A DNA stretch of 40,019 bases, taken from NCBI GenBank assembly GCA_021372395.1, contig JAJFUP010000254.1:1-40019 (forward strand). The letters are read 5' to 3'. The notes under the pieces were generated by a model. It searched no databases. It saw only the letters and a program-made list of their open reading frames with translations, and was not told the origin of the DNA. This document shows, piece after piece, positions 1-40,019 of the stretch. The translations under genes were made by a program, and so were the position numbers. Source of the stretch: Deltaproteobacteria bacterium (GTDB lineage Bacteria > Desulfobacterota > Desulfomonilia > UBA1062). Within the stretch, counting starts at the first letter, position 1. The number at the start of each line of letters is the position of its first letter.

Positions 1-512
1 CGCTCGGGCCGCATGAAGTCCTGGATCGCGTTCCCTTCTTTGAGAAACTCCGGGTTCGAGGCGACGTCGAACTCGACGTGGCCCAGGCCCCGGCTGTCGA
101 GCTTCTCCTGGATACAGGTTCTCACTTTTTCCGCCGTGCCCACGGGCACGGTGGACTTGTCTATGATGATCTTGTAGCCGTCGATGATATTCCCTATCTG
201 GGAGGCGACCCGAAGGACATAGGAGAGGTCGGCCGAGCCGTCCTTGTCTTCCGGGGTGCCCACGCAGATGAAGCAGATCAGGCTTTCCGAAACCGCTTCC
301 TTCAGGTCCTGGGTGAACGTGAGCCTGCCTTCCTGGGAATTCCGCAGGATCAGCTCCTTGACGCCCGGCTCATAGATGGGCACCTCGCCCTGCCTGAGCA
401 GGGAGAGTTTCTCGCTGTCCTCCTCGACACAGATGACGTCGTTCCCCATTTCAGCGAAGCACGTTCCCGTGACCAACCCCACGTATCCCGCACCGATTAT
501 GCAGAGCTTCAT
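1..512 (-). CDS. ugd: UDP-glucose/GDP-mannose dehydrogenase, N-terminal part (cut by window edge)
   Basis: Cytoplasmic NAD-dependent nucleotide-sugar dehydrogenase, most likely oxidising UDP-glucose to UDP-glucuronate for surface polysaccharide. The reverse strand reads MKLCIIGAGYVGLVTG at the start, the GxGxxG NAD-binding loop typical of the family, then an ICVGTP segment, DKSTVPVGT and NPEFLKEG, all hallmarks of the UDPG/MGDP dehydrogenase N-terminal domain. About 170 residues are present; the central and C-terminal substrate domains, with the catalytic cysteine, lie beyond base 1. An AGGAG Shine-Dalgarno lies about 8 bases before the ATG at 512. GDP-mannose dehydrogenase is possible, but the start and spacing look more like UDP-glucose dehydrogenase. 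Confidence 0.9.
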   Translation of the reverse strand, partial: MKLCIIGAGYVGLVTGTCFAEMGNDVICVEEDSEKLSLLRQGEVPIYEPGVKELILRNSQEGRLTFTQDLKEAVSESLICFICVGTPEDKDGSADLSYVLRVASQIGNIIDGYKIIIDKSTVPVGTAEKVRTCIQEKLDSRGLGHVEFDVASNPEFLKEGNAIQDFMRPE

Positions 513-829
513 GCGTTTCTCCTCATCGTGACCCGAGTGATTTCATCGTGTAATACATGACTGGGGCAAATTCGGCAAGACTGAAGAGGTGGCGGCAGAA
601 CTCACTCGATGTCATTCTCGCGGAAGCGGGATCCCGGTTTTCGATGAGTTTTGGACCCCCGGTTTCGCGGGGGTGAGAGTTTTCTGTGAGTTTTGCAACT
701 GGCTCAGCTGCAAATCAGTGGCTTGCTCTCCTGCACGCGCAATGAAGGCATTTCAGACGTGCGCTGCGAGACAATCAATCGGTGAAAAAATGGTCGATGG
801 GGGTTAGTGATCTTTGCAGAGGAAACACG
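513..829. other. Intergenic region with a dispersed palindromic repeat
   Basis: No credible gene is seen in this 317-base gap between ugd and tRNA-Phe. Its middle holds a copy of the dispersed palindromic repeat described at 586-705. On the minus strand a T6 run lies about 35 bases beyond the tRNA 3' end, but I see no clear stem in front of it. Confidence 0.6.
586..705. repeat. Dispersed palindromic repeat, copy 1 (family R1)
   Basis: The core has a GTCATTCTCGCGGAAGCGGG arm at about 611 and an inverted-type partner, GACCCCCGGTTTCGCGGGGG, at about 654. The outer right end reads GAGTTTTGCAACTGGCTC (688-705), and a degenerate partner lies near 586-603. The same architecture recurs near 4763, 6762, 19064 and 21088. 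It is non-coding and MITE- or REP-like. Confidence 0.65.
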
Positions 830-905
830 TGGTGCCGAGGGACGGAATTGAACCGCCGACACGAGGATTTTCAGTCCTCTGCTCTACCATCTGAGCTACC
901 TCGGC
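830..905 (-). tRNA. tRNA-Phe (anticodon GAA)
   Basis: On the minus strand a full cloverleaf can be drawn. The acceptor pair is GCCGAGG/CCTCGGC, the D arm is GCTCAGATGGTAGAGC, and the anticodon stem GAGGA/TCCTC holds loop CTGAAAA (anticodon GAA). The T arm contains GGTTCAATTCC. The 3' CCA is encoded (bases 832-830). It lies 35 bases downstream of the zinc-ribbon gene on the same strand, so co-transcription is possible. Confidence 0.96.
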
Positions 906-940
906 AACAGAACGATGTGTATTGAATTTGGGATTTCTTG

Positions 941-1228
941 TCAAGCCTTTTCGTCTTCGCCGAAGTCGAAGCTTTCGAGCTTTTCGCCCTCTTCCTTGAG
1001 CACGTCGTCGACCGATACGTCGGGGCTCTTGCGGGAGGTTTCCTGGCCGAGGAGGTCTTTGCGCTCTTCTCTCACCTTCTCCACGGCAAACCCTTCGTCA
1101 TTGACCTCGATCTCGGGCTGCTTCGTGTAGATGTTGAGCTTTATCTTGGTCGGGACCAGGTCTTCACCGCAGCTCTTGCACCGGTCCAGGTAGTCATAAC
1201 TGATATAGCCGCATTTCGGGCACTTCAT
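941..1228 (-). CDS. Small zinc-ribbon protein, conserved hypothetical
   Basis: A 95-residue cytoplasmic protein of unknown function. Two CxxC pairs in the first 25 residues (CPKCG and CKSCG) form a typical rubredoxin-like zinc ribbon. The rest is charged and acidic and ends in a Glu/Asp-rich tail, which suggests an adaptor or nucleic-acid/protein-binding role; no enzyme motif is seen. The ATG at 1228 is preferred because AGGAGG sits 9 bases upstream; a TTG three codons earlier would be too close to it. tRNA-Phe follows on the same strand. A specific function cannot be assigned. Confidence 0.75.
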   Translation of the reverse strand: MKCPKCGYISYDYLDRCKSCGEDLVPTKIKLNIYTKQPEIEVNDEGFAVEKVREERKDLLGQETSRKSPDVSVDDVLKEEGEKLESFDFGEDEKA

Positions 1229-1263
1229 CTGTGGCAACCTCCTGTGTGATATCCTTGACTATC

Positions 1264-1291
1264 GGTATAAAGGAAAATTTTCATAAGTAAA
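1264..1291 (-). promoter_or_regulatory. Candidate sigma-70 promoter for the zinc-ribbon gene (and tRNA-Phe)
   Basis: On the minus strand TTTACT (1291-1286) and TATACC (1269-1264) are separated by 16 bases in an AT-rich patch, about 35 bases before the start codon. The match is moderate and based on sequence only. Confidence 0.4.
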
Positions 1292-1586
1292 GCCGATTTG
1301 CGAGCGTGTGAATTTCACTGATGTATTCGATGACTATACATGGTTGCATCTGCAGGGGATTTCACCCTCGAGAGTGTGTGAGAGGGGGACAGCTGCAGGG
1401 AGGTGCGTTCAGCGAACCTGTCAATACCCTCTCATTTTCCTAGCAATTTTTTATCAATCGCTGCTGTTGAAAATCTCTCTGAGATGGATATACTGGACGT
1501 GGACAATCACCGTAGAACCTATCATCCGGGAATCAGACCATTTTGTGCATATTGCGGTTTTTTAATTTTATTTCAGGAGGTTCAGA
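1292..1586. other. Intergenic region before the peptidase gene
   Basis: This is the remainder of a 358-base gap between the divergent zinc-ribbon and peptidase genes. Short open frames here have no ribosome-binding site and no recognisable protein. The last 40 bases are AT-rich and end in the CAGGAGG ribosome-binding site of the peptidase gene. No repeat or RNA gene was recognised. Confidence 0.5.
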
Positions 1587-2516
1587 ATGGAACAGAATCA
1601 AGAGGACAGGAGAGTGTCGTTTGCCATGGGGTGGCTTCCCGACTACCCGGACATCCGCGACTACACGGTGGAGACGAGGAGTCTGTCGCGAAGGGTCATG
1701 AACTTAAGCCAGTTCGACTCGCCGCACGACATGCTGGTGAAGGCCGGTGCTGCGGAGCCGGCAAAGGCGAAGCTGCCGGCATCGGTCAATCTCAAAAGAT
1801 GGTGCTCGCCGGTGGAGGACCAGGAAGAGCTGGGGTCCTGCACGGCCCAGGCAGGAGTGGGGCTCGTCGAGTACTTCGAGCGAAAGGCCTTCGGCAGGCA
1901 CACCGATGCCTCGCGCCTGTTTCTCTACAAGGCGACGAGAAACCTCCTCCACCTGGAAGGGGACACCGGGGCATACCTGAGGTCGACCATGGAGGCCATG
2001 ATAGTGTTCGGCGTCCCGCCGGAGGAATACTGGCCGTACGACATCGGCAGGTTCGATGACGAGCCGGGCGCCTTCTGCTACTCCTTTGCGCAGAACTTTC
2101 AGACGCTGCAATATGTCAGGCTCGATCCCCTGGGCATCGAGAAACCCTCATTGCTCCAGCAGATCAAGACCAACCTCGCGGCAAAGATCCCTGCCATGTT
2201 CGGGTTCACGGTGTACGATTCCATCTACGATGCCGACGACGGCAAGATCCCGTTCCCCGGCCCCAAGGAGAAGGTGCTGGGCGGGCATGCGATCATGGCG
2301 GTGGGGTACGACGACAAGATGAAGATCGAGAATCCGGGCAGCAAGAAGTCCACGACCGGTGCCCTGCTCATCCGGAACTCCTGGGGGAAAGGGTGGGGCG
2401 AGAAAGGATACGGGTGGCTCCCCTATGAGTATGTGCTGCAGGGCCTGGCCGTGGACTGGTGGACCATCCTCAAGAACGAGTGGATCGACACCGGGGAGTT
2501 CAGCCTGGACGTGTAG
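1587..2516 (+). CDS. Papain-family (C1) cysteine peptidase
   Basis: A 309-residue thiol peptidase. The complete papain catalytic set is visible: Gln79 (oxyanion hole) and Cys85 in DQEELGSCTAQ with the papain-like spacing of six, His234 in GGHAIMAVGYDD, and Asn264 in IRNSWGKGWG. The N-terminus carries MGWLPDYPDIRDY, typical of bacterial C1 peptidases. There is no signal peptide, membrane segment or eukaryotic-type I29 inhibitory prodomain, so a cytoplasmic location or non-classical export is inferred. The start follows AGGAGG by 7 bases. A strong hairpin lies just after the stop. The substrate is unknown, and the neighbours give no hint. Confidence 0.9.
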   Translation: MEQNQEDRRVSFAMGWLPDYPDIRDYTVETRSLSRRVMNLSQFDSPHDMLVKAGAAEPAKAKLPASVNLKRWCSPVEDQEELGSCTAQAGVGLVEYFERKAFGRHTDASRLFLYKATRNLLHLEGDTGAYLRSTMEAMIVFGVPPEEYWPYDIGRFDDEPGAFCYSFAQNFQTLQYVRLDPLGIEKPSLLQQIKTNLAAKIPAMFGFTVYDSIYDADDGKIPFPGPKEKVLGGHAIMAVGYDDKMKIENPGSKKSTTGALLIRNSWGKGWGEKGYGWLPYEYVLQGLAVDWWTILKNEWIDTGEFSLDV

Positions 2517-2524
2517 GCGCTGGT

Positions 2525-2570
2525 CGCCGGGGATTGAGCCCGAGCTTTCAGCTCGGCTCAACCCCCGGCG
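2525..2570 (+). terminator. Strong hairpin downstream of the peptidase gene
   Basis: A near-perfect stem-loop starts 8 bases after the stop: CGCCGGGG pairs with CCCCGGCG, TTGAG with CTCAA and CCGAGC with GCTCGG around a TTTCA loop. No T-run follows, so it may act as an RNA 3'-end stabiliser or a non-canonical terminator. It touches the left end of the MITE-like element at 2569. Confidence 0.5.
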
Positions 2571-2930
2571 GGGTCAGGCCTCAACATGTGACAACCTCTG
2601 CACCGCTTGCCCGTGATCAGGTGAGCAATCATGAGATCTCCTAACGCGACGAGCGAAAAGTGCAGCACGTCATTCCTGCGAAGCTCTTTTCATCGCACGG
2701 GGCGAGAAATCGTTTCATGCCATTCCCTCGGAAGAGGGGATCCAGTCTTTTTGAGAACGTTGAGTTTCCATGTCGCAGAGTATCCCCACGCACGGGGGAA
2801 CGGCGTGTCATTCAATCCGTCAAATTGAGTGAAATCCAGCGTATCGCCCGGCAAGGGGGGAACGGCAGCGACAACAGGAGAAGTTCTGCTGTCCCCTCGA
2901 GCATATGTCACATGTTGAGGCCTGACCCCG
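2569..2930. mobile_element. MITE-like element A (25-bp perfect terminal inverted repeats)
   Basis: A 362-base element bounded by perfect 25-base inverted repeats at 2569-2593 and 2906-2930; the outer 18 bases read CGGGGTCAGGCCTCAACA. The same ends bound element B at 9717-9895. The interior has no transposase or credible gene, and contains degenerate copies of the R1 palindrome core near 2668 and 2717. It is probably non-autonomous and moved in trans; family membership is inference. It accounts for most of the 523-base gap between the peptidase and ligase genes. Confidence 0.75.
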
Positions 2931-2961
2931 TCAACAAAATTGACTCCTCAATCTTGTTGAC
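2930..2961. promoter_or_regulatory. 32-bp operator-like palindrome before the acyl-CoA ligase
   Basis: Two 14-base arms, GTCAACAAAATTGA and TCAATCTTGTTGAC, are inverted around a 4-base CTCC spacer with a single mismatch. It lies about 80 bases before the ligase ATG and overlaps a possible -35 box. This is the size and symmetry expected of a dimeric repressor site such as a TetR- or FadR-type regulator; the regulator itself is not identified. Confidence 0.6.
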
Positions 2962-2985
2962 CAAAAAAGCAAAATGAATTAGTGT
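2957..2985 (+). promoter_or_regulatory. Candidate promoter of the acyl-CoA ligase
   Basis: TTGACC (2957-2962) and TAGTGT (2980-2985) are 17 bases apart. The -35 box lies inside the right arm of the palindrome at 2930-2961, which would suit repression by promoter occlusion. The -10 match is weak. Confidence 0.35.
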
Positions 2986-3039
2986 GATGGGCGTTGATTA
3001 AAATGTAATTAAATAAATACCAACTACGAGGTGGATCCC

Positions 3040-4698
3040 ATGTCTAGCCCTTTCTCCTCCCTGAAGCCCGAAGAGAATCAGTTCTATTCAGCGCTCAACA
3101 AGGAAAGCATCGAGTTTTTGAGAAACCGGTACAACCAGACGAACAGGTGGGTCATTGCAGACATGATCCGCCGCAGCAGGTACCACTACCCGGACAAGAA
3201 GGCCCTCATCTTCCAGGACAAGGAGCTTTCCTACAGCCGGCTGGAAGACGAGTGCAACCGCGTGGCCAACGCGCTCATCGGCCTCGGGGTGCAGAAGTAC
3301 GACAGGGTGGCCATCCTGGCACACAACACCCTGCACCACGTGCTCGCCTGGCTGGGGTGCGCCAAGGCCGGGGCCGTGTACCTCGCCATCAACTACATGC
3401 TCAATGGCGAGGAGATCTCCTACTGTGTCAATCACTCGGAGAGCACGGTCCTCATCGTGGAAGATTCTTTGTATGAAATCGTGAAGGACGTGCTCGACAG
3501 CATGCCGTGCGTGAAGACCTTCATCTGGTCCGACCAGGGGGAGGGGAAGAAGGCTCCCGGCGGGCGGTTCATGGATTTCGATGCATGGTACACAGGCAGC
3601 AGCGCCCAGGAGCCGGACATGTGCCTCCACATCGAGGACCCGGTTCAGATGACCTACACGAGCGGGACCGAGTCCCTGCCCAAGGGGGTCATCGCCAACA
3701 ACCAGGCCCTCATGGCGCAGTACATGGGGTGCATCATCGACGGGCAGTTCGAGGCCGACGACGTGAGCGTCAACGCGCTTCCTCTCTACCACTGCGCACA
3801 GCGCGACGTCTTCATGAACCCGATCTTCTGGGTGGGGGGCACGAACATCCTCACCACGCCGGACATCAGGACGATCCTCGAGAACATCTCGAAATACCGG
3901 GCAACCCTGTTCTTCGCACCGCCCACGGTCTGGATCGGCATGCTCAGGCACCCCGACTTCAAGAAATACGATCTCTCGAGCCTCAAAAAGTGCTGCTACG
4001 GGGCATCAATCATGCCCGTGGAGATCCTGAAGGAGATCATGGAGAAGATCCCGGGCTGCCGGGTCTACAACTTCTACGGCCAGACGGAGCTCGCGCCCTA
4101 CCACACGATTCTCAAGGCGGCGGATGCCCTCCAGAAGCTTGGCTCAGCCGGCATGGGCGGGTTCAACATGGAGACGCGCCTCGAGGATGACCTCGGCAAC
4201 GAGATCACCCAGGTCGACGTGCCAGGGGAGATCTGCGGGAAGGGACCCCATGCCCTCATGCTCTACTTCAAGGAGCCGGAGAAGACCGAGGATGTCATGA
4301 GGGGAGGGTGGTTCCACTCGGGCGATCTCGGGGTCCTCGACGAGGACAGGTACATCACGGTGGTGGACCGCAAGAAGGACATGGTGAAGACCGGCGGGGA
4401 AAACGTCTCCACCCGGGAGGTCGAGGAGGTGATCTACCTGGACAAGCGGGTGAAGGAGGTCGCCGTCATCGGGGTGGAGCACCCGAAATGGGTGGAGGCT
4501 GTCGCGGCCGTGATCGTCCCCAAGGACGGGGCAGTGATCACGGAAGAGGAGATCAGGAATCTGGCAAAAACGAAGCTTGCCCTGTTCAAGGTTCCGAAGA
4601 AGGTCCTGTTCGTAGGCGAACTGCCCAAGACGCCCACCGGGAAGGTGCTGAAAAGGGACTTGAGACTGGAGCTCAAGAGCCTGTTTGCCGCGGATTGA
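3040..4698 (+). CDS. AMP-dependent acyl-CoA synthetase (fatty acid-CoA ligase family)
   Basis: A 552-residue cytoplasmic or membrane-associated enzyme that activates a carboxylic acid via acyl-AMP to its CoA thioester. Family motifs occur in order: the phosphate-binding loop MTYTSGTESLPKGV, YNFYGQTEL (adenine and substrate contacts), WFHSGDLGVLDEDRYITVVD with the ATP-ribose Asp, the hinge RKKDMVKTGGENV, and the C-terminal catalytic Lys in PTGKVLKRD. Length is normal for fatty-acyl or aryl-acid ligases. GAGG lies 8 bases before the ATG at 3040; an upstream in-frame GTG (3031) is less likely because it sits on the ribosome-binding site. The acid substrate is unknown. The operator-like palindrome upstream suggests substrate-responsive control. 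Confidence 0.9.
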   Translation: MSSPFSSLKPEENQFYSALNKESIEFLRNRYNQTNRWVIADMIRRSRYHYPDKKALIFQDKELSYSRLEDECNRVANALIGLGVQKYDRVAILAHNTLHHVLAWLGCAKAGAVYLAINYMLNGEEISYCVNHSESTVLIVEDSLYEIVKDVLDSMPCVKTFIWSDQGEGKKAPGGRFMDFDAWYTGSSAQEPDMCLHIEDPVQMTYTSGTESLPKGVIANNQALMAQYMGCIIDGQFEADDVSVNALPLYHCAQRDVFMNPIFWVGGTNILTTPDIRTILENISKYRATLFFAPPTVWIGMLRHPDFKKYDLSSLKKCCYGASIMPVEILKEIMEKIPGCRVYNFYGQTELAPYHTILKAADALQKLGSAGMGGFNMETRLEDDLGNEITQVDVPGEICGKGPHALMLYFKEPEKTEDVMRGGWFHSGDLGVLDEDRYITVVDRKKDMVKTGGENVSTREVEEVIYLDKRVKEVAVIGVEHPKWVEAVAAVIVPKDGAVITEEEIRNLAKTKLALFKVPKKVLFVGELPKTPTGKVLKRDLRLELKSLFAAD

Positions 4699-5178
4699 GG
4701 CTCCTCCAATGTAAGCCTTATTTCAGTGCATACAGCGGAGGTAATCGAAAAACGCCTCCATCCTGTCGCCCCCGCGAAAGCGGGGGTCCAGAAGTCCCCG
4801 AAAAACCGATTTTCCGCTTCCGTGGAAATGACATACAGGTGGTTCTGCAATGAGCTCTGTCGAAGTATGTTTTATCGATGTGAATCCGGATTGAGCTTTG
4901 CGCCGGGAGCGTCTAACCTGGCAGGGTTGACCATCCCTGCAGGTTGATCGTCCATTCCGGATGTCAGCCTTGCCGTGCTGGGCCGAACATTGGACGGCCT
5001 GTCCTCTCGGTCCGTCATCCCCTATCATGAAACGGTCCGGGACCACGAGAGCGTGGTGTCTCCCGCTGGTGCCTGCTTCCTGGCGGTTTAATGATTTTAC
5101 ATTTTCCTCACTCTGCGTTAGATAACTCTCCATATGCATCCTGAACCGGATCGACACATTGCCAAAAAAGAGGGAGCC
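4699..5178. other. 480-base intergenic region with repeats
   Basis: No convincing gene is seen. It contains an R1 repeat copy (4763-4857) and a short imperfect direct repeat, GGTTGACCATCC / GGTTGATCGTCC, near 4923-4952. There is a short palindrome CCACGAGAGCGTGG near 5042, and an AT-rich stretch at 5090-5130 that could hold the promoter of the next gene. An in-frame ATG at 5134 exists, but it lacks a ribosome-binding site. Confidence 0.5.
4763..4857. repeat. Dispersed palindromic repeat, copy 2 (family R1, reversed)
   Basis: The core arm TCGCCCCCGCGAAAGCGGGG near 4765 is followed by a degraded opposite arm, TTCCGCTTCCGTGGAAATGA, near 4810, and a TTCTGCAATGAGCTC end near 4842. The opposite arm is clearly decayed. 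Confidence 0.55.
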
Positions 5179-5571
5179 ATGGACACGAGCCCGAGGATAC
5201 TCATGTGGGGATTCAGCAGCGAGGAAAAGGACAGGTTCGACGCATTTCTCACGGAGATATGCGCATCTCCCACCATTCAGATAGAACCGGACCAGGGGCC
5301 TCTCCCTGTGCACGAGATCCTCTTCTCGGACAAGAGGGCCGAAGAGATGTTCATCTCGGATCAGAAGGTGCTCCTCTTCTTCAATGTCCCGGCCGAGGTC
5401 ATCCACGGCATCATGACCGGGGCAAAGAAAAAGGACCTTCCGAGACCCATCTATGCCATGGTCACCAAGGAGAACATCGAGTGGAGTTTCAGCGACCTTG
5501 TGGAGCATCTCACGAAGGAGCACGAGTTCATGCAGAAGAAGCTCAAGGAGAGGAGAGAGGGGAAGCACTGA
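5179..5571 (+). CDS. Small conserved protein, DUF3783-like
   Basis: A 130-residue soluble protein of unknown role. The N-terminal part (RILMWGFSSEEKDRF) looks like a short alpha/beta domain. The middle carries EILFSDKRAEEMF and VLLFFNVPAEVIHGIM. The C-terminal third contains PRPIYAMVTKENIEWSF, then a Lys/Glu-rich helix. This order resembles DUF3783 proteins of anaerobic bacteria, a recognition from memory that needs a profile search. GAGGGAGCC before the ATG at 5179 is a good ribosome-binding site, so this start is preferred over the ATG 15 codons earlier. No catalytic motif is seen. Confidence 0.6.
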   Translation: MDTSPRILMWGFSSEEKDRFDAFLTEICASPTIQIEPDQGPLPVHEILFSDKRAEEMFISDQKVLLFFNVPAEVIHGIMTGAKKKDLPRPIYAMVTKENIEWSFSDLVEHLTKEHEFMQKKLKERREGKH

Positions 5572-5797
5572 AGGATCTGCCGGGGTATTGCGTGCTTCCC
5601 GAGCTTGACAGGCCATTCGCGGCACGCTGCCGGGGTCAAGTGATCGGAGGGAAAACGGTTCATTCACCCCTTATCAGGCGAACGGTATCTTTCATGGCCG
5701 AGGGAAAAATGAAGGATGAAGGAACACGGATGCCAACGGCTCAATGTATCAGCCTTCGATATATGCACAGAAAAATGAAAGGGAGAGCGATTTTACC

Positions 5798-6529
5798 ATG
5801 AAGGCAACCATCCTGAAGAAGATATCCATCATGGCGCAGACCATTGCCCCGACGCTCGGGATATCCGTCTACGCGCTTTATATGAGGGTCACCAACACGT
5901 ATGACAGAAATCGCGCCGACCGTATTCTCAGGTGGTGGTCGGGGCTGCTCCTCAAGGCGGTGAAGGCATCCTGGGAGGTGTCGGATCCCCATGGCATCAC
6001 CCTTGAGCCGGGAAAGCCCTACATCATCATGTCGAACCACCGGAGCCATTACGACATTCCCCTCATCTTTGTCTCGCTCCCGGGCAGCATCCGCATGCTC
6101 ACGAAGAAGGAGCTCTTCAAGATCCCCATATGGGGGAGGGGGCTCAAGGCCTCCGAGTTTCTCTCCATCGACCGCCGCAACCACGAGCAGGCCATGAGAG
6201 ACCTCGAAGAGGCAAAAACGAAGATGGAGGGCGGCATCGTGCTCTGGATAGCCCCGGAGGGGACGAGGTCGCGCACCGGGGATTTCCTGCCGTTCAAGAA
6301 GGGCGGGTTCATGCTGGCCATCCAGATGGGTGCCACGATCATCCCCGTGGGGATCAGGGGATCGGAAAAGATCCTCAAACCGGACACCTTCGATTTCTCT
6401 CTCCTTCAGAAGGTCCAGGTGTGCATCGGCGAGCCCATCGATGCCTCACGCTACAGCATCGAGCAGCGGGATGAACTGATACAGGACGTCAAGGGGGCGA
6501 TCGAGGGCCTGACCCGGGCACAAATTTAG
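5798..6529 (+). CDS. 1-acyl-sn-glycerol-3-phosphate acyltransferase (PlsC-like)
   Basis: A 243-residue membrane-associated acyltransferase, probably making phosphatidate from lysophosphatidate. All four glycerolipid acyltransferase blocks are present: NHRSHYDIP (HX4D catalytic), FLSIDRRNHE, APEGTRSRTGDFLPFKKGGF (glycerophosphate binding) and IIPVGIRGSEKIL. A hydrophobic N-terminal stretch precedes block I. The ATG at 5798 gives a usual PlsC N-terminus; an in-frame ATG at 5744 would add 18 polar residues. The last codons lie inside the first unit of a 59-base tandem repeat, so the native C-terminus may have been altered by that expansion. The acyl-CoA ligase lies upstream on the same strand, but the two are far apart. 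Confidence 0.88.
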   Translation: MKATILKKISIMAQTIAPTLGISVYALYMRVTNTYDRNRADRILRWWSGLLLKAVKASWEVSDPHGITLEPGKPYIIMSNHRSHYDIPLIFVSLPGSIRMLTKKELFKIPIWGRGLKASEFLSIDRRNHEQAMRDLEEAKTKMEGGIVLWIAPEGTRSRTGDFLPFKKGGFMLAIQMGATIIPVGIRGSEKILKPDTFDFSLLQKVQVCIGEPIDASRYSIEQRDELIQDVKGAIEGLTRAQI

Positions 6530-6744
6530 CTCGTGATGATATTGCATTCCCAGGGATCTCCCGGCGTCCGATCCAGGCACAAGTGCAGTTCGTAATGATC
6601 TTGGATTTTCAGGAAATTTTCAGCGTCTGACCCGGGAACAAGCTGAGTGCTTCATAACAGTTCATTTTCAGCAATCTATCTGTGTCTGACCCAAGAAAAG
6701 GCAGAACCGTAAATCGGTACCAGAGAGTTAGAAAAGCCCGGGTT
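6509..6744 (+). repeat. Degenerate 59-bp tandem repeat, four units
   Basis: Units begin at 6509, 6568, 6627 and 6686, exactly 59 bases apart. Each starts with CTGACCCGGGCACAA or a close variant (CCGATCCAGGCACAA, CTGACCCGGGAACAA, CTGACCCAAGAAAAG) and, in the first two, continues with TCGTGATGAT or CGTAATGAT. Unit 1 spans the last codons and stop of the acyltransferase gene; later units are progressively diverged and the fourth keeps mainly its head. There are no unique spacers, so it is not a CRISPR array. Confidence 0.75.
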
Positions 6745-6971
6745 GAGGCTCATCCCGAGGTGTTTGCAAAAGTACCGGGACGTCATTCCCGCGGAAGCGG
6801 GAATCCATTCAATTCAATGGCTTCTGGACCCCCGCTTCCGCGGGGGTGACGGGGTATGTATGCTTCTGTGCGCCAATTGATGTTCGGATCCCCGCTTCCG
6901 CAGGGGTGGCGGTCGTTTTAGAGCTTTGTAAATGGCTTATCCTGCCTGTATTTTCTGATCCAAACTCTCCA
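6745..6971. other. Intergenic region between convergent acyltransferase and kinase genes
   Basis: This is the rest of a 442-base non-coding gap. Apart from the tandem repeat it contains an R1 repeat copy (6762-6938). I see no gene and no classical terminator with a T-run. Confidence 0.5.
6762..6938. repeat. Dispersed palindromic repeat, copy 3 (family R1, with an extra arm)
   Basis: The arm GTCATTCCCGCGGAAGCGGG (about 6783) is followed by the inverse-type arm GACCCCCGCTTCCGCGGGGG (about 6827). A third arm, ATCCCCGCTTCCGCAGGGGT, lies near 6888. The outer ends are GTTTGCAAAAG (about 6762) and GAGCTTTGTAAATGGCTT (6921-6938). The extra arm suggests an internal duplication or two merged copies. 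Confidence 0.65.
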
Positions 6972-7685
6972 TCAAGTTGCCCCATACCCCTTCAGAAAGC
7001 TGTCTTCCCAGCCATTCTCCAGGTGGATGCGGCTCTGTTTCAGCCATTTCTTCACCGACCCGAGAAACCTGTTCAGATTGATCACCTTCAAGAATGCGGG
7101 CAGCGAATCGAACCGGTAGGCCTTGTCGAGGTCGAGCACCCACAGGTCCCTGCCGGCATCCAGGAGGAGGTTCTTGATGTGGAGGTCTGCGTGGTAGATG
7201 CCGAGGTCATGGATCCTCCTGATGATTCGGCCGGCCTTCTCCATCAGTTCACCGGAGTCGGTGCAGGGCGATTCGAGCCAGGTGAGGAGGTCGACGGAGT
7301 CGGGGACGAGCCTGGAAACCACCTCTATGTGGGAGAACACCCCTTTCCTGAGGATCCTGACAGCCAGGATCTCGGGTGTCGGGATGCCATGCAGGGAAAG
7401 GTACGCACTCACCTTGAGCTCCCTCACGGTGCGCGCGGGGCTCAGGAAGTTCTTCCCCGTGATGTGCCGGAAGAGCCCTCCGTGCATGAGGGTGCGCACC
7501 ACAAGATCCGGCTCGATGATGCGGATTGGTGATCTCCCCTGCAACGAAGAGGTCTTCCCGAGCGGGCTTGTGCTGCGGGCCATGTCCCACAGGCCGGGAA
7601 GGGCGGGCTTGCAGATGAGGGTGAGGTTCAGCTCCCGGCGGATCGTGTAGCCGAGGAACTGCAGATCACTGTCCTTGAATCCCAT
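6972..7685 (-). CDS. Kdo/WaaP-type lipopolysaccharide kinase-like protein
   Basis: A 237-residue protein-kinase-like enzyme, probably phosphorylating the inner-core sugar (Kdo or heptose) of LPS at the cytoplasmic face. The catalytic loop is HDLGIYHADLHIKNLLLD (HxDLHxxN type), followed by VLDLDKAY in the metal-binding (DFG) position. An ARTVRELKVSAYLSLHGIPTP segment matches the N-lobe helix seen in KdkA/WaaP proteins. GGGGAGG lies 7 bases before the ATG at 7685; a TTG two codons earlier is less likely. The gene starts 36 bases after uvrB on the same strand and appears to be the last of the carD-led run. The sugar specificity is not known. Confidence 0.75.
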   Translation of the reverse strand: MGFKDSDLQFLGYTIRRELNLTLICKPALPGLWDMARSTSPLGKTSSLQGRSPIRIIEPDLVVRTLMHGGLFRHITGKNFLSPARTVRELKVSAYLSLHGIPTPEILAVRILRKGVFSHIEVVSRLVPDSVDLLTWLESPCTDSGELMEKAGRIIRRIHDLGIYHADLHIKNLLLDAGRDLWVLDLDKAYRFDSLPAFLKVINLNRFLGSVKKWLKQSRIHLENGWEDSFLKGYGAT

Positions 7686-7721
7686 GACCAATCCTCCCCA
7701 TGATGAAAAACCATAGCATCT

Positions 7722-9716
7722 TCATCCCGCGACAGCCAGGTGGATCCGCTTGAGCTTCTTGATCTCGTCCCGGTAGCCGGCTGCTTCCTCGAATCGCAGG
7801 TCCTTGGCCGCCGCCAGCATCTTTTTCTCCAGTTCCTTGATCGTCTCCTTGATCTTGCGGACTTCCACCATGCCCATGGAGGTTTTGACCTCGGCGGAAA
7901 TCTCGGGGTAGTCCCGCTCGTAGATGGAGGCGAGGATGTCCCGGATGTTCTTCTGGATGCTCCGGGGCGTGATGTGGTGCTCACGGTTGTACGCCTCCTG
8001 CTTCTTCCTCCTCCTCATGGTCTCGGAGTATGCCTTTTCAATGGAAGCGGTCTTCACGTCGGCATACATGATGACCTTGCCGTCGATGTTCCGCGCCGCC
8101 CTGCCTGCGGTCTGGATGAGGGAGCGCTCCGAGCGGAGGAACCCTTCCTTGTCGGCATCGAGGATGGCTACGAGCGTCACCTCCGGGATGTCGAGGCCTT
8201 CCCTCAGGAGGTTGATGCCCACGAGCACGTCGAAGAGCCCTTCCCGCAGGCCCTTGACGATCTCGATGCGTTCAAGGGTGTCGATGTCCGAGTGCATGTA
8301 CTTCACCTTGATGTCCAGGCCCTGGAAGTAGTTCGAGAGCTCCTCGGCCATCCTCTTGGTGAGCGTGGTCACCAGCACGCGGCCGCCCTTTTCGACGGTC
8401 TTCCTGATCTCCCGGTACAGATCGTCCACCTGGCCCGTGGCCGGCCTGATCTCGATGAGGGGGTCCAGCAGGCCCGTGGGCCTCACCACCTGCTCCGCGA
8501 CCCTTCCCTTGGCCTGCTTCATTTCGTAGTCCCCCGGGGTCGCGGACACGTAGACGATGGCGTTCACGACGCGGTTGAACTCGTCGAACCGCAAGGGACG
8601 GTTGTCCAGGGCGGAGGGAAGCCGGAACCCGTATTCTACGAGCGTCGACTTTCTCGAGTGGTCGCCGCGGTACATGCCGCCCAGCTGGGGCACGCCCACG
8701 TGCGACTCGTCGAGAAAGACCAACGCGTTCTTGGACAGGTAGTCCATGAGGGTAGGGGGCGGATCGCCCGGCCGGCGGCCGGTGAGATGCCGGGAGTAGT
8801 TCTCGATCCCCTTGCACACGCCGGTTTCCATGAGCAGCTCGAGATCGTAGTTCGTCCTCTCCTCGATCCGCTGGGCCTCGATGAGCCTATTGTTTGCCCT
8901 GAAAAAATCTACCCGTTCCCTGAGCTCTGCCCTGATGGAGTCGATGGCACCGAGAAGAACGGATCTCGGGGTCACGTAATGGGAGGCAGGGTAGATGGGG
9001 ACATGGTTTATTTTCTTGAGCTTCCTGTTGCGGATCGTGTCTATCTGCCAGAGGGCCTCGATCTCGTCGCCCATGAGCTCGATGCGGATGGCGGTGTCCT
9101 CTTCGTGCACCGGAAAGATCTCGACGACATCCCCCCTGACCCGGAAGGAGCCCCGGTGAAAGTCGTAATCGCCCCGCTCGTACTGGATCTCCACGAGCTT
9201 CTTCAGGATGTCTTCCCTGCTGAAGGTCCTGCCCTCCTCCAGGTAGAGGAGCATGCCCTGGTAGGCCTCGGGGGACCCCAGGCCGTAGATGCAGGAGACA
9301 GAGGCCACGATGACGCAGTCCTCCCGCTCGAACAGCGCCCGGGTAGCCCGGTGCCTGAGCTTGTCGATGTCCTCGTTGATGGACGAATCCTTCTCGATGA
9401 AGAGGTCCCGGGACGGCACGTAGGCCTCGGGCTGGTAGTAGTCGTAGTAGCTCACGAAGTACTCCACGGCATTCTCCGGGAAGAGCTCCCGGAACTCGCC
9501 GTAGAGCTGGGCAGCCAGGATCTTGTTCGGCGCGATCACCAGGGCGGGACGGTTCAGACGCTCCATCACGCATGCCATGGTGAAGGTCTTACCCGACCCG
9601 GTCACCCCGAGGAGGACCTGATCGCGGACGCCCTGCTCGATGCCCTTGCACAGGGTGTCGATGGCCTGTGGCTGGTCACCCTGGGGGGAAAACGGTGAGA
9701 CGAGCTTGAATCCCAT
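7722..9716 (-). CDS. uvrB: Excinuclease ABC subunit B
   Basis: A 664-residue DNA-damage recognition helicase of nucleotide excision repair that loads on damaged DNA with UvrA and then recruits UvrC. It has N-terminal [11 protein letters not shown], Walker A GVTGSGKT at residues 37-44, the [12 protein letters not shown] beta-hairpin region, the [14 protein letters not shown] Walker B region, helicase motifs through QTAGRAARN, and a C-terminal UVR domain ([19 protein letters not shown]-like helices). The N-terminus matches the family, so the ATG at 9716 is right. It is remarkable that this codon follows a MITE-like element directly; the only Shine-Dalgarno-like GAGG, 10 bases upstream, lies inside that element's inverted repeat. 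Confidence 0.98.
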
Positions 9717-9895
9717 CGGGGTCAGGCCTCAACATTTGACATGGGGTGTCTCATTCCACGCCGGACAGCCGGAACAGAGGGTGCCGGATAGCGAGGCATG
9801 AACCCGCATGTACGTCAGCCCGTTTCGGAACAAAGATCGTCGAAGGCTGGGGATTTTTCTCATGAGAGATTGTCAAATGTTGAGGCCTGACCCCG
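9717..9895. mobile_element. MITE-like element B, filling the cysS-uvrB gap
   Basis: A 179-base element with perfect 25-base inverted ends at 9717-9741 and 9871-9895. The ends match element A at all but one position, where the base change is mirrored in both arms (CATTTGACA here, CATGTGACA in A). It starts at base -1 of uvrB, and only two bases separate it from the cysS stop. No gene lies inside. Confidence 0.78.
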
Positions 9896-9897
9896 GC

Positions 9898-11331
9898 CTA
9901 GATTTTCTCCCACGCCGTGCCCTCGGGTGAGTCCTTGAGCTGGATGCCCTTTGCCTTGAGCGTGTCCCTGATCTCGTCGGCCCTCTTGAAATCCTTGGTC
10001 TTCCTGGCCAGGTTCCGCTCTTCGATAAGCCCCTGGATCTCCTGCTCGGACAGGCCGGTGACCTGGACGCTGCCCCGTTTCATGGCCTCCAGGAACTCCC
10101 CGGGCTCTTCACCGAAGACCCCGAAGATGTCGGTGACCTCTCCCATGGACGCCTTCAGGGCGGACTGGTCTTTCCTGGATATTTTCGGGTCCTGATCGAG
10201 GGCCCGGTTGATCTCCGTGGTGAGGTCGTGGAGGCAGGCAATGGCCTTGGCCGTGTTGAAGTCGTCGCACATGGCCTCGTCGAAATCCCTGCTGAAGGTG
10301 CCGACCAGGCCCTCGAGCCTCGACTCCCTGTCTTCGGCAGGGGAGTGGTTCACCCTGTCCAGCATCTCGTAGAAACGCACGAGCGCCTGCCGGGCGGAGT
10401 TCACCGCCTCGTTGGAGAAATCGATGGGGCTCCGGTAATGCCTCGAGAGGAGGAGGAGCCGCAAGATCTCGGGATGCACGTCCTTCGTGAGCTCGCGGAT
10501 GGTCATGAAGTTGCCGAGAGACTTGCTCATCTTCTCGCCGTCGATGGTGACGAAGCCGTTGTGGATCCAGTAGCGCACGAACTCGGCGCCGAGTGCGGCC
10601 TCGGCCTGGGCCGTCTCGTTCTCGTGGTGGGGGAAGATGAGGTCCCTCCCGCCGCCGTGGATGTCGAGGGTCGCTCCGAGGAAGTGGGTGCTCATGGCGG
10701 AGCACTCGATGTGCCAGCCCGGCCTGCCCTTGGACCAGGGGCTGTCCCACCAGGGCTCCCCTTCCTTGCTCCGCTTCCAGAGCGCGAAGTCGAGGGGGTC
10801 TCTCTTGAGATCCTCGATGTCGACCCTTGCGCCGGCGATCATCTCCTCGGTCCTGCGGCCGCTGAGCTTTCCATAGCCCCTGAACCGGGAGACGCTGAAG
10901 TACACGCTGCCGTCGTCTGCCCGGTAGGCGTACTCCTTCTCCTCCAGGATCCTCACCATGTCGATGATGTGGGAGATGTGGTCGGTGGCCTTGGGCTCGA
11001 TGTCCGCGGGCCTCACCTTGAGGATGTCCATGTCGGTCCGGTATTCTTCGATGTAGCGGTCCGCCACGTCGCGGTACGAGGTGCCCAGGCTGTTCGCCCT
11101 GGCGATGATCTTGTCGTCGATGTCGGTGAAGTTCCGCACGAAGGTGAGGTCGTAGCCCTTCTTCCGGAGAAACCGGGCAATGACATCGAAGACGATGAGG
11201 GACCGTGCATGGCCGATGTGGCACATGTCGTAGACCGTGACCCCGCAGGCATACATGCCCACCTTGTTGGCGTGCAGGGGTTCAAAGGCCTTTTTCTTCT
11301 TCAGAGGGGTGTTGTAGACGTTCAATGTCAT
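9898..11331 (-). CDS. cysS: Cysteinyl-tRNA synthetase
   Basis: A 477-residue class I aminoacyl-tRNA synthetase charging tRNA-Cys in the cytoplasm. It shows the zinc and adenylate site YACGVTVYD (Cys29), the HIGH motif as CHIGHAR (residues 37-43), GRPGWHIECSAMS and HGGGRDLIFPHHENE for the zinc site, and KMSKSLGNF for the KMSKS loop. The anticodon-binding C-terminal helical domain is complete. AAGGAG lies about 10 bases before the ATG. It sits in the carD-ispD-ispF-cysS-uvrB run, 249 bases after ispF, so it may have an additional promoter of its own. Nothing appears truncated. Confidence 0.98.
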   Translation of the reverse strand: MTLNVYNTPLKKKKAFEPLHANKVGMYACGVTVYDMCHIGHARSLIVFDVIARFLRKKGYDLTFVRNFTDIDDKIIARANSLGTSYRDVADRYIEEYRTDMDILKVRPADIEPKATDHISHIIDMVRILEEKEYAYRADDGSVYFSVSRFRGYGKLSGRRTEEMIAGARVDIEDLKRDPLDFALWKRSKEGEPWWDSPWSKGRPGWHIECSAMSTHFLGATLDIHGGGRDLIFPHHENETAQAEAALGAEFVRYWIHNGFVTIDGEKMSKSLGNFMTIRELTKDVHPEILRLLLLSRHYRSPIDFSNEAVNSARQALVRFYEMLDRVNHSPAEDRESRLEGLVGTFSRDFDEAMCDDFNTAKAIACLHDLTTEINRALDQDPKISRKDQSALKASMGEVTDIFGVFGEEPGEFLEAMKRGSVQVTGLSEQEIQGLIEERNLARKTKDFKRADEIRDTLKAKGIQLKDSPEGTAWEKI

Positions 11332-11552
11332 AACCTGTATTCTCCTTCAGCACATCCGTGAATGCCTCTTTTCGGGTCTCCCTACGTTAGCACAGGAGGG
11401 TGCCCGGATAAAGTGCTTTTGAGATCGCGGGCGTGCCGGCGTGAGGTGAACGTCAGCGTTGCAGACCGGGTATCCGTTGGCTCAGGGGAGAATATTTCAA
11501 GATGGACGGGTCATTTACGGGTGATTGCCTCGCCGCGATGGAAGCATTTCCC

Positions 11553-11574
11553 CCGTTCCCTGAAACAGGAACGG
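11553..11574 (-). terminator. Hairpin just after ispF
   Basis: CCGTTCC and GGAACGG pair perfectly, extended by CTG/CAG with one bulged C around an AAA loop. The stem starts 6 bases beyond the ispF stop on the minus strand. There is no T-run, so this is more likely an attenuating or 3'-stabilising hairpin than a strong terminator. The rest of the 249-base gap to cysS shows nothing recognisable. Confidence 0.35.
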
Positions 11575-11580
11575 CCTGGT

Positions 11581-12057
11581 TCAGCGCGTCTTCAGCAGGA
11601 CCACGGCCTGGGCCGCGATGGCCTCGCCTGCGCCGATCTCTCCGAGTCCTTCATGGGTGCGGAATTTCACGGACACGGCCGAGGGGTCGATCATGCTCGC
11701 GGCTGCTATGGTGTGCACCATCTCGGAACGGTAGTCAGAGAGCTTCGGTTTTTCGCAGATGCAGTTGATGTCGATGTTGATCAGCTCGTAATCCTTCCCG
11801 ATGTCTGCAATGACGCCGCTGAACATGGTGAGGGAGTACATGCCCGCGGTTTCCTGCGCCGTGTCCGGGAAGTGCTGCCCGATATCGCCCCGTGCGAGAG
11901 CCCCCAAGATGGCATCGCAGACGGCATGGATGACCACGTCGCCATCAGAGTGGCCGAGAAGGCCCTTTTCATAGTCGATGGTCACCCCACCGAGCACCAG
12001 GGGCCTGCCCGCGGCCAGACGGTGTATGTCGTATCCTATCCCTACACGGTACGGCAT
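11581..12057 (-). CDS. ispF: 2-C-methyl-D-erythritol 2,4-cyclodiphosphate synthase
   Basis: A 158-residue MEP-pathway enzyme that cyclises CDP-ME 2-phosphate with release of CMP, supplying isoprenoid precursors. GYDIHRL gives the zinc ligands Asp10 and His12, and GHSDGDVVIHAVCDA contributes His44. The IGQHFPDT and INIDINCICEKPKL segments follow family order, and the C-terminal FRTHEGLGEIGAGEAIAAQA block is typical. The start overlaps the end of ispD by 16 bases, indicating translational coupling. Length and domain are normal. Confidence 0.97.
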   Translation of the reverse strand: MPYRVGIGYDIHRLAAGRPLVLGGVTIDYEKGLLGHSDGDVVIHAVCDAILGALARGDIGQHFPDTAQETAGMYSLTMFSGVIADIGKDYELINIDINCICEKPKLSDYRSEMVHTIAAASMIDPSAVSVKFRTHEGLGEIGAGEAIAAQAVVLLKTR

Positions 12058-12716
12058 GCGAGTATGGCCTCCGCGAGAAGGATGTCGTTCCTGAAGGTTA
12101 TCTTGACGTTCAGAGGGTCGCCTTCGACGATCCTGACCGTGCCCCCGGATGCCTCCAGGATTGCGCTGTCATCGGTCAGGTCTGGCGGCCCTGTCCGCAT
12201 CGCCTGCTCGTGTGCCGCGATGAGTGCAGTCGTGAGAAAGGCCTGGGGCGTCTGGACCTGGTACAGGCCCCCGCGGGGGATCGTCCTGGCGACCATGCCC
12301 TCACGAACCTCCTTGAGGGTGTCGGTCACCTCGAGGGCGGGGATGCACCCGGACACGCCTTTTAGCCCGTCGATCACCCGGGCTACGAGGTCGGGGGACA
12401 CCAAGGGCCGCACCCCGTCGTGAATCAGGACCACAGTGCTCTCCCGGGCAAGTTTCAGCCCGTTGAAGACCGACTCCTGGCGGGTTCTGCCCCCTTTTGT
12501 CACAACAAGATCCTTCGTCATGCCCGAGAGCATCTCTTTGGCTGGCAGCAGGTCATCCTCCGGCACCACCACGACGATCCGGTCCACCGATTCCCGGGCA
12601 TCGAAACCTTCTACCGCCCTCTTGAGGACCGGAACCCCTGCGAGCTCGATGAACTGCTTCTTCAGGCCGAACCGCGCTCCGCTTCCGCCCGCAACGATGA
12701 CCACACTAAGAGACAT
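12042..12716 (-). CDS. ispD: 2-C-methyl-D-erythritol 4-phosphate cytidylyltransferase
   Basis: A 224-residue enzyme that transfers CMP from CTP to methylerythritol 4-phosphate, the MEP step two reactions before IspF. It has the nucleotidyltransferase signature VVIVAGGSGARFG with the nearby lysines of LKKQF, then VTKGGRTRQESVFNGL, VLIHDGVRPLVS, the PRGGLYQVQTPQAF region and DDSAILEASGG. It overlaps the upstream PIN/TRAM gene by 11 bases and ispF by 16, so the three are tightly coupled. Separate IspD and IspF polypeptides are found here rather than the IspDF fusion of some proteobacteria. Confidence 0.96.
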   Translation of the reverse strand: MSLSVVIVAGGSGARFGLKKQFIELAGVPVLKRAVEGFDARESVDRIVVVVPEDDLLPAKEMLSGMTKDLVVTKGGRTRQESVFNGLKLARESTVVLIHDGVRPLVSPDLVARVIDGLKGVSGCIPALEVTDTLKEVREGMVARTIPRGGLYQVQTPQAFLTTALIAAHEQAMRTGPPDLTDDSAILEASGGTVRIVEGDPLNVKITFRNDILLAEAILACRTV

Positions 12717-13701
12717 GGTTTTTGGGTGCAGCGAAGATCATCCGGCCGGCAGGGGTCTGGAGAATGGATGTCACCACCACGTCGGCGTTCTGGTTCAGGA
12801 GGTTTTCCCCCTGCTCCACCACCACCATGGTGCCGTCGTCCAGGTATGCGACGCCCTGGCCCCGCTCCTTGCCCTGCCTGGCAATGGTCACGTTCATGCT
12901 CTCTCCCGGGAGCACGATGGGCTTGACGGCATTGGCGAGCTGATTGATGTTGAGTACGTTCACCCCTTGTATCTGGGCGATCTTGTTCAGGTTGAAATCA
13001 TTCGTGAGGATATCCGCGCCGATGTCCCTTGCCAGCGCTATGAGCTTGGAATCGACCTCCTTGATCTTGGGGAAGTCAAGCTCGGTGATTTCGATCTGCA
13101 CGTTGGGGCTCTTCTGGAGCTTGTTGAGGATGTCCAGACCCCGCCTGCCGCGCGCCCTTTTCAGGGGATCGGAGGAGTCGGCGATATGCTGGAGCTCGTT
13201 GAGGATGAACTGGGGCGCGATCAGGGTGCCCTCCACGAAGCCGCAGTCGCAGATGTCGGAGATCCTCCCGTCGATGATCACGCTCGTGTCGAGGATCTTC
13301 GTCTTCATGCCCTCACCGCTGCCTGCTTTCTGACGGAAGAGGGGGAGCATGCCGATCTCTCTGCCCCACGCGAGGCCGATGGTATAGCCCAGGTAGGCAA
13401 AGAAGGAGTTGATCAGGATGAAGAGGAAGATCCCCCCTTCGATCCGGAGGAGCACATACCCGAGCAGGCTGCCTATGACCAGACCGAGGATCGCCCCGAT
13501 GAATCCGCCGACATAGGCCATGGGATGGAGCTTGAAGCCCCGGGCCTCGCTGACGAAGATGGCGACGAGACAGGTTTCGGCAATGAGAGGCAGAATGACG
13601 AGCCAGATCCCTCCACCCAGGTATCGCATCTCGGTGTAGGCATAGTTGAACGCCCCGTAGAAAACGACCAATGCAACAACAACACGTAAAAACCACTTCA
13701 T
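12706..13701 (-). CDS. PIN/TRAM-domain membrane protein (YacL-like)
   Basis: A 331-residue integral membrane protein with a putative cytoplasmic RNA-binding nuclease part. About four hydrophobic segments fill residues 1-115, including WLVILPLIAETCLVAIFV and GGFIGAILGLVIGSLLGY. A PIN domain begins at KILDTSVIIDGRI (first acidic residue of the site), continues through RRGLDILNKL and DSKLIALA, and ends with ILTNDFNL. A C-terminal TRAM domain carries GVAYLDDGTMVVVEQ. This domain order equals the YacL family, which is commonly beside carD and ispD. No substrate is known. Confidence 0.9.
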   Translation of the reverse strand: MKWFLRVVVALVVFYGAFNYAYTEMRYLGGGIWLVILPLIAETCLVAIFVSEARGFKLHPMAYVGGFIGAILGLVIGSLLGYVLLRIEGGIFLFILINSFFAYLGYTIGLAWGREIGMLPLFRQKAGSGEGMKTKILDTSVIIDGRISDICDCGFVEGTLIAPQFILNELQHIADSSDPLKRARGRRGLDILNKLQKSPNVQIEITELDFPKIKEVDSKLIALARDIGADILTNDFNLNKIAQIQGVNVLNINQLANAVKPIVLPGESMNVTIARQGKERGQGVAYLDDGTMVVVEQGENLLNQNADVVVTSILQTPAGRMIFAAPKNHVS

Positions 13702-13716
13702 ATCCGTCCCTGCTGG

Positions 13717-14217
13717 TTAAGAAGCCACTGCTTCGATTTTTCCCAAGGCCGAGAGGATCATGATCTCGGCTTCCTTTTTGTTGATGTTCCTTGATATGGA
13801 GATCTCGTTGACGAGGAGGTTCCTGGCGGTGTCATACATCTTTCTCTCGCCGAAGGAGAGCTCTTTGCCGCGCTTGAGGATATTGAGGTCCCTCAGGACC
13901 TCGGCGATCTCGAAGGCGGAACCGCTCTTGATCTTCTCCATGTACTCCCGGTACCGGCGGTTCCACGTCTGGTTGTCCACGTGCACCGATCTCTGCCTGA
14001 GGATGTCCATGACATCCTCGATGCCCTTGGAGTCGACGAGCTCGCGAATCCCGACATTCTTTACATTCGCCACCGGCACCATGACGGTCATCTGAGTATC
14101 AAGGATCTTCAATATGAAAAAAGGCAGGTGACTACCTGAAATCTCCCTGTCCTCAACCGATTCCACTTCAGCAACACCGTGTGCTGGATACACAACAATG
14201 TCTCCAACCTTGAACAT
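13717..14217 (-). CDS. carD: CarD-family RNA polymerase-binding regulator
   Basis: A 166-residue transcription factor that binds the RNA polymerase beta subunit and promoter DNA to stabilise open complexes. The N-terminal RNA-polymerase-interacting domain reads FKVGDIVVYPAHGVAEVESVE and is followed by the TVMVPVANVKNVGIREL strand. The helical C-terminal DNA-binding part contains WNRRYREYMEKIKSG, LRDLNILKRGKELSFGERKM and a YDTARNLLVNEIS helix. It heads the minus-strand run and has a strong promoter match 30-60 bases upstream. The PIN/TRAM gene starts 15 bases after it. Confidence 0.95.
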   Translation of the reverse strand: MFKVGDIVVYPAHGVAEVESVEDREISGSHLPFFILKILDTQMTVMVPVANVKNVGIRELVDSKGIEDVMDILRQRSVHVDNQTWNRRYREYMEKIKSGSAFEIAEVLRDLNILKRGKELSFGERKMYDTARNLLVNEISISRNINKKEAEIMILSALGKIEAVAS

Positions 14218-14546
14218 GATAGGGTCCCTTTCCTGTATTAAGAAACAATAGCAATTCGGCCTGACTTAGTCAAGGCTGCCAGAGAAATCCACCATAAAAG
14301 ATACATGATTATAGAATCAAGAGGAGTGTCTTCCCGGCACGCAGGCCTGGTTATGCAGGATTCACACCTGCCGAATGTCCGTGTATCCCTGAATTTCATG
14401 GCAGCCGGCCACATCACGGGTGATCGCCTGAATGGGAGAGAGAGGTCGATCATTGCCGGTACGGTGAAACGCCCTCCCGTGTCACAAGACGCCGGAAGGA
14501 CCCAGACCCTTGACTTCCCTGGTCGAGATATGAGAACACCAGATTC
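14218..14546. other. Divergent intergenic region between carD and lgt
   Basis: This 329-base region holds the carD promoter (14245-14273) at one end. The lgt side has no clear ribosome-binding site and no convincing promoter; a TTGACT near 14510 lacks a properly spaced -10. Short frames here appear to be noise. Confidence 0.45.
14245..14273 (-). promoter_or_regulatory. Sigma-70-type promoter of the carD operon
   Basis: On the minus strand TTGACT (14273-14268) and TATTGT (14250-14245) are separated by exactly 17 bases, about 28 bases before the carD start codon. This is one of the best promoter matches in the window and is likely to drive carD and the following genes. Confidence 0.65.
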
Positions 14547-15326
14547 ATGACATACCCCACTATCGATCCCGTTCTCATCCACCTGGGTCCGTTGCAGTTG
14601 CGCTGGTATGGCCTCATGTATGTCCTGGGCTTCATTGTTGCCTATTTCCTCATCATCGATGTGTCTCGCCGCAGAAAACTCCCCCTGAGCAGGGAAGACA
14701 TTGAAGACCTTCTCACCTCCTGCATCCTTGGACTCGTGCTCGGGGCACGAATAGGGTATTGTCTTATATATAACCCAAGTTACTACTTTTCGCACCCCCT
14801 TAAATTTCTTGCTGTCTGGGAAGGCGGCATGTCCTTCCACGGCGGCATGATCGGCCTGCTGCTGACCGGGTGGATCTTCTCCGTCTGGAGAGGCAAGCAG
14901 TTCCTGATGCTGGCCGATCTCGGCGCCATTGCAGCAACCCCCGGACTCTTCTTCGGACGCATCGGGAACTTCATCAACGGCGAGCTCTTCGGGAGGGTGA
15001 CAGATGTCCCCTGGGGCATGGTCTTCCCCGGGGGTGGACCTCTGCCGAGACACCCATCCCAGCTCTATGAGGCCATCTGTGAGGGATTGATCCTGTTCCT
15101 GATCCTGTACGTCCTGGGCAGAAAGGTCAAAGGCCGGGGCATCATCCTCTCCGCTTTCCTCCTCTGCTACGGCATTCTCCGGTTTTCCCTCGAGTGCTTC
15201 CGCCAGCCCGATCCTCAGCTCGGGTTCATCCTCGGTCCGCTCACCATGGGCCAGGCTCTCTCAGGGCTCATGGTGCTTGCCGGGGCCGTTCTCCTGATCT
15301 GGCGGCTAAAGTCGCAGAGAACATAG
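14547..15326 (+). CDS. lgt: Prolipoprotein diacylglyceryl transferase
   Basis: A 259-residue inner-membrane enzyme that transfers diacylglycerol from phosphatidylglycerol to the lipobox cysteine of prolipoproteins. It shows LRWYGLMYVLGF in the first membrane segment, then WEGGMSFHGG and the Lgt signature GRIGNFINGELFGR with its essential Arg and Asn. HPSQLYEA follows, and the C-terminal RFSLECFRQPD region precedes the final membrane helices. Seven or so hydrophobic segments are seen. The start codon has no good ribosome-binding site, but no other start is plausible. A lipoprotein substrate candidate lies at 19703. Confidence 0.96.
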   Translation: MTYPTIDPVLIHLGPLQLRWYGLMYVLGFIVAYFLIIDVSRRRKLPLSREDIEDLLTSCILGLVLGARIGYCLIYNPSYYFSHPLKFLAVWEGGMSFHGGMIGLLLTGWIFSVWRGKQFLMLADLGAIAATPGLFFGRIGNFINGELFGRVTDVPWGMVFPGGGPLPRHPSQLYEAICEGLILFLILYVLGRKVKGRGIILSAFLLCYGILRFSLECFRQPDPQLGFILGPLTMGQALSGLMVLAGAVLLIWRLKSQRT

Positions 15327-15342
15327 TGCGATAAACTCTTTG

Positions 15343-17241
15343 ATGAGAAAAGGGGAAACAGGCCTGTCGAACAACGTCAAGGCCTTTACGAACTTCAACA
15401 CCTATAAGAAGAGCGTCATGTTCAGGGTCGACCCTGTCGGTGCCAGGGTCATCCTCGAGCTGCTGCCTCTGCTCATCCATATCAACCACCCGAACCTCCC
15501 CGGGTACGTGGGGCAGGACAACTGCCCGTGCGGCATCCATCGCATGCCATGGCCGGCAAAGACGCTGAAGGATCTCCCCTCCTTCCTCTCGTCCAAGATA
15601 AGCCTCGGGAAGATTCAAGATTACCTGCCCACAAAAAGGGAGATCGAGGGGCTTTTCACCATCGGTTCGGTGGGCAGCCTCGCCCAGACCCGTGAATCCG
15701 ACTACGACATCTGGGTGGTCGTGGATGCTGGCCGCATCGAGCCTGCCAGGCTCAAGGCCCTTGAGCGCAAGCTCAAGCTCCTCCGGCGTTGGATCACGGG
15801 CAAGTACGTGATCGATCTCCACTTCTTCCTCATGGACGTCAAGAACATCAGGGACAACAACTTCGGGTCCATATCGCAGGAAGGGTCGGGCTCTGCTCTC
15901 AAGACCATTCTCAAGGAAGAGTTCTACCGCACCATGACCCTGATCGAGGGAAAGATACCGTTGTGGTGGATTGTTTCGCCCGAAGCCGGGCCGGGCGCAT
16001 ACGAAGCCGCAGGGATGACTCCCGGCGCGATCCCGGGTGTCGATGGGGACGATGTCATCGACCTGGGGGATATCGATTCCATCCCGGAACAGGAACTCCT
16101 GGGGGCCGCCCTGTGGCAGATGCACAAGGCGCTCGATGACCCTCTGAAGTCGGTCCTCAAGATGGCCCTCGTGGCTACCTACCTGGATGATGCCGGCAGG
16201 AGCAGTCTTCTGTGCAACGTCATCAGGAAGAACATCTTCGATGAGAAAAACGACGGCATCATCGATCCGTACGTGGAGATCCTGCGTCGGGTGGAAGACT
16301 TCTACCATGCCCGGGGTGACAACAAGACGGTGGATCTGCTGAGGAAGTGCTTCTATCTGAAGGTCAATCCCAACATCCGCCTCAGCGACCTCCTGAAGGT
16401 GGACCGGAACGACAAGGCGTCGATGATGGTGGACATCGTCAGGGCCTGGGGCTGGTCTCTGCGGACCATCAAGGATCTGAACGAGTTTCCGGAATGGGGG
16501 GTAGAGAAATACCGCGGATTCGGCGACGATATCCACGCCTACCTCAAACTGGCCACGGTCCTCCTCATTCGGAAGGCACGGGCCTTCCTCGTCAACATTG
16601 CATTGGACGAGGACGTGGAGGTGGAGATCCTCAGGAGGAGGATCGAGGCCTTCTACGTGTCGAAGGACGGCAAGATCGAGTGCGAGAAGAGGGTGAAGAA
16701 AAAGGAGCCGGCCTACCGGGACCTCTTCTTCTCCTACACCGACAAGAAGTGGCGGATTTCCGAGAGGAGCACCGACAAGGCAGAGAGTCCTTTCATCATG
16801 GAATCCGACCGGGTGGTCAGGATCCTCGCCTGGCTCGTGTACAACAAGAGGTTCGATGTATCCACCGCCTTTCACATGATCCCGAATACTTCCACGGTCG
16901 GGCTTTCGGACATCCAGTCGCTGCTGTGGGATCTCAATGCCCTGATTCCCGATGCCAACTCCATCGGGCTCGAGCGAAGCTCCCTCATGGAGAACAAGAA
17001 TTCGAAGCAGATGGTGATCATCGCAAACATGGAGTGTCCCGACAGCATGCATGCCATACAAGAGATCGATGTGCTCTGGATCAATTCATGGAACGAGCTT
17101 TTCTGCATCCATCTCAGGCCCGACCAGGTCGGATCGTGGATGGCGAGGATGAAGGAGCCCTCGACGCAGGTGAATATCTGGCTGCCGCGGGAAGGAAACA
17201 CCAAGTACCTGGCGCAGGTCCTGCGCACCATCATCTCCTGA
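15343..17241 (+). CDS. cyaA: Class I (CyaA-type) adenylate cyclase, catalytic region only
   Basis: A 632-residue enzyme expected to make cAMP from ATP. It aligns by eye through the catalytic half of enterobacterial CyaA: FTIGSVGSLAQTRESDYDIW (about 107-125; nucleotidyltransferase-type GS...S and DxD), FFLMDVKNI, KEEFYRTMTLIEGKIPLWW, LLGAALWQMHKALDDP, LRKCFYLKVNPN and VRAWGWS. The protein stops where the E. coli C-terminal regulatory (glucose/EIIA-responsive) domain of about 200 residues would follow. The ATG at 15343 has no clear ribosome-binding site. It begins 16 bases after lgt, so co-transcription is probable. No CRP-type receptor gene is in the window. Confidence 0.85.
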   Translation: MRKGETGLSNNVKAFTNFNTYKKSVMFRVDPVGARVILELLPLLIHINHPNLPGYVGQDNCPCGIHRMPWPAKTLKDLPSFLSSKISLGKIQDYLPTKREIEGLFTIGSVGSLAQTRESDYDIWVVVDAGRIEPARLKALERKLKLLRRWITGKYVIDLHFFLMDVKNIRDNNFGSISQEGSGSALKTILKEEFYRTMTLIEGKIPLWWIVSPEAGPGAYEAAGMTPGAIPGVDGDDVIDLGDIDSIPEQELLGAALWQMHKALDDPLKSVLKMALVATYLDDAGRSSLLCNVIRKNIFDEKNDGIIDPYVEILRRVEDFYHARGDNKTVDLLRKCFYLKVNPNIRLSDLLKVDRNDKASMMVDIVRAWGWSLRTIKDLNEFPEWGVEKYRGFGDDIHAYLKLATVLLIRKARAFLVNIALDEDVEVEILRRRIEAFYVSKDGKIECEKRVKKKEPAYRDLFFSYTDKKWRISERSTDKAESPFIMESDRVVRILAWLVYNKRFDVSTAFHMIPNTSTVGLSDIQSLLWDLNALIPDANSIGLERSSLMENKNSKQMVIIANMECPDSMHAIQEIDVLWINSWNELFCIHLRPDQVGSWMARMKEPSTQVNIWLPREGNTKYLAQVLRTIIS

Positions 17242-17303
17242 GGCATTTCCCCGCGTTCGGGCCGTGGCCCCTTCCGGCATAGCGTTTTCGAATCACAAAA
17301 GAA

Positions 17304-17332
17304 TTGACTCGCACCGGCAATGCCGATAAGAA
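17304..17332 (+). promoter_or_regulatory. Possible promoter before the nitrilase-family gene
   Basis: TTGACT (17304-17309) and TAAGAA (17327-17332) lie 17 bases apart in the 160-base gap after the adenylate cyclase gene. The -35 is good; the -10 is weak. Confidence 0.3.
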
Positions 17333-17401
17333 TCTTCCTGTTTCCAAGGCTCAGCGTGCCTCTGGCATACGGGGGACACGGAAGGGGTTTGCGGTTTCGC
17401 T

Positions 17402-18241
17402 ATGGGAGCTCATCACGTATCCATAGGTATCTGCCAGAACAGGCAGACCTACGACTTCGAGCGCAATATCCGGAACGCGGCATCCATGGTGGACGAGGCG
17501 GTTGCCATGGGTGCGGAGGCGGTGGCCTTCACCGAGATGTTCTTCACCCCCTACGAGCCCCGGGCCATCCGGTCTGCGGCACGTCACACCCCGGAAGCCC
17601 TCGATGCCCTGAAATCCAAGTCGATCCAATACCGGGTCCATATCATTGCAGGCTCCGTTCCCTGGCCCGGTCCGGGGGATCGCTTCTTCAACAGGGCGTG
17701 CGTGTTCGGCCCCGACGGGACCGAGATCTACCACCACGACAAAATCCACCTCTTCGACTGCACTCCCCCGGGGGGGCCATCGGTGAGGGAATCGGAGACA
17801 ATCGTTCCCGGCAACTCCCTCGGGCATTTCGAAACCCCGTGGTGCAGTGCGTCGGTCATCGTGTGCTATGACCTCAGGTTTACCCCGCTCACCCAGCTGC
17901 TGGCGGACCGGGGCGTGAGGTGCCTGTTCGTGCCTGCGGCCTTTTCACATGCAACCGGGAAGGCGCACTGGGAGATGCTGGTGAGGATGAGATCGATTGA
18001 GCTGCAGGCCTTTGTCGTCGGGGTGCAGCCGGCCGACAATCCCGACCTGAGGTATGTCCCCTGGGGGCATTCCCTCATAGCCTCTCCCTGGGGAGAAGTC
18101 CTGATCGATGCAGGCGTGGATGAGTGCGTGAAGGTCGTGACCATCGACCTCGGCGAGGTCGACGGGATCCGGGCCAGGTTCCCGCTGCTGGACCACCGGA
18201 GAAAGGACCTCTACGGAACGTGCTGGCGGGAGGAAGCATGA
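17402..18241 (+). CDS. Carbon-nitrogen hydrolase (nitrilase superfamily, omega-amidase-like)
   Basis: A 279-residue cytoplasmic amidase. The catalytic triad of the superfamily is visible: Glu in FTEMFFTPYE, Lys in YHHDKIHLFD and Cys in VIVCYDLRFTPLTQLL. The conserved VPAAFSHATGKAHWEMLVRMRSIE segment, in abbreviated form here, supplies substrate-pocket residues and the dimer contact. The length fits omega-amidase and other branch members acting on small dicarboxylate monoamides or deaminated glutathione; the substrate cannot be fixed from sequence. The stop codon overlaps the start of the ABC ATPase gene (ATGA), implying translational coupling. Confidence 0.88.
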   Translation: MGAHHVSIGICQNRQTYDFERNIRNAASMVDEAVAMGAEAVAFTEMFFTPYEPRAIRSAARHTPEALDALKSKSIQYRVHIIAGSVPWPGPGDRFFNRACVFGPDGTEIYHHDKIHLFDCTPPGGPSVRESETIVPGNSLGHFETPWCSASVIVCYDLRFTPLTQLLADRGVRCLFVPAAFSHATGKAHWEMLVRMRSIELQAFVVGVQPADNPDLRYVPWGHSLIASPWGEVLIDAGVDECVKVVTIDLGEVDGIRARFPLLDHRRKDLYGTCWREEA

Positions 18242-18987
18242 TAGAGATTCACTCCCTGAGCAAGTCCTTCAAAGGGCTCTCGGTGCTCGACGACATCGAC
18301 CTCACCGTCCCCGAGGGCAAGATCACGGTGATCATAGGCCCGTCGGGCACCGGGAAGAGCGTCCTGCTGAAGCACATCCTCGGCCTCATCAAGCCCGATT
18401 CCGGGAAGATCATCTTCCACGGCAACGACATCGCTGCCATGGACGAGGTGGCGCTCATGGGGATACGCAAGCATTTCGGGGTGTGCTTCCAGGATGCCGC
18501 ACTGTTCGACTCCATGACCGTGGGCGAGAACGTGGGGTTTCCCTTTGCCATGCACACCGACCTCGCAAATGAACAGATAGCGGTGCAGGTGGCTTCGCTC
18601 CTCAGGGAGGTGGGCCTCACCGGCATCGAGGACAAGATGCCGTCGCAGCTCTCCGGAGGCATGAGGAAGCGGGTGGGGCTCGCCCGGGCACTCGCCCTGA
18701 GCCCCGAGGTCATCCTGTTCGATGAGCCCACCACCGGACTCGACCCGGTCATGACCACGGCCATCAACACGCTCATCAAAGAGGTGCAGGGGAAGACACA
18801 CGCCACGAGCCTCGTGATCAGCCACGACATCCACGGGGCCTTTGCACTCGCCGATTACATGGCCATGCTCTTCGGGGGCCGCATCGTTCATCAGGGAACT
18901 CCCGAAGAGTTCAGGGACACCGAAGACCCGCTGGTCCGGCAGTTCATCGAGGGGCGGCTGCAGGGGCCCATCAATCCTATACAGTAG
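18238..18987 (+). CDS. mlaF: ABC transporter ATPase, MlaF-like
   Basis: A 249-residue cytoplasmic ATPase of the phospholipid-trafficking (Mla/Ttg2) family. Walker A is GPSGTGKSVLLKHIL, the Q-loop is VCFQDAALFDSMTVGENV, the signature is LSGGMRKRVGLARAL, Walker B is VILFDEPTTGLDP, and the H-loop is VISHDI. SGGMRKR and the C-terminal GTPEEF/DPLVRQFIEG are typical of MlaF. GGGAGG lies 4 bases before the ATG. The permease (MlaE) and MCE protein (MlaD) normally beside it are absent here. The stop codon TAG is the first part of an R1-type end sequence. Confidence 0.85.
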   Translation: MIEIHSLSKSFKGLSVLDDIDLTVPEGKITVIIGPSGTGKSVLLKHILGLIKPDSGKIIFHGNDIAAMDEVALMGIRKHFGVCFQDAALFDSMTVGENVGFPFAMHTDLANEQIAVQVASLLREVGLTGIEDKMPSQLSGGMRKRVGLARALALSPEVILFDEPTTGLDPVMTTAINTLIKEVQGKTHATSLVISHDIHGAFALADYMAMLFGGRIVHQGTPEEFRDTEDPLVRQFIEGRLQGPINPIQ

Positions 18988-19083
18988 AGCCATGTGCAAA
19001 ACTCGAGATGAAGACCGCGATATTGTCGGCCATGCCCTTATCAGTCTTATACACCATACAGTAGAGCCAATTGCAAAACTCGA
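18979..19083 (+). repeat. Pair of 28-base direct repeats at the mlaF 3' end
   Basis: ATACAGTAGAGCC followed by TGCAAAACTCGA occurs at 18979-19006 (including the mlaF stop) and again at 19056-19083, 77 bases apart, with two mismatches. Each copy contains the R1 outer end GAGCC..TGCAAAACTC. Duplication of the gene end, or adjacent insertion of repeat elements, would explain it. Confidence 0.65.
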
Positions 19084-19135
19084 AAAACCGTCACCCCCGC
19101 GAAAGCTCCGGGTGTGCTTGAAGCGGCAGAATCAG
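19064..19135. repeat. Dispersed palindromic repeat, copy 4 (family R1, half copy)
   Basis: The outer end GAGCCAATTGCAAAACTCGA at about 19064 is followed by a core arm CCGTCACCCCCGCGAAAGC near 19088. The opposite arm and right end are missing. Confidence 0.5.
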
Positions 19136-19159
19136 CCTGCAGGCCTCTGTGTTGCCCGG

Positions 19160-19618
19160 TCAGGGCATGGAGAACTCCGTGTCGGGGTGTCTCACGCTCA
19201 ACACGGGGCAGTGCGCCTTCTTGACCACCTTTTCAGCCGTTTGCCCGAAGAGGACGTGCTTGATGCCCGTCCGTCCGTGAGACCCGATCACGATGAGATC
19301 GATCTGCTCTGTCCGTGCGAACTGGATGATCTCGTAGAAAGGCACGCCATGGAGAATGTAGGTGTCGCAGTGCATGTCAGGGGGCACGACAGACCCCACC
19401 ATCTCTTCCAGACGCTGAGATGCGTTCTGCTCGAACTCGAGGTAGAGCTGGGGAAGTATTGTGGGGCTTAAGGTATACTCGGAAAACTCCGTGAAGTCCT
19501 GCAGCACATGCACCAGGTAGAGCCTCGCGTGGAAAAGCCTGTTCAGGTCGATGGCATAGGTGAATGCATGGCGGGAAGATACGCTGAAGTCCGTGGGGAT
19601 GAGAATTTTTTCTATCAT
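19160..19618 (-). CDS. Universal stress protein (UspA family)
   Basis: A 152-residue cytoplasmic single-domain Usp. The N-terminus IEKILIPTDFSVSSRHAFTYAIDL and the C-terminal ATP-binding block IVIGSHGRTGIKHVLFGQTAEKVVKKAHCPVLSV (given here only as its family pattern G-2x-G-9x-G-[ST]) place it in the ATP-binding subgroup. The exact role is unknown; such proteins respond to starvation, redox or energy stress. There is no Shine-Dalgarno before the ATG at 19618, and a strong promoter match ends 6 bases upstream of the start, suggesting a leaderless mRNA. Confidence 0.92.
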   Translation of the reverse strand: MIEKILIPTDFSVSSRHAFTYAIDLNRLFHARLYLVHVLQDFTEFSEYTLSPTILPQLYLEFEQNASQRLEEMVGSVVPPDMHCDTYILHGVPFYEIIQFARTEQIDLIVIGSHGRTGIKHVLFGQTAEKVVKKAHCPVLSVRHPDTEFSMP

Positions 19619-19624
19619 GATCTA

Positions 19625-19652
19625 AAAATACGTGCCGTGACCCCAATGTCAA
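19625..19652 (-). promoter_or_regulatory. Sigma-70-type promoter of the universal stress gene
   Basis: On the minus strand a perfect TTGACA (19652-19647) and TATTTT (19630-19625) are 16 bases apart. The -10 box ends 6 bases before the start codon, so transcription should begin at or next to the ATG. Confidence 0.6.
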
Positions 19653-19702
19653 TATGACCAACCTTGCCTTTGTCGGACCAAACCTGGTATATGAGGCCAC
19701 AT

Positions 19703-20272
19703 ATGAAGCCTGCGCTGCTCATCGCATCATGCATGCTGCTTCTTGCAGGATGTGCACACCTGGAAGTCCCTTCTAGGAATATCTATCCCTTCCGCGCCGA
19801 GTTCAACGGGGCAGGGGTTCTCGACGGCGTCGATATGCGCATGACCGGCGCCTTATACCTCACCTCGCAAGGGGCCGGCATAATCCAGGTCTATGGTCCC
19901 GGCGGCATGGCCCTCTACACCGTTGACATCGACGGTGCGAACCTCGCGCTGAAAGACATGTGGGGGAAGAAAACGGACGATATCTCGCTGCCCATGAGCG
20001 ACCTGGCGGGGCTGCTCGCAGGCGATGTGCCCCGCGGTACATACCTGTACAGGGAAAAGACCCTTGATGGATCGAGAGTGATCTACCCCTGGGGGGTTCT
20101 CATCATCGATGAAGAGACCCGCCCCCGGGAGATCCATGTGCGGAGAGACCCGCCCATCGACCTGATCTTCAGACACGAGGGCACAAATGTCACCATCGAT
20201 ACGTCCCATGGCCCGGATAATTTCACGATCACACTCATGGTCAATGAAGGGGGGAGGTGGCTTTCCCCATGA
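19703..20272 (+). CDS. Outer-membrane-type lipoprotein, LolB-like
   Basis: A 189-residue lipoprotein. MKPALLIASCMLLLAGCAHL is a signal peptide with a clear LLAGC lipobox, so the mature protein starts at Cys17 and would be lipidated by Lgt. Residue +2 is Ala, favouring outer-membrane sorting. The following beta-rich part (FNGAGVLDGVDMRMTGALYL, then QVYGPGGMALYTVDIDG and LAGLLAGDVPRG) has the strand order of LolB or other lipoprotein-localisation proteins; that similarity is only a visual judgement. GAGG is 6 bases before the ATG at 19703, which makes upstream starts unlikely. Confidence 0.7.
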   Translation: MKPALLIASCMLLLAGCAHLEVPSRNIYPFRAEFNGAGVLDGVDMRMTGALYLTSQGAGIIQVYGPGGMALYTVDIDGANLALKDMWGKKTDDISLPMSDLAGLLAGDVPRGTYLYREKTLDGSRVIYPWGVLIIDEETRPREIHVRRDPPIDLIFRHEGTNVTIDTSHGPDNFTITLMVNEGGRWLSP

Positions 20273-20306
20273 AATGCTCTGCTCGAGAAGGGGGGAATCA
20301 GGTTTC

Positions 20307-20639
20307 ATGCTGGTAATAACGTGTCCGACATGCGGCAAGAAGATTGTCTGGGATGATTTTCAGCCCACCGAGATCAGGTGCAGCAAATGCGGGGAACATC
20401 TGAACCTGCACCGCGAGTTCAAGAAGAACATCGAGATGCGGGACCAGGCAGACAAGGGACGGATCGTCCGCTGTCCCCGATGCAGGGGTATCGTGAACCG
20501 GAGGTGGTTCATCCGGTGCACCCACTGCGGGTACTGGCTCTTCGGTCCATTCTCCTTTCACGGCAAGTGGCCGTTCATCCTCATGCTGGCCTTGGTGTAC
20601 CTCGTCTTCAGCGCGATCTACGCCATCTACCTCAGGTGA
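20307..20639 (+). CDS. Double zinc-ribbon protein with C-terminal membrane anchor
   Basis: A 110-residue protein of unknown function. Four CxxC pairs form two zinc ribbons: CPTCGKK with CSKCGEH, and CPRCRG with CTHCGYW. The last 25 residues (WPFILMLALVYLVFSAIYAI) are one hydrophobic helix, so the ribbons probably face the cytoplasm from a tail anchor. The start at 20307 puts the first ribbon at the N-terminus; an upstream in-frame ATG at 20274 is possible. It sits between the lipoprotein and the GGQ release-factor-like gene, 12 bases before the latter. No catalytic motif is visible. Confidence 0.7.
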   Translation: MLVITCPTCGKKIVWDDFQPTEIRCSKCGEHLNLHREFKKNIEMRDQADKGRIVRCPRCRGIVNRRWFIRCTHCGYWLFGPFSFHGKWPFILMLALVYLVFSAIYAIYLR

Positions 20640-20651
20640 AAGATCCGGGTA

Positions 20652-21023
20652 ATGGGTGAGGAGTTCATCAGCCCCGAGAAGATACGATCTCTCGAAGAGC
20701 GGATGAGGGATCTCGGCATCCCGGAGAGGGACATCGAGGAGAAATTCATCCGGGCCCAGGGAAGAGGGGGGCAGAAGGTGAACAAATCCTCCTCCTGCGT
20801 GTACCTCAAGCACCTCCCCACCGGCATCGAGGTGAAATGCCAGAAGGCGCGCACCCAGGCCATGAACCGTTTCTTTGCACGCCGAGCCCTTGCCGACAAG
20901 GTGGAGGAGAAACTCCAGGGAAGGGCTTCACCCGCGGCACACAAGGCGGACAAGATCCGTAAGCAGAAGCACAAGCGTGCCAAAAGGGCCCGGGGCAGGA
21001 CAGAAACTACCACCTGCCCGTAA
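20652..21023 (+). CDS. Stand-alone RF-1-domain (GGQ) peptidyl-tRNA hydrolase-like protein
   Basis: A 123-residue protein consisting of the catalytic domain of class I release factors. The GGQ motif is in GRGGQKVNKSSSCVYLKHLP, followed by the usual GIEVKCQKARTQAMNR and a strongly basic C-terminal tail (KADKIRKQKHKRAKRARGR). There is no codon-recognition domain. By family it should hydrolyse peptidyl-tRNA on stalled ribosomes (ArfB-, ICT1- or C12orf65-like), with the basic tail entering the empty mRNA channel. About 35 N-terminal residues precede the GGQ, more than in ArfB. It starts 12 bases after the double zinc-ribbon gene. Confidence 0.85.
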   Translation: MGEEFISPEKIRSLEERMRDLGIPERDIEEKFIRAQGRGGQKVNKSSSCVYLKHLPTGIEVKCQKARTQAMNRFFARRALADKVEEKLQGRASPAAHKADKIRKQKHKRAKRARGRTETTTCP

Positions 21024-21087
21024 TTGCGATTATTTTGCTTTTTCCCGGCCTGACTGCTAAGGTGATTCGCGAGAATTGTTTTTCAAT

Positions 21088-21209
21088 GGAGCCAATTGCA
21101 GAAATACCGGAACGTCATTCCCTCGAAAGAGGGAATCCTGTCTTCTCGGGTCGTTCTGGACCCTCGTTTCGCGGGGGTGACAGTCTGGATGAGTTTTGCA
21201 ATTATCTCC
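21088..21209. repeat. Dispersed palindromic repeat, copy 5 (most complete R1 copy)
   Basis: The left end GGAGCCAATTGCAGAAAT and the right end GAGTTTTGCAATTATCTCC are inverted copies. Inside, GTCATTCCCTCGAAAGAGGG and GACCCTCGTTTCGCGGGGGT form a long imperfect pair of palindromic arms. No gene lies within. This copy best defines the family outline. Confidence 0.7.
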
Positions 21210-21243
21210 ATGATAAATTTTTTAAGAGGAGAATAGACCCCCT

Positions 21244-22062
21244 ATGGACCCGGTAGACCAGTATCTCATGGAGAATCCCGAAGAGGCCCTCAGACTCGAT
21301 GTCAAGACAGACCCCGATGCGGTGCGCAAGCAGGCCCTCATGTTCGGAATCGGCCCCGGGGCCAGGGTGCTCGATGGGGGGTGCGGTTCAGGAAAGACGA
21401 CCTCCATACTCCATGAGATGATCCAGCCGGGGGGTGCAATCGTGGGTGTGGATTTTGCCGAGGAACGGATACAGTTTGCCCGGAAGCACTACGAGAAGGC
21501 CGACGGCATCGAATTCCGGCTCTTGGACCTCAGATCCTCTCTGGCCGACCTCGGGCAGTTCGATTTCATCTGGGTCCGCTTCGTGCTGGAATACCATCTC
21601 GAAGGGGCCGTCGACATCATCAGGAACCTTGCCAAGAGCCTCAAACCGGACGGGTGCCTGTGTCTGCTCGATCTCGATTACAACTGTCTGAGCCATTACC
21701 CGGTGCCGCAGGAGATGGATGCGATCCTCAAGAAGCTCGTGGACAGAATGGCCCGGAAATACAACTTTGACCCTTTTGTGGGGAGAAAACTCTACACGTA
21801 CCTGTATGATCTCGGCTTCCGGGACATCGAGGTGAACCTCATCCCCCACCACCTGATCTATGGCGAGCTCAGATCGAGCGACGATTTCAACTGGATCAAG
21901 AAGCTGCAGATGGCGTCCGTAAAGGCGAGCGATCTCTTCGAAGCCTATCCCGGCGGATTCGATGCCTTTTTCAACGACTTTACCTCGTTCTTCCACGATA
22001 CGAGACGTTTCACCTACACCCCGCTCATCATGTGCAAGGGGAAGAGGCCGGTGGCCGTGTAG
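21244..22062 (+). CDS. SAM-dependent methyltransferase
   Basis: A 272-residue class I methyltransferase. Motif I (SAM binding) is VLDGGCGSGKTTSILHEMI, followed by the acidic ribose-binding strand VGVDFAEERIQFARKHY, a DLRSSLADLGQFDFIWVRFVLEY strand (motif II/IV region) and the post-motif LKPDGCLCLLDLDY. The substrate is not evident; small-molecule or quinone-type methyltransferases share the layout. GAGGAG lies 12 bases before the ATG. An R1 repeat lies immediately upstream, so the promoter is likely in or next to it. Confidence 0.82.
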   Translation: MDPVDQYLMENPEEALRLDVKTDPDAVRKQALMFGIGPGARVLDGGCGSGKTTSILHEMIQPGGAIVGVDFAEERIQFARKHYEKADGIEFRLLDLRSSLADLGQFDFIWVRFVLEYHLEGAVDIIRNLAKSLKPDGCLCLLDLDYNCLSHYPVPQEMDAILKKLVDRMARKYNFDPFVGRKLYTYLYDLGFRDIEVNLIPHHLIYGELRSSDDFNWIKKLQMASVKASDLFEAYPGGFDAFFNDFTSFFHDTRRFTYTPLIMCKGKRPVAV

Positions 22063-22157
22063 AGGGGAATGATGTCCGGTCACCGGGAAGGCGTTTTCCG
22101 ACAGGTTGATGCACCCTGGTAAGACCGGGAGAGAACATAGTTAATGCAATGGTATCA

Positions 22158-22186
22158 TTGACATATTGAGGCTGAAAGTGTACGAG
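22158..22186 (+). promoter_or_regulatory. Possible promoter before the tandem-PilZ gene
   Basis: A perfect TTGACA (22158-22163) is followed after 17 bases by TACGAG, a weak -10. It lies about 110 bases before the start; the leader includes a CCCGTG/CACGGG hairpin (22233-22251). Confidence 0.3.
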
Positions 22187-22297
22187 AATCGATGAGTGGT
22201 GAGCACCTCGGTACCTGTGTCACGATGATCACCCCGTGATCGGGACACGGGTGTGAGGGTGCCATCCGGAATCGGGTAACGGTTTTTAACTTATGGA

Positions 22298-24466
22298 ATG
22301 TTATGTTTTGCAAGGATGTTGAAATCATTCATACCGTGGGGGCAAAGTATGGACAGTGATGGTATTCGGGATGCAGTGAATGGGGCGGGCAAGGGACAGA
22401 TCGCAAAACAGCCGAGTTCTTCTTTTTTGGTTCCATTAAAACACGCCGACCTGGGGCAATCGTCACGATCTACGAAAAAGATTCCCCGCAAGGTTTTTAT
22501 CAACGCCCTCAATTACCTCCATTTTACGGGGGGGCAGGCCTTTGTGCGTATGGTCTTCCGGCTGACGGGAGAAGAGTTTCTCCTCAAGGTCCACCCCGGC
22601 CCGTGCATCGAAGATGTCGTGTCTTTATCCCTGATGACGGATACCCCGCTGGATCTCGAGGGCTTTGAACTGAAGAGCCTTGTGGTAGACGACGGCCAGT
22701 CTGTGATGAGCATGCCCGCGGAATCCATTCAACTTTCAGGAAGCACGTTCAGCGCGAAATTGGATGTCAAGGGGAGCATGTACACTGCCAGGAATGCCAG
22801 ACGCTTCCAGAGCCCTCTGGTCGATGCCGCTATCCGGCAGGGATCCGCCCGGATATCGGGCTGTCTTGTGGACTTTACCTCCTCGGGGTTACGCATACGG
22901 TTCAATGAAAATCTCGGCGTCGTGAAGGCTTCACTCAGCCTTGACAAGGAGATTACGGTGAACCTGTGCAATCAAGGCCAGGTGGTCTTCAGCGGAGGCT
23001 GTCTGTACGTCCGGGATGAACCGGGTGATGATTCCATGATTCTCAGGCCCACGAAGAGCCAGCAGGCCCGTTTCAAGGAAAGAAAGCTGCGGAATCCTCG
23101 ACTGTGCCTTGTCCCTACGCCCAAGATCAGCTTTGTCCACCCGTTCAGTTGCCGGAGAGTTTCCTATGAGGTGTCGGATATCACAAACTCGGGGTTCTCC
23201 GTGCAGGAGGCAAGCGACAAAGGCCAGCTCATCCCCGGGATGATAATCCCGGAGCTCACAATACTCTACTCCGGTGGTCTCAAGTTACAGTGCTCCGCAC
23301 AGGTCGTCTACACGCGGAAGCTCAAGAAGAACATGCACAAGCACGGTTTTGCCATATACGATATGGACCTGGTTACCTATAATCAGTTCTTCGACATTTA
23401 CAGCAATGCCATTGACAGGCATGCCAACGTCACCCGCGAAGTGGACATGGATGCACTCTGGGAATTTTTCTTCCAGTCAGGATTCATTTACCCGAAAAAA
23501 TACGAGACTCTCAGTGACTATAAGGACGATTTCAAAAAGACCTACGAGAAACTTTACCGCAACAGTCCGGAGATATTCGCCAACTTCACCTACCAGAGCA
23601 ATGGTAATATATTCGGTCACGTGTCCTGGATCAAGGCTTACAATCGCACCTGGATGATCCACCACCTCGCCGCAAAGCCCATGGGCAGGAAAAGGGTGGG
23701 TTTGTACGTGCTGAATCATGTCATGTACTGCTTCGATGGATTCTGCCGTCTTCCCTCGACCGGCATGGATCACATGATCTTCTATTTCAGGCCGGAGAAC
23801 AAGTTTCCCGACTACTTCTTTGGAGGGTTCTGCAGGGAGCATAAAAATCCCAAGGGGTGCTCCATGGATTGCTTTGCCTACCTGAAATGCGTTCCTTCCC
23901 AACAGCAGGATCCACTGCCGGAAGGCTGGACTGTCGAGGGATGCTCCCAAGAGGATATCGATTCCCTGCGATCCTGGTATGAGCGCAACTCGGGCGGGCT
24001 TATGATCGATGCCTTCTGCCTCGATAAGGGAGGCGCAATGCAGGATTCGGTCTCCGACCTCTACGGCAAATATGGCCTCTTGAGAAAATACAGGGCATTC
24101 GCGTTGAAACACAATGGCATGGCCAAGGCCTACCTGATCGCCGACGAATCGGACATGGGGGTCAACCTGTCGGAGTTCCTCAACAGCATCAAGATCATAG
24201 TGACCGGCAACGACCTGCCATGGAGCGTTCTCCACGCCACGCTCGGAAGGTTCGTGGATGTATACGGGGACAAGGTGATTCCTCTGCTGGTCTATCCCTA
24301 TACGTACCTGGAGGAACAGGGAGTCACCTATAATAACAAATATAATCTCTGGGTGTTGAGTGCCCAGTCAGGGGATGACTACACCGAGAGCCTGAAACGC
24401 ATGGCCAAGTTTCGTCTGGGAAAATTTTTCATACACTATCTCCGCACGAAACTCGGATGGAAGTAA
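22298..24466 (+). CDS. Tandem PilZ-domain protein with a large acyltransferase-like C-terminal region
   Basis: A 722-residue cytoplasmic protein. Two PilZ-like blocks are seen: RNARR (about 165-169) with DFTSSGLRIRF (192-202), and ERKLRNPR (261-268) with DITNSGFSV (294-302). Both keep the arginines and the D-x-T/S-x-x-G pattern, with Thr in place of Ser, that binds cyclic di-GMP. An N-terminal domain (about 60-160) precedes them. The C-terminal half (about 385-722) lacks a recognised name; GHVSWIKAYNRTWMIHHLAAKP looks like an acetyltransferase-fold strand. It is probably a cyclic-di-GMP-controlled effector; that is inference. Start codons at 22316 and 22349 are also possible. Confidence 0.6.
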   Translation: MLCFARMLKSFIPWGQSMDSDGIRDAVNGAGKGQIAKQPSSSFLVPLKHADLGQSSRSTKKIPRKVFINALNYLHFTGGQAFVRMVFRLTGEEFLLKVHPGPCIEDVVSLSLMTDTPLDLEGFELKSLVVDDGQSVMSMPAESIQLSGSTFSAKLDVKGSMYTARNARRFQSPLVDAAIRQGSARISGCLVDFTSSGLRIRFNENLGVVKASLSLDKEITVNLCNQGQVVFSGGCLYVRDEPGDDSMILRPTKSQQARFKERKLRNPRLCLVPTPKISFVHPFSCRRVSYEVSDITNSGFSVQEASDKGQLIPGMIIPELTILYSGGLKLQCSAQVVYTRKLKKNMHKHGFAIYDMDLVTYNQFFDIYSNAIDRHANVTREVDMDALWEFFFQSGFIYPKKYETLSDYKDDFKKTYEKLYRNSPEIFANFTYQSNGNIFGHVSWIKAYNRTWMIHHLAAKPMGRKRVGLYVLNHVMYCFDGFCRLPSTGMDHMIFYFRPENKFPDYFFGGFCREHKNPKGCSMDCFAYLKCVPSQQQDPLPEGWTVEGCSQEDIDSLRSWYERNSGGLMIDAFCLDKGGAMQDSVSDLYGKYGLLRKYRAFALKHNGMAKAYLIADESDMGVNLSEFLNSIKIIVTGNDLPWSVLHATLGRFVDVYGDKVIPLLVYPYTYLEEQGVTYNNKYNLWVLSAQSGDDYTESLKRMAKFRLGKFFIHYLRTKLGWK

Positions 24467-24667
24467 ACCCTCTTCGCTGAACCCTCGGTCCAGCACGCAG
24501 CATCCAATTTGTTCGGAAAGGGTGCACGAGCAATTCATGATTTTCTCTGGATTTGCCGATCCTTCTGTGGGAGTAAGGAACCTGGCCAGGGTAAGCAGGT
24601 ATTCTAGGAAACATATTTGTGGAGAGGCTGGAGCAGCCTTGGAAATTGCTGTTGCTTCTTCAGAGTG

Positions 24668-27577
24668 ATGCCGGATCGACGTATGATGGACCCAGAGAAA
24701 CAAGAGCCACACCTGTACAATATCCGGATAATGAGAACCTATCTGGAGTACCTCCGCAAGAATTACCCCGATGTAGACATACATGCCATCCTAGAATACT
24801 CCGGATTGACGAGATCCGAGCTGGATGATGATGGCTACTGGTTTACCCAGGAGCAGGGCGATCGTTTTCATACGATCATGGACCGCCTGACACACAACTC
24901 GAACATCGCCAGAGAGGTGGGCAGATACAATACGATTTCCGCGTCATACGGGACCGTACGGCAGTACCTGTTCGGGTTCATCGAACCATCACTCGCCTAT
25001 GAGCTCCTGGGGAAGATCGGCTCGAAGCTCACGAGGGGCACGAAGATCACCATCAACAAGATCTCATCGAACAGGGTGGAGGCGATCTTCGATTTGAATC
25101 CGGGGGTACAGGAGAAACCATACTCCTGCCTGAACAGGCTCGGAACGATGGAAGCCACGGCCATGCCTTTTATAGGCGAGTTTGCCACGGTTGAGCACAC
25201 CGAGTGCATACACAAGGGGGCCAGCTGCTGCAGATATTTCATCTCATGGAATGAACCGGTTTCTCTCAAACTCAAGCGGTTGAGAAACTATCTCCTGATA
25301 TTGTCCGTCCTTGTGACAGTATTCACTTCATTTTTTCTTTCCGTTACGCATACGGCGGATGTCGGACTCTCCCTGCTGGCGCTCATCCTCGGTTTCTCAG
25401 CCTATATCGGGCTCAAGGAAAAGCAGAATCTCAGACGGCAGATCGAACATCAGAGCCTGGTCGCAGAACAGCTCATGGCTGAATCGAACCGGAGGTACAG
25501 CGATGCCGAACTCATCCAGGAGCTCGGACAAGCCATTTCGAGCGTACTGAACTCCGACGAACTGCTCGAGACAGTAATGTCTACCCTGAACAAGTATCTC
25601 GAGTATGACAGGGGGATGATCCTTCTCGCAAACACGACCAAGACGCGGCTGATCTACAAGGCGGGTTACGGGTATACCCCTGAACAGGAAAATTTCTTGA
25701 GGGATGTGCAGTTTCACCTCGACAAACCCGACTCCAAAGGCCCGTTTGTGGTCGCCTTCAAAGATCAGAAGCCCTATCTCATCGATGATATCGCCGACGT
25801 CATGGATTTCCTTTCACCGAGAACGAAAGGGGTCGTTGAAATCTCGGGTGCCCGATCATTCATCTGCGTGCCCATCGTGTATGAGAACGAGTCGTTCGGG
25901 GTGCTCTCTCTGGACAATACAAAATCCCCGGGGCCGCCGAAACAGAGCGACCTCAATCTTCTCCTGGGAATAGCGCCCCAGATTGCAATAAGCATAAACA
26001 ACATTCGGACATTCGAGAAGATGCAGGCGAGCGAGGAGAAGTACCGGGAGCTCGTGGAGAGCGCCAACAGCATTATTTTGAGGATCGACATGCAGGGGCG
26101 CATCACCTTTGCAAACCTGTATGCCCAGGATTTCTACGGGTACGCTGAAGAGGTAATGCTCGGGAAGAACATCTTCGGTTTCCTGGTGCCGGAGAAGGAT
26201 TTCAGGGGCAGGGACCTCTCTTCCCAGGTGAAAGATTTTCTCCGGGATCCCGAGATCAAAGGCGCAAGGGAAACCGAAAATATCCTGAAAAGCGGTGAAC
26301 GGGTCTGGGTGAGCTGGAGCAACAAGATAATCCATGACCCGGACGGCGTGCTTACCGAGGTCCTCTGTGTCGGAAACGACATCACGGCACGCAAGAAGGC
26401 GGAGCAGGAGAAGAAGCAGCTCGAGACCCAGCTCATCAGGGCCCAGAAGATGGAAGCCATCGGGGCGCTGGCCGGAGGTGTCGCCCATGACCTGAACAAC
26501 ATCCTGAGCGGGATCACGAGTTACCCCGAGCTTCTCCTCATGGAAATACCTGAAGGAAGCCCCATGAGAAAGGCGATTCTCACCATCAAGAAGTCAGGCG
26601 ACAAGGCTGCTGCCATCGTTCAGGACCTCCTCACCCTGGCGCGCAGGGGCGTGAACATCTCGAACGTAGTGGACCCGAACACCATCGTAAAGGACTACAT
26701 CGAGAGCCCCGAATTCAGAAAGCTCAAGGAATATCATCCCCATGTCGAGTTCGTGATGAACCTGGACGAGAATTTGAAGTGCATACTGGGGTCCGAGATA
26801 CACCTCGGCAAGACCGTGATGAACCTCATCTCCAATGCGGCAGAGGCAATGTCCACGGATGGTACGGTGACGGTGAGCACCGATAACCGCTATCTCGAGA
26901 AACCGCTGAAGGGCTATGACACGGTGGACGAAGGCGAGTATGCGGTGCTGTCGATTTCGGACACAGGCGTCGGGATATCCCCGGAAGACCTGAAGAGGAT
27001 CTTCGAACCGTTCTTCTCCAAGAAGGTCATGGGCAGGAGCGGCACCGGCCTCGGCATGACGGTCGTGTGGTCCACGGTCAAGGATCACAACGGTTACATA
27101 GACGTGGAGAGCGTGGAGGGGAAGGGTTCCCGCTTCGACCTGTACTTCCCGGTCACCAACCGCCTTGCAAAGGGAAAAGACTTGCATGGACCCATCCAGG
27201 CGTATTCGGGGACCGAGCGTGTCCTGGTGGTGGATGACGCCGAGGAGCAGCGAGATATCACGAGAAACCTGTTGAAGAAGCTCGGCTACGTGGTGGAGGT
27301 CGCCGGCAGCGGCGAGGATGCCCTGGCATACCTCTCGGACCACAAAGCAGACCTCGTCATCCTGGACATGATCATGGACCCGGGCATGGACGGTCTGGGC
27401 ACCTACCGGGAGATCCTCGAGATAAGGCCTGGCCAGAAGGCGATCATTGTGAGCGGCTTTTCCGAATCGGACAGGGTACGGGAGGCGCTCAGGCTCGGAG
27501 CCGGGGCATACATACGGAAACCCTATGCACTGACCGATCTTGCAAGGGCAGTGAGGACCGAGCTCGACAGGAGCTGA
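24668..27577 (+). CDS. Hybrid sensor histidine kinase (N-terminal sensor, 2 TM, GAF, PAS, HisKA, HATPase, REC)
   Basis: A 969-residue inner-membrane kinase. Residues 1-200 form a soluble domain whose start resembles AraC-type ligand-binding N-termini and whose end, HTECIHKGASCCRYFISW, resembles V4R domains. Two membrane segments follow (about 210-252), then a coiled coil, GAF (about 290-450), PAS (about 460-585), HisKA with His607 in GGVAHDLNNIL, ATPase boxes (NLISNAAEAM, DTGVGISPEDL, GTGLGMTVVW) and a C-terminal receiver with Asp900 in LVILDMIMD. An upstream TTG start (24617) would add 17 residues. The signal and final target are unknown; a partner regulator is not adjacent. Confidence 0.8.
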   Translation: MPDRRMMDPEKQEPHLYNIRIMRTYLEYLRKNYPDVDIHAILEYSGLTRSELDDDGYWFTQEQGDRFHTIMDRLTHNSNIAREVGRYNTISASYGTVRQYLFGFIEPSLAYELLGKIGSKLTRGTKITINKISSNRVEAIFDLNPGVQEKPYSCLNRLGTMEATAMPFIGEFATVEHTECIHKGASCCRYFISWNEPVSLKLKRLRNYLLILSVLVTVFTSFFLSVTHTADVGLSLLALILGFSAYIGLKEKQNLRRQIEHQSLVAEQLMAESNRRYSDAELIQELGQAISSVLNSDELLETVMSTLNKYLEYDRGMILLANTTKTRLIYKAGYGYTPEQENFLRDVQFHLDKPDSKGPFVVAFKDQKPYLIDDIADVMDFLSPRTKGVVEISGARSFICVPIVYENESFGVLSLDNTKSPGPPKQSDLNLLLGIAPQIAISINNIRTFEKMQASEEKYRELVESANSIILRIDMQGRITFANLYAQDFYGYAEEVMLGKNIFGFLVPEKDFRGRDLSSQVKDFLRDPEIKGARETENILKSGERVWVSWSNKIIHDPDGVLTEVLCVGNDITARKKAEQEKKQLETQLIRAQKMEAIGALAGGVAHDLNNILSGITSYPELLLMEIPEGSPMRKAILTIKKSGDKAAAIVQDLLTLARRGVNISNVVDPNTIVKDYIESPEFRKLKEYHPHVEFVMNLDENLKCILGSEIHLGKTVMNLISNAAEAMSTDGTVTVSTDNRYLEKPLKGYDTVDEGEYAVLSISDTGVGISPEDLKRIFEPFFSKKVMGRSGTGLGMTVVWSTVKDHNGYIDVESVEGKGSRFDLYFPVTNRLAKGKDLHGPIQAYSGTERVLVVDDAEEQRDITRNLLKKLGYVVEVAGSGEDALAYLSDHKADLVILDMIMDPGMDGLGTYREILEIRPGQKAIIVSGFSESDRVREALRLGAGAYIRKPYALTDLARAVRTELDRS

Positions 27578-27698
27578 TGCTCCACGCTTTCCCGCAGTTC
27601 CCCTGAAGGGTAGACCCGTGGTACAAGCACGCTTGTGAGACATAGATGTCTATCGTGGTGTTCCAGGATAGAGGGGGCGTCACGAGGGGAAGTACTTC

Positions 27699-28319
27699 AT
27701 GGAACCATTCAAAATTAAAGCGGTACTGTTCGATTTCGGTGGCGTGCTGGCCGACGAGGGATTCAGGAAAGGTCTCGTGCACATCGCACAGGTCAACGGG
27801 CTCGACCCTGATGAATTCTTCGAGGTCACCAGGGAGCTGATCTACTCGACCGGGTACATCAACGGTCTCTGCCCGGAGGCGCTCTTCTGGGACCGGCTCC
27901 GCATGAGCACCGGGATTCGCGGTACCGATGAAGGCTTCAGGGAGATCATCCTCGAGCGCTTCCTCATCCGGGACTGGATGATGGATCTCGTGAGAAGACT
28001 GAAACAAAACTCCCTGCGGGTAGCCATTCTGAGCGATCAGACCAACTGGCTGGACGAGCTCGACCAACGGTTGTGTTTCTCGGGTCTGTTCGAGCAGGTG
28101 TTCAACAGTTATCACCTGGGGAAGAGCAAGGCTGACCCGAGTCTGTTCGCAACAGTCCTTTCGCTCATGGGGCTGAAACCCGGTGAGGCCCTCTTCGTGG
28201 ACGATACCCCGGGGAACATCGAAAGGGCCCAGGGCGCAGGCCTGGCAACGATCCTTTTCTCGGGCAGGCAGCAGTTCCTTTGCGAGTTGGAGCGGTTCTG
28301 TCCGGGGGTCGCCCTTTAA
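27699..28319 (+). CDS. HAD-family hydrolase (YihX-like phosphatase)
   Basis: A 206-residue cytoplasmic HAD-IA hydrolase. Motif I is VLFDFGGVLADEGF with the nucleophile Asp; the usual second Asp is Gly, as in YihX and related enzymes. Motif II is AILSDQTNW, motif III has Lys in LGKSKADPSLF, and motif IV is LFVDDTPGNIERAQ. The helical cap lies between motifs I and II. A GAGGGG ribosome-binding site precedes the ATG. The substrate is probably a small phosphorylated sugar or nucleotide, but is not determined. It converges with the response-regulator gene with only 3 bases between stops and no terminator in between. Confidence 0.85.
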   Translation: MEPFKIKAVLFDFGGVLADEGFRKGLVHIAQVNGLDPDEFFEVTRELIYSTGYINGLCPEALFWDRLRMSTGIRGTDEGFREIILERFLIRDWMMDLVRRLKQNSLRVAILSDQTNWLDELDQRLCFSGLFEQVFNSYHLGKSKADPSLFATVLSLMGLKPGEALFVDDTPGNIERAQGAGLATILFSGRQQFLCELERFCPGVAL

Positions 28320-28322
28320 GGG

Positions 28323-29690
28323 CTAAGGAACGTCGTACCTCTTCAGCTTCTTGTGAAGGGTGGCCCGGGTGATACCCAGTTTGCGGGCTGCCTCGCTCTT
28401 GTTTCCCCGGACAGACTCCAGGGTCTTGAGGATGGTCTCCTTCTCGATCTCATCGAGGCTGAAACCCGTGGCAACCCCGCCCGCCGGGGGAGCATACCCC
28501 AGGTCCTGCCGGATGAGGGGGAGGTCATCCTCGGTCAGGTAGGCGGAGCGGGAGAGCACCACCGCGCTCTCTATGGTGTTCATGATCTCTCTGACGTTTC
28601 CCGGCCAGTGGTGTTTGATGAGCCTGTCCATGGCCTGGGGGGTGAACCCCTTCAGCGGCTTCTCATTCTTCTCGGCGAATCTTTTCAGGAAGTGCTCCGC
28701 CAGGAGAGGTATGTCCTCTCTGCGGTCGCGCAGCGGGGGCACGGTGAGCGTGATGACGTTGAGACGGTAAAAGAGGTCTTCCCTGAACCTGTTTTCTCTG
28801 ACCAGATGGGCGAGGTCCTTGTTCGTCGCAGCGATGATCCTCACGTCCACGGAAATCACTTCCTCGCCGCCGACTCTTGTGAAGTCGCGCTCCTGGAGGA
28901 CCCGCAGCAACTTTGCCTGCATTGCGAGCGACATCTCGCTCACCTCATCGAGGAAGAGGCTCCCGAGGTGGGCCTGTTTGAATCGGCCCTCCCTTCGTCT
29001 CAGGGCTCCGGTGAAGGAACCTTTCTCATGGCCGAACAGCTCGCTTTCGAGCAACCCCTCGGAGATGGCCGCACAGTTCATCTTGATGAAGGGGTGATCC
29101 TTCCGGGGAGAGTTGAAATGGATGGCCCCGGCCACCATCTCCTTGCCGGTTCCCGATTCACCGGCAATAAGCACGGTGGCGTCTGAGGACGCGGCCCTGG
29201 CGGTCGTTTCGAGAAGCCGGACCATGGCAGGGCTCCTGCCGATGATGTTTCTGCTGTCGAACCGCTCGCCGATGAGTTCCCTCAGGAGGCGGTTCTCCTC
29301 CTTCAGCATGCTGTGATCCATGGCCTGCTCGATCTTCAGCCGCAGCTCGTCGAAGTCCAGCGGTTTTGTCAGGTATTCATAGGCCCCCTTTTTCATGGCC
29401 TGGATGGCGGTCTCGATGGAGGAGTAGGCGGTCATGATGATCACGGGGATGGAGGGGTTGATTTCCTTTACTGCTTCCAGGGCCGTCAGCCCCGACACCT
29501 TCACCATGCGCATGTCCATGAGGATGAGGTCGAAGGGCCTTTCCCGGGTGAGCACGATGGCCGCCGACCCGTCGTCGGCCTCGCTCACCGCGTATCCCCA
29601 GCCGGTAAGAAGCGTCTTGAGCATGGTCCGGTGGCCCATGTCGTCATCCACCACCATGATGTTTCTCTTCGGGTTCGTCCCCACGATCAC
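28323..29690 (-). CDS. Sigma-54-dependent response regulator, ZraR/NtrC type
   Basis: A 455-residue cytoplasmic activator: receiver domain with Asp59 in LILMDMRM and Lys109, an AAA+ domain with Walker A GESGTGKE (177-184), Walker B LFLDEV (245-250), and a Fis-type HTH at the C-terminus (NKSEAARKLGITRATLHKKL). The sigma-54 contact loop reads GSFTGA (224-229) rather than GAFTGA. It overlaps the sensor kinase gene by 4 bases. Its target is inferred to be the divergent ZraP-like gene at 31743, which has a GG-N10-GC sigma-54 promoter. Zinc or envelope stress as the inducer is inference from the E. coli Zra system. Confidence 0.92.
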   Translation of the reverse strand: MIVGTNPKRNIMVVDDDMGHRTMLKTLLTGWGYAVSEADDGSAAIVLTRERPFDLILMDMRMVKVSGLTALEAVKEINPSIPVIIMTAYSSIETAIQAMKKGAYEYLTKPLDFDELRLKIEQAMDHSMLKEENRLLRELIGERFDSRNIIGRSPAMVRLLETTARAASSDATVLIAGESGTGKEMVAGAIHFNSPRKDHPFIKMNCAAISEGLLESELFGHEKGSFTGALRRREGRFKQAHLGSLFLDEVSEMSLAMQAKLLRVLQERDFTRVGGEEVISVDVRIIAATNKDLAHLVRENRFREDLFYRLNVITLTVPPLRDRREDIPLLAEHFLKRFAEKNEKPLKGFTPQAMDRLIKHHWPGNVREIMNTIESAVVLSRSAYLTEDDLPLIRQDLGYAPPAGGVATGFSLDEIEKETILKTLESVRGNKSEAARKLGITRATLHKKLKRYDVP

Positions 29691-31486
29691 GCACCTCCGT
29701 ACGGAAGCATGACGGATACCGTTGTGCCTTCTCCTGTCCTGCTTTCGATCTTGATCTCGCCGTCGTGGGCCTCGATGATCTTGTGGACGAGGGCAAGCCC
29801 GAGCCCGGTTCCGGACTGCTTCGTGGTGAAGTAGGGGTCGAAGACGTGCAGCAAGTCTTCCTCCGAGATGCCCTGGCCGGTATCACCGACACCGATGATG
29901 AAACGGGAGCGCACCTCGTCCTTTTGGAGAGAGACAGACAGCGTGCCCCCTCCATCCATGGCTTCGACGGCATTCAGAAAGACATTGAGCATCACCTGTC
30001 CTATCTTGTCCGGGTCGATGGAGGCGATGCAGGGATCATCGCTCATCATTCCCTGATCGATCACGATGCCCTTTTCCTGAGCCTGCTTCTCGATCATCCC
30101 GAGCGAATGGTTCACGAGTTCCAGGACGGAGCTTGGACTTCTCCTGAGGTCCATGGGGCGGGAGAAGTCCAGGAGCTGGCCGATGACCCTGTTGAGCCGT
30201 TCCACCTCACCGATCATGATGTCGGCGATCTTTTGGTCGTCGGGGATGTCCCGGTAGCGTTCCTTGAAGTAGGTGGCGAAACCCTTGATGGAGCTTAACG
30301 GGTTCCTGATCTCGTGAGCCACGCCAGCGGCAAGGCTTCCGATGGAGGCGAGCCGCTCTTTTCGCTCCACCTCCCTCTTGAGGTGCTCGATCTCGGTGAT
30401 GTCGCGCAGAAGAACGATGTGGCCGAGGAACGTGTCGTTCTCATCCCTGAGGATGCTGGCGCTCGCCTCGAAGATCATGGTCTTGTCCCTCGAGGCGATG
30501 GGCAGGTCACGGCTCGAAACCTCGTCCGGGTTTTTCAGGTCATCTATGAGTCCGGTGATCTGCTGCGGCAGGACATCGGAGGCCTTCTTCCCCATGACGT
30601 CGCGCAGCGAAAGCGTCAAAAGCTTTTCCGACACATCGTTGAGGGCTGCGAGGCGGCCTTCCTCGCCGATGAAGATCAGGCCGATGGGCATGTTCTGCAC
30701 CAGGGTGTCCGAGAAGGCCTTGATCCGGGAAAGGGAGGTCTTGGCGGATCGGTAGTTCTGGGCGATCATGATGGAACCGATGCCGAGGACGCCGTACATG
30801 AGCAGGATCACGGCAAGGATGAGCTTCTGCTTGATGTTTTCCCGGATGAGCTGTTCGACCGGCTCCATGTTGAGCCCCACGAATATCGTCTGGACTGGGG
30901 GTTTCACCCTGTAGGGAACCATGTGGGGCAGGAACCAGTCCTGGTTGTCCCGGCGGAAGTGACGCGGTCTGAAGACGATCACCTTTCCCCAGGCCGGATT
31001 GAACCTCCGGTACACCTCGAAAACCGGCTTCTTGTCGGGACCCTCCAGGATTCTCCATTGCACGGTGTCCCCGAGCTTTTCCCTGTCGAGATCTATGCCG
31101 TGCTCCTTCCCGATATTGTCAGGCTGATTGTGGGCCACAATCTTCCCGTTCCTGTCCGTAATGAGGATGTAGAGGATATCCGGCTGCTCTGCGGTTTCCA
31201 TGATGAGTCGCTGTACCCGGGCACCGCTCCAGTCCATGCCCATCATCCCGGTCCTGGTGCCTGCCTCGAAGGCGCGGATGAGCGCGTCGCCTTTCTGACT
31301 GAGCATGAGGGTCATGTTCTTCCTCTGGGTCTTGATGCTCTCCGTGGTCATGAAGATGAAGATGGGGACCATTACGAGGAGAGAACCCATGATCACCCAG
31401 GGAGATATCCTGGCCCAGCCCGCGCGCGGTTGAGTAGTGTTGTCCTTAGTCATAAAATTTCCCGGGGAATATGTTTCAACTCCCAT
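29687..31486 (-). CDS. Sensor histidine kinase, ZraS-like
   Basis: A 599-residue inner-membrane kinase. Membrane helix 1 is at about 28-47, followed by a periplasmic sensor domain (about 50-220) with ILYILITDRNGKIVAHN, a typical dCACHE/PDC-like strand pair. Helix 2 is at about 221-242, then PAS (about 258-370), HisKA with His391 in AAGVAHEIRNPLSS and ATPase boxes QVMLNVFLNAVEAM, GDTGQGISEEDL and TGLGLALVHKII. GGGAGGAG lies 6 bases before the ATG. It is co-transcribed with the ZraR-type regulator, with a 4-base overlap. The gene order matches zraSR opposite zraP. Confidence 0.9.
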   Translation of the reverse strand: MGVETYSPGNFMTKDNTTQPRAGWARISPWVIMGSLLVMVPIFIFMTTESIKTQRKNMTLMLSQKGDALIRAFEAGTRTGMMGMDWSGARVQRLIMETAEQPDILYILITDRNGKIVAHNQPDNIGKEHGIDLDREKLGDTVQWRILEGPDKKPVFEVYRRFNPAWGKVIVFRPRHFRRDNQDWFLPHMVPYRVKPPVQTIFVGLNMEPVEQLIRENIKQKLILAVILLMYGVLGIGSIMIAQNYRSAKTSLSRIKAFSDTLVQNMPIGLIFIGEEGRLAALNDVSEKLLTLSLRDVMGKKASDVLPQQITGLIDDLKNPDEVSSRDLPIASRDKTMIFEASASILRDENDTFLGHIVLLRDITEIEHLKREVERKERLASIGSLAAGVAHEIRNPLSSIKGFATYFKERYRDIPDDQKIADIMIGEVERLNRVIGQLLDFSRPMDLRRSPSSVLELVNHSLGMIEKQAQEKGIVIDQGMMSDDPCIASIDPDKIGQVMLNVFLNAVEAMDGGGTLSVSLQKDEVRSRFIIGVGDTGQGISEEDLLHVFDPYFTTKQSGTGLGLALVHKIIEAHDGEIKIESRTGEGTTVSVMLPYGGA

Positions 31487-31541
31487 GCCAACTCCTCCCG
31501 GCCAGGACTGTCCTCATGGTCACGGCTATTGCCACCCATGC

Positions 31542-31566
31542 CAGGTGTATATCTTTTATACACCTG
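31542..31566. promoter_or_regulatory. 25-bp palindrome in the zraP-zraS intergenic region
   Basis: CAGGTGTATA and TATACACCTG are perfect inverted 10-base arms around TCTTT. It lies about 125-150 bases upstream of the sigma-54 promoter at 31691, the position expected for an NtrC-family enhancer site, and between the two divergent genes. Confidence 0.6.
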
Positions 31567-31669
31567 TATCGTTCATCTGTATACTTCCTATGCATATCAG
31601 GGGTGTCTCCGGATGAACCTCCGACCGGAATCGGTGGGATAGTGTAATAAAATAAAAAGAAAACAGGAT

Positions 31670-31681
31670 GATACATGTATC
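31670..31681. promoter_or_regulatory. 12-bp palindrome next to the sigma-54 promoter
   Basis: GATACATGTATC is perfectly self-complementary and lies 10 bases before the -24 element. It may be a second, shorter regulator site or merely a DNA palindrome. Confidence 0.3.
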
Positions 31682-31690
31682 TGTGTGTCC

Positions 31691-31707
31691 TTGGCACGCC
31701 TGTTGCT
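31691..31707 (+). promoter_or_regulatory. Sigma-54 promoter of the ZraP-like gene
   Basis: TTGGCACGCCTGTTGCT matches the -24/-12 consensus: GG at 31693-31694 and GC at 31705-31706 separated by 10 bases, with TGGCACG and TTGC intact. It lies 36 bases before the start codon of the ZraP-like gene and faces away from the zraSR-like operon. The exact -24/-12 numbering is approximate. Confidence 0.8.
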
Positions 31708-31742
31708 CAAGAGGGGGAAACAGTGAAAAAGGGAGACCGACC

Positions 31743-32252
31743 ATGAAGAGATATTCGATGATCCTGACGGCTTTCGCAGTGATGGCGGTGGTATCGGTTC
31801 CATTGTTTGCCCAGGGACCTCGAGCAGGCCAGGGAGGAACATATCCCGATTGTCCCCGCTATGAAAAGGGGGAAGGGTATCCCGGGTGCCCCTACGCAGG
31901 CCTTCGAACCCAGAACCTGACAGAGGCGCAGCGCACACAGCTTGCGCAGTTCAGGGAGCAGTTCGCAAAGAGCACTGCCCCGATCAGGTCAGAGCTCCGC
32001 AAGAAGAATCAGGAGATGAGATCCCTGATGAACGGCCCGAAAATCGATGAGGCAAAGGTGTGGGAGCTGCACAAACAGACAACCATGCTCAGGGACAGCC
32101 TGGACCAGGAGTGGCTGAAGTACGCCCTCAAGGCAAAGAAGGTTGCGCCCGATGCGAGGCTCGGACGTGCCGGGGATCGTGGCCGTTTCGCAGGGATGTA
32201 CGGCTTGCGGACTACAGGCTGCCGCGGATACTATCCGCCGGACAGGGATTGA
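31743..32252 (+). CDS. Periplasmic Spy/ZraP-like protein with cysteine motif
   Basis: A 169-residue secreted protein. Residues 1-23 are a signal peptide ending LFAQ. The mature part has the LTEAQRTQLAQFREQF segment (LTxxQ motif) and a helical core typical of Spy, CpxP and ZraP. Unlike E. coli ZraP, it shows no His-rich C-terminus. Instead it has Cys37 and Cys49 in a PDC...GCPYAG stretch near the N-terminus and Cys160 near the end. A GGGAG ribosome-binding site precedes the ATG at 31743. A sigma-54 promoter is upstream and a strong terminator downstream, so it is a single-gene transcript. Metal buffering or chaperone activity is inferred. Confidence 0.85.
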   Translation: MKRYSMILTAFAVMAVVSVPLFAQGPRAGQGGTYPDCPRYEKGEGYPGCPYAGLRTQNLTEAQRTQLAQFREQFAKSTAPIRSELRKKNQEMRSLMNGPKIDEAKVWELHKQTTMLRDSLDQEWLKYALKAKKVAPDARLGRAGDRGRFAGMYGLRTTGCRGYYPPDRD

Positions 32253-32328
32253 TCGACCATGATGATGAACAAAGGAAGCATGTAGACCCTTCTTCATAAC
32301 CAGAAACACCCATTACAACCTCCTCTGC

Positions 32329-32369
32329 GGGATGGCGAACCCTTTGCCCAGGACGCCATCCCTTTTTTT
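32329..32369 (+). terminator. Intrinsic terminator of the ZraP-like gene
   Basis: GGGATGGCG (32329-32337) pairs perfectly with CGCCATCCC (32354-32362) and is followed by seven T residues. It is the clearest rho-independent terminator in the window. Confidence 0.9.
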
Positions 32370-32480
32370 GCGCCCTCCCGCTCGAAGCATACAGGTCTCC
32401 TGATGCGCGAGGTTCTCTCCATGCTTGTCTTCCACGTCATGGTGGTGGAAGGAGATCCCCGTGGATACCCCGGAGGTAGA

Positions 32481-32507
32481 TTGACTCAGAGGAGATTCTC
32501 ATATAGT
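32481..32507 (+). promoter_or_regulatory. Possible promoter of purM
   Basis: TTGACT and TATAGT are separated by only 15 bases, 24 bases before the purM start. The boxes are good but the spacer is short. Confidence 0.35.
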
Positions 32508-32530
32508 AGAAAGCAGACCGGAGGTAATCC

Positions 32531-33568
32531 ATGTCTTTGACATACAGAGATGCTGGCGTCGATATCGACAAGCAGAACCTTTTTGTCCAGGCCATCAGAT
32601 CCAGCGTGAAATCCACTCACGGCCCGGAAGTGATCGGGGGCATCGGAGGGTTTGCAGGCCTTTTCAAGATGGACATCAGGAATTATCGCGAACCCATCCT
32701 CGTTTCTTCCACCGATGGGGTGGGCACCAAGCTCAAGATCGCCTTCATGGCGGACAACCACGCGGGAGTCGGGATCGATCTCGTGGCAATGGTGGTGAAC
32801 GACATCATTGTCGTGGGTGCGCAGCCGCTCTTCTTCCTGGATTATTTCGCCACCGGCAAGCTCGATGTGGAGAGGGCGAAGACGGTCATAGAGGGCATCA
32901 CGCAGGGATGCCTGGAGGCAGGCTGTGCACTCATCGGAGGGGAAACCGCAGAGATGCCCGGGTTCTATGGCCAGCAAGAGTATGATTTGGCCGGCTTCGG
33001 TGTCGGGGTCGTGGACGCCGACAAGACCATCGACGGCTCCCGCATCTCGGCAAAAGACGTGATCATCGGGCTGCACTCCTCGGGGCTTCACAGCAACGGG
33101 TTTTCGCTGGTGAGAAAGGTGCTCTTCGAGCAGGCCGGGATGGGCATTGACGATTACGTGGACGACTTGAGCAAACCGCTTGCAGAGGAGCTGCTGACGC
33201 CCACGCGGATATACGTGAAGAGCATCCTCAATATCCTCAGGGGGTTCGAGATCAAGGGGATCGTGCACATCACCGGCGGCGGGTTTGTCGACAACATCCC
33301 GAGGGTTCTGCCCGCACGGTCTTCAGCGGTGATCGAGAGGGGCTCCTGGAACGTGCCACCGATATTCCGCTTCATCCAGGACATCGGCACCATCGATGAC
33401 GCCGAGATGTACCGGACATTCAACATGGGGATCGGCATGGCCCTCGTCGTGTCGGCCAAGGATGCAGACGATGTCATGCTCAGGTTGAAGGGGCTCAAGG
33501 AATCCGCAGATATCATCGGCTTCATCGAGACACGGGCCCAGGGCGGAGAGCCGGTAATCCTGTCCTGA
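32531..33568 (+). CDS. purM: Phosphoribosylformylglycinamidine cyclo-ligase (AIR synthetase)
   Basis: A 345-residue enzyme that makes 5-aminoimidazole ribotide from FGAM with ATP, in de novo purine synthesis. SLTYRDAGVDIDKQN and GIGGFAGLF, the ATP-site SSTDGVGTKLKIA, GIDLVAMVVNDIIVVGAQPLFFLDY, GGETAEMPGFY and HITGGGFVDNIPRVLP match the PurM fold and motif order, and the length is normal. GGAGG precedes the ATG. purN follows immediately, with the stop of purM and the first possible purN start overlapping. Confidence 0.98.
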   Translation: MSLTYRDAGVDIDKQNLFVQAIRSSVKSTHGPEVIGGIGGFAGLFKMDIRNYREPILVSSTDGVGTKLKIAFMADNHAGVGIDLVAMVVNDIIVVGAQPLFFLDYFATGKLDVERAKTVIEGITQGCLEAGCALIGGETAEMPGFYGQQEYDLAGFGVGVVDADKTIDGSRISAKDVIIGLHSSGLHSNGFSLVRKVLFEQAGMGIDDYVDDLSKPLAEELLTPTRIYVKSILNILRGFEIKGIVHITGGGFVDNIPRVLPARSSAVIERGSWNVPPIFRFIQDIGTIDDAEMYRTFNMGIGMALVVSAKDADDVMLRLKGLKESADIIGFIETRAQGGEPVILS

Positions 33569-33579
33569 TGGTGGGGTCA

Positions 33580-34233
33580 ATGATGCGCATCGGGGTCCTG
33601 GTCTCAGGGAGCGGGTCCAACCTCCAGTCGATCATGGATGCGTGCGAACGCTCCGAGATCGACGCGAGGGTCTGTGTCGTCATCAGCAACGTTCCTCACG
33701 CCTATGCCCTTGAACGGGCCAGACAGAAAGGGCTCCCCAGCGTCGTGGTGCCCCACGCAGACTATCCGGACCGGGCAAGCTACGACAGGAAACTTGTCGA
33801 TATCCTCACGGAGTACCGGGTCGACCTGGTGGCCCTGGCAGGGTTCATGCGGGTGCTGACTCCCGGTTTCCTCAGGGCCTTTTCCGGCAGGGTGATGAAC
33901 ATTCACCCGGCCCTCCTGCCGTCTTTCCCCGGCCTCGATGTGCGTCAGAAGGCCATCGACTACGGCGTGAGATTCTCCGGGTGCACTGTCCACTTCGTGG
34001 ACGAAGGGGTGGATACCGGCCCCATCATCATCCAGGCCGTTGTCCCGGTGTATCCGGACGACACCGAAGAGGCCCTGAAGGAAAGGATCCTCAAGCTCGA
34101 GCACAAGATTTACCCCAAGGCCATCCAGCTTTTTGCCCAGGGAAGGCTCACCATAGAGGGAAGAAAGGTCTTTATCCGGGATTACGAAAAGGATGAATCC
34201 CTGTGCCTCACCAACCCATTTTTGAACAGGTAG
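33580..34233 (+). CDS. purN: Phosphoribosylglycinamide formyltransferase
   Basis: A 217-residue formyl-tetrahydrofolate-dependent transformylase of purine synthesis. RIGVLVSGSGSNLQSIMDA is the nucleotide-binding start; NIHPALLPSFPG carries the catalytic Asn and His, and FVDEGVDTGPIIIQ the catalytic Asp. The purM stop overlaps an in-frame ATG at 33568; the pair of ATGs at 33580/33583 follows a GGTGGGG ribosome-binding-like stretch and better fits the family N-terminus. The DUF523 gene begins inside its last codons. PurN requires 10-formyl-THF, unlike formate-dependent PurT. Confidence 0.95.
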   Translation: MMRIGVLVSGSGSNLQSIMDACERSEIDARVCVVISNVPHAYALERARQKGLPSVVVPHADYPDRASYDRKLVDILTEYRVDLVALAGFMRVLTPGFLRAFSGRVMNIHPALLPSFPGLDVRQKAIDYGVRFSGCTVHFVDEGVDTGPIIIQAVVPVYPDDTEEALKERILKLEHKIYPKAIQLFAQGRLTIEGRKVFIRDYEKDESLCLTNPFLNR

Positions 34234-34676
34234 AAGGCCCGGTTCTCGTCAGTGCCTGTCTCCTGGGCATCCGCTGCAGATATGACGGCCGGTCCAGGAC
34301 CCGCCGATGGATCCTCAAGCTCCCGCACATCATCCCGGTCCCGGTCTGTCCCGAACAGCTCGGAGGCCTTCCCACACCGCGGCCTGCCGCACATCTCGTG
34401 GGAGGAGACGGCCGGGCCGTGGCCCGGGGCAGGGCAACGGTCAGCACAGCATCGGGAGAGGACGTGACGAGGTGTTTCCTCTCCGGCGCCGGGTATGCCT
34501 GCAAGATTGCCCGCATCCTCGGTGTCCGATACGCCATCCTCAAGGAGGGAAGCCCGTCCTGCGGGACCCACCGGGTATGGGTGAGGAACGAGTCACAAGA
34601 AGGGCTTGGGGTAACCGCTGCCATGCTCTTGCGTCTCGGGATCTGTCTCATGAACGAGGACGGGCTGATGATATGA
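34203..34676 (+). CDS. DUF523-family protein
   Basis: A 157-residue conserved protein of unknown biochemical role. The family patterns are clear: VLVSACLLGIRCRYDG at the start, PVCPEQLGGLPTPR, and a late LKEGSPSCG with a conserved Cys, giving several conserved cysteines that may bind metal or act in redox chemistry. The likely start is GTG at 34203, which overlaps the purN end by 31 bases; its stop overlaps the next gene's ATG (ATGA). Some homologs are fused to DUF1722. No clear link to purine synthesis is known; the arrangement suggests co-expression. Confidence 0.82.
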   Translation: MPHQPIFEQVEGPVLVSACLLGIRCRYDGRSRTRRWILKLPHIIPVPVCPEQLGGLPTPRPAAHLVGGDGRAVARGRATVSTASGEDVTRCFLSGAGYACKIARILGVRYAILKEGSPSCGTHRVWVRNESQEGLGVTAAMLLRLGICLMNEDGLMI

Positions 34677-35905
34677 GGAGGACCTATGACGTGGTGAGCT
34701 CCGGGGAGGGCGTCGCAGGTCTTCTCGCCTGCACACTCCTTGCCGGAAAAGGCTTCAGCTGCCTCCATGTCGACACCTCACCGGAAAAACCGGGGACCTT
34801 CCTCTGGCCGGACACGCCGCTTTTGGTGACCGAAACCTTTTTCCGGGGCGTGATGGAGCCCATCCTGGCAACCCTGGAACCCCGCATGATGAGGTCGCTC
34901 GCTGTAAAGCACGCATCGGCCGCGCAGTGGGCCGATACCGGGGCACACGTCCCCATCGACCCGGTCGGGGCATGGGCTGGCCGAACCCGCGAAAAGAGCA
35001 TGAACAAAGATTACCTCTCGCTTCTCATCAAATCTCTCGACAAGCCCCGGCACCTGTGGCGGGAGCTCAGTCAGGATGCACCGGCAGACCTGCCATGGCA
35101 GGCAGCCCTGATGGCTGCCTTCAGTTCACAGGAGGCCGGCCGTGTTGCCTACCTGCACGGCCTTGCAGCCGGCACCGGGATGTGTGCAATGGAGTACGGG
35201 AAGATGAAGGCCGTGCTCGGTGCCCGTCTCAAAGCGACCAATGGCGACTGTGTCGAGACCCCCGGCGCAGAGCTCATGATTTCAGGCAAGGAGACACTGG
35301 GCCTGACACTGGAGGGGGTCACGTACAAGGCAGGCCACTATCTGACGGAAGAGCTCCCCGGCAAGGCACGATCCGACGGCTTTTTCCTCCATGGACAGTG
35401 TGAGGTGAGAGGGGCCGAGGTCGGTGCACGGATAGGCGAACAGCTCCTGGTGGTGCCCCCCCCGGACGATCTGGATTTTCCCCTGATCTTGTGGACGACC
35501 CGGGGAGATCCCCGGACGAAGATCCGCTTCTTCACGAGGATAACGAGCGGCAACGACAGTCTGATGTCATTGACGGAGATCTTCTCCTGGGCCTCGGGCA
35601 TGGTCTATAAACTGCTCCAGCGTGTCCTTTTCACCCTGGAGGGGACGCTTCTCGGGTTTGAGACCGTCAATGTCATAGCAGACGATACGGTCAGGCCCTA
35701 CTTCAGATTCTCCGATTCCGTCCGGCCCCCTTCCATTTTCACGAGAAGACATTATATTTCTCCAAGAGAGAACTTGTATGCCTGCGACCGGGACAAATAC
35801 TCCTTTCTCGGCGCGGATGGCGAACTTTTCTGGGGAATATGTATTGCAAATGCTGTGTTGAGAGATCTGAGGAGGTCGGATCTCGTTACGACCAAACCTG
35901 CTTAA
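34673..35905 (+). CDS. Unrecognised Rossmann-like protein
   Basis: A 410-residue protein. The N-terminus YDVVSSGEGVAGLLACTLLAGKG is a beta-alpha-beta turn resembling FAD/NAD-binding GxGxxG folds, though the first position is Ser rather than Gly. No second dinucleotide motif or catalytic residue is recognised further on. The middle is Ala/Leu-rich and lacks clear membrane segments. It starts on the ATGA overlap with the DUF523 gene and its 3' end overlaps the start of the prepilin-like gene by 67 bases. It could be an oxidoreductase-like or NAD-fold assembly protein; a function is not assigned. Confidence 0.55.
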   Translation: MRRTYDVVSSGEGVAGLLACTLLAGKGFSCLHVDTSPEKPGTFLWPDTPLLVTETFFRGVMEPILATLEPRMMRSLAVKHASAAQWADTGAHVPIDPVGAWAGRTREKSMNKDYLSLLIKSLDKPRHLWRELSQDAPADLPWQAALMAAFSSQEAGRVAYLHGLAAGTGMCAMEYGKMKAVLGARLKATNGDCVETPGAELMISGKETLGLTLEGVTYKAGHYLTEELPGKARSDGFFLHGQCEVRGAEVGARIGEQLLVVPPPDDLDFPLILWTTRGDPRTKIRFFTRITSGNDSLMSLTEIFSWASGMVYKLLQRVLFTLEGTLLGFETVNVIADDTVRPYFRFSDSVRPPSIFTRRHYISPRENLYACDRDKYSFLGADGELFWGICIANAVLRDLRRSDLVTTKPA

Positions 35906-36438
35906 AGCACGCATCAGGGGTTACCCTTGCGGAGCTGATGGTGACGCTCGTCATCATATCGGTGCTGGCTGCCATCGCCCTGCCGGGGCTTTCCGGGTAC
36001 TCGTCGAGGAAGGCACTCTCCCATCAGGCTGACGAGATCTGCACGCTGTTCTCCCGGGTCCGGGAACGGGCCATGGAAACCGGATATTCCTGGCGTATCA
36101 CGATCTTGCCCGGGCAGGGGAGGTGGGCCTGTTACGGTGATGCCAACGCGAACGGCCGGGAAGACCCCGGCGAAGAGCGGATGGGGCCCTATCGCCTCTC
36201 CTCCGGGATCTTCTTCGGGTGTCTCCTGCCTTTTGGTCCGAACGACACCGAAGTCCCGTTGGACGGGGTGAGCTTTGTCAACAACAAGGTGAGCTTTTCC
36301 CCCATGGGCAGCTGTAATGCAGGGACCATCTTCCTGCGCGGGGAGAAGAGCACCGGGTCCATGGCTCTCAGGACGCTCCCGGCATCCGGCACGACCAGGA
36401 TGTACGAGTACGGCAAAGGATGGGAGGTGCTCAGATGA
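35839..36438 (+). CDS. Prepilin-like protein, FimT/GspH type
   Basis: A 199-residue type IV pilin-like or type II secretion pseudopilin. A class III signal occurs at SGVTLAELMVTLVIISVLAA: Gly at the cleavage site, Glu at +5 (VTLAE), then a hydrophobic helix. Leader residues (about 27) are long, which suggests the annotated ATG may not be the natural start, but no other good start is visible. The C-terminal part has DANANGREDPGEERM, as seen in FimT/GspH-type minor pilins. The gene overlaps the previous one by 67 bases and the next by 4 (ATGA). Confidence 0.75.
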   Translation: MYCKCCVERSEEVGSRYDQTCLKHASGVTLAELMVTLVIISVLAAIALPGLSGYSSRKALSHQADEICTLFSRVRERAMETGYSWRITILPGQGRWACYGDANANGREDPGEERMGPYRLSSGIFFGCLLPFGPNDTEVPLDGVSFVNNKVSFSPMGSCNAGTIFLRGEKSTGSMALRTLPASGTTRMYEYGKGWEVLR

Positions 36439-36854
36439 AGAAAGGATTCACGCTTATCGAGGTGATGGTAGCCCTCGTCATGGTCATGGTGTGCGTTCTG
36501 GCCGTCGCGAAGCTCTCGGTCCTTGCCGTGCAGTCGAAGGCCTATGGCGAACACCTCACCCGTGCGACCATGCTCGGGCAGGCCGGGATCCTCTCGCTGC
36601 AGGCCCTTGTGGGGACTTCTCCGGAGATTTTGGAGGGCTGGCATCAGGATCCCCTGAACCCCCTGTCCCACGACGGAATGGAATTTTACCGGTTCTGGAT
36701 GGTGACACAAAGACCTCTCGGCAAGGAGGTGACCATCTACGTGGCATGGCACGACAGGAATGGCGACCGGGCGAGGGGCTTCGGGTCCCTGGAAGGGCTC
36801 ATGGCAAGCCCGTGCCCCAGGATCGACATCCGCGAGTTCCTCGTTCAGGAGTGA
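36435..36854 (+). CDS. Prepilin-like protein, PilV/GspI type
   Basis: A 139-residue minor pilin or pseudopilin. MKKGFTLIEVMVALVMVMV is a canonical short class III leader: Lys-Lys-Gly then Phe, Glu at +5, and one hydrophobic helix. The rest is a small soluble domain ending in DIREFLVQE. GGGAGG lies 7 bases before the ATG at 36435. It forms a two-gene pilin pair with the FimT-like gene, but no PilW, PilX or PilY1-like gene follows; a small terminator comes next. The set is therefore partial, or the remaining genes are elsewhere. Confidence 0.8.
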   Translation: MKKGFTLIEVMVALVMVMVCVLAVAKLSVLAVQSKAYGEHLTRATMLGQAGILSLQALVGTSPEILEGWHQDPLNPLSHDGMEFYRFWMVTQRPLGKEVTIYVAWHDRNGDRARGFGSLEGLMASPCPRIDIREFLVQE

Positions 36855-36856
36855 GA

Positions 36857-36880
36857 AGCCCCCTCAAAAGGGCCTTTTTT
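36857..36880 (+). terminator. Short terminator of the pilin-like operon
   Basis: GCCC..GGGC forms a short stem (alternatively CCCT/AGGG) followed by six T residues, immediately after the PilV-like stop. It overlaps the last base of the small gene on the opposite strand. Confidence 0.55.
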
Positions 36881-37035
36881 CAGTATCTGATCACGTAATA
36901 GATCACGTAGAACCAGGAAAAGATCCCGTGGATGATCGCCCAGAGAACGGACTGGTTCATCGACCAGGAGATGACGATCGCCAGTGCGGTCCCGAACGAA
37001 ATACCCGTCTTGATGGTCTCAAATCTCAACGACAT
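36880..37035 (-). CDS. Small two-helix membrane protein (51 residues)
   Basis: A 51-residue protein whose body is two hydrophobic segments, GISFGTALAIVISW and LWAIIHGIFSWFYVIYYVI, joined by SMNQS. AGGAGGG lies 5 bases before the ATG, strong support for translation; an in-frame start further upstream has none. Homologous small proteins with this SW-MN-SVLWAIIHGIFSW pattern seem to exist in other bacteria, but I cannot name the family. It converges with the pilin-like gene. Role unknown, perhaps a membrane regulatory or stabilising peptide. Confidence 0.65.
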   Translation of the reverse strand: MSLRFETIKTGISFGTALAIVISWSMNQSVLWAIIHGIFSWFYVIYYVIRY

Positions 37036-37204
37036 GGCACCCTCCTTCTGATATCCATCATACCACAGAGAGCACCCGATTCGTAGAGCCCCCGTGCAAC
37101 CGGTTGTCCCCTTCCTGTGCCCAGGGGCATGACCGGGTTCTCTTTCATCCTTTACAAAGGGCGGCCGACTCATTAGAGAGAAAGATCATCCCATCCCCCG
37201 ACGT

Positions 37205-38125
37205 GTGAGGACATCATTGAGAAAGGGCCTGATATTCGCACTCATCTCAGGGACATGCTACGGCTGCCTCTCCATCCTCGCCAAGATCGGCTTACGCGAG
37301 GGCATGGGCGCCACAGAGATGCTGACCTACCGTTTCTGGCTCGCAACCATCATCATGTGCGCCTACCTGACCTTGAAGGATCGTTCGCTCATCAGGCCGA
37401 CCATTCGCACCCTTGTCCGGGGTCTGATCCTGGGTTTCGGGTTTTACGGTCTCCAGAGCTTCCTGTACTTCCAGTCGCTGACCTATATTCCCGCTTCCAC
37501 CGCCACACTGATCATCTACTTCTACCCCGTGACCGTGACCGTGCTGTCCATGATCTTTTTCAGGCTGAAGGCAACCCCGGGGGTCGTGACATCGCTTCTC
37601 CTTCTCGTGGCCGGTTGCGTCCTGGTGTTCTACGATGCCTTTGTCAAGGGTTTGAGCATGTACGGGATCGGTCTTGCCGTGGCTTCCATGATCGTGTTCT
37701 CGGTGTACCTCATCACGGTCCAGTTTTTTCTCAAGGGAGAGAATCCGCTCCGGGTGACGTTCTATGCCCTCCTGGCCACGGCCCTGTTCTATTCCATGCT
37801 GCATAACCCCCTGGAGCTGTTCGCCCTGAGCGCAAGGCATTTCTCTGTCGTGTTCGTTCTTGCCCTGGTGCCCACGGTGATAGCGGTTTCCCTGCTGTAC
37901 CGGGCCATCGAGCAGGTAGGCAGCGCCTACACCTCCATCTTCTCGACCCTCGAACCCGTGGTCACGGTGATACTGGCTGCCCTCGTCCTGGGGGAAGACG
38001 TGGTGGCCCTCCAGGTCCTGGGCATGCTCCTGATCATAGCCGGGATCGTGGCCCCGAACGTCGAGCACCTTGTTTTCCAGAGGCCGGCAGGACAAAACCA
38101 CACCCTGGACACGGCAGAGGAGTGA
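37205..38125 (+). CDS. EamA/DMT-family membrane transporter
   Basis: A 306-residue inner-membrane protein with about ten hydrophobic helices in two EamA repeats. Repeat 1 starts LIFALISGTCYGCLSILAKIG and repeat 2 begins near MYGIGLAVASMIVFSVYLITVQFF; the family's TPxxxxI/YRAIEQVGSAYTSIFSTLEPVV block ends the second repeat. The GTG at 37205 is the most upstream workable start. The family exports or imports amino acids, nucleotides or drugs; the substrate is not evident and no regulator is adjacent. Confidence 0.88.
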   Translation: MRTSLRKGLIFALISGTCYGCLSILAKIGLREGMGATEMLTYRFWLATIIMCAYLTLKDRSLIRPTIRTLVRGLILGFGFYGLQSFLYFQSLTYIPASTATLIIYFYPVTVTVLSMIFFRLKATPGVVTSLLLLVAGCVLVFYDAFVKGLSMYGIGLAVASMIVFSVYLITVQFFLKGENPLRVTFYALLATALFYSMLHNPLELFALSARHFSVVFVLALVPTVIAVSLLYRAIEQVGSAYTSIFSTLEPVVTVILAALVLGEDVVALQVLGMLLIIAGIVAPNVEHLVFQRPAGQNHTLDTAEE

Positions 38126-38206
38126 TGCCCTCGAGAACCGCGGCACCAGCCTGATCTTCCGCTATTCAGCGAGCTGCTTCTTGCCTTTTGTCTGGGCGGA
38201 AGTATA

Positions 38207-38236
38207 TTGACTCCAATTGTTAAAGTTGTGTAAAAG
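38207..38236 (+). promoter_or_regulatory. Possible promoter of the CoA-enzyme activator gene
   Basis: TTGACT (38207-38212) is followed by TAAAAG after 18 bases, in a marked AT-rich patch of an otherwise GC-rich region and about 95 bases before the start codon. The match is moderate. Confidence 0.35.
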
Positions 38237-38330
38237 ATAATTTCACAAATGATGTGTTTTCTCCAGTGCACATGAAAGAAAGATACCTCCGGAGGAAGGT
38301 CACTCCGCAGAGAGAAAGGCCACAAAGCCC

Positions 38331-40019
38331 ATGAACAGGAACATACTCGGCATAGATATCGGCTCGGTTTCCGTCGGCATCGTGGAAGTCACCCCTGAAG
38401 GCGAAATAGTGAACAGCTCATACCGTTTTCACGGGGGGAAGATAGCACAAACCATTGTCGCCTCCCTCCAGGGGATCACATTGTCAGGGATCTCTCAGGT
38501 CGCAGCGACCTCTTCCACCCCCGGGTTCGTGAGGGGCTCGAAAAGGTACGACAACAACGTGTGCCTCATCGCCGGGGTAAGGCGCGTCCATCCGGATGCT
38601 GGCGCCATCCTGAATATCGGCGCCGAGCGCTTCAGCCTGCTCCTCTTCGATGAGGGCGGAAATTACCGGAAATGCAGGACAAACACCTCATGCGCTGCGG
38701 GGACAGGAAGCTTCCTCGACCAGCAGGCACTTCGGCTGAACCTGTCGGGAAGCGAGGAGCTCGGTGAAATGGCCGCAGCCAACACCGGGGCTCTGCCCAG
38801 GATCGCATCGCGGTGTGCGGTGTTTGCCAAGACGGATCTCATCCATGCACAGCAGGAGGGGTACGCACTATCCGAGATCTGCGACGGGATCTGTTCCGGG
38901 CTGGCAAAGAACATCACGGACACGCTCTTCGGCGGCGAGGTGGTGAAAGGGCCCATCATCGCGTGCGGGGGCGTCTCGAAGAACGCCGCGGTCATGGAAC
39001 ATATTCAGCAGATCATCGGCGAGGACCTCGTTGTCGACGGGATATCACGCCTCTACGGCGCCTTCGGGGCCGCCGTGAGGCTCTCCGAAGAAGGACCCGG
39101 GGAGGAGGTCGAGATACGGTCTCCCAAAGACCTCATAGAGGAAAAGACCCGGGAGAAAGAGTATGCGTACGGACCCCTGGAGCTGAAGCTTTCCGATTAC
39201 CCGGATTTCGCAGGGACCGAAAGGTACGATTACACGGTCCGGACAAGGAAGACCCCCGGCAAGGTGGAGGTCGACATGTACCGGGAGCCGGGGAAAGATG
39301 GCTTGTACAGGGTTTTCCTGGGGGTGGACATCGGGTCCACGAGCACCAAGGCCGTGCTCATGGATGAGCAGAGAAACGTTGTGGCCGGGTTTTACACCTG
39401 GACTTCCGGCCGGCCCGTGGATGCCGTGTGCGCACTGTTCGAGGCCATCGATGACTTCGCGGTGCGCACTGGGGTCGCCATGGTCGTGCTCGGTGCCGGT
39501 ACCACGGGCTCCGGCAGAAAGCTCGTGGGGAAGATCATCAACGCGGACATGGTCATCGATGAGATAACCGCCCACGCACGCTCCGCATGCGAACTGAAGC
39601 CGGACGTGGACACCATCATCGAGATCGGGGGGCAGGACTCGAAGTTCACCACAATCAGAAACTCCTTCGTGACCTTCTCCGCCATGAACACCGTCTGCGC
39701 CGCAGGCACGGGCAGCTTCATCGAGGAGCAGGCCAAGAGGATGCGCTGCCCCCTTGCGGATTATCCGAGCCGCACCGAAGGCAGGCAGTCGCCCATGTCG
39801 TCGGACAGGTGCACGGTTTTCATGGAAAGGGACATGAATTATTACCTGAGCCAAGGGTATTCTTCTGATGAAGTCCTCGCATCCGCCCTCCACTCGGTCC
39901 GCGAGAACTACCTCACGAAGGTGGCAATCCCGACGAGCATCGGTGACGTCATATGCTTCCAGGGCGCCACTGCAAAGAACAGGGCGCTGGTGGCAGCCTT
40001 CGAGCAGAAGCTCGGCAAG
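38331..40019 (+). CDS. BcrA/BadF-type CoA-dehydratase activator, two ASKHA domains (cut by window edge)
   Basis: The first 563 residues of a large ATPase; the reading frame is open to the window end. Domain 1 begins ILGIDIGSVSVGIVEV and has CAAGTGSFLDQQA (iron-sulfur cysteine) and RCAVFAKTDLIHAQQEG. Domain 2 begins near residue 328 with FLGVDIGSTSTKAVL, then GAGTTGSGRKL, IEIGGQDSKF, CAAGTGSFIEEQA and CTVFMERDM. By family it reductively activates a 2-hydroxyacyl-CoA dehydratase or benzoyl-CoA reductase-like partner via a [4Fe-4S] cluster and ATP. This doubled form is usually followed by a DUF2229/HgdB-like region, which would lie outside. Confidence 0.85.
   Translation, partial: MNRNILGIDIGSVSVGIVEVTPEGEIVNSSYRFHGGKIAQTIVASLQGITLSGISQVAATSSTPGFVRGSKRYDNNVCLIAGVRRVHPDAGAILNIGAERFSLLLFDEGGNYRKCRTNTSCAAGTGSFLDQQALRLNLSGSEELGEMAAANTGALPRIASRCAVFAKTDLIHAQQEGYALSEICDGICSGLAKNITDTLFGGEVVKGPIIACGGVSKNAAVMEHIQQIIGEDLVVDGISRLYGAFGAAVRLSEEGPGEEVEIRSPKDLIEEKTREKEYAYGPLELKLSDYPDFAGTERYDYTVRTRKTPGKVEVDMYREPGKDGLYRVFLGVDIGSTSTKAVLMDEQRNVVAGFYTWTSGRPVDAVCALFEAIDDFAVRTGVAMVVLGAGTTGSGRKLVGKIINADMVIDEITAHARSACELKPDVDTIIEIGGQDSKFTTIRNSFVTFSAMNTVCAAGTGSFIEEQAKRMRCPLADYPSRTEGRQSPMSSDRCTVFMERDMNYYLSQGYSSDEVLASALHSVRENYLTKVAIPTSIGDVICFQGATAKNRALVAAFEQKLGK

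Follow-up and report, generated by a model that had tools for sequence, protein, structure and literature searches.

In the genome of a Deltaproteobacteria bacterium, the space between cysS and uvrB is taken up almost entirely by a long inverted repeat that reaches the uvrB start codon. The cysS gene is essential, and uvrB, a gene for DNA repair, is usually not. An earlier note on this DNA had described the repeat as a MITE-like element and had suggested that its insertion replaced or created the ribosome-binding site of uvrB. The questions raised by the locus are what kind of element this is, how it came to fit the gap, and what it would do to the translation of uvrB. Throughout, the window is the whole stretch of 40,019 nucleotides that was analysed.

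The inverted repeat occupies all but two bases of the cysS-uvrB gap

Read from the sequence of the minus strand, the end of cysS (...AAA ATC TAG) is followed by GC, the 179-base element and the uvrB ATG, so that the element occupies all but two of the 181 nt between the two genes (Table 1). The inverted repeat is perfect (25/25 complementary). Every coordinate that the earlier note had given for this junction proved right, including the end of a 25-base repeat just before the uvrB ATG and the position of the sole Shine-Dalgarno (SD)-like tetramer of uvrB, GAGG, inside the arm. The outermost C:G pair, shared by no more than about half of the other copies, is a weak or fortuitous part of the arm; the part common to all copies begins GGGG (9718) or GGG, which leaves a conserved arm of 23-24 bp. 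GAGG provides the best anti-SD pairing upstream of uvrB (-5.6 kcal/mol; median for genes of the window, -6.2 kcal/mol). Both genes match their protein profiles above the cut-off, and the uvrB start codon is well supported because uvrB of the relatives begins at the equivalent residue (MGFKLVS or MAYKLVS).

Table 1 Features of the cysS-uvrB junction and the second copy of the element in the window
Feature	Position	Strand	Remark
cysS, 477 aa	9898..11331	-	CysS, TIGR00435
cysS stop codon, TAG	9898..9900	-	
Spare bases, GC	9896..9897	-	between cysS stop codon and element
Inserted element, non-autonomous TIRtron/REPIN-like hairpin, 179 bp	9717..9895		conserved core 9718-9894
5' arm (sense of the cysS-uvrB mRNA)	9871..9895	-	begins 2 nt past the cysS stop codon
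Interior, 129 nt	9742..9870	-	unique in its own genome and 23 family genomes
3' arm	9717..9741	-	last base directly precedes the uvrB ATG
GAGG, SD-like tetramer in the 3' arm	9727..9730	-	10 nt before the uvrB ATG
uvrB start codon, ATG	9714..9716	-	directly adjoins the element end at 9717
uvrB, 664 aa	7722..9716	-	UvrB, TIGR00631
Second copy, 25-bp arms (G variant), 312-nt interior	2569..2930		interior contains another palindromic repeat

A search of the window with Rfam at the gathering score gave no structured RNA at the element, the sole match being a tRNA at 833-905, and no intrinsic terminator for the cysS-uvrB direction was found on the minus strand. A target-site duplication, a trait of classical DDE MITEs, was not found either: no direct repeat is common to CCCAT and GCCTAG, the sequences that border the element.

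The arms belong to a family associated with a RAYT gene

In the whole genome (2.99 Mb in 306 contigs), 22 arm-like sites were found, compared with none for a control pattern that was reversed but not complemented. Together with the folding of the element strand, which is 7.7 SD better than that of dinucleotide shuffles, this excludes chance as the source of the arm pairing. The genome holds nine inverted arm pairs, a further pair that brackets a RAYT gene on contig C235, and single arms, one on C83 and a degenerate one on C180. The interiors of the pairs measure 11-17 nt in six cases, 129 nt in the cysS-uvrB copy, 312 nt in the second copy of the window and 334 nt in a copy on C35. The cysS-uvrB copy ends in GGGG/CCCC, and some other copies have GGG or AGGG. 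The only palindrome within the arm is AGGCCT, which is lost in the GGTCTC variants of the relatives. A scan of GTDB for the exact CC-variant of the arm gave only four loci in three genomes, namely Deltaproteobacteria LM3-B1m, Ca. Scalindua arabica and Ca. Aerophobetes. The arm sequence was not found in the literature searched.

The second copy in the window lies between genes for a papain-family peptidase and an AMP-binding enzyme, and the palindrome in its interior is of the CATTCCCTCGGAAGAGGGGATCCAG type. Two further sets of repeats were noted in the window. Another family of REP-like sequences (TCATTCCCGCGGAAGCGGGA..., together with GGACCCCCGC...GGGGGTGA) is found at 586-631, 2694-2739, 6757-6802 and 21089-21134, and a 28-bp direct repeat (93%), ATACAGTAGAGCCATGTGCAAAACTCGA, is found at 18979-19006 and 19056-19083, 77 nt apart.

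On C235 (1453-2524), the same arms flank the gene for an intact protein of 310 aa that matches Y1_Tnp (PF01797; 7.6e-14) and, above cut-off, the REP-associated tyrosine transposase model NF047646, and that carries the HUH motif as HYH in ...ENHYHLML.... Orthologues with 53-57% identity are bracketed by the same arms in G017, G021 and G007; in G020 the orthologue, within the same range of identity, stands at a contig end and one arm is seen. The arms have diverged around the more distant RAYTs (35-41%) of G016, G010 and G008, and both the arms and a close RAYT are missing from G001-G004, which share the genus of the analysed genome. G014 has the arms and no close RAYT homologue, which has perhaps been lost or was not assembled. 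Because orthologous RAYTs carry the same arms, distant ones carry diverged arms and the same-genus genomes lacking a close homologue lack the arms, the cysS-uvrB element is assigned on sequence grounds to the RAYT-type family, as a probable non-autonomous relative of the RAYT/TIRYT unit. Its arms correspond to the ends of the C235 transposase unit, and it was presumably moved in trans by the C235 enzyme. The term MITE-like thus remains apt in the sense of a non-autonomous insertion with terminal inverted repeats, and a candidate transposase gene flanked by these arms is present in the genome.

Among described systems, the TIR motif and the absence of a GTAG tag place the element closer to the 'TIRtron' branch (PMC3733652) than to classical REPs or REPINs (PMC3116915, PMC8266576). 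TIRtrons are formed by TIR-associated tyrosine transposases (TIRYT) with the TIR motif GGGGWSAS (PMC3733652), and the cysS-uvrB arm GGGGTCAG fits this motif at both ends. Further shared features are the long terminal inverted repeats flanking a RAYT-like gene (C235, and also G017, G021 and G007), a RAYT-type Y1 transposase with a HUH motif, and TIRs that are also found without the gene, as dimers or clusters across the genome (PMC3733652). Differences are the host group, which is absent from the text of PMC3733652 (no 'Geobacter' or 'Desulf'), and the unusually long interiors of a few copies here (129, 312 and 334 nt). With REPINs, or REP doublets, the element shares two inverted repeats with a spacer that form a long hairpin, and an extragenic, RAYT-associated, non-autonomous nature (PMC3116915). 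In contrast to REPINs and GTAG-REPs, its arms do not carry GTAG (or CGTC) as a tag at their foot, and neither arm forms a palindromic REP by itself; the spacer length also varies widely here, unlike that of REPINs.

The cysS-uvrB gap is variable in relatives

The uvrB locus was compared with that of 19 other genomes of the family. In 16 of these genomes cysS lies next to uvrB, and in the remaining three cysS was not seen within the examined flank. The element is absent from the junctions of the relatives and the spacing is not kept. The gap is 7-12 nt in eight relatives, and in four relatives of the same genus it measures 45, 110, 112 and 234 nt, with sequence unrelated to the element, which probably landed in the gap after the split from the other compared species of its genus. 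In genus g4, three genomes have gaps of 7-10 nt and four have gaps of 325-538 nt. These long g4 gaps carry GGGGACGGGTTCACATT repeats, present 5-63 times per genome, and the gap of G002 consists of dispersed repeats with 16 other matches in that genome (repeat-bearing gaps of G002 and the four g4 genomes: loci L034, L041, L042, L044 and L045); the gap sequence of G004 is not repeated. At least three different repeat families have thus entered the cysS-uvrB gap independently.

The eight tightly spaced relatives mostly lack a clear SD sequence before uvrB. Their pairing energies range from 0.2 to -3.9 kcal/mol, with one at -6.2 kcal/mol (random median, -3.0 kcal/mol), and since most are not clearly better than random DNA there was probably no strong SD sequence for an insertion to replace, which does not support the replacement suggested in the earlier note. 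A normal ribosome-binding site, which that note had set as a point against its own reading, does occur in the same-genus genomes G003 (GGGAG) and G004 (AAGGG-like) and so counts in part against that reading. Tight gaps poor in SD sequences fit translation of uvrB by ribosomes finishing cysS, that is, translational coupling.

Copies of the element usually lie away from start codons

Placement was surveyed for 126 arm clusters in eight genomes, with genes called by a simple dicodon caller whose start choices are approximate, and with orthologous copies counted more than once. The surveyed elements are extragenic, with a median distance of 45 nt on stop-facing and 127.5 nt on start-facing sides, and between genes on the same strand they lie nearer to the upstream stop (Wilcoxon p = 6e-6), in agreement with the published REP pattern (PMC3733652). 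None of the other 84 start-facing flanks comes as near to a start codon as that of the uvrB copy; the next is that of a G008 copy (L224:1971-2070), 9 nt from the start of a tetrapyrrole methylase/HemD fusion gene, and copies at 15-20 nt follow. In g4, orthologous copies stop about 20 nt short of a gene, the AGGAGG of which remains outside the element. Overlap with a ribosome-binding site is rare among the relatives of the element. The exact fit in the cysS-uvrB gap is in part expected if the earlier spacer was very short, because an insertion that spared both genes could only go into that spacer.

The G008 hairpin before the methylase/HemD fusion gene is a second element that covers a ribosome-binding region. 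In the genus of G014 and G020 many copies lie inside larger composite repeats; hairpins of genus g4 are often nested in larger palindromic repeats whose ends resemble TAGTATTACAGTGGTAATCAGTCATGCGATCCTG / CACTGTAGTGTTA (G020 L131, L142 and L145, at about position 2000).

The arms were probably inserted as one unit

The 129-nt interior exceeds the 3-46 nt usual in most copies. It has no second copy in its own genome or in 23 other family genomes, where only an 18-base match at chance level was seen in relatives, and no similarity to the other long interiors. An origin as an internal-deletion MITE of the RAYT unit was rejected, as the interior resembles neither the RAYT gene nor the unit as a whole. 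A phage or plasmid origin was also rejected: the element is unmatched in both collections, and IMG/VR holds no such hairpin.

The interior could be older intergenic DNA lying between two arms. In a rival reading, two single arms were inserted separately around existing intergenic DNA and the 'element' is not one mobile unit. Single arms do occur, as on C83 and C180, the long interiors of two other copies hold unrelated repeats, and the interior weakly resembles the G001 gap (p of about 0.025, uncorrected for the four tests made). However, the two arms of the uvrB gap are identical even at the variable base (T/T; G/G or A/A in other pairs), and two independent insertions exactly at a stop and a start are unlikely. 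In the survey of 126 clusters, arms differed by 0.21 bases within a pair and by 0.52 between pairs, which favours pairs that were moved or maintained as units. Separate insertion is accordingly improbable, and we infer that the element was inserted as one unit.

The element is predicted to insulate uvrB from cysS translation

In the cysS-uvrB mRNA, the arms would pair as a stem of 24-25 bp running from 2 nt past the cysS stop right up to the uvrB ATG. To open the start region of uvrB (-18 to +12) would, by prediction, cost 36.4 kcal/mol with the element and 12.7 kcal/mol when it is removed and the flanks are joined. Such a stem would keep terminating ribosomes from uvrB and mask its weak SD sequence, and the element would act as a translational insulator, with uvrB expression lowered or uncoupled from cysS translation. 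A stable structure that directly follows a stop codon is reported to inhibit re-initiation (PMC7518266), and translational coupling weakens with distance (PMC12548453). The ribosome termination structure of the first of these studies is likewise a stable mRNA stem with no gap to the stop codon, and it has been proposed to prevent re-initiation; it differs in that the stem here is an inserted mobile element, the other end of which covers the ribosome-binding site of the next gene. Because GAGG lies in the stem, the modelled opening cost is high and a post-stop structure has a published effect, insulation with a lower uvrB output from the cysS transcript is our best guess. Overall, it is quite probable that a non-autonomous RAYT/TIRYT copy was inserted in the cysS-uvrB gap and insulates uvrB or lowers its translation.

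The main alternative is a promoter in the interior, giving transcripts that lack the 5' arm, so that the freed GAGG is a working SD sequence and the element itself supplies the expression signals of uvrB. With a spacing of 10 and -5.6 kcal/mol, GAGG ranks third among the uvrB genes of 20 family genomes, the predicted opening cost drops to 13-16 kcal/mol for transcripts starting inside the element, and four g4 genomes hold, by eye, a conserved promoter-like TTGACA in the gap near uvrB. Against this, a sigma-70 scan of 9600-10000, which may not cover the promoters of this phylum, was negative, and other copies do not share the interior. An internal promoter is thus considered unlikely. The suggestion that the insertion created a ribosome-binding site is possible by sequence and doubtful for the joint mRNA, in which GAGG would be locked in the stem.

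A broader reading, in which the RAYT-type hairpin is the entire translation-initiation region of uvrB and output is set by opening of the stem, either through an internal transcript start or through coupling across its base, has little probability. Least probable is that the hairpin loops itself out and coupling is kept, with ribosomes crossing the base of the stem: the closed stem would leave the cysS stop and the uvrB ATG about 2-4 nt apart (TAG-GC-[stem]-ATG), resembling the 7-12 nt gaps of eight relatives, but in published work re-initiation is inhibited by stable structure behind a stop codon (PMC7518266), and no comparable case was found among the surveyed copies.

Significance

As an element, the repeat is ordinary and belongs to a class already described; its precise placement is real. 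The locus offers a clear natural case of a RAYT-type palindrome that takes up the entire spacer between two genes whose pairing is conserved and which lie close together in many relatives, and it adds a pairing of RAYT and arms from a poorly sampled bacterial family. Such elements usually lie near stop codons and away from starts, and the uvrB copy would serve as a natural experiment on the insulation or silencing of a downstream gene.
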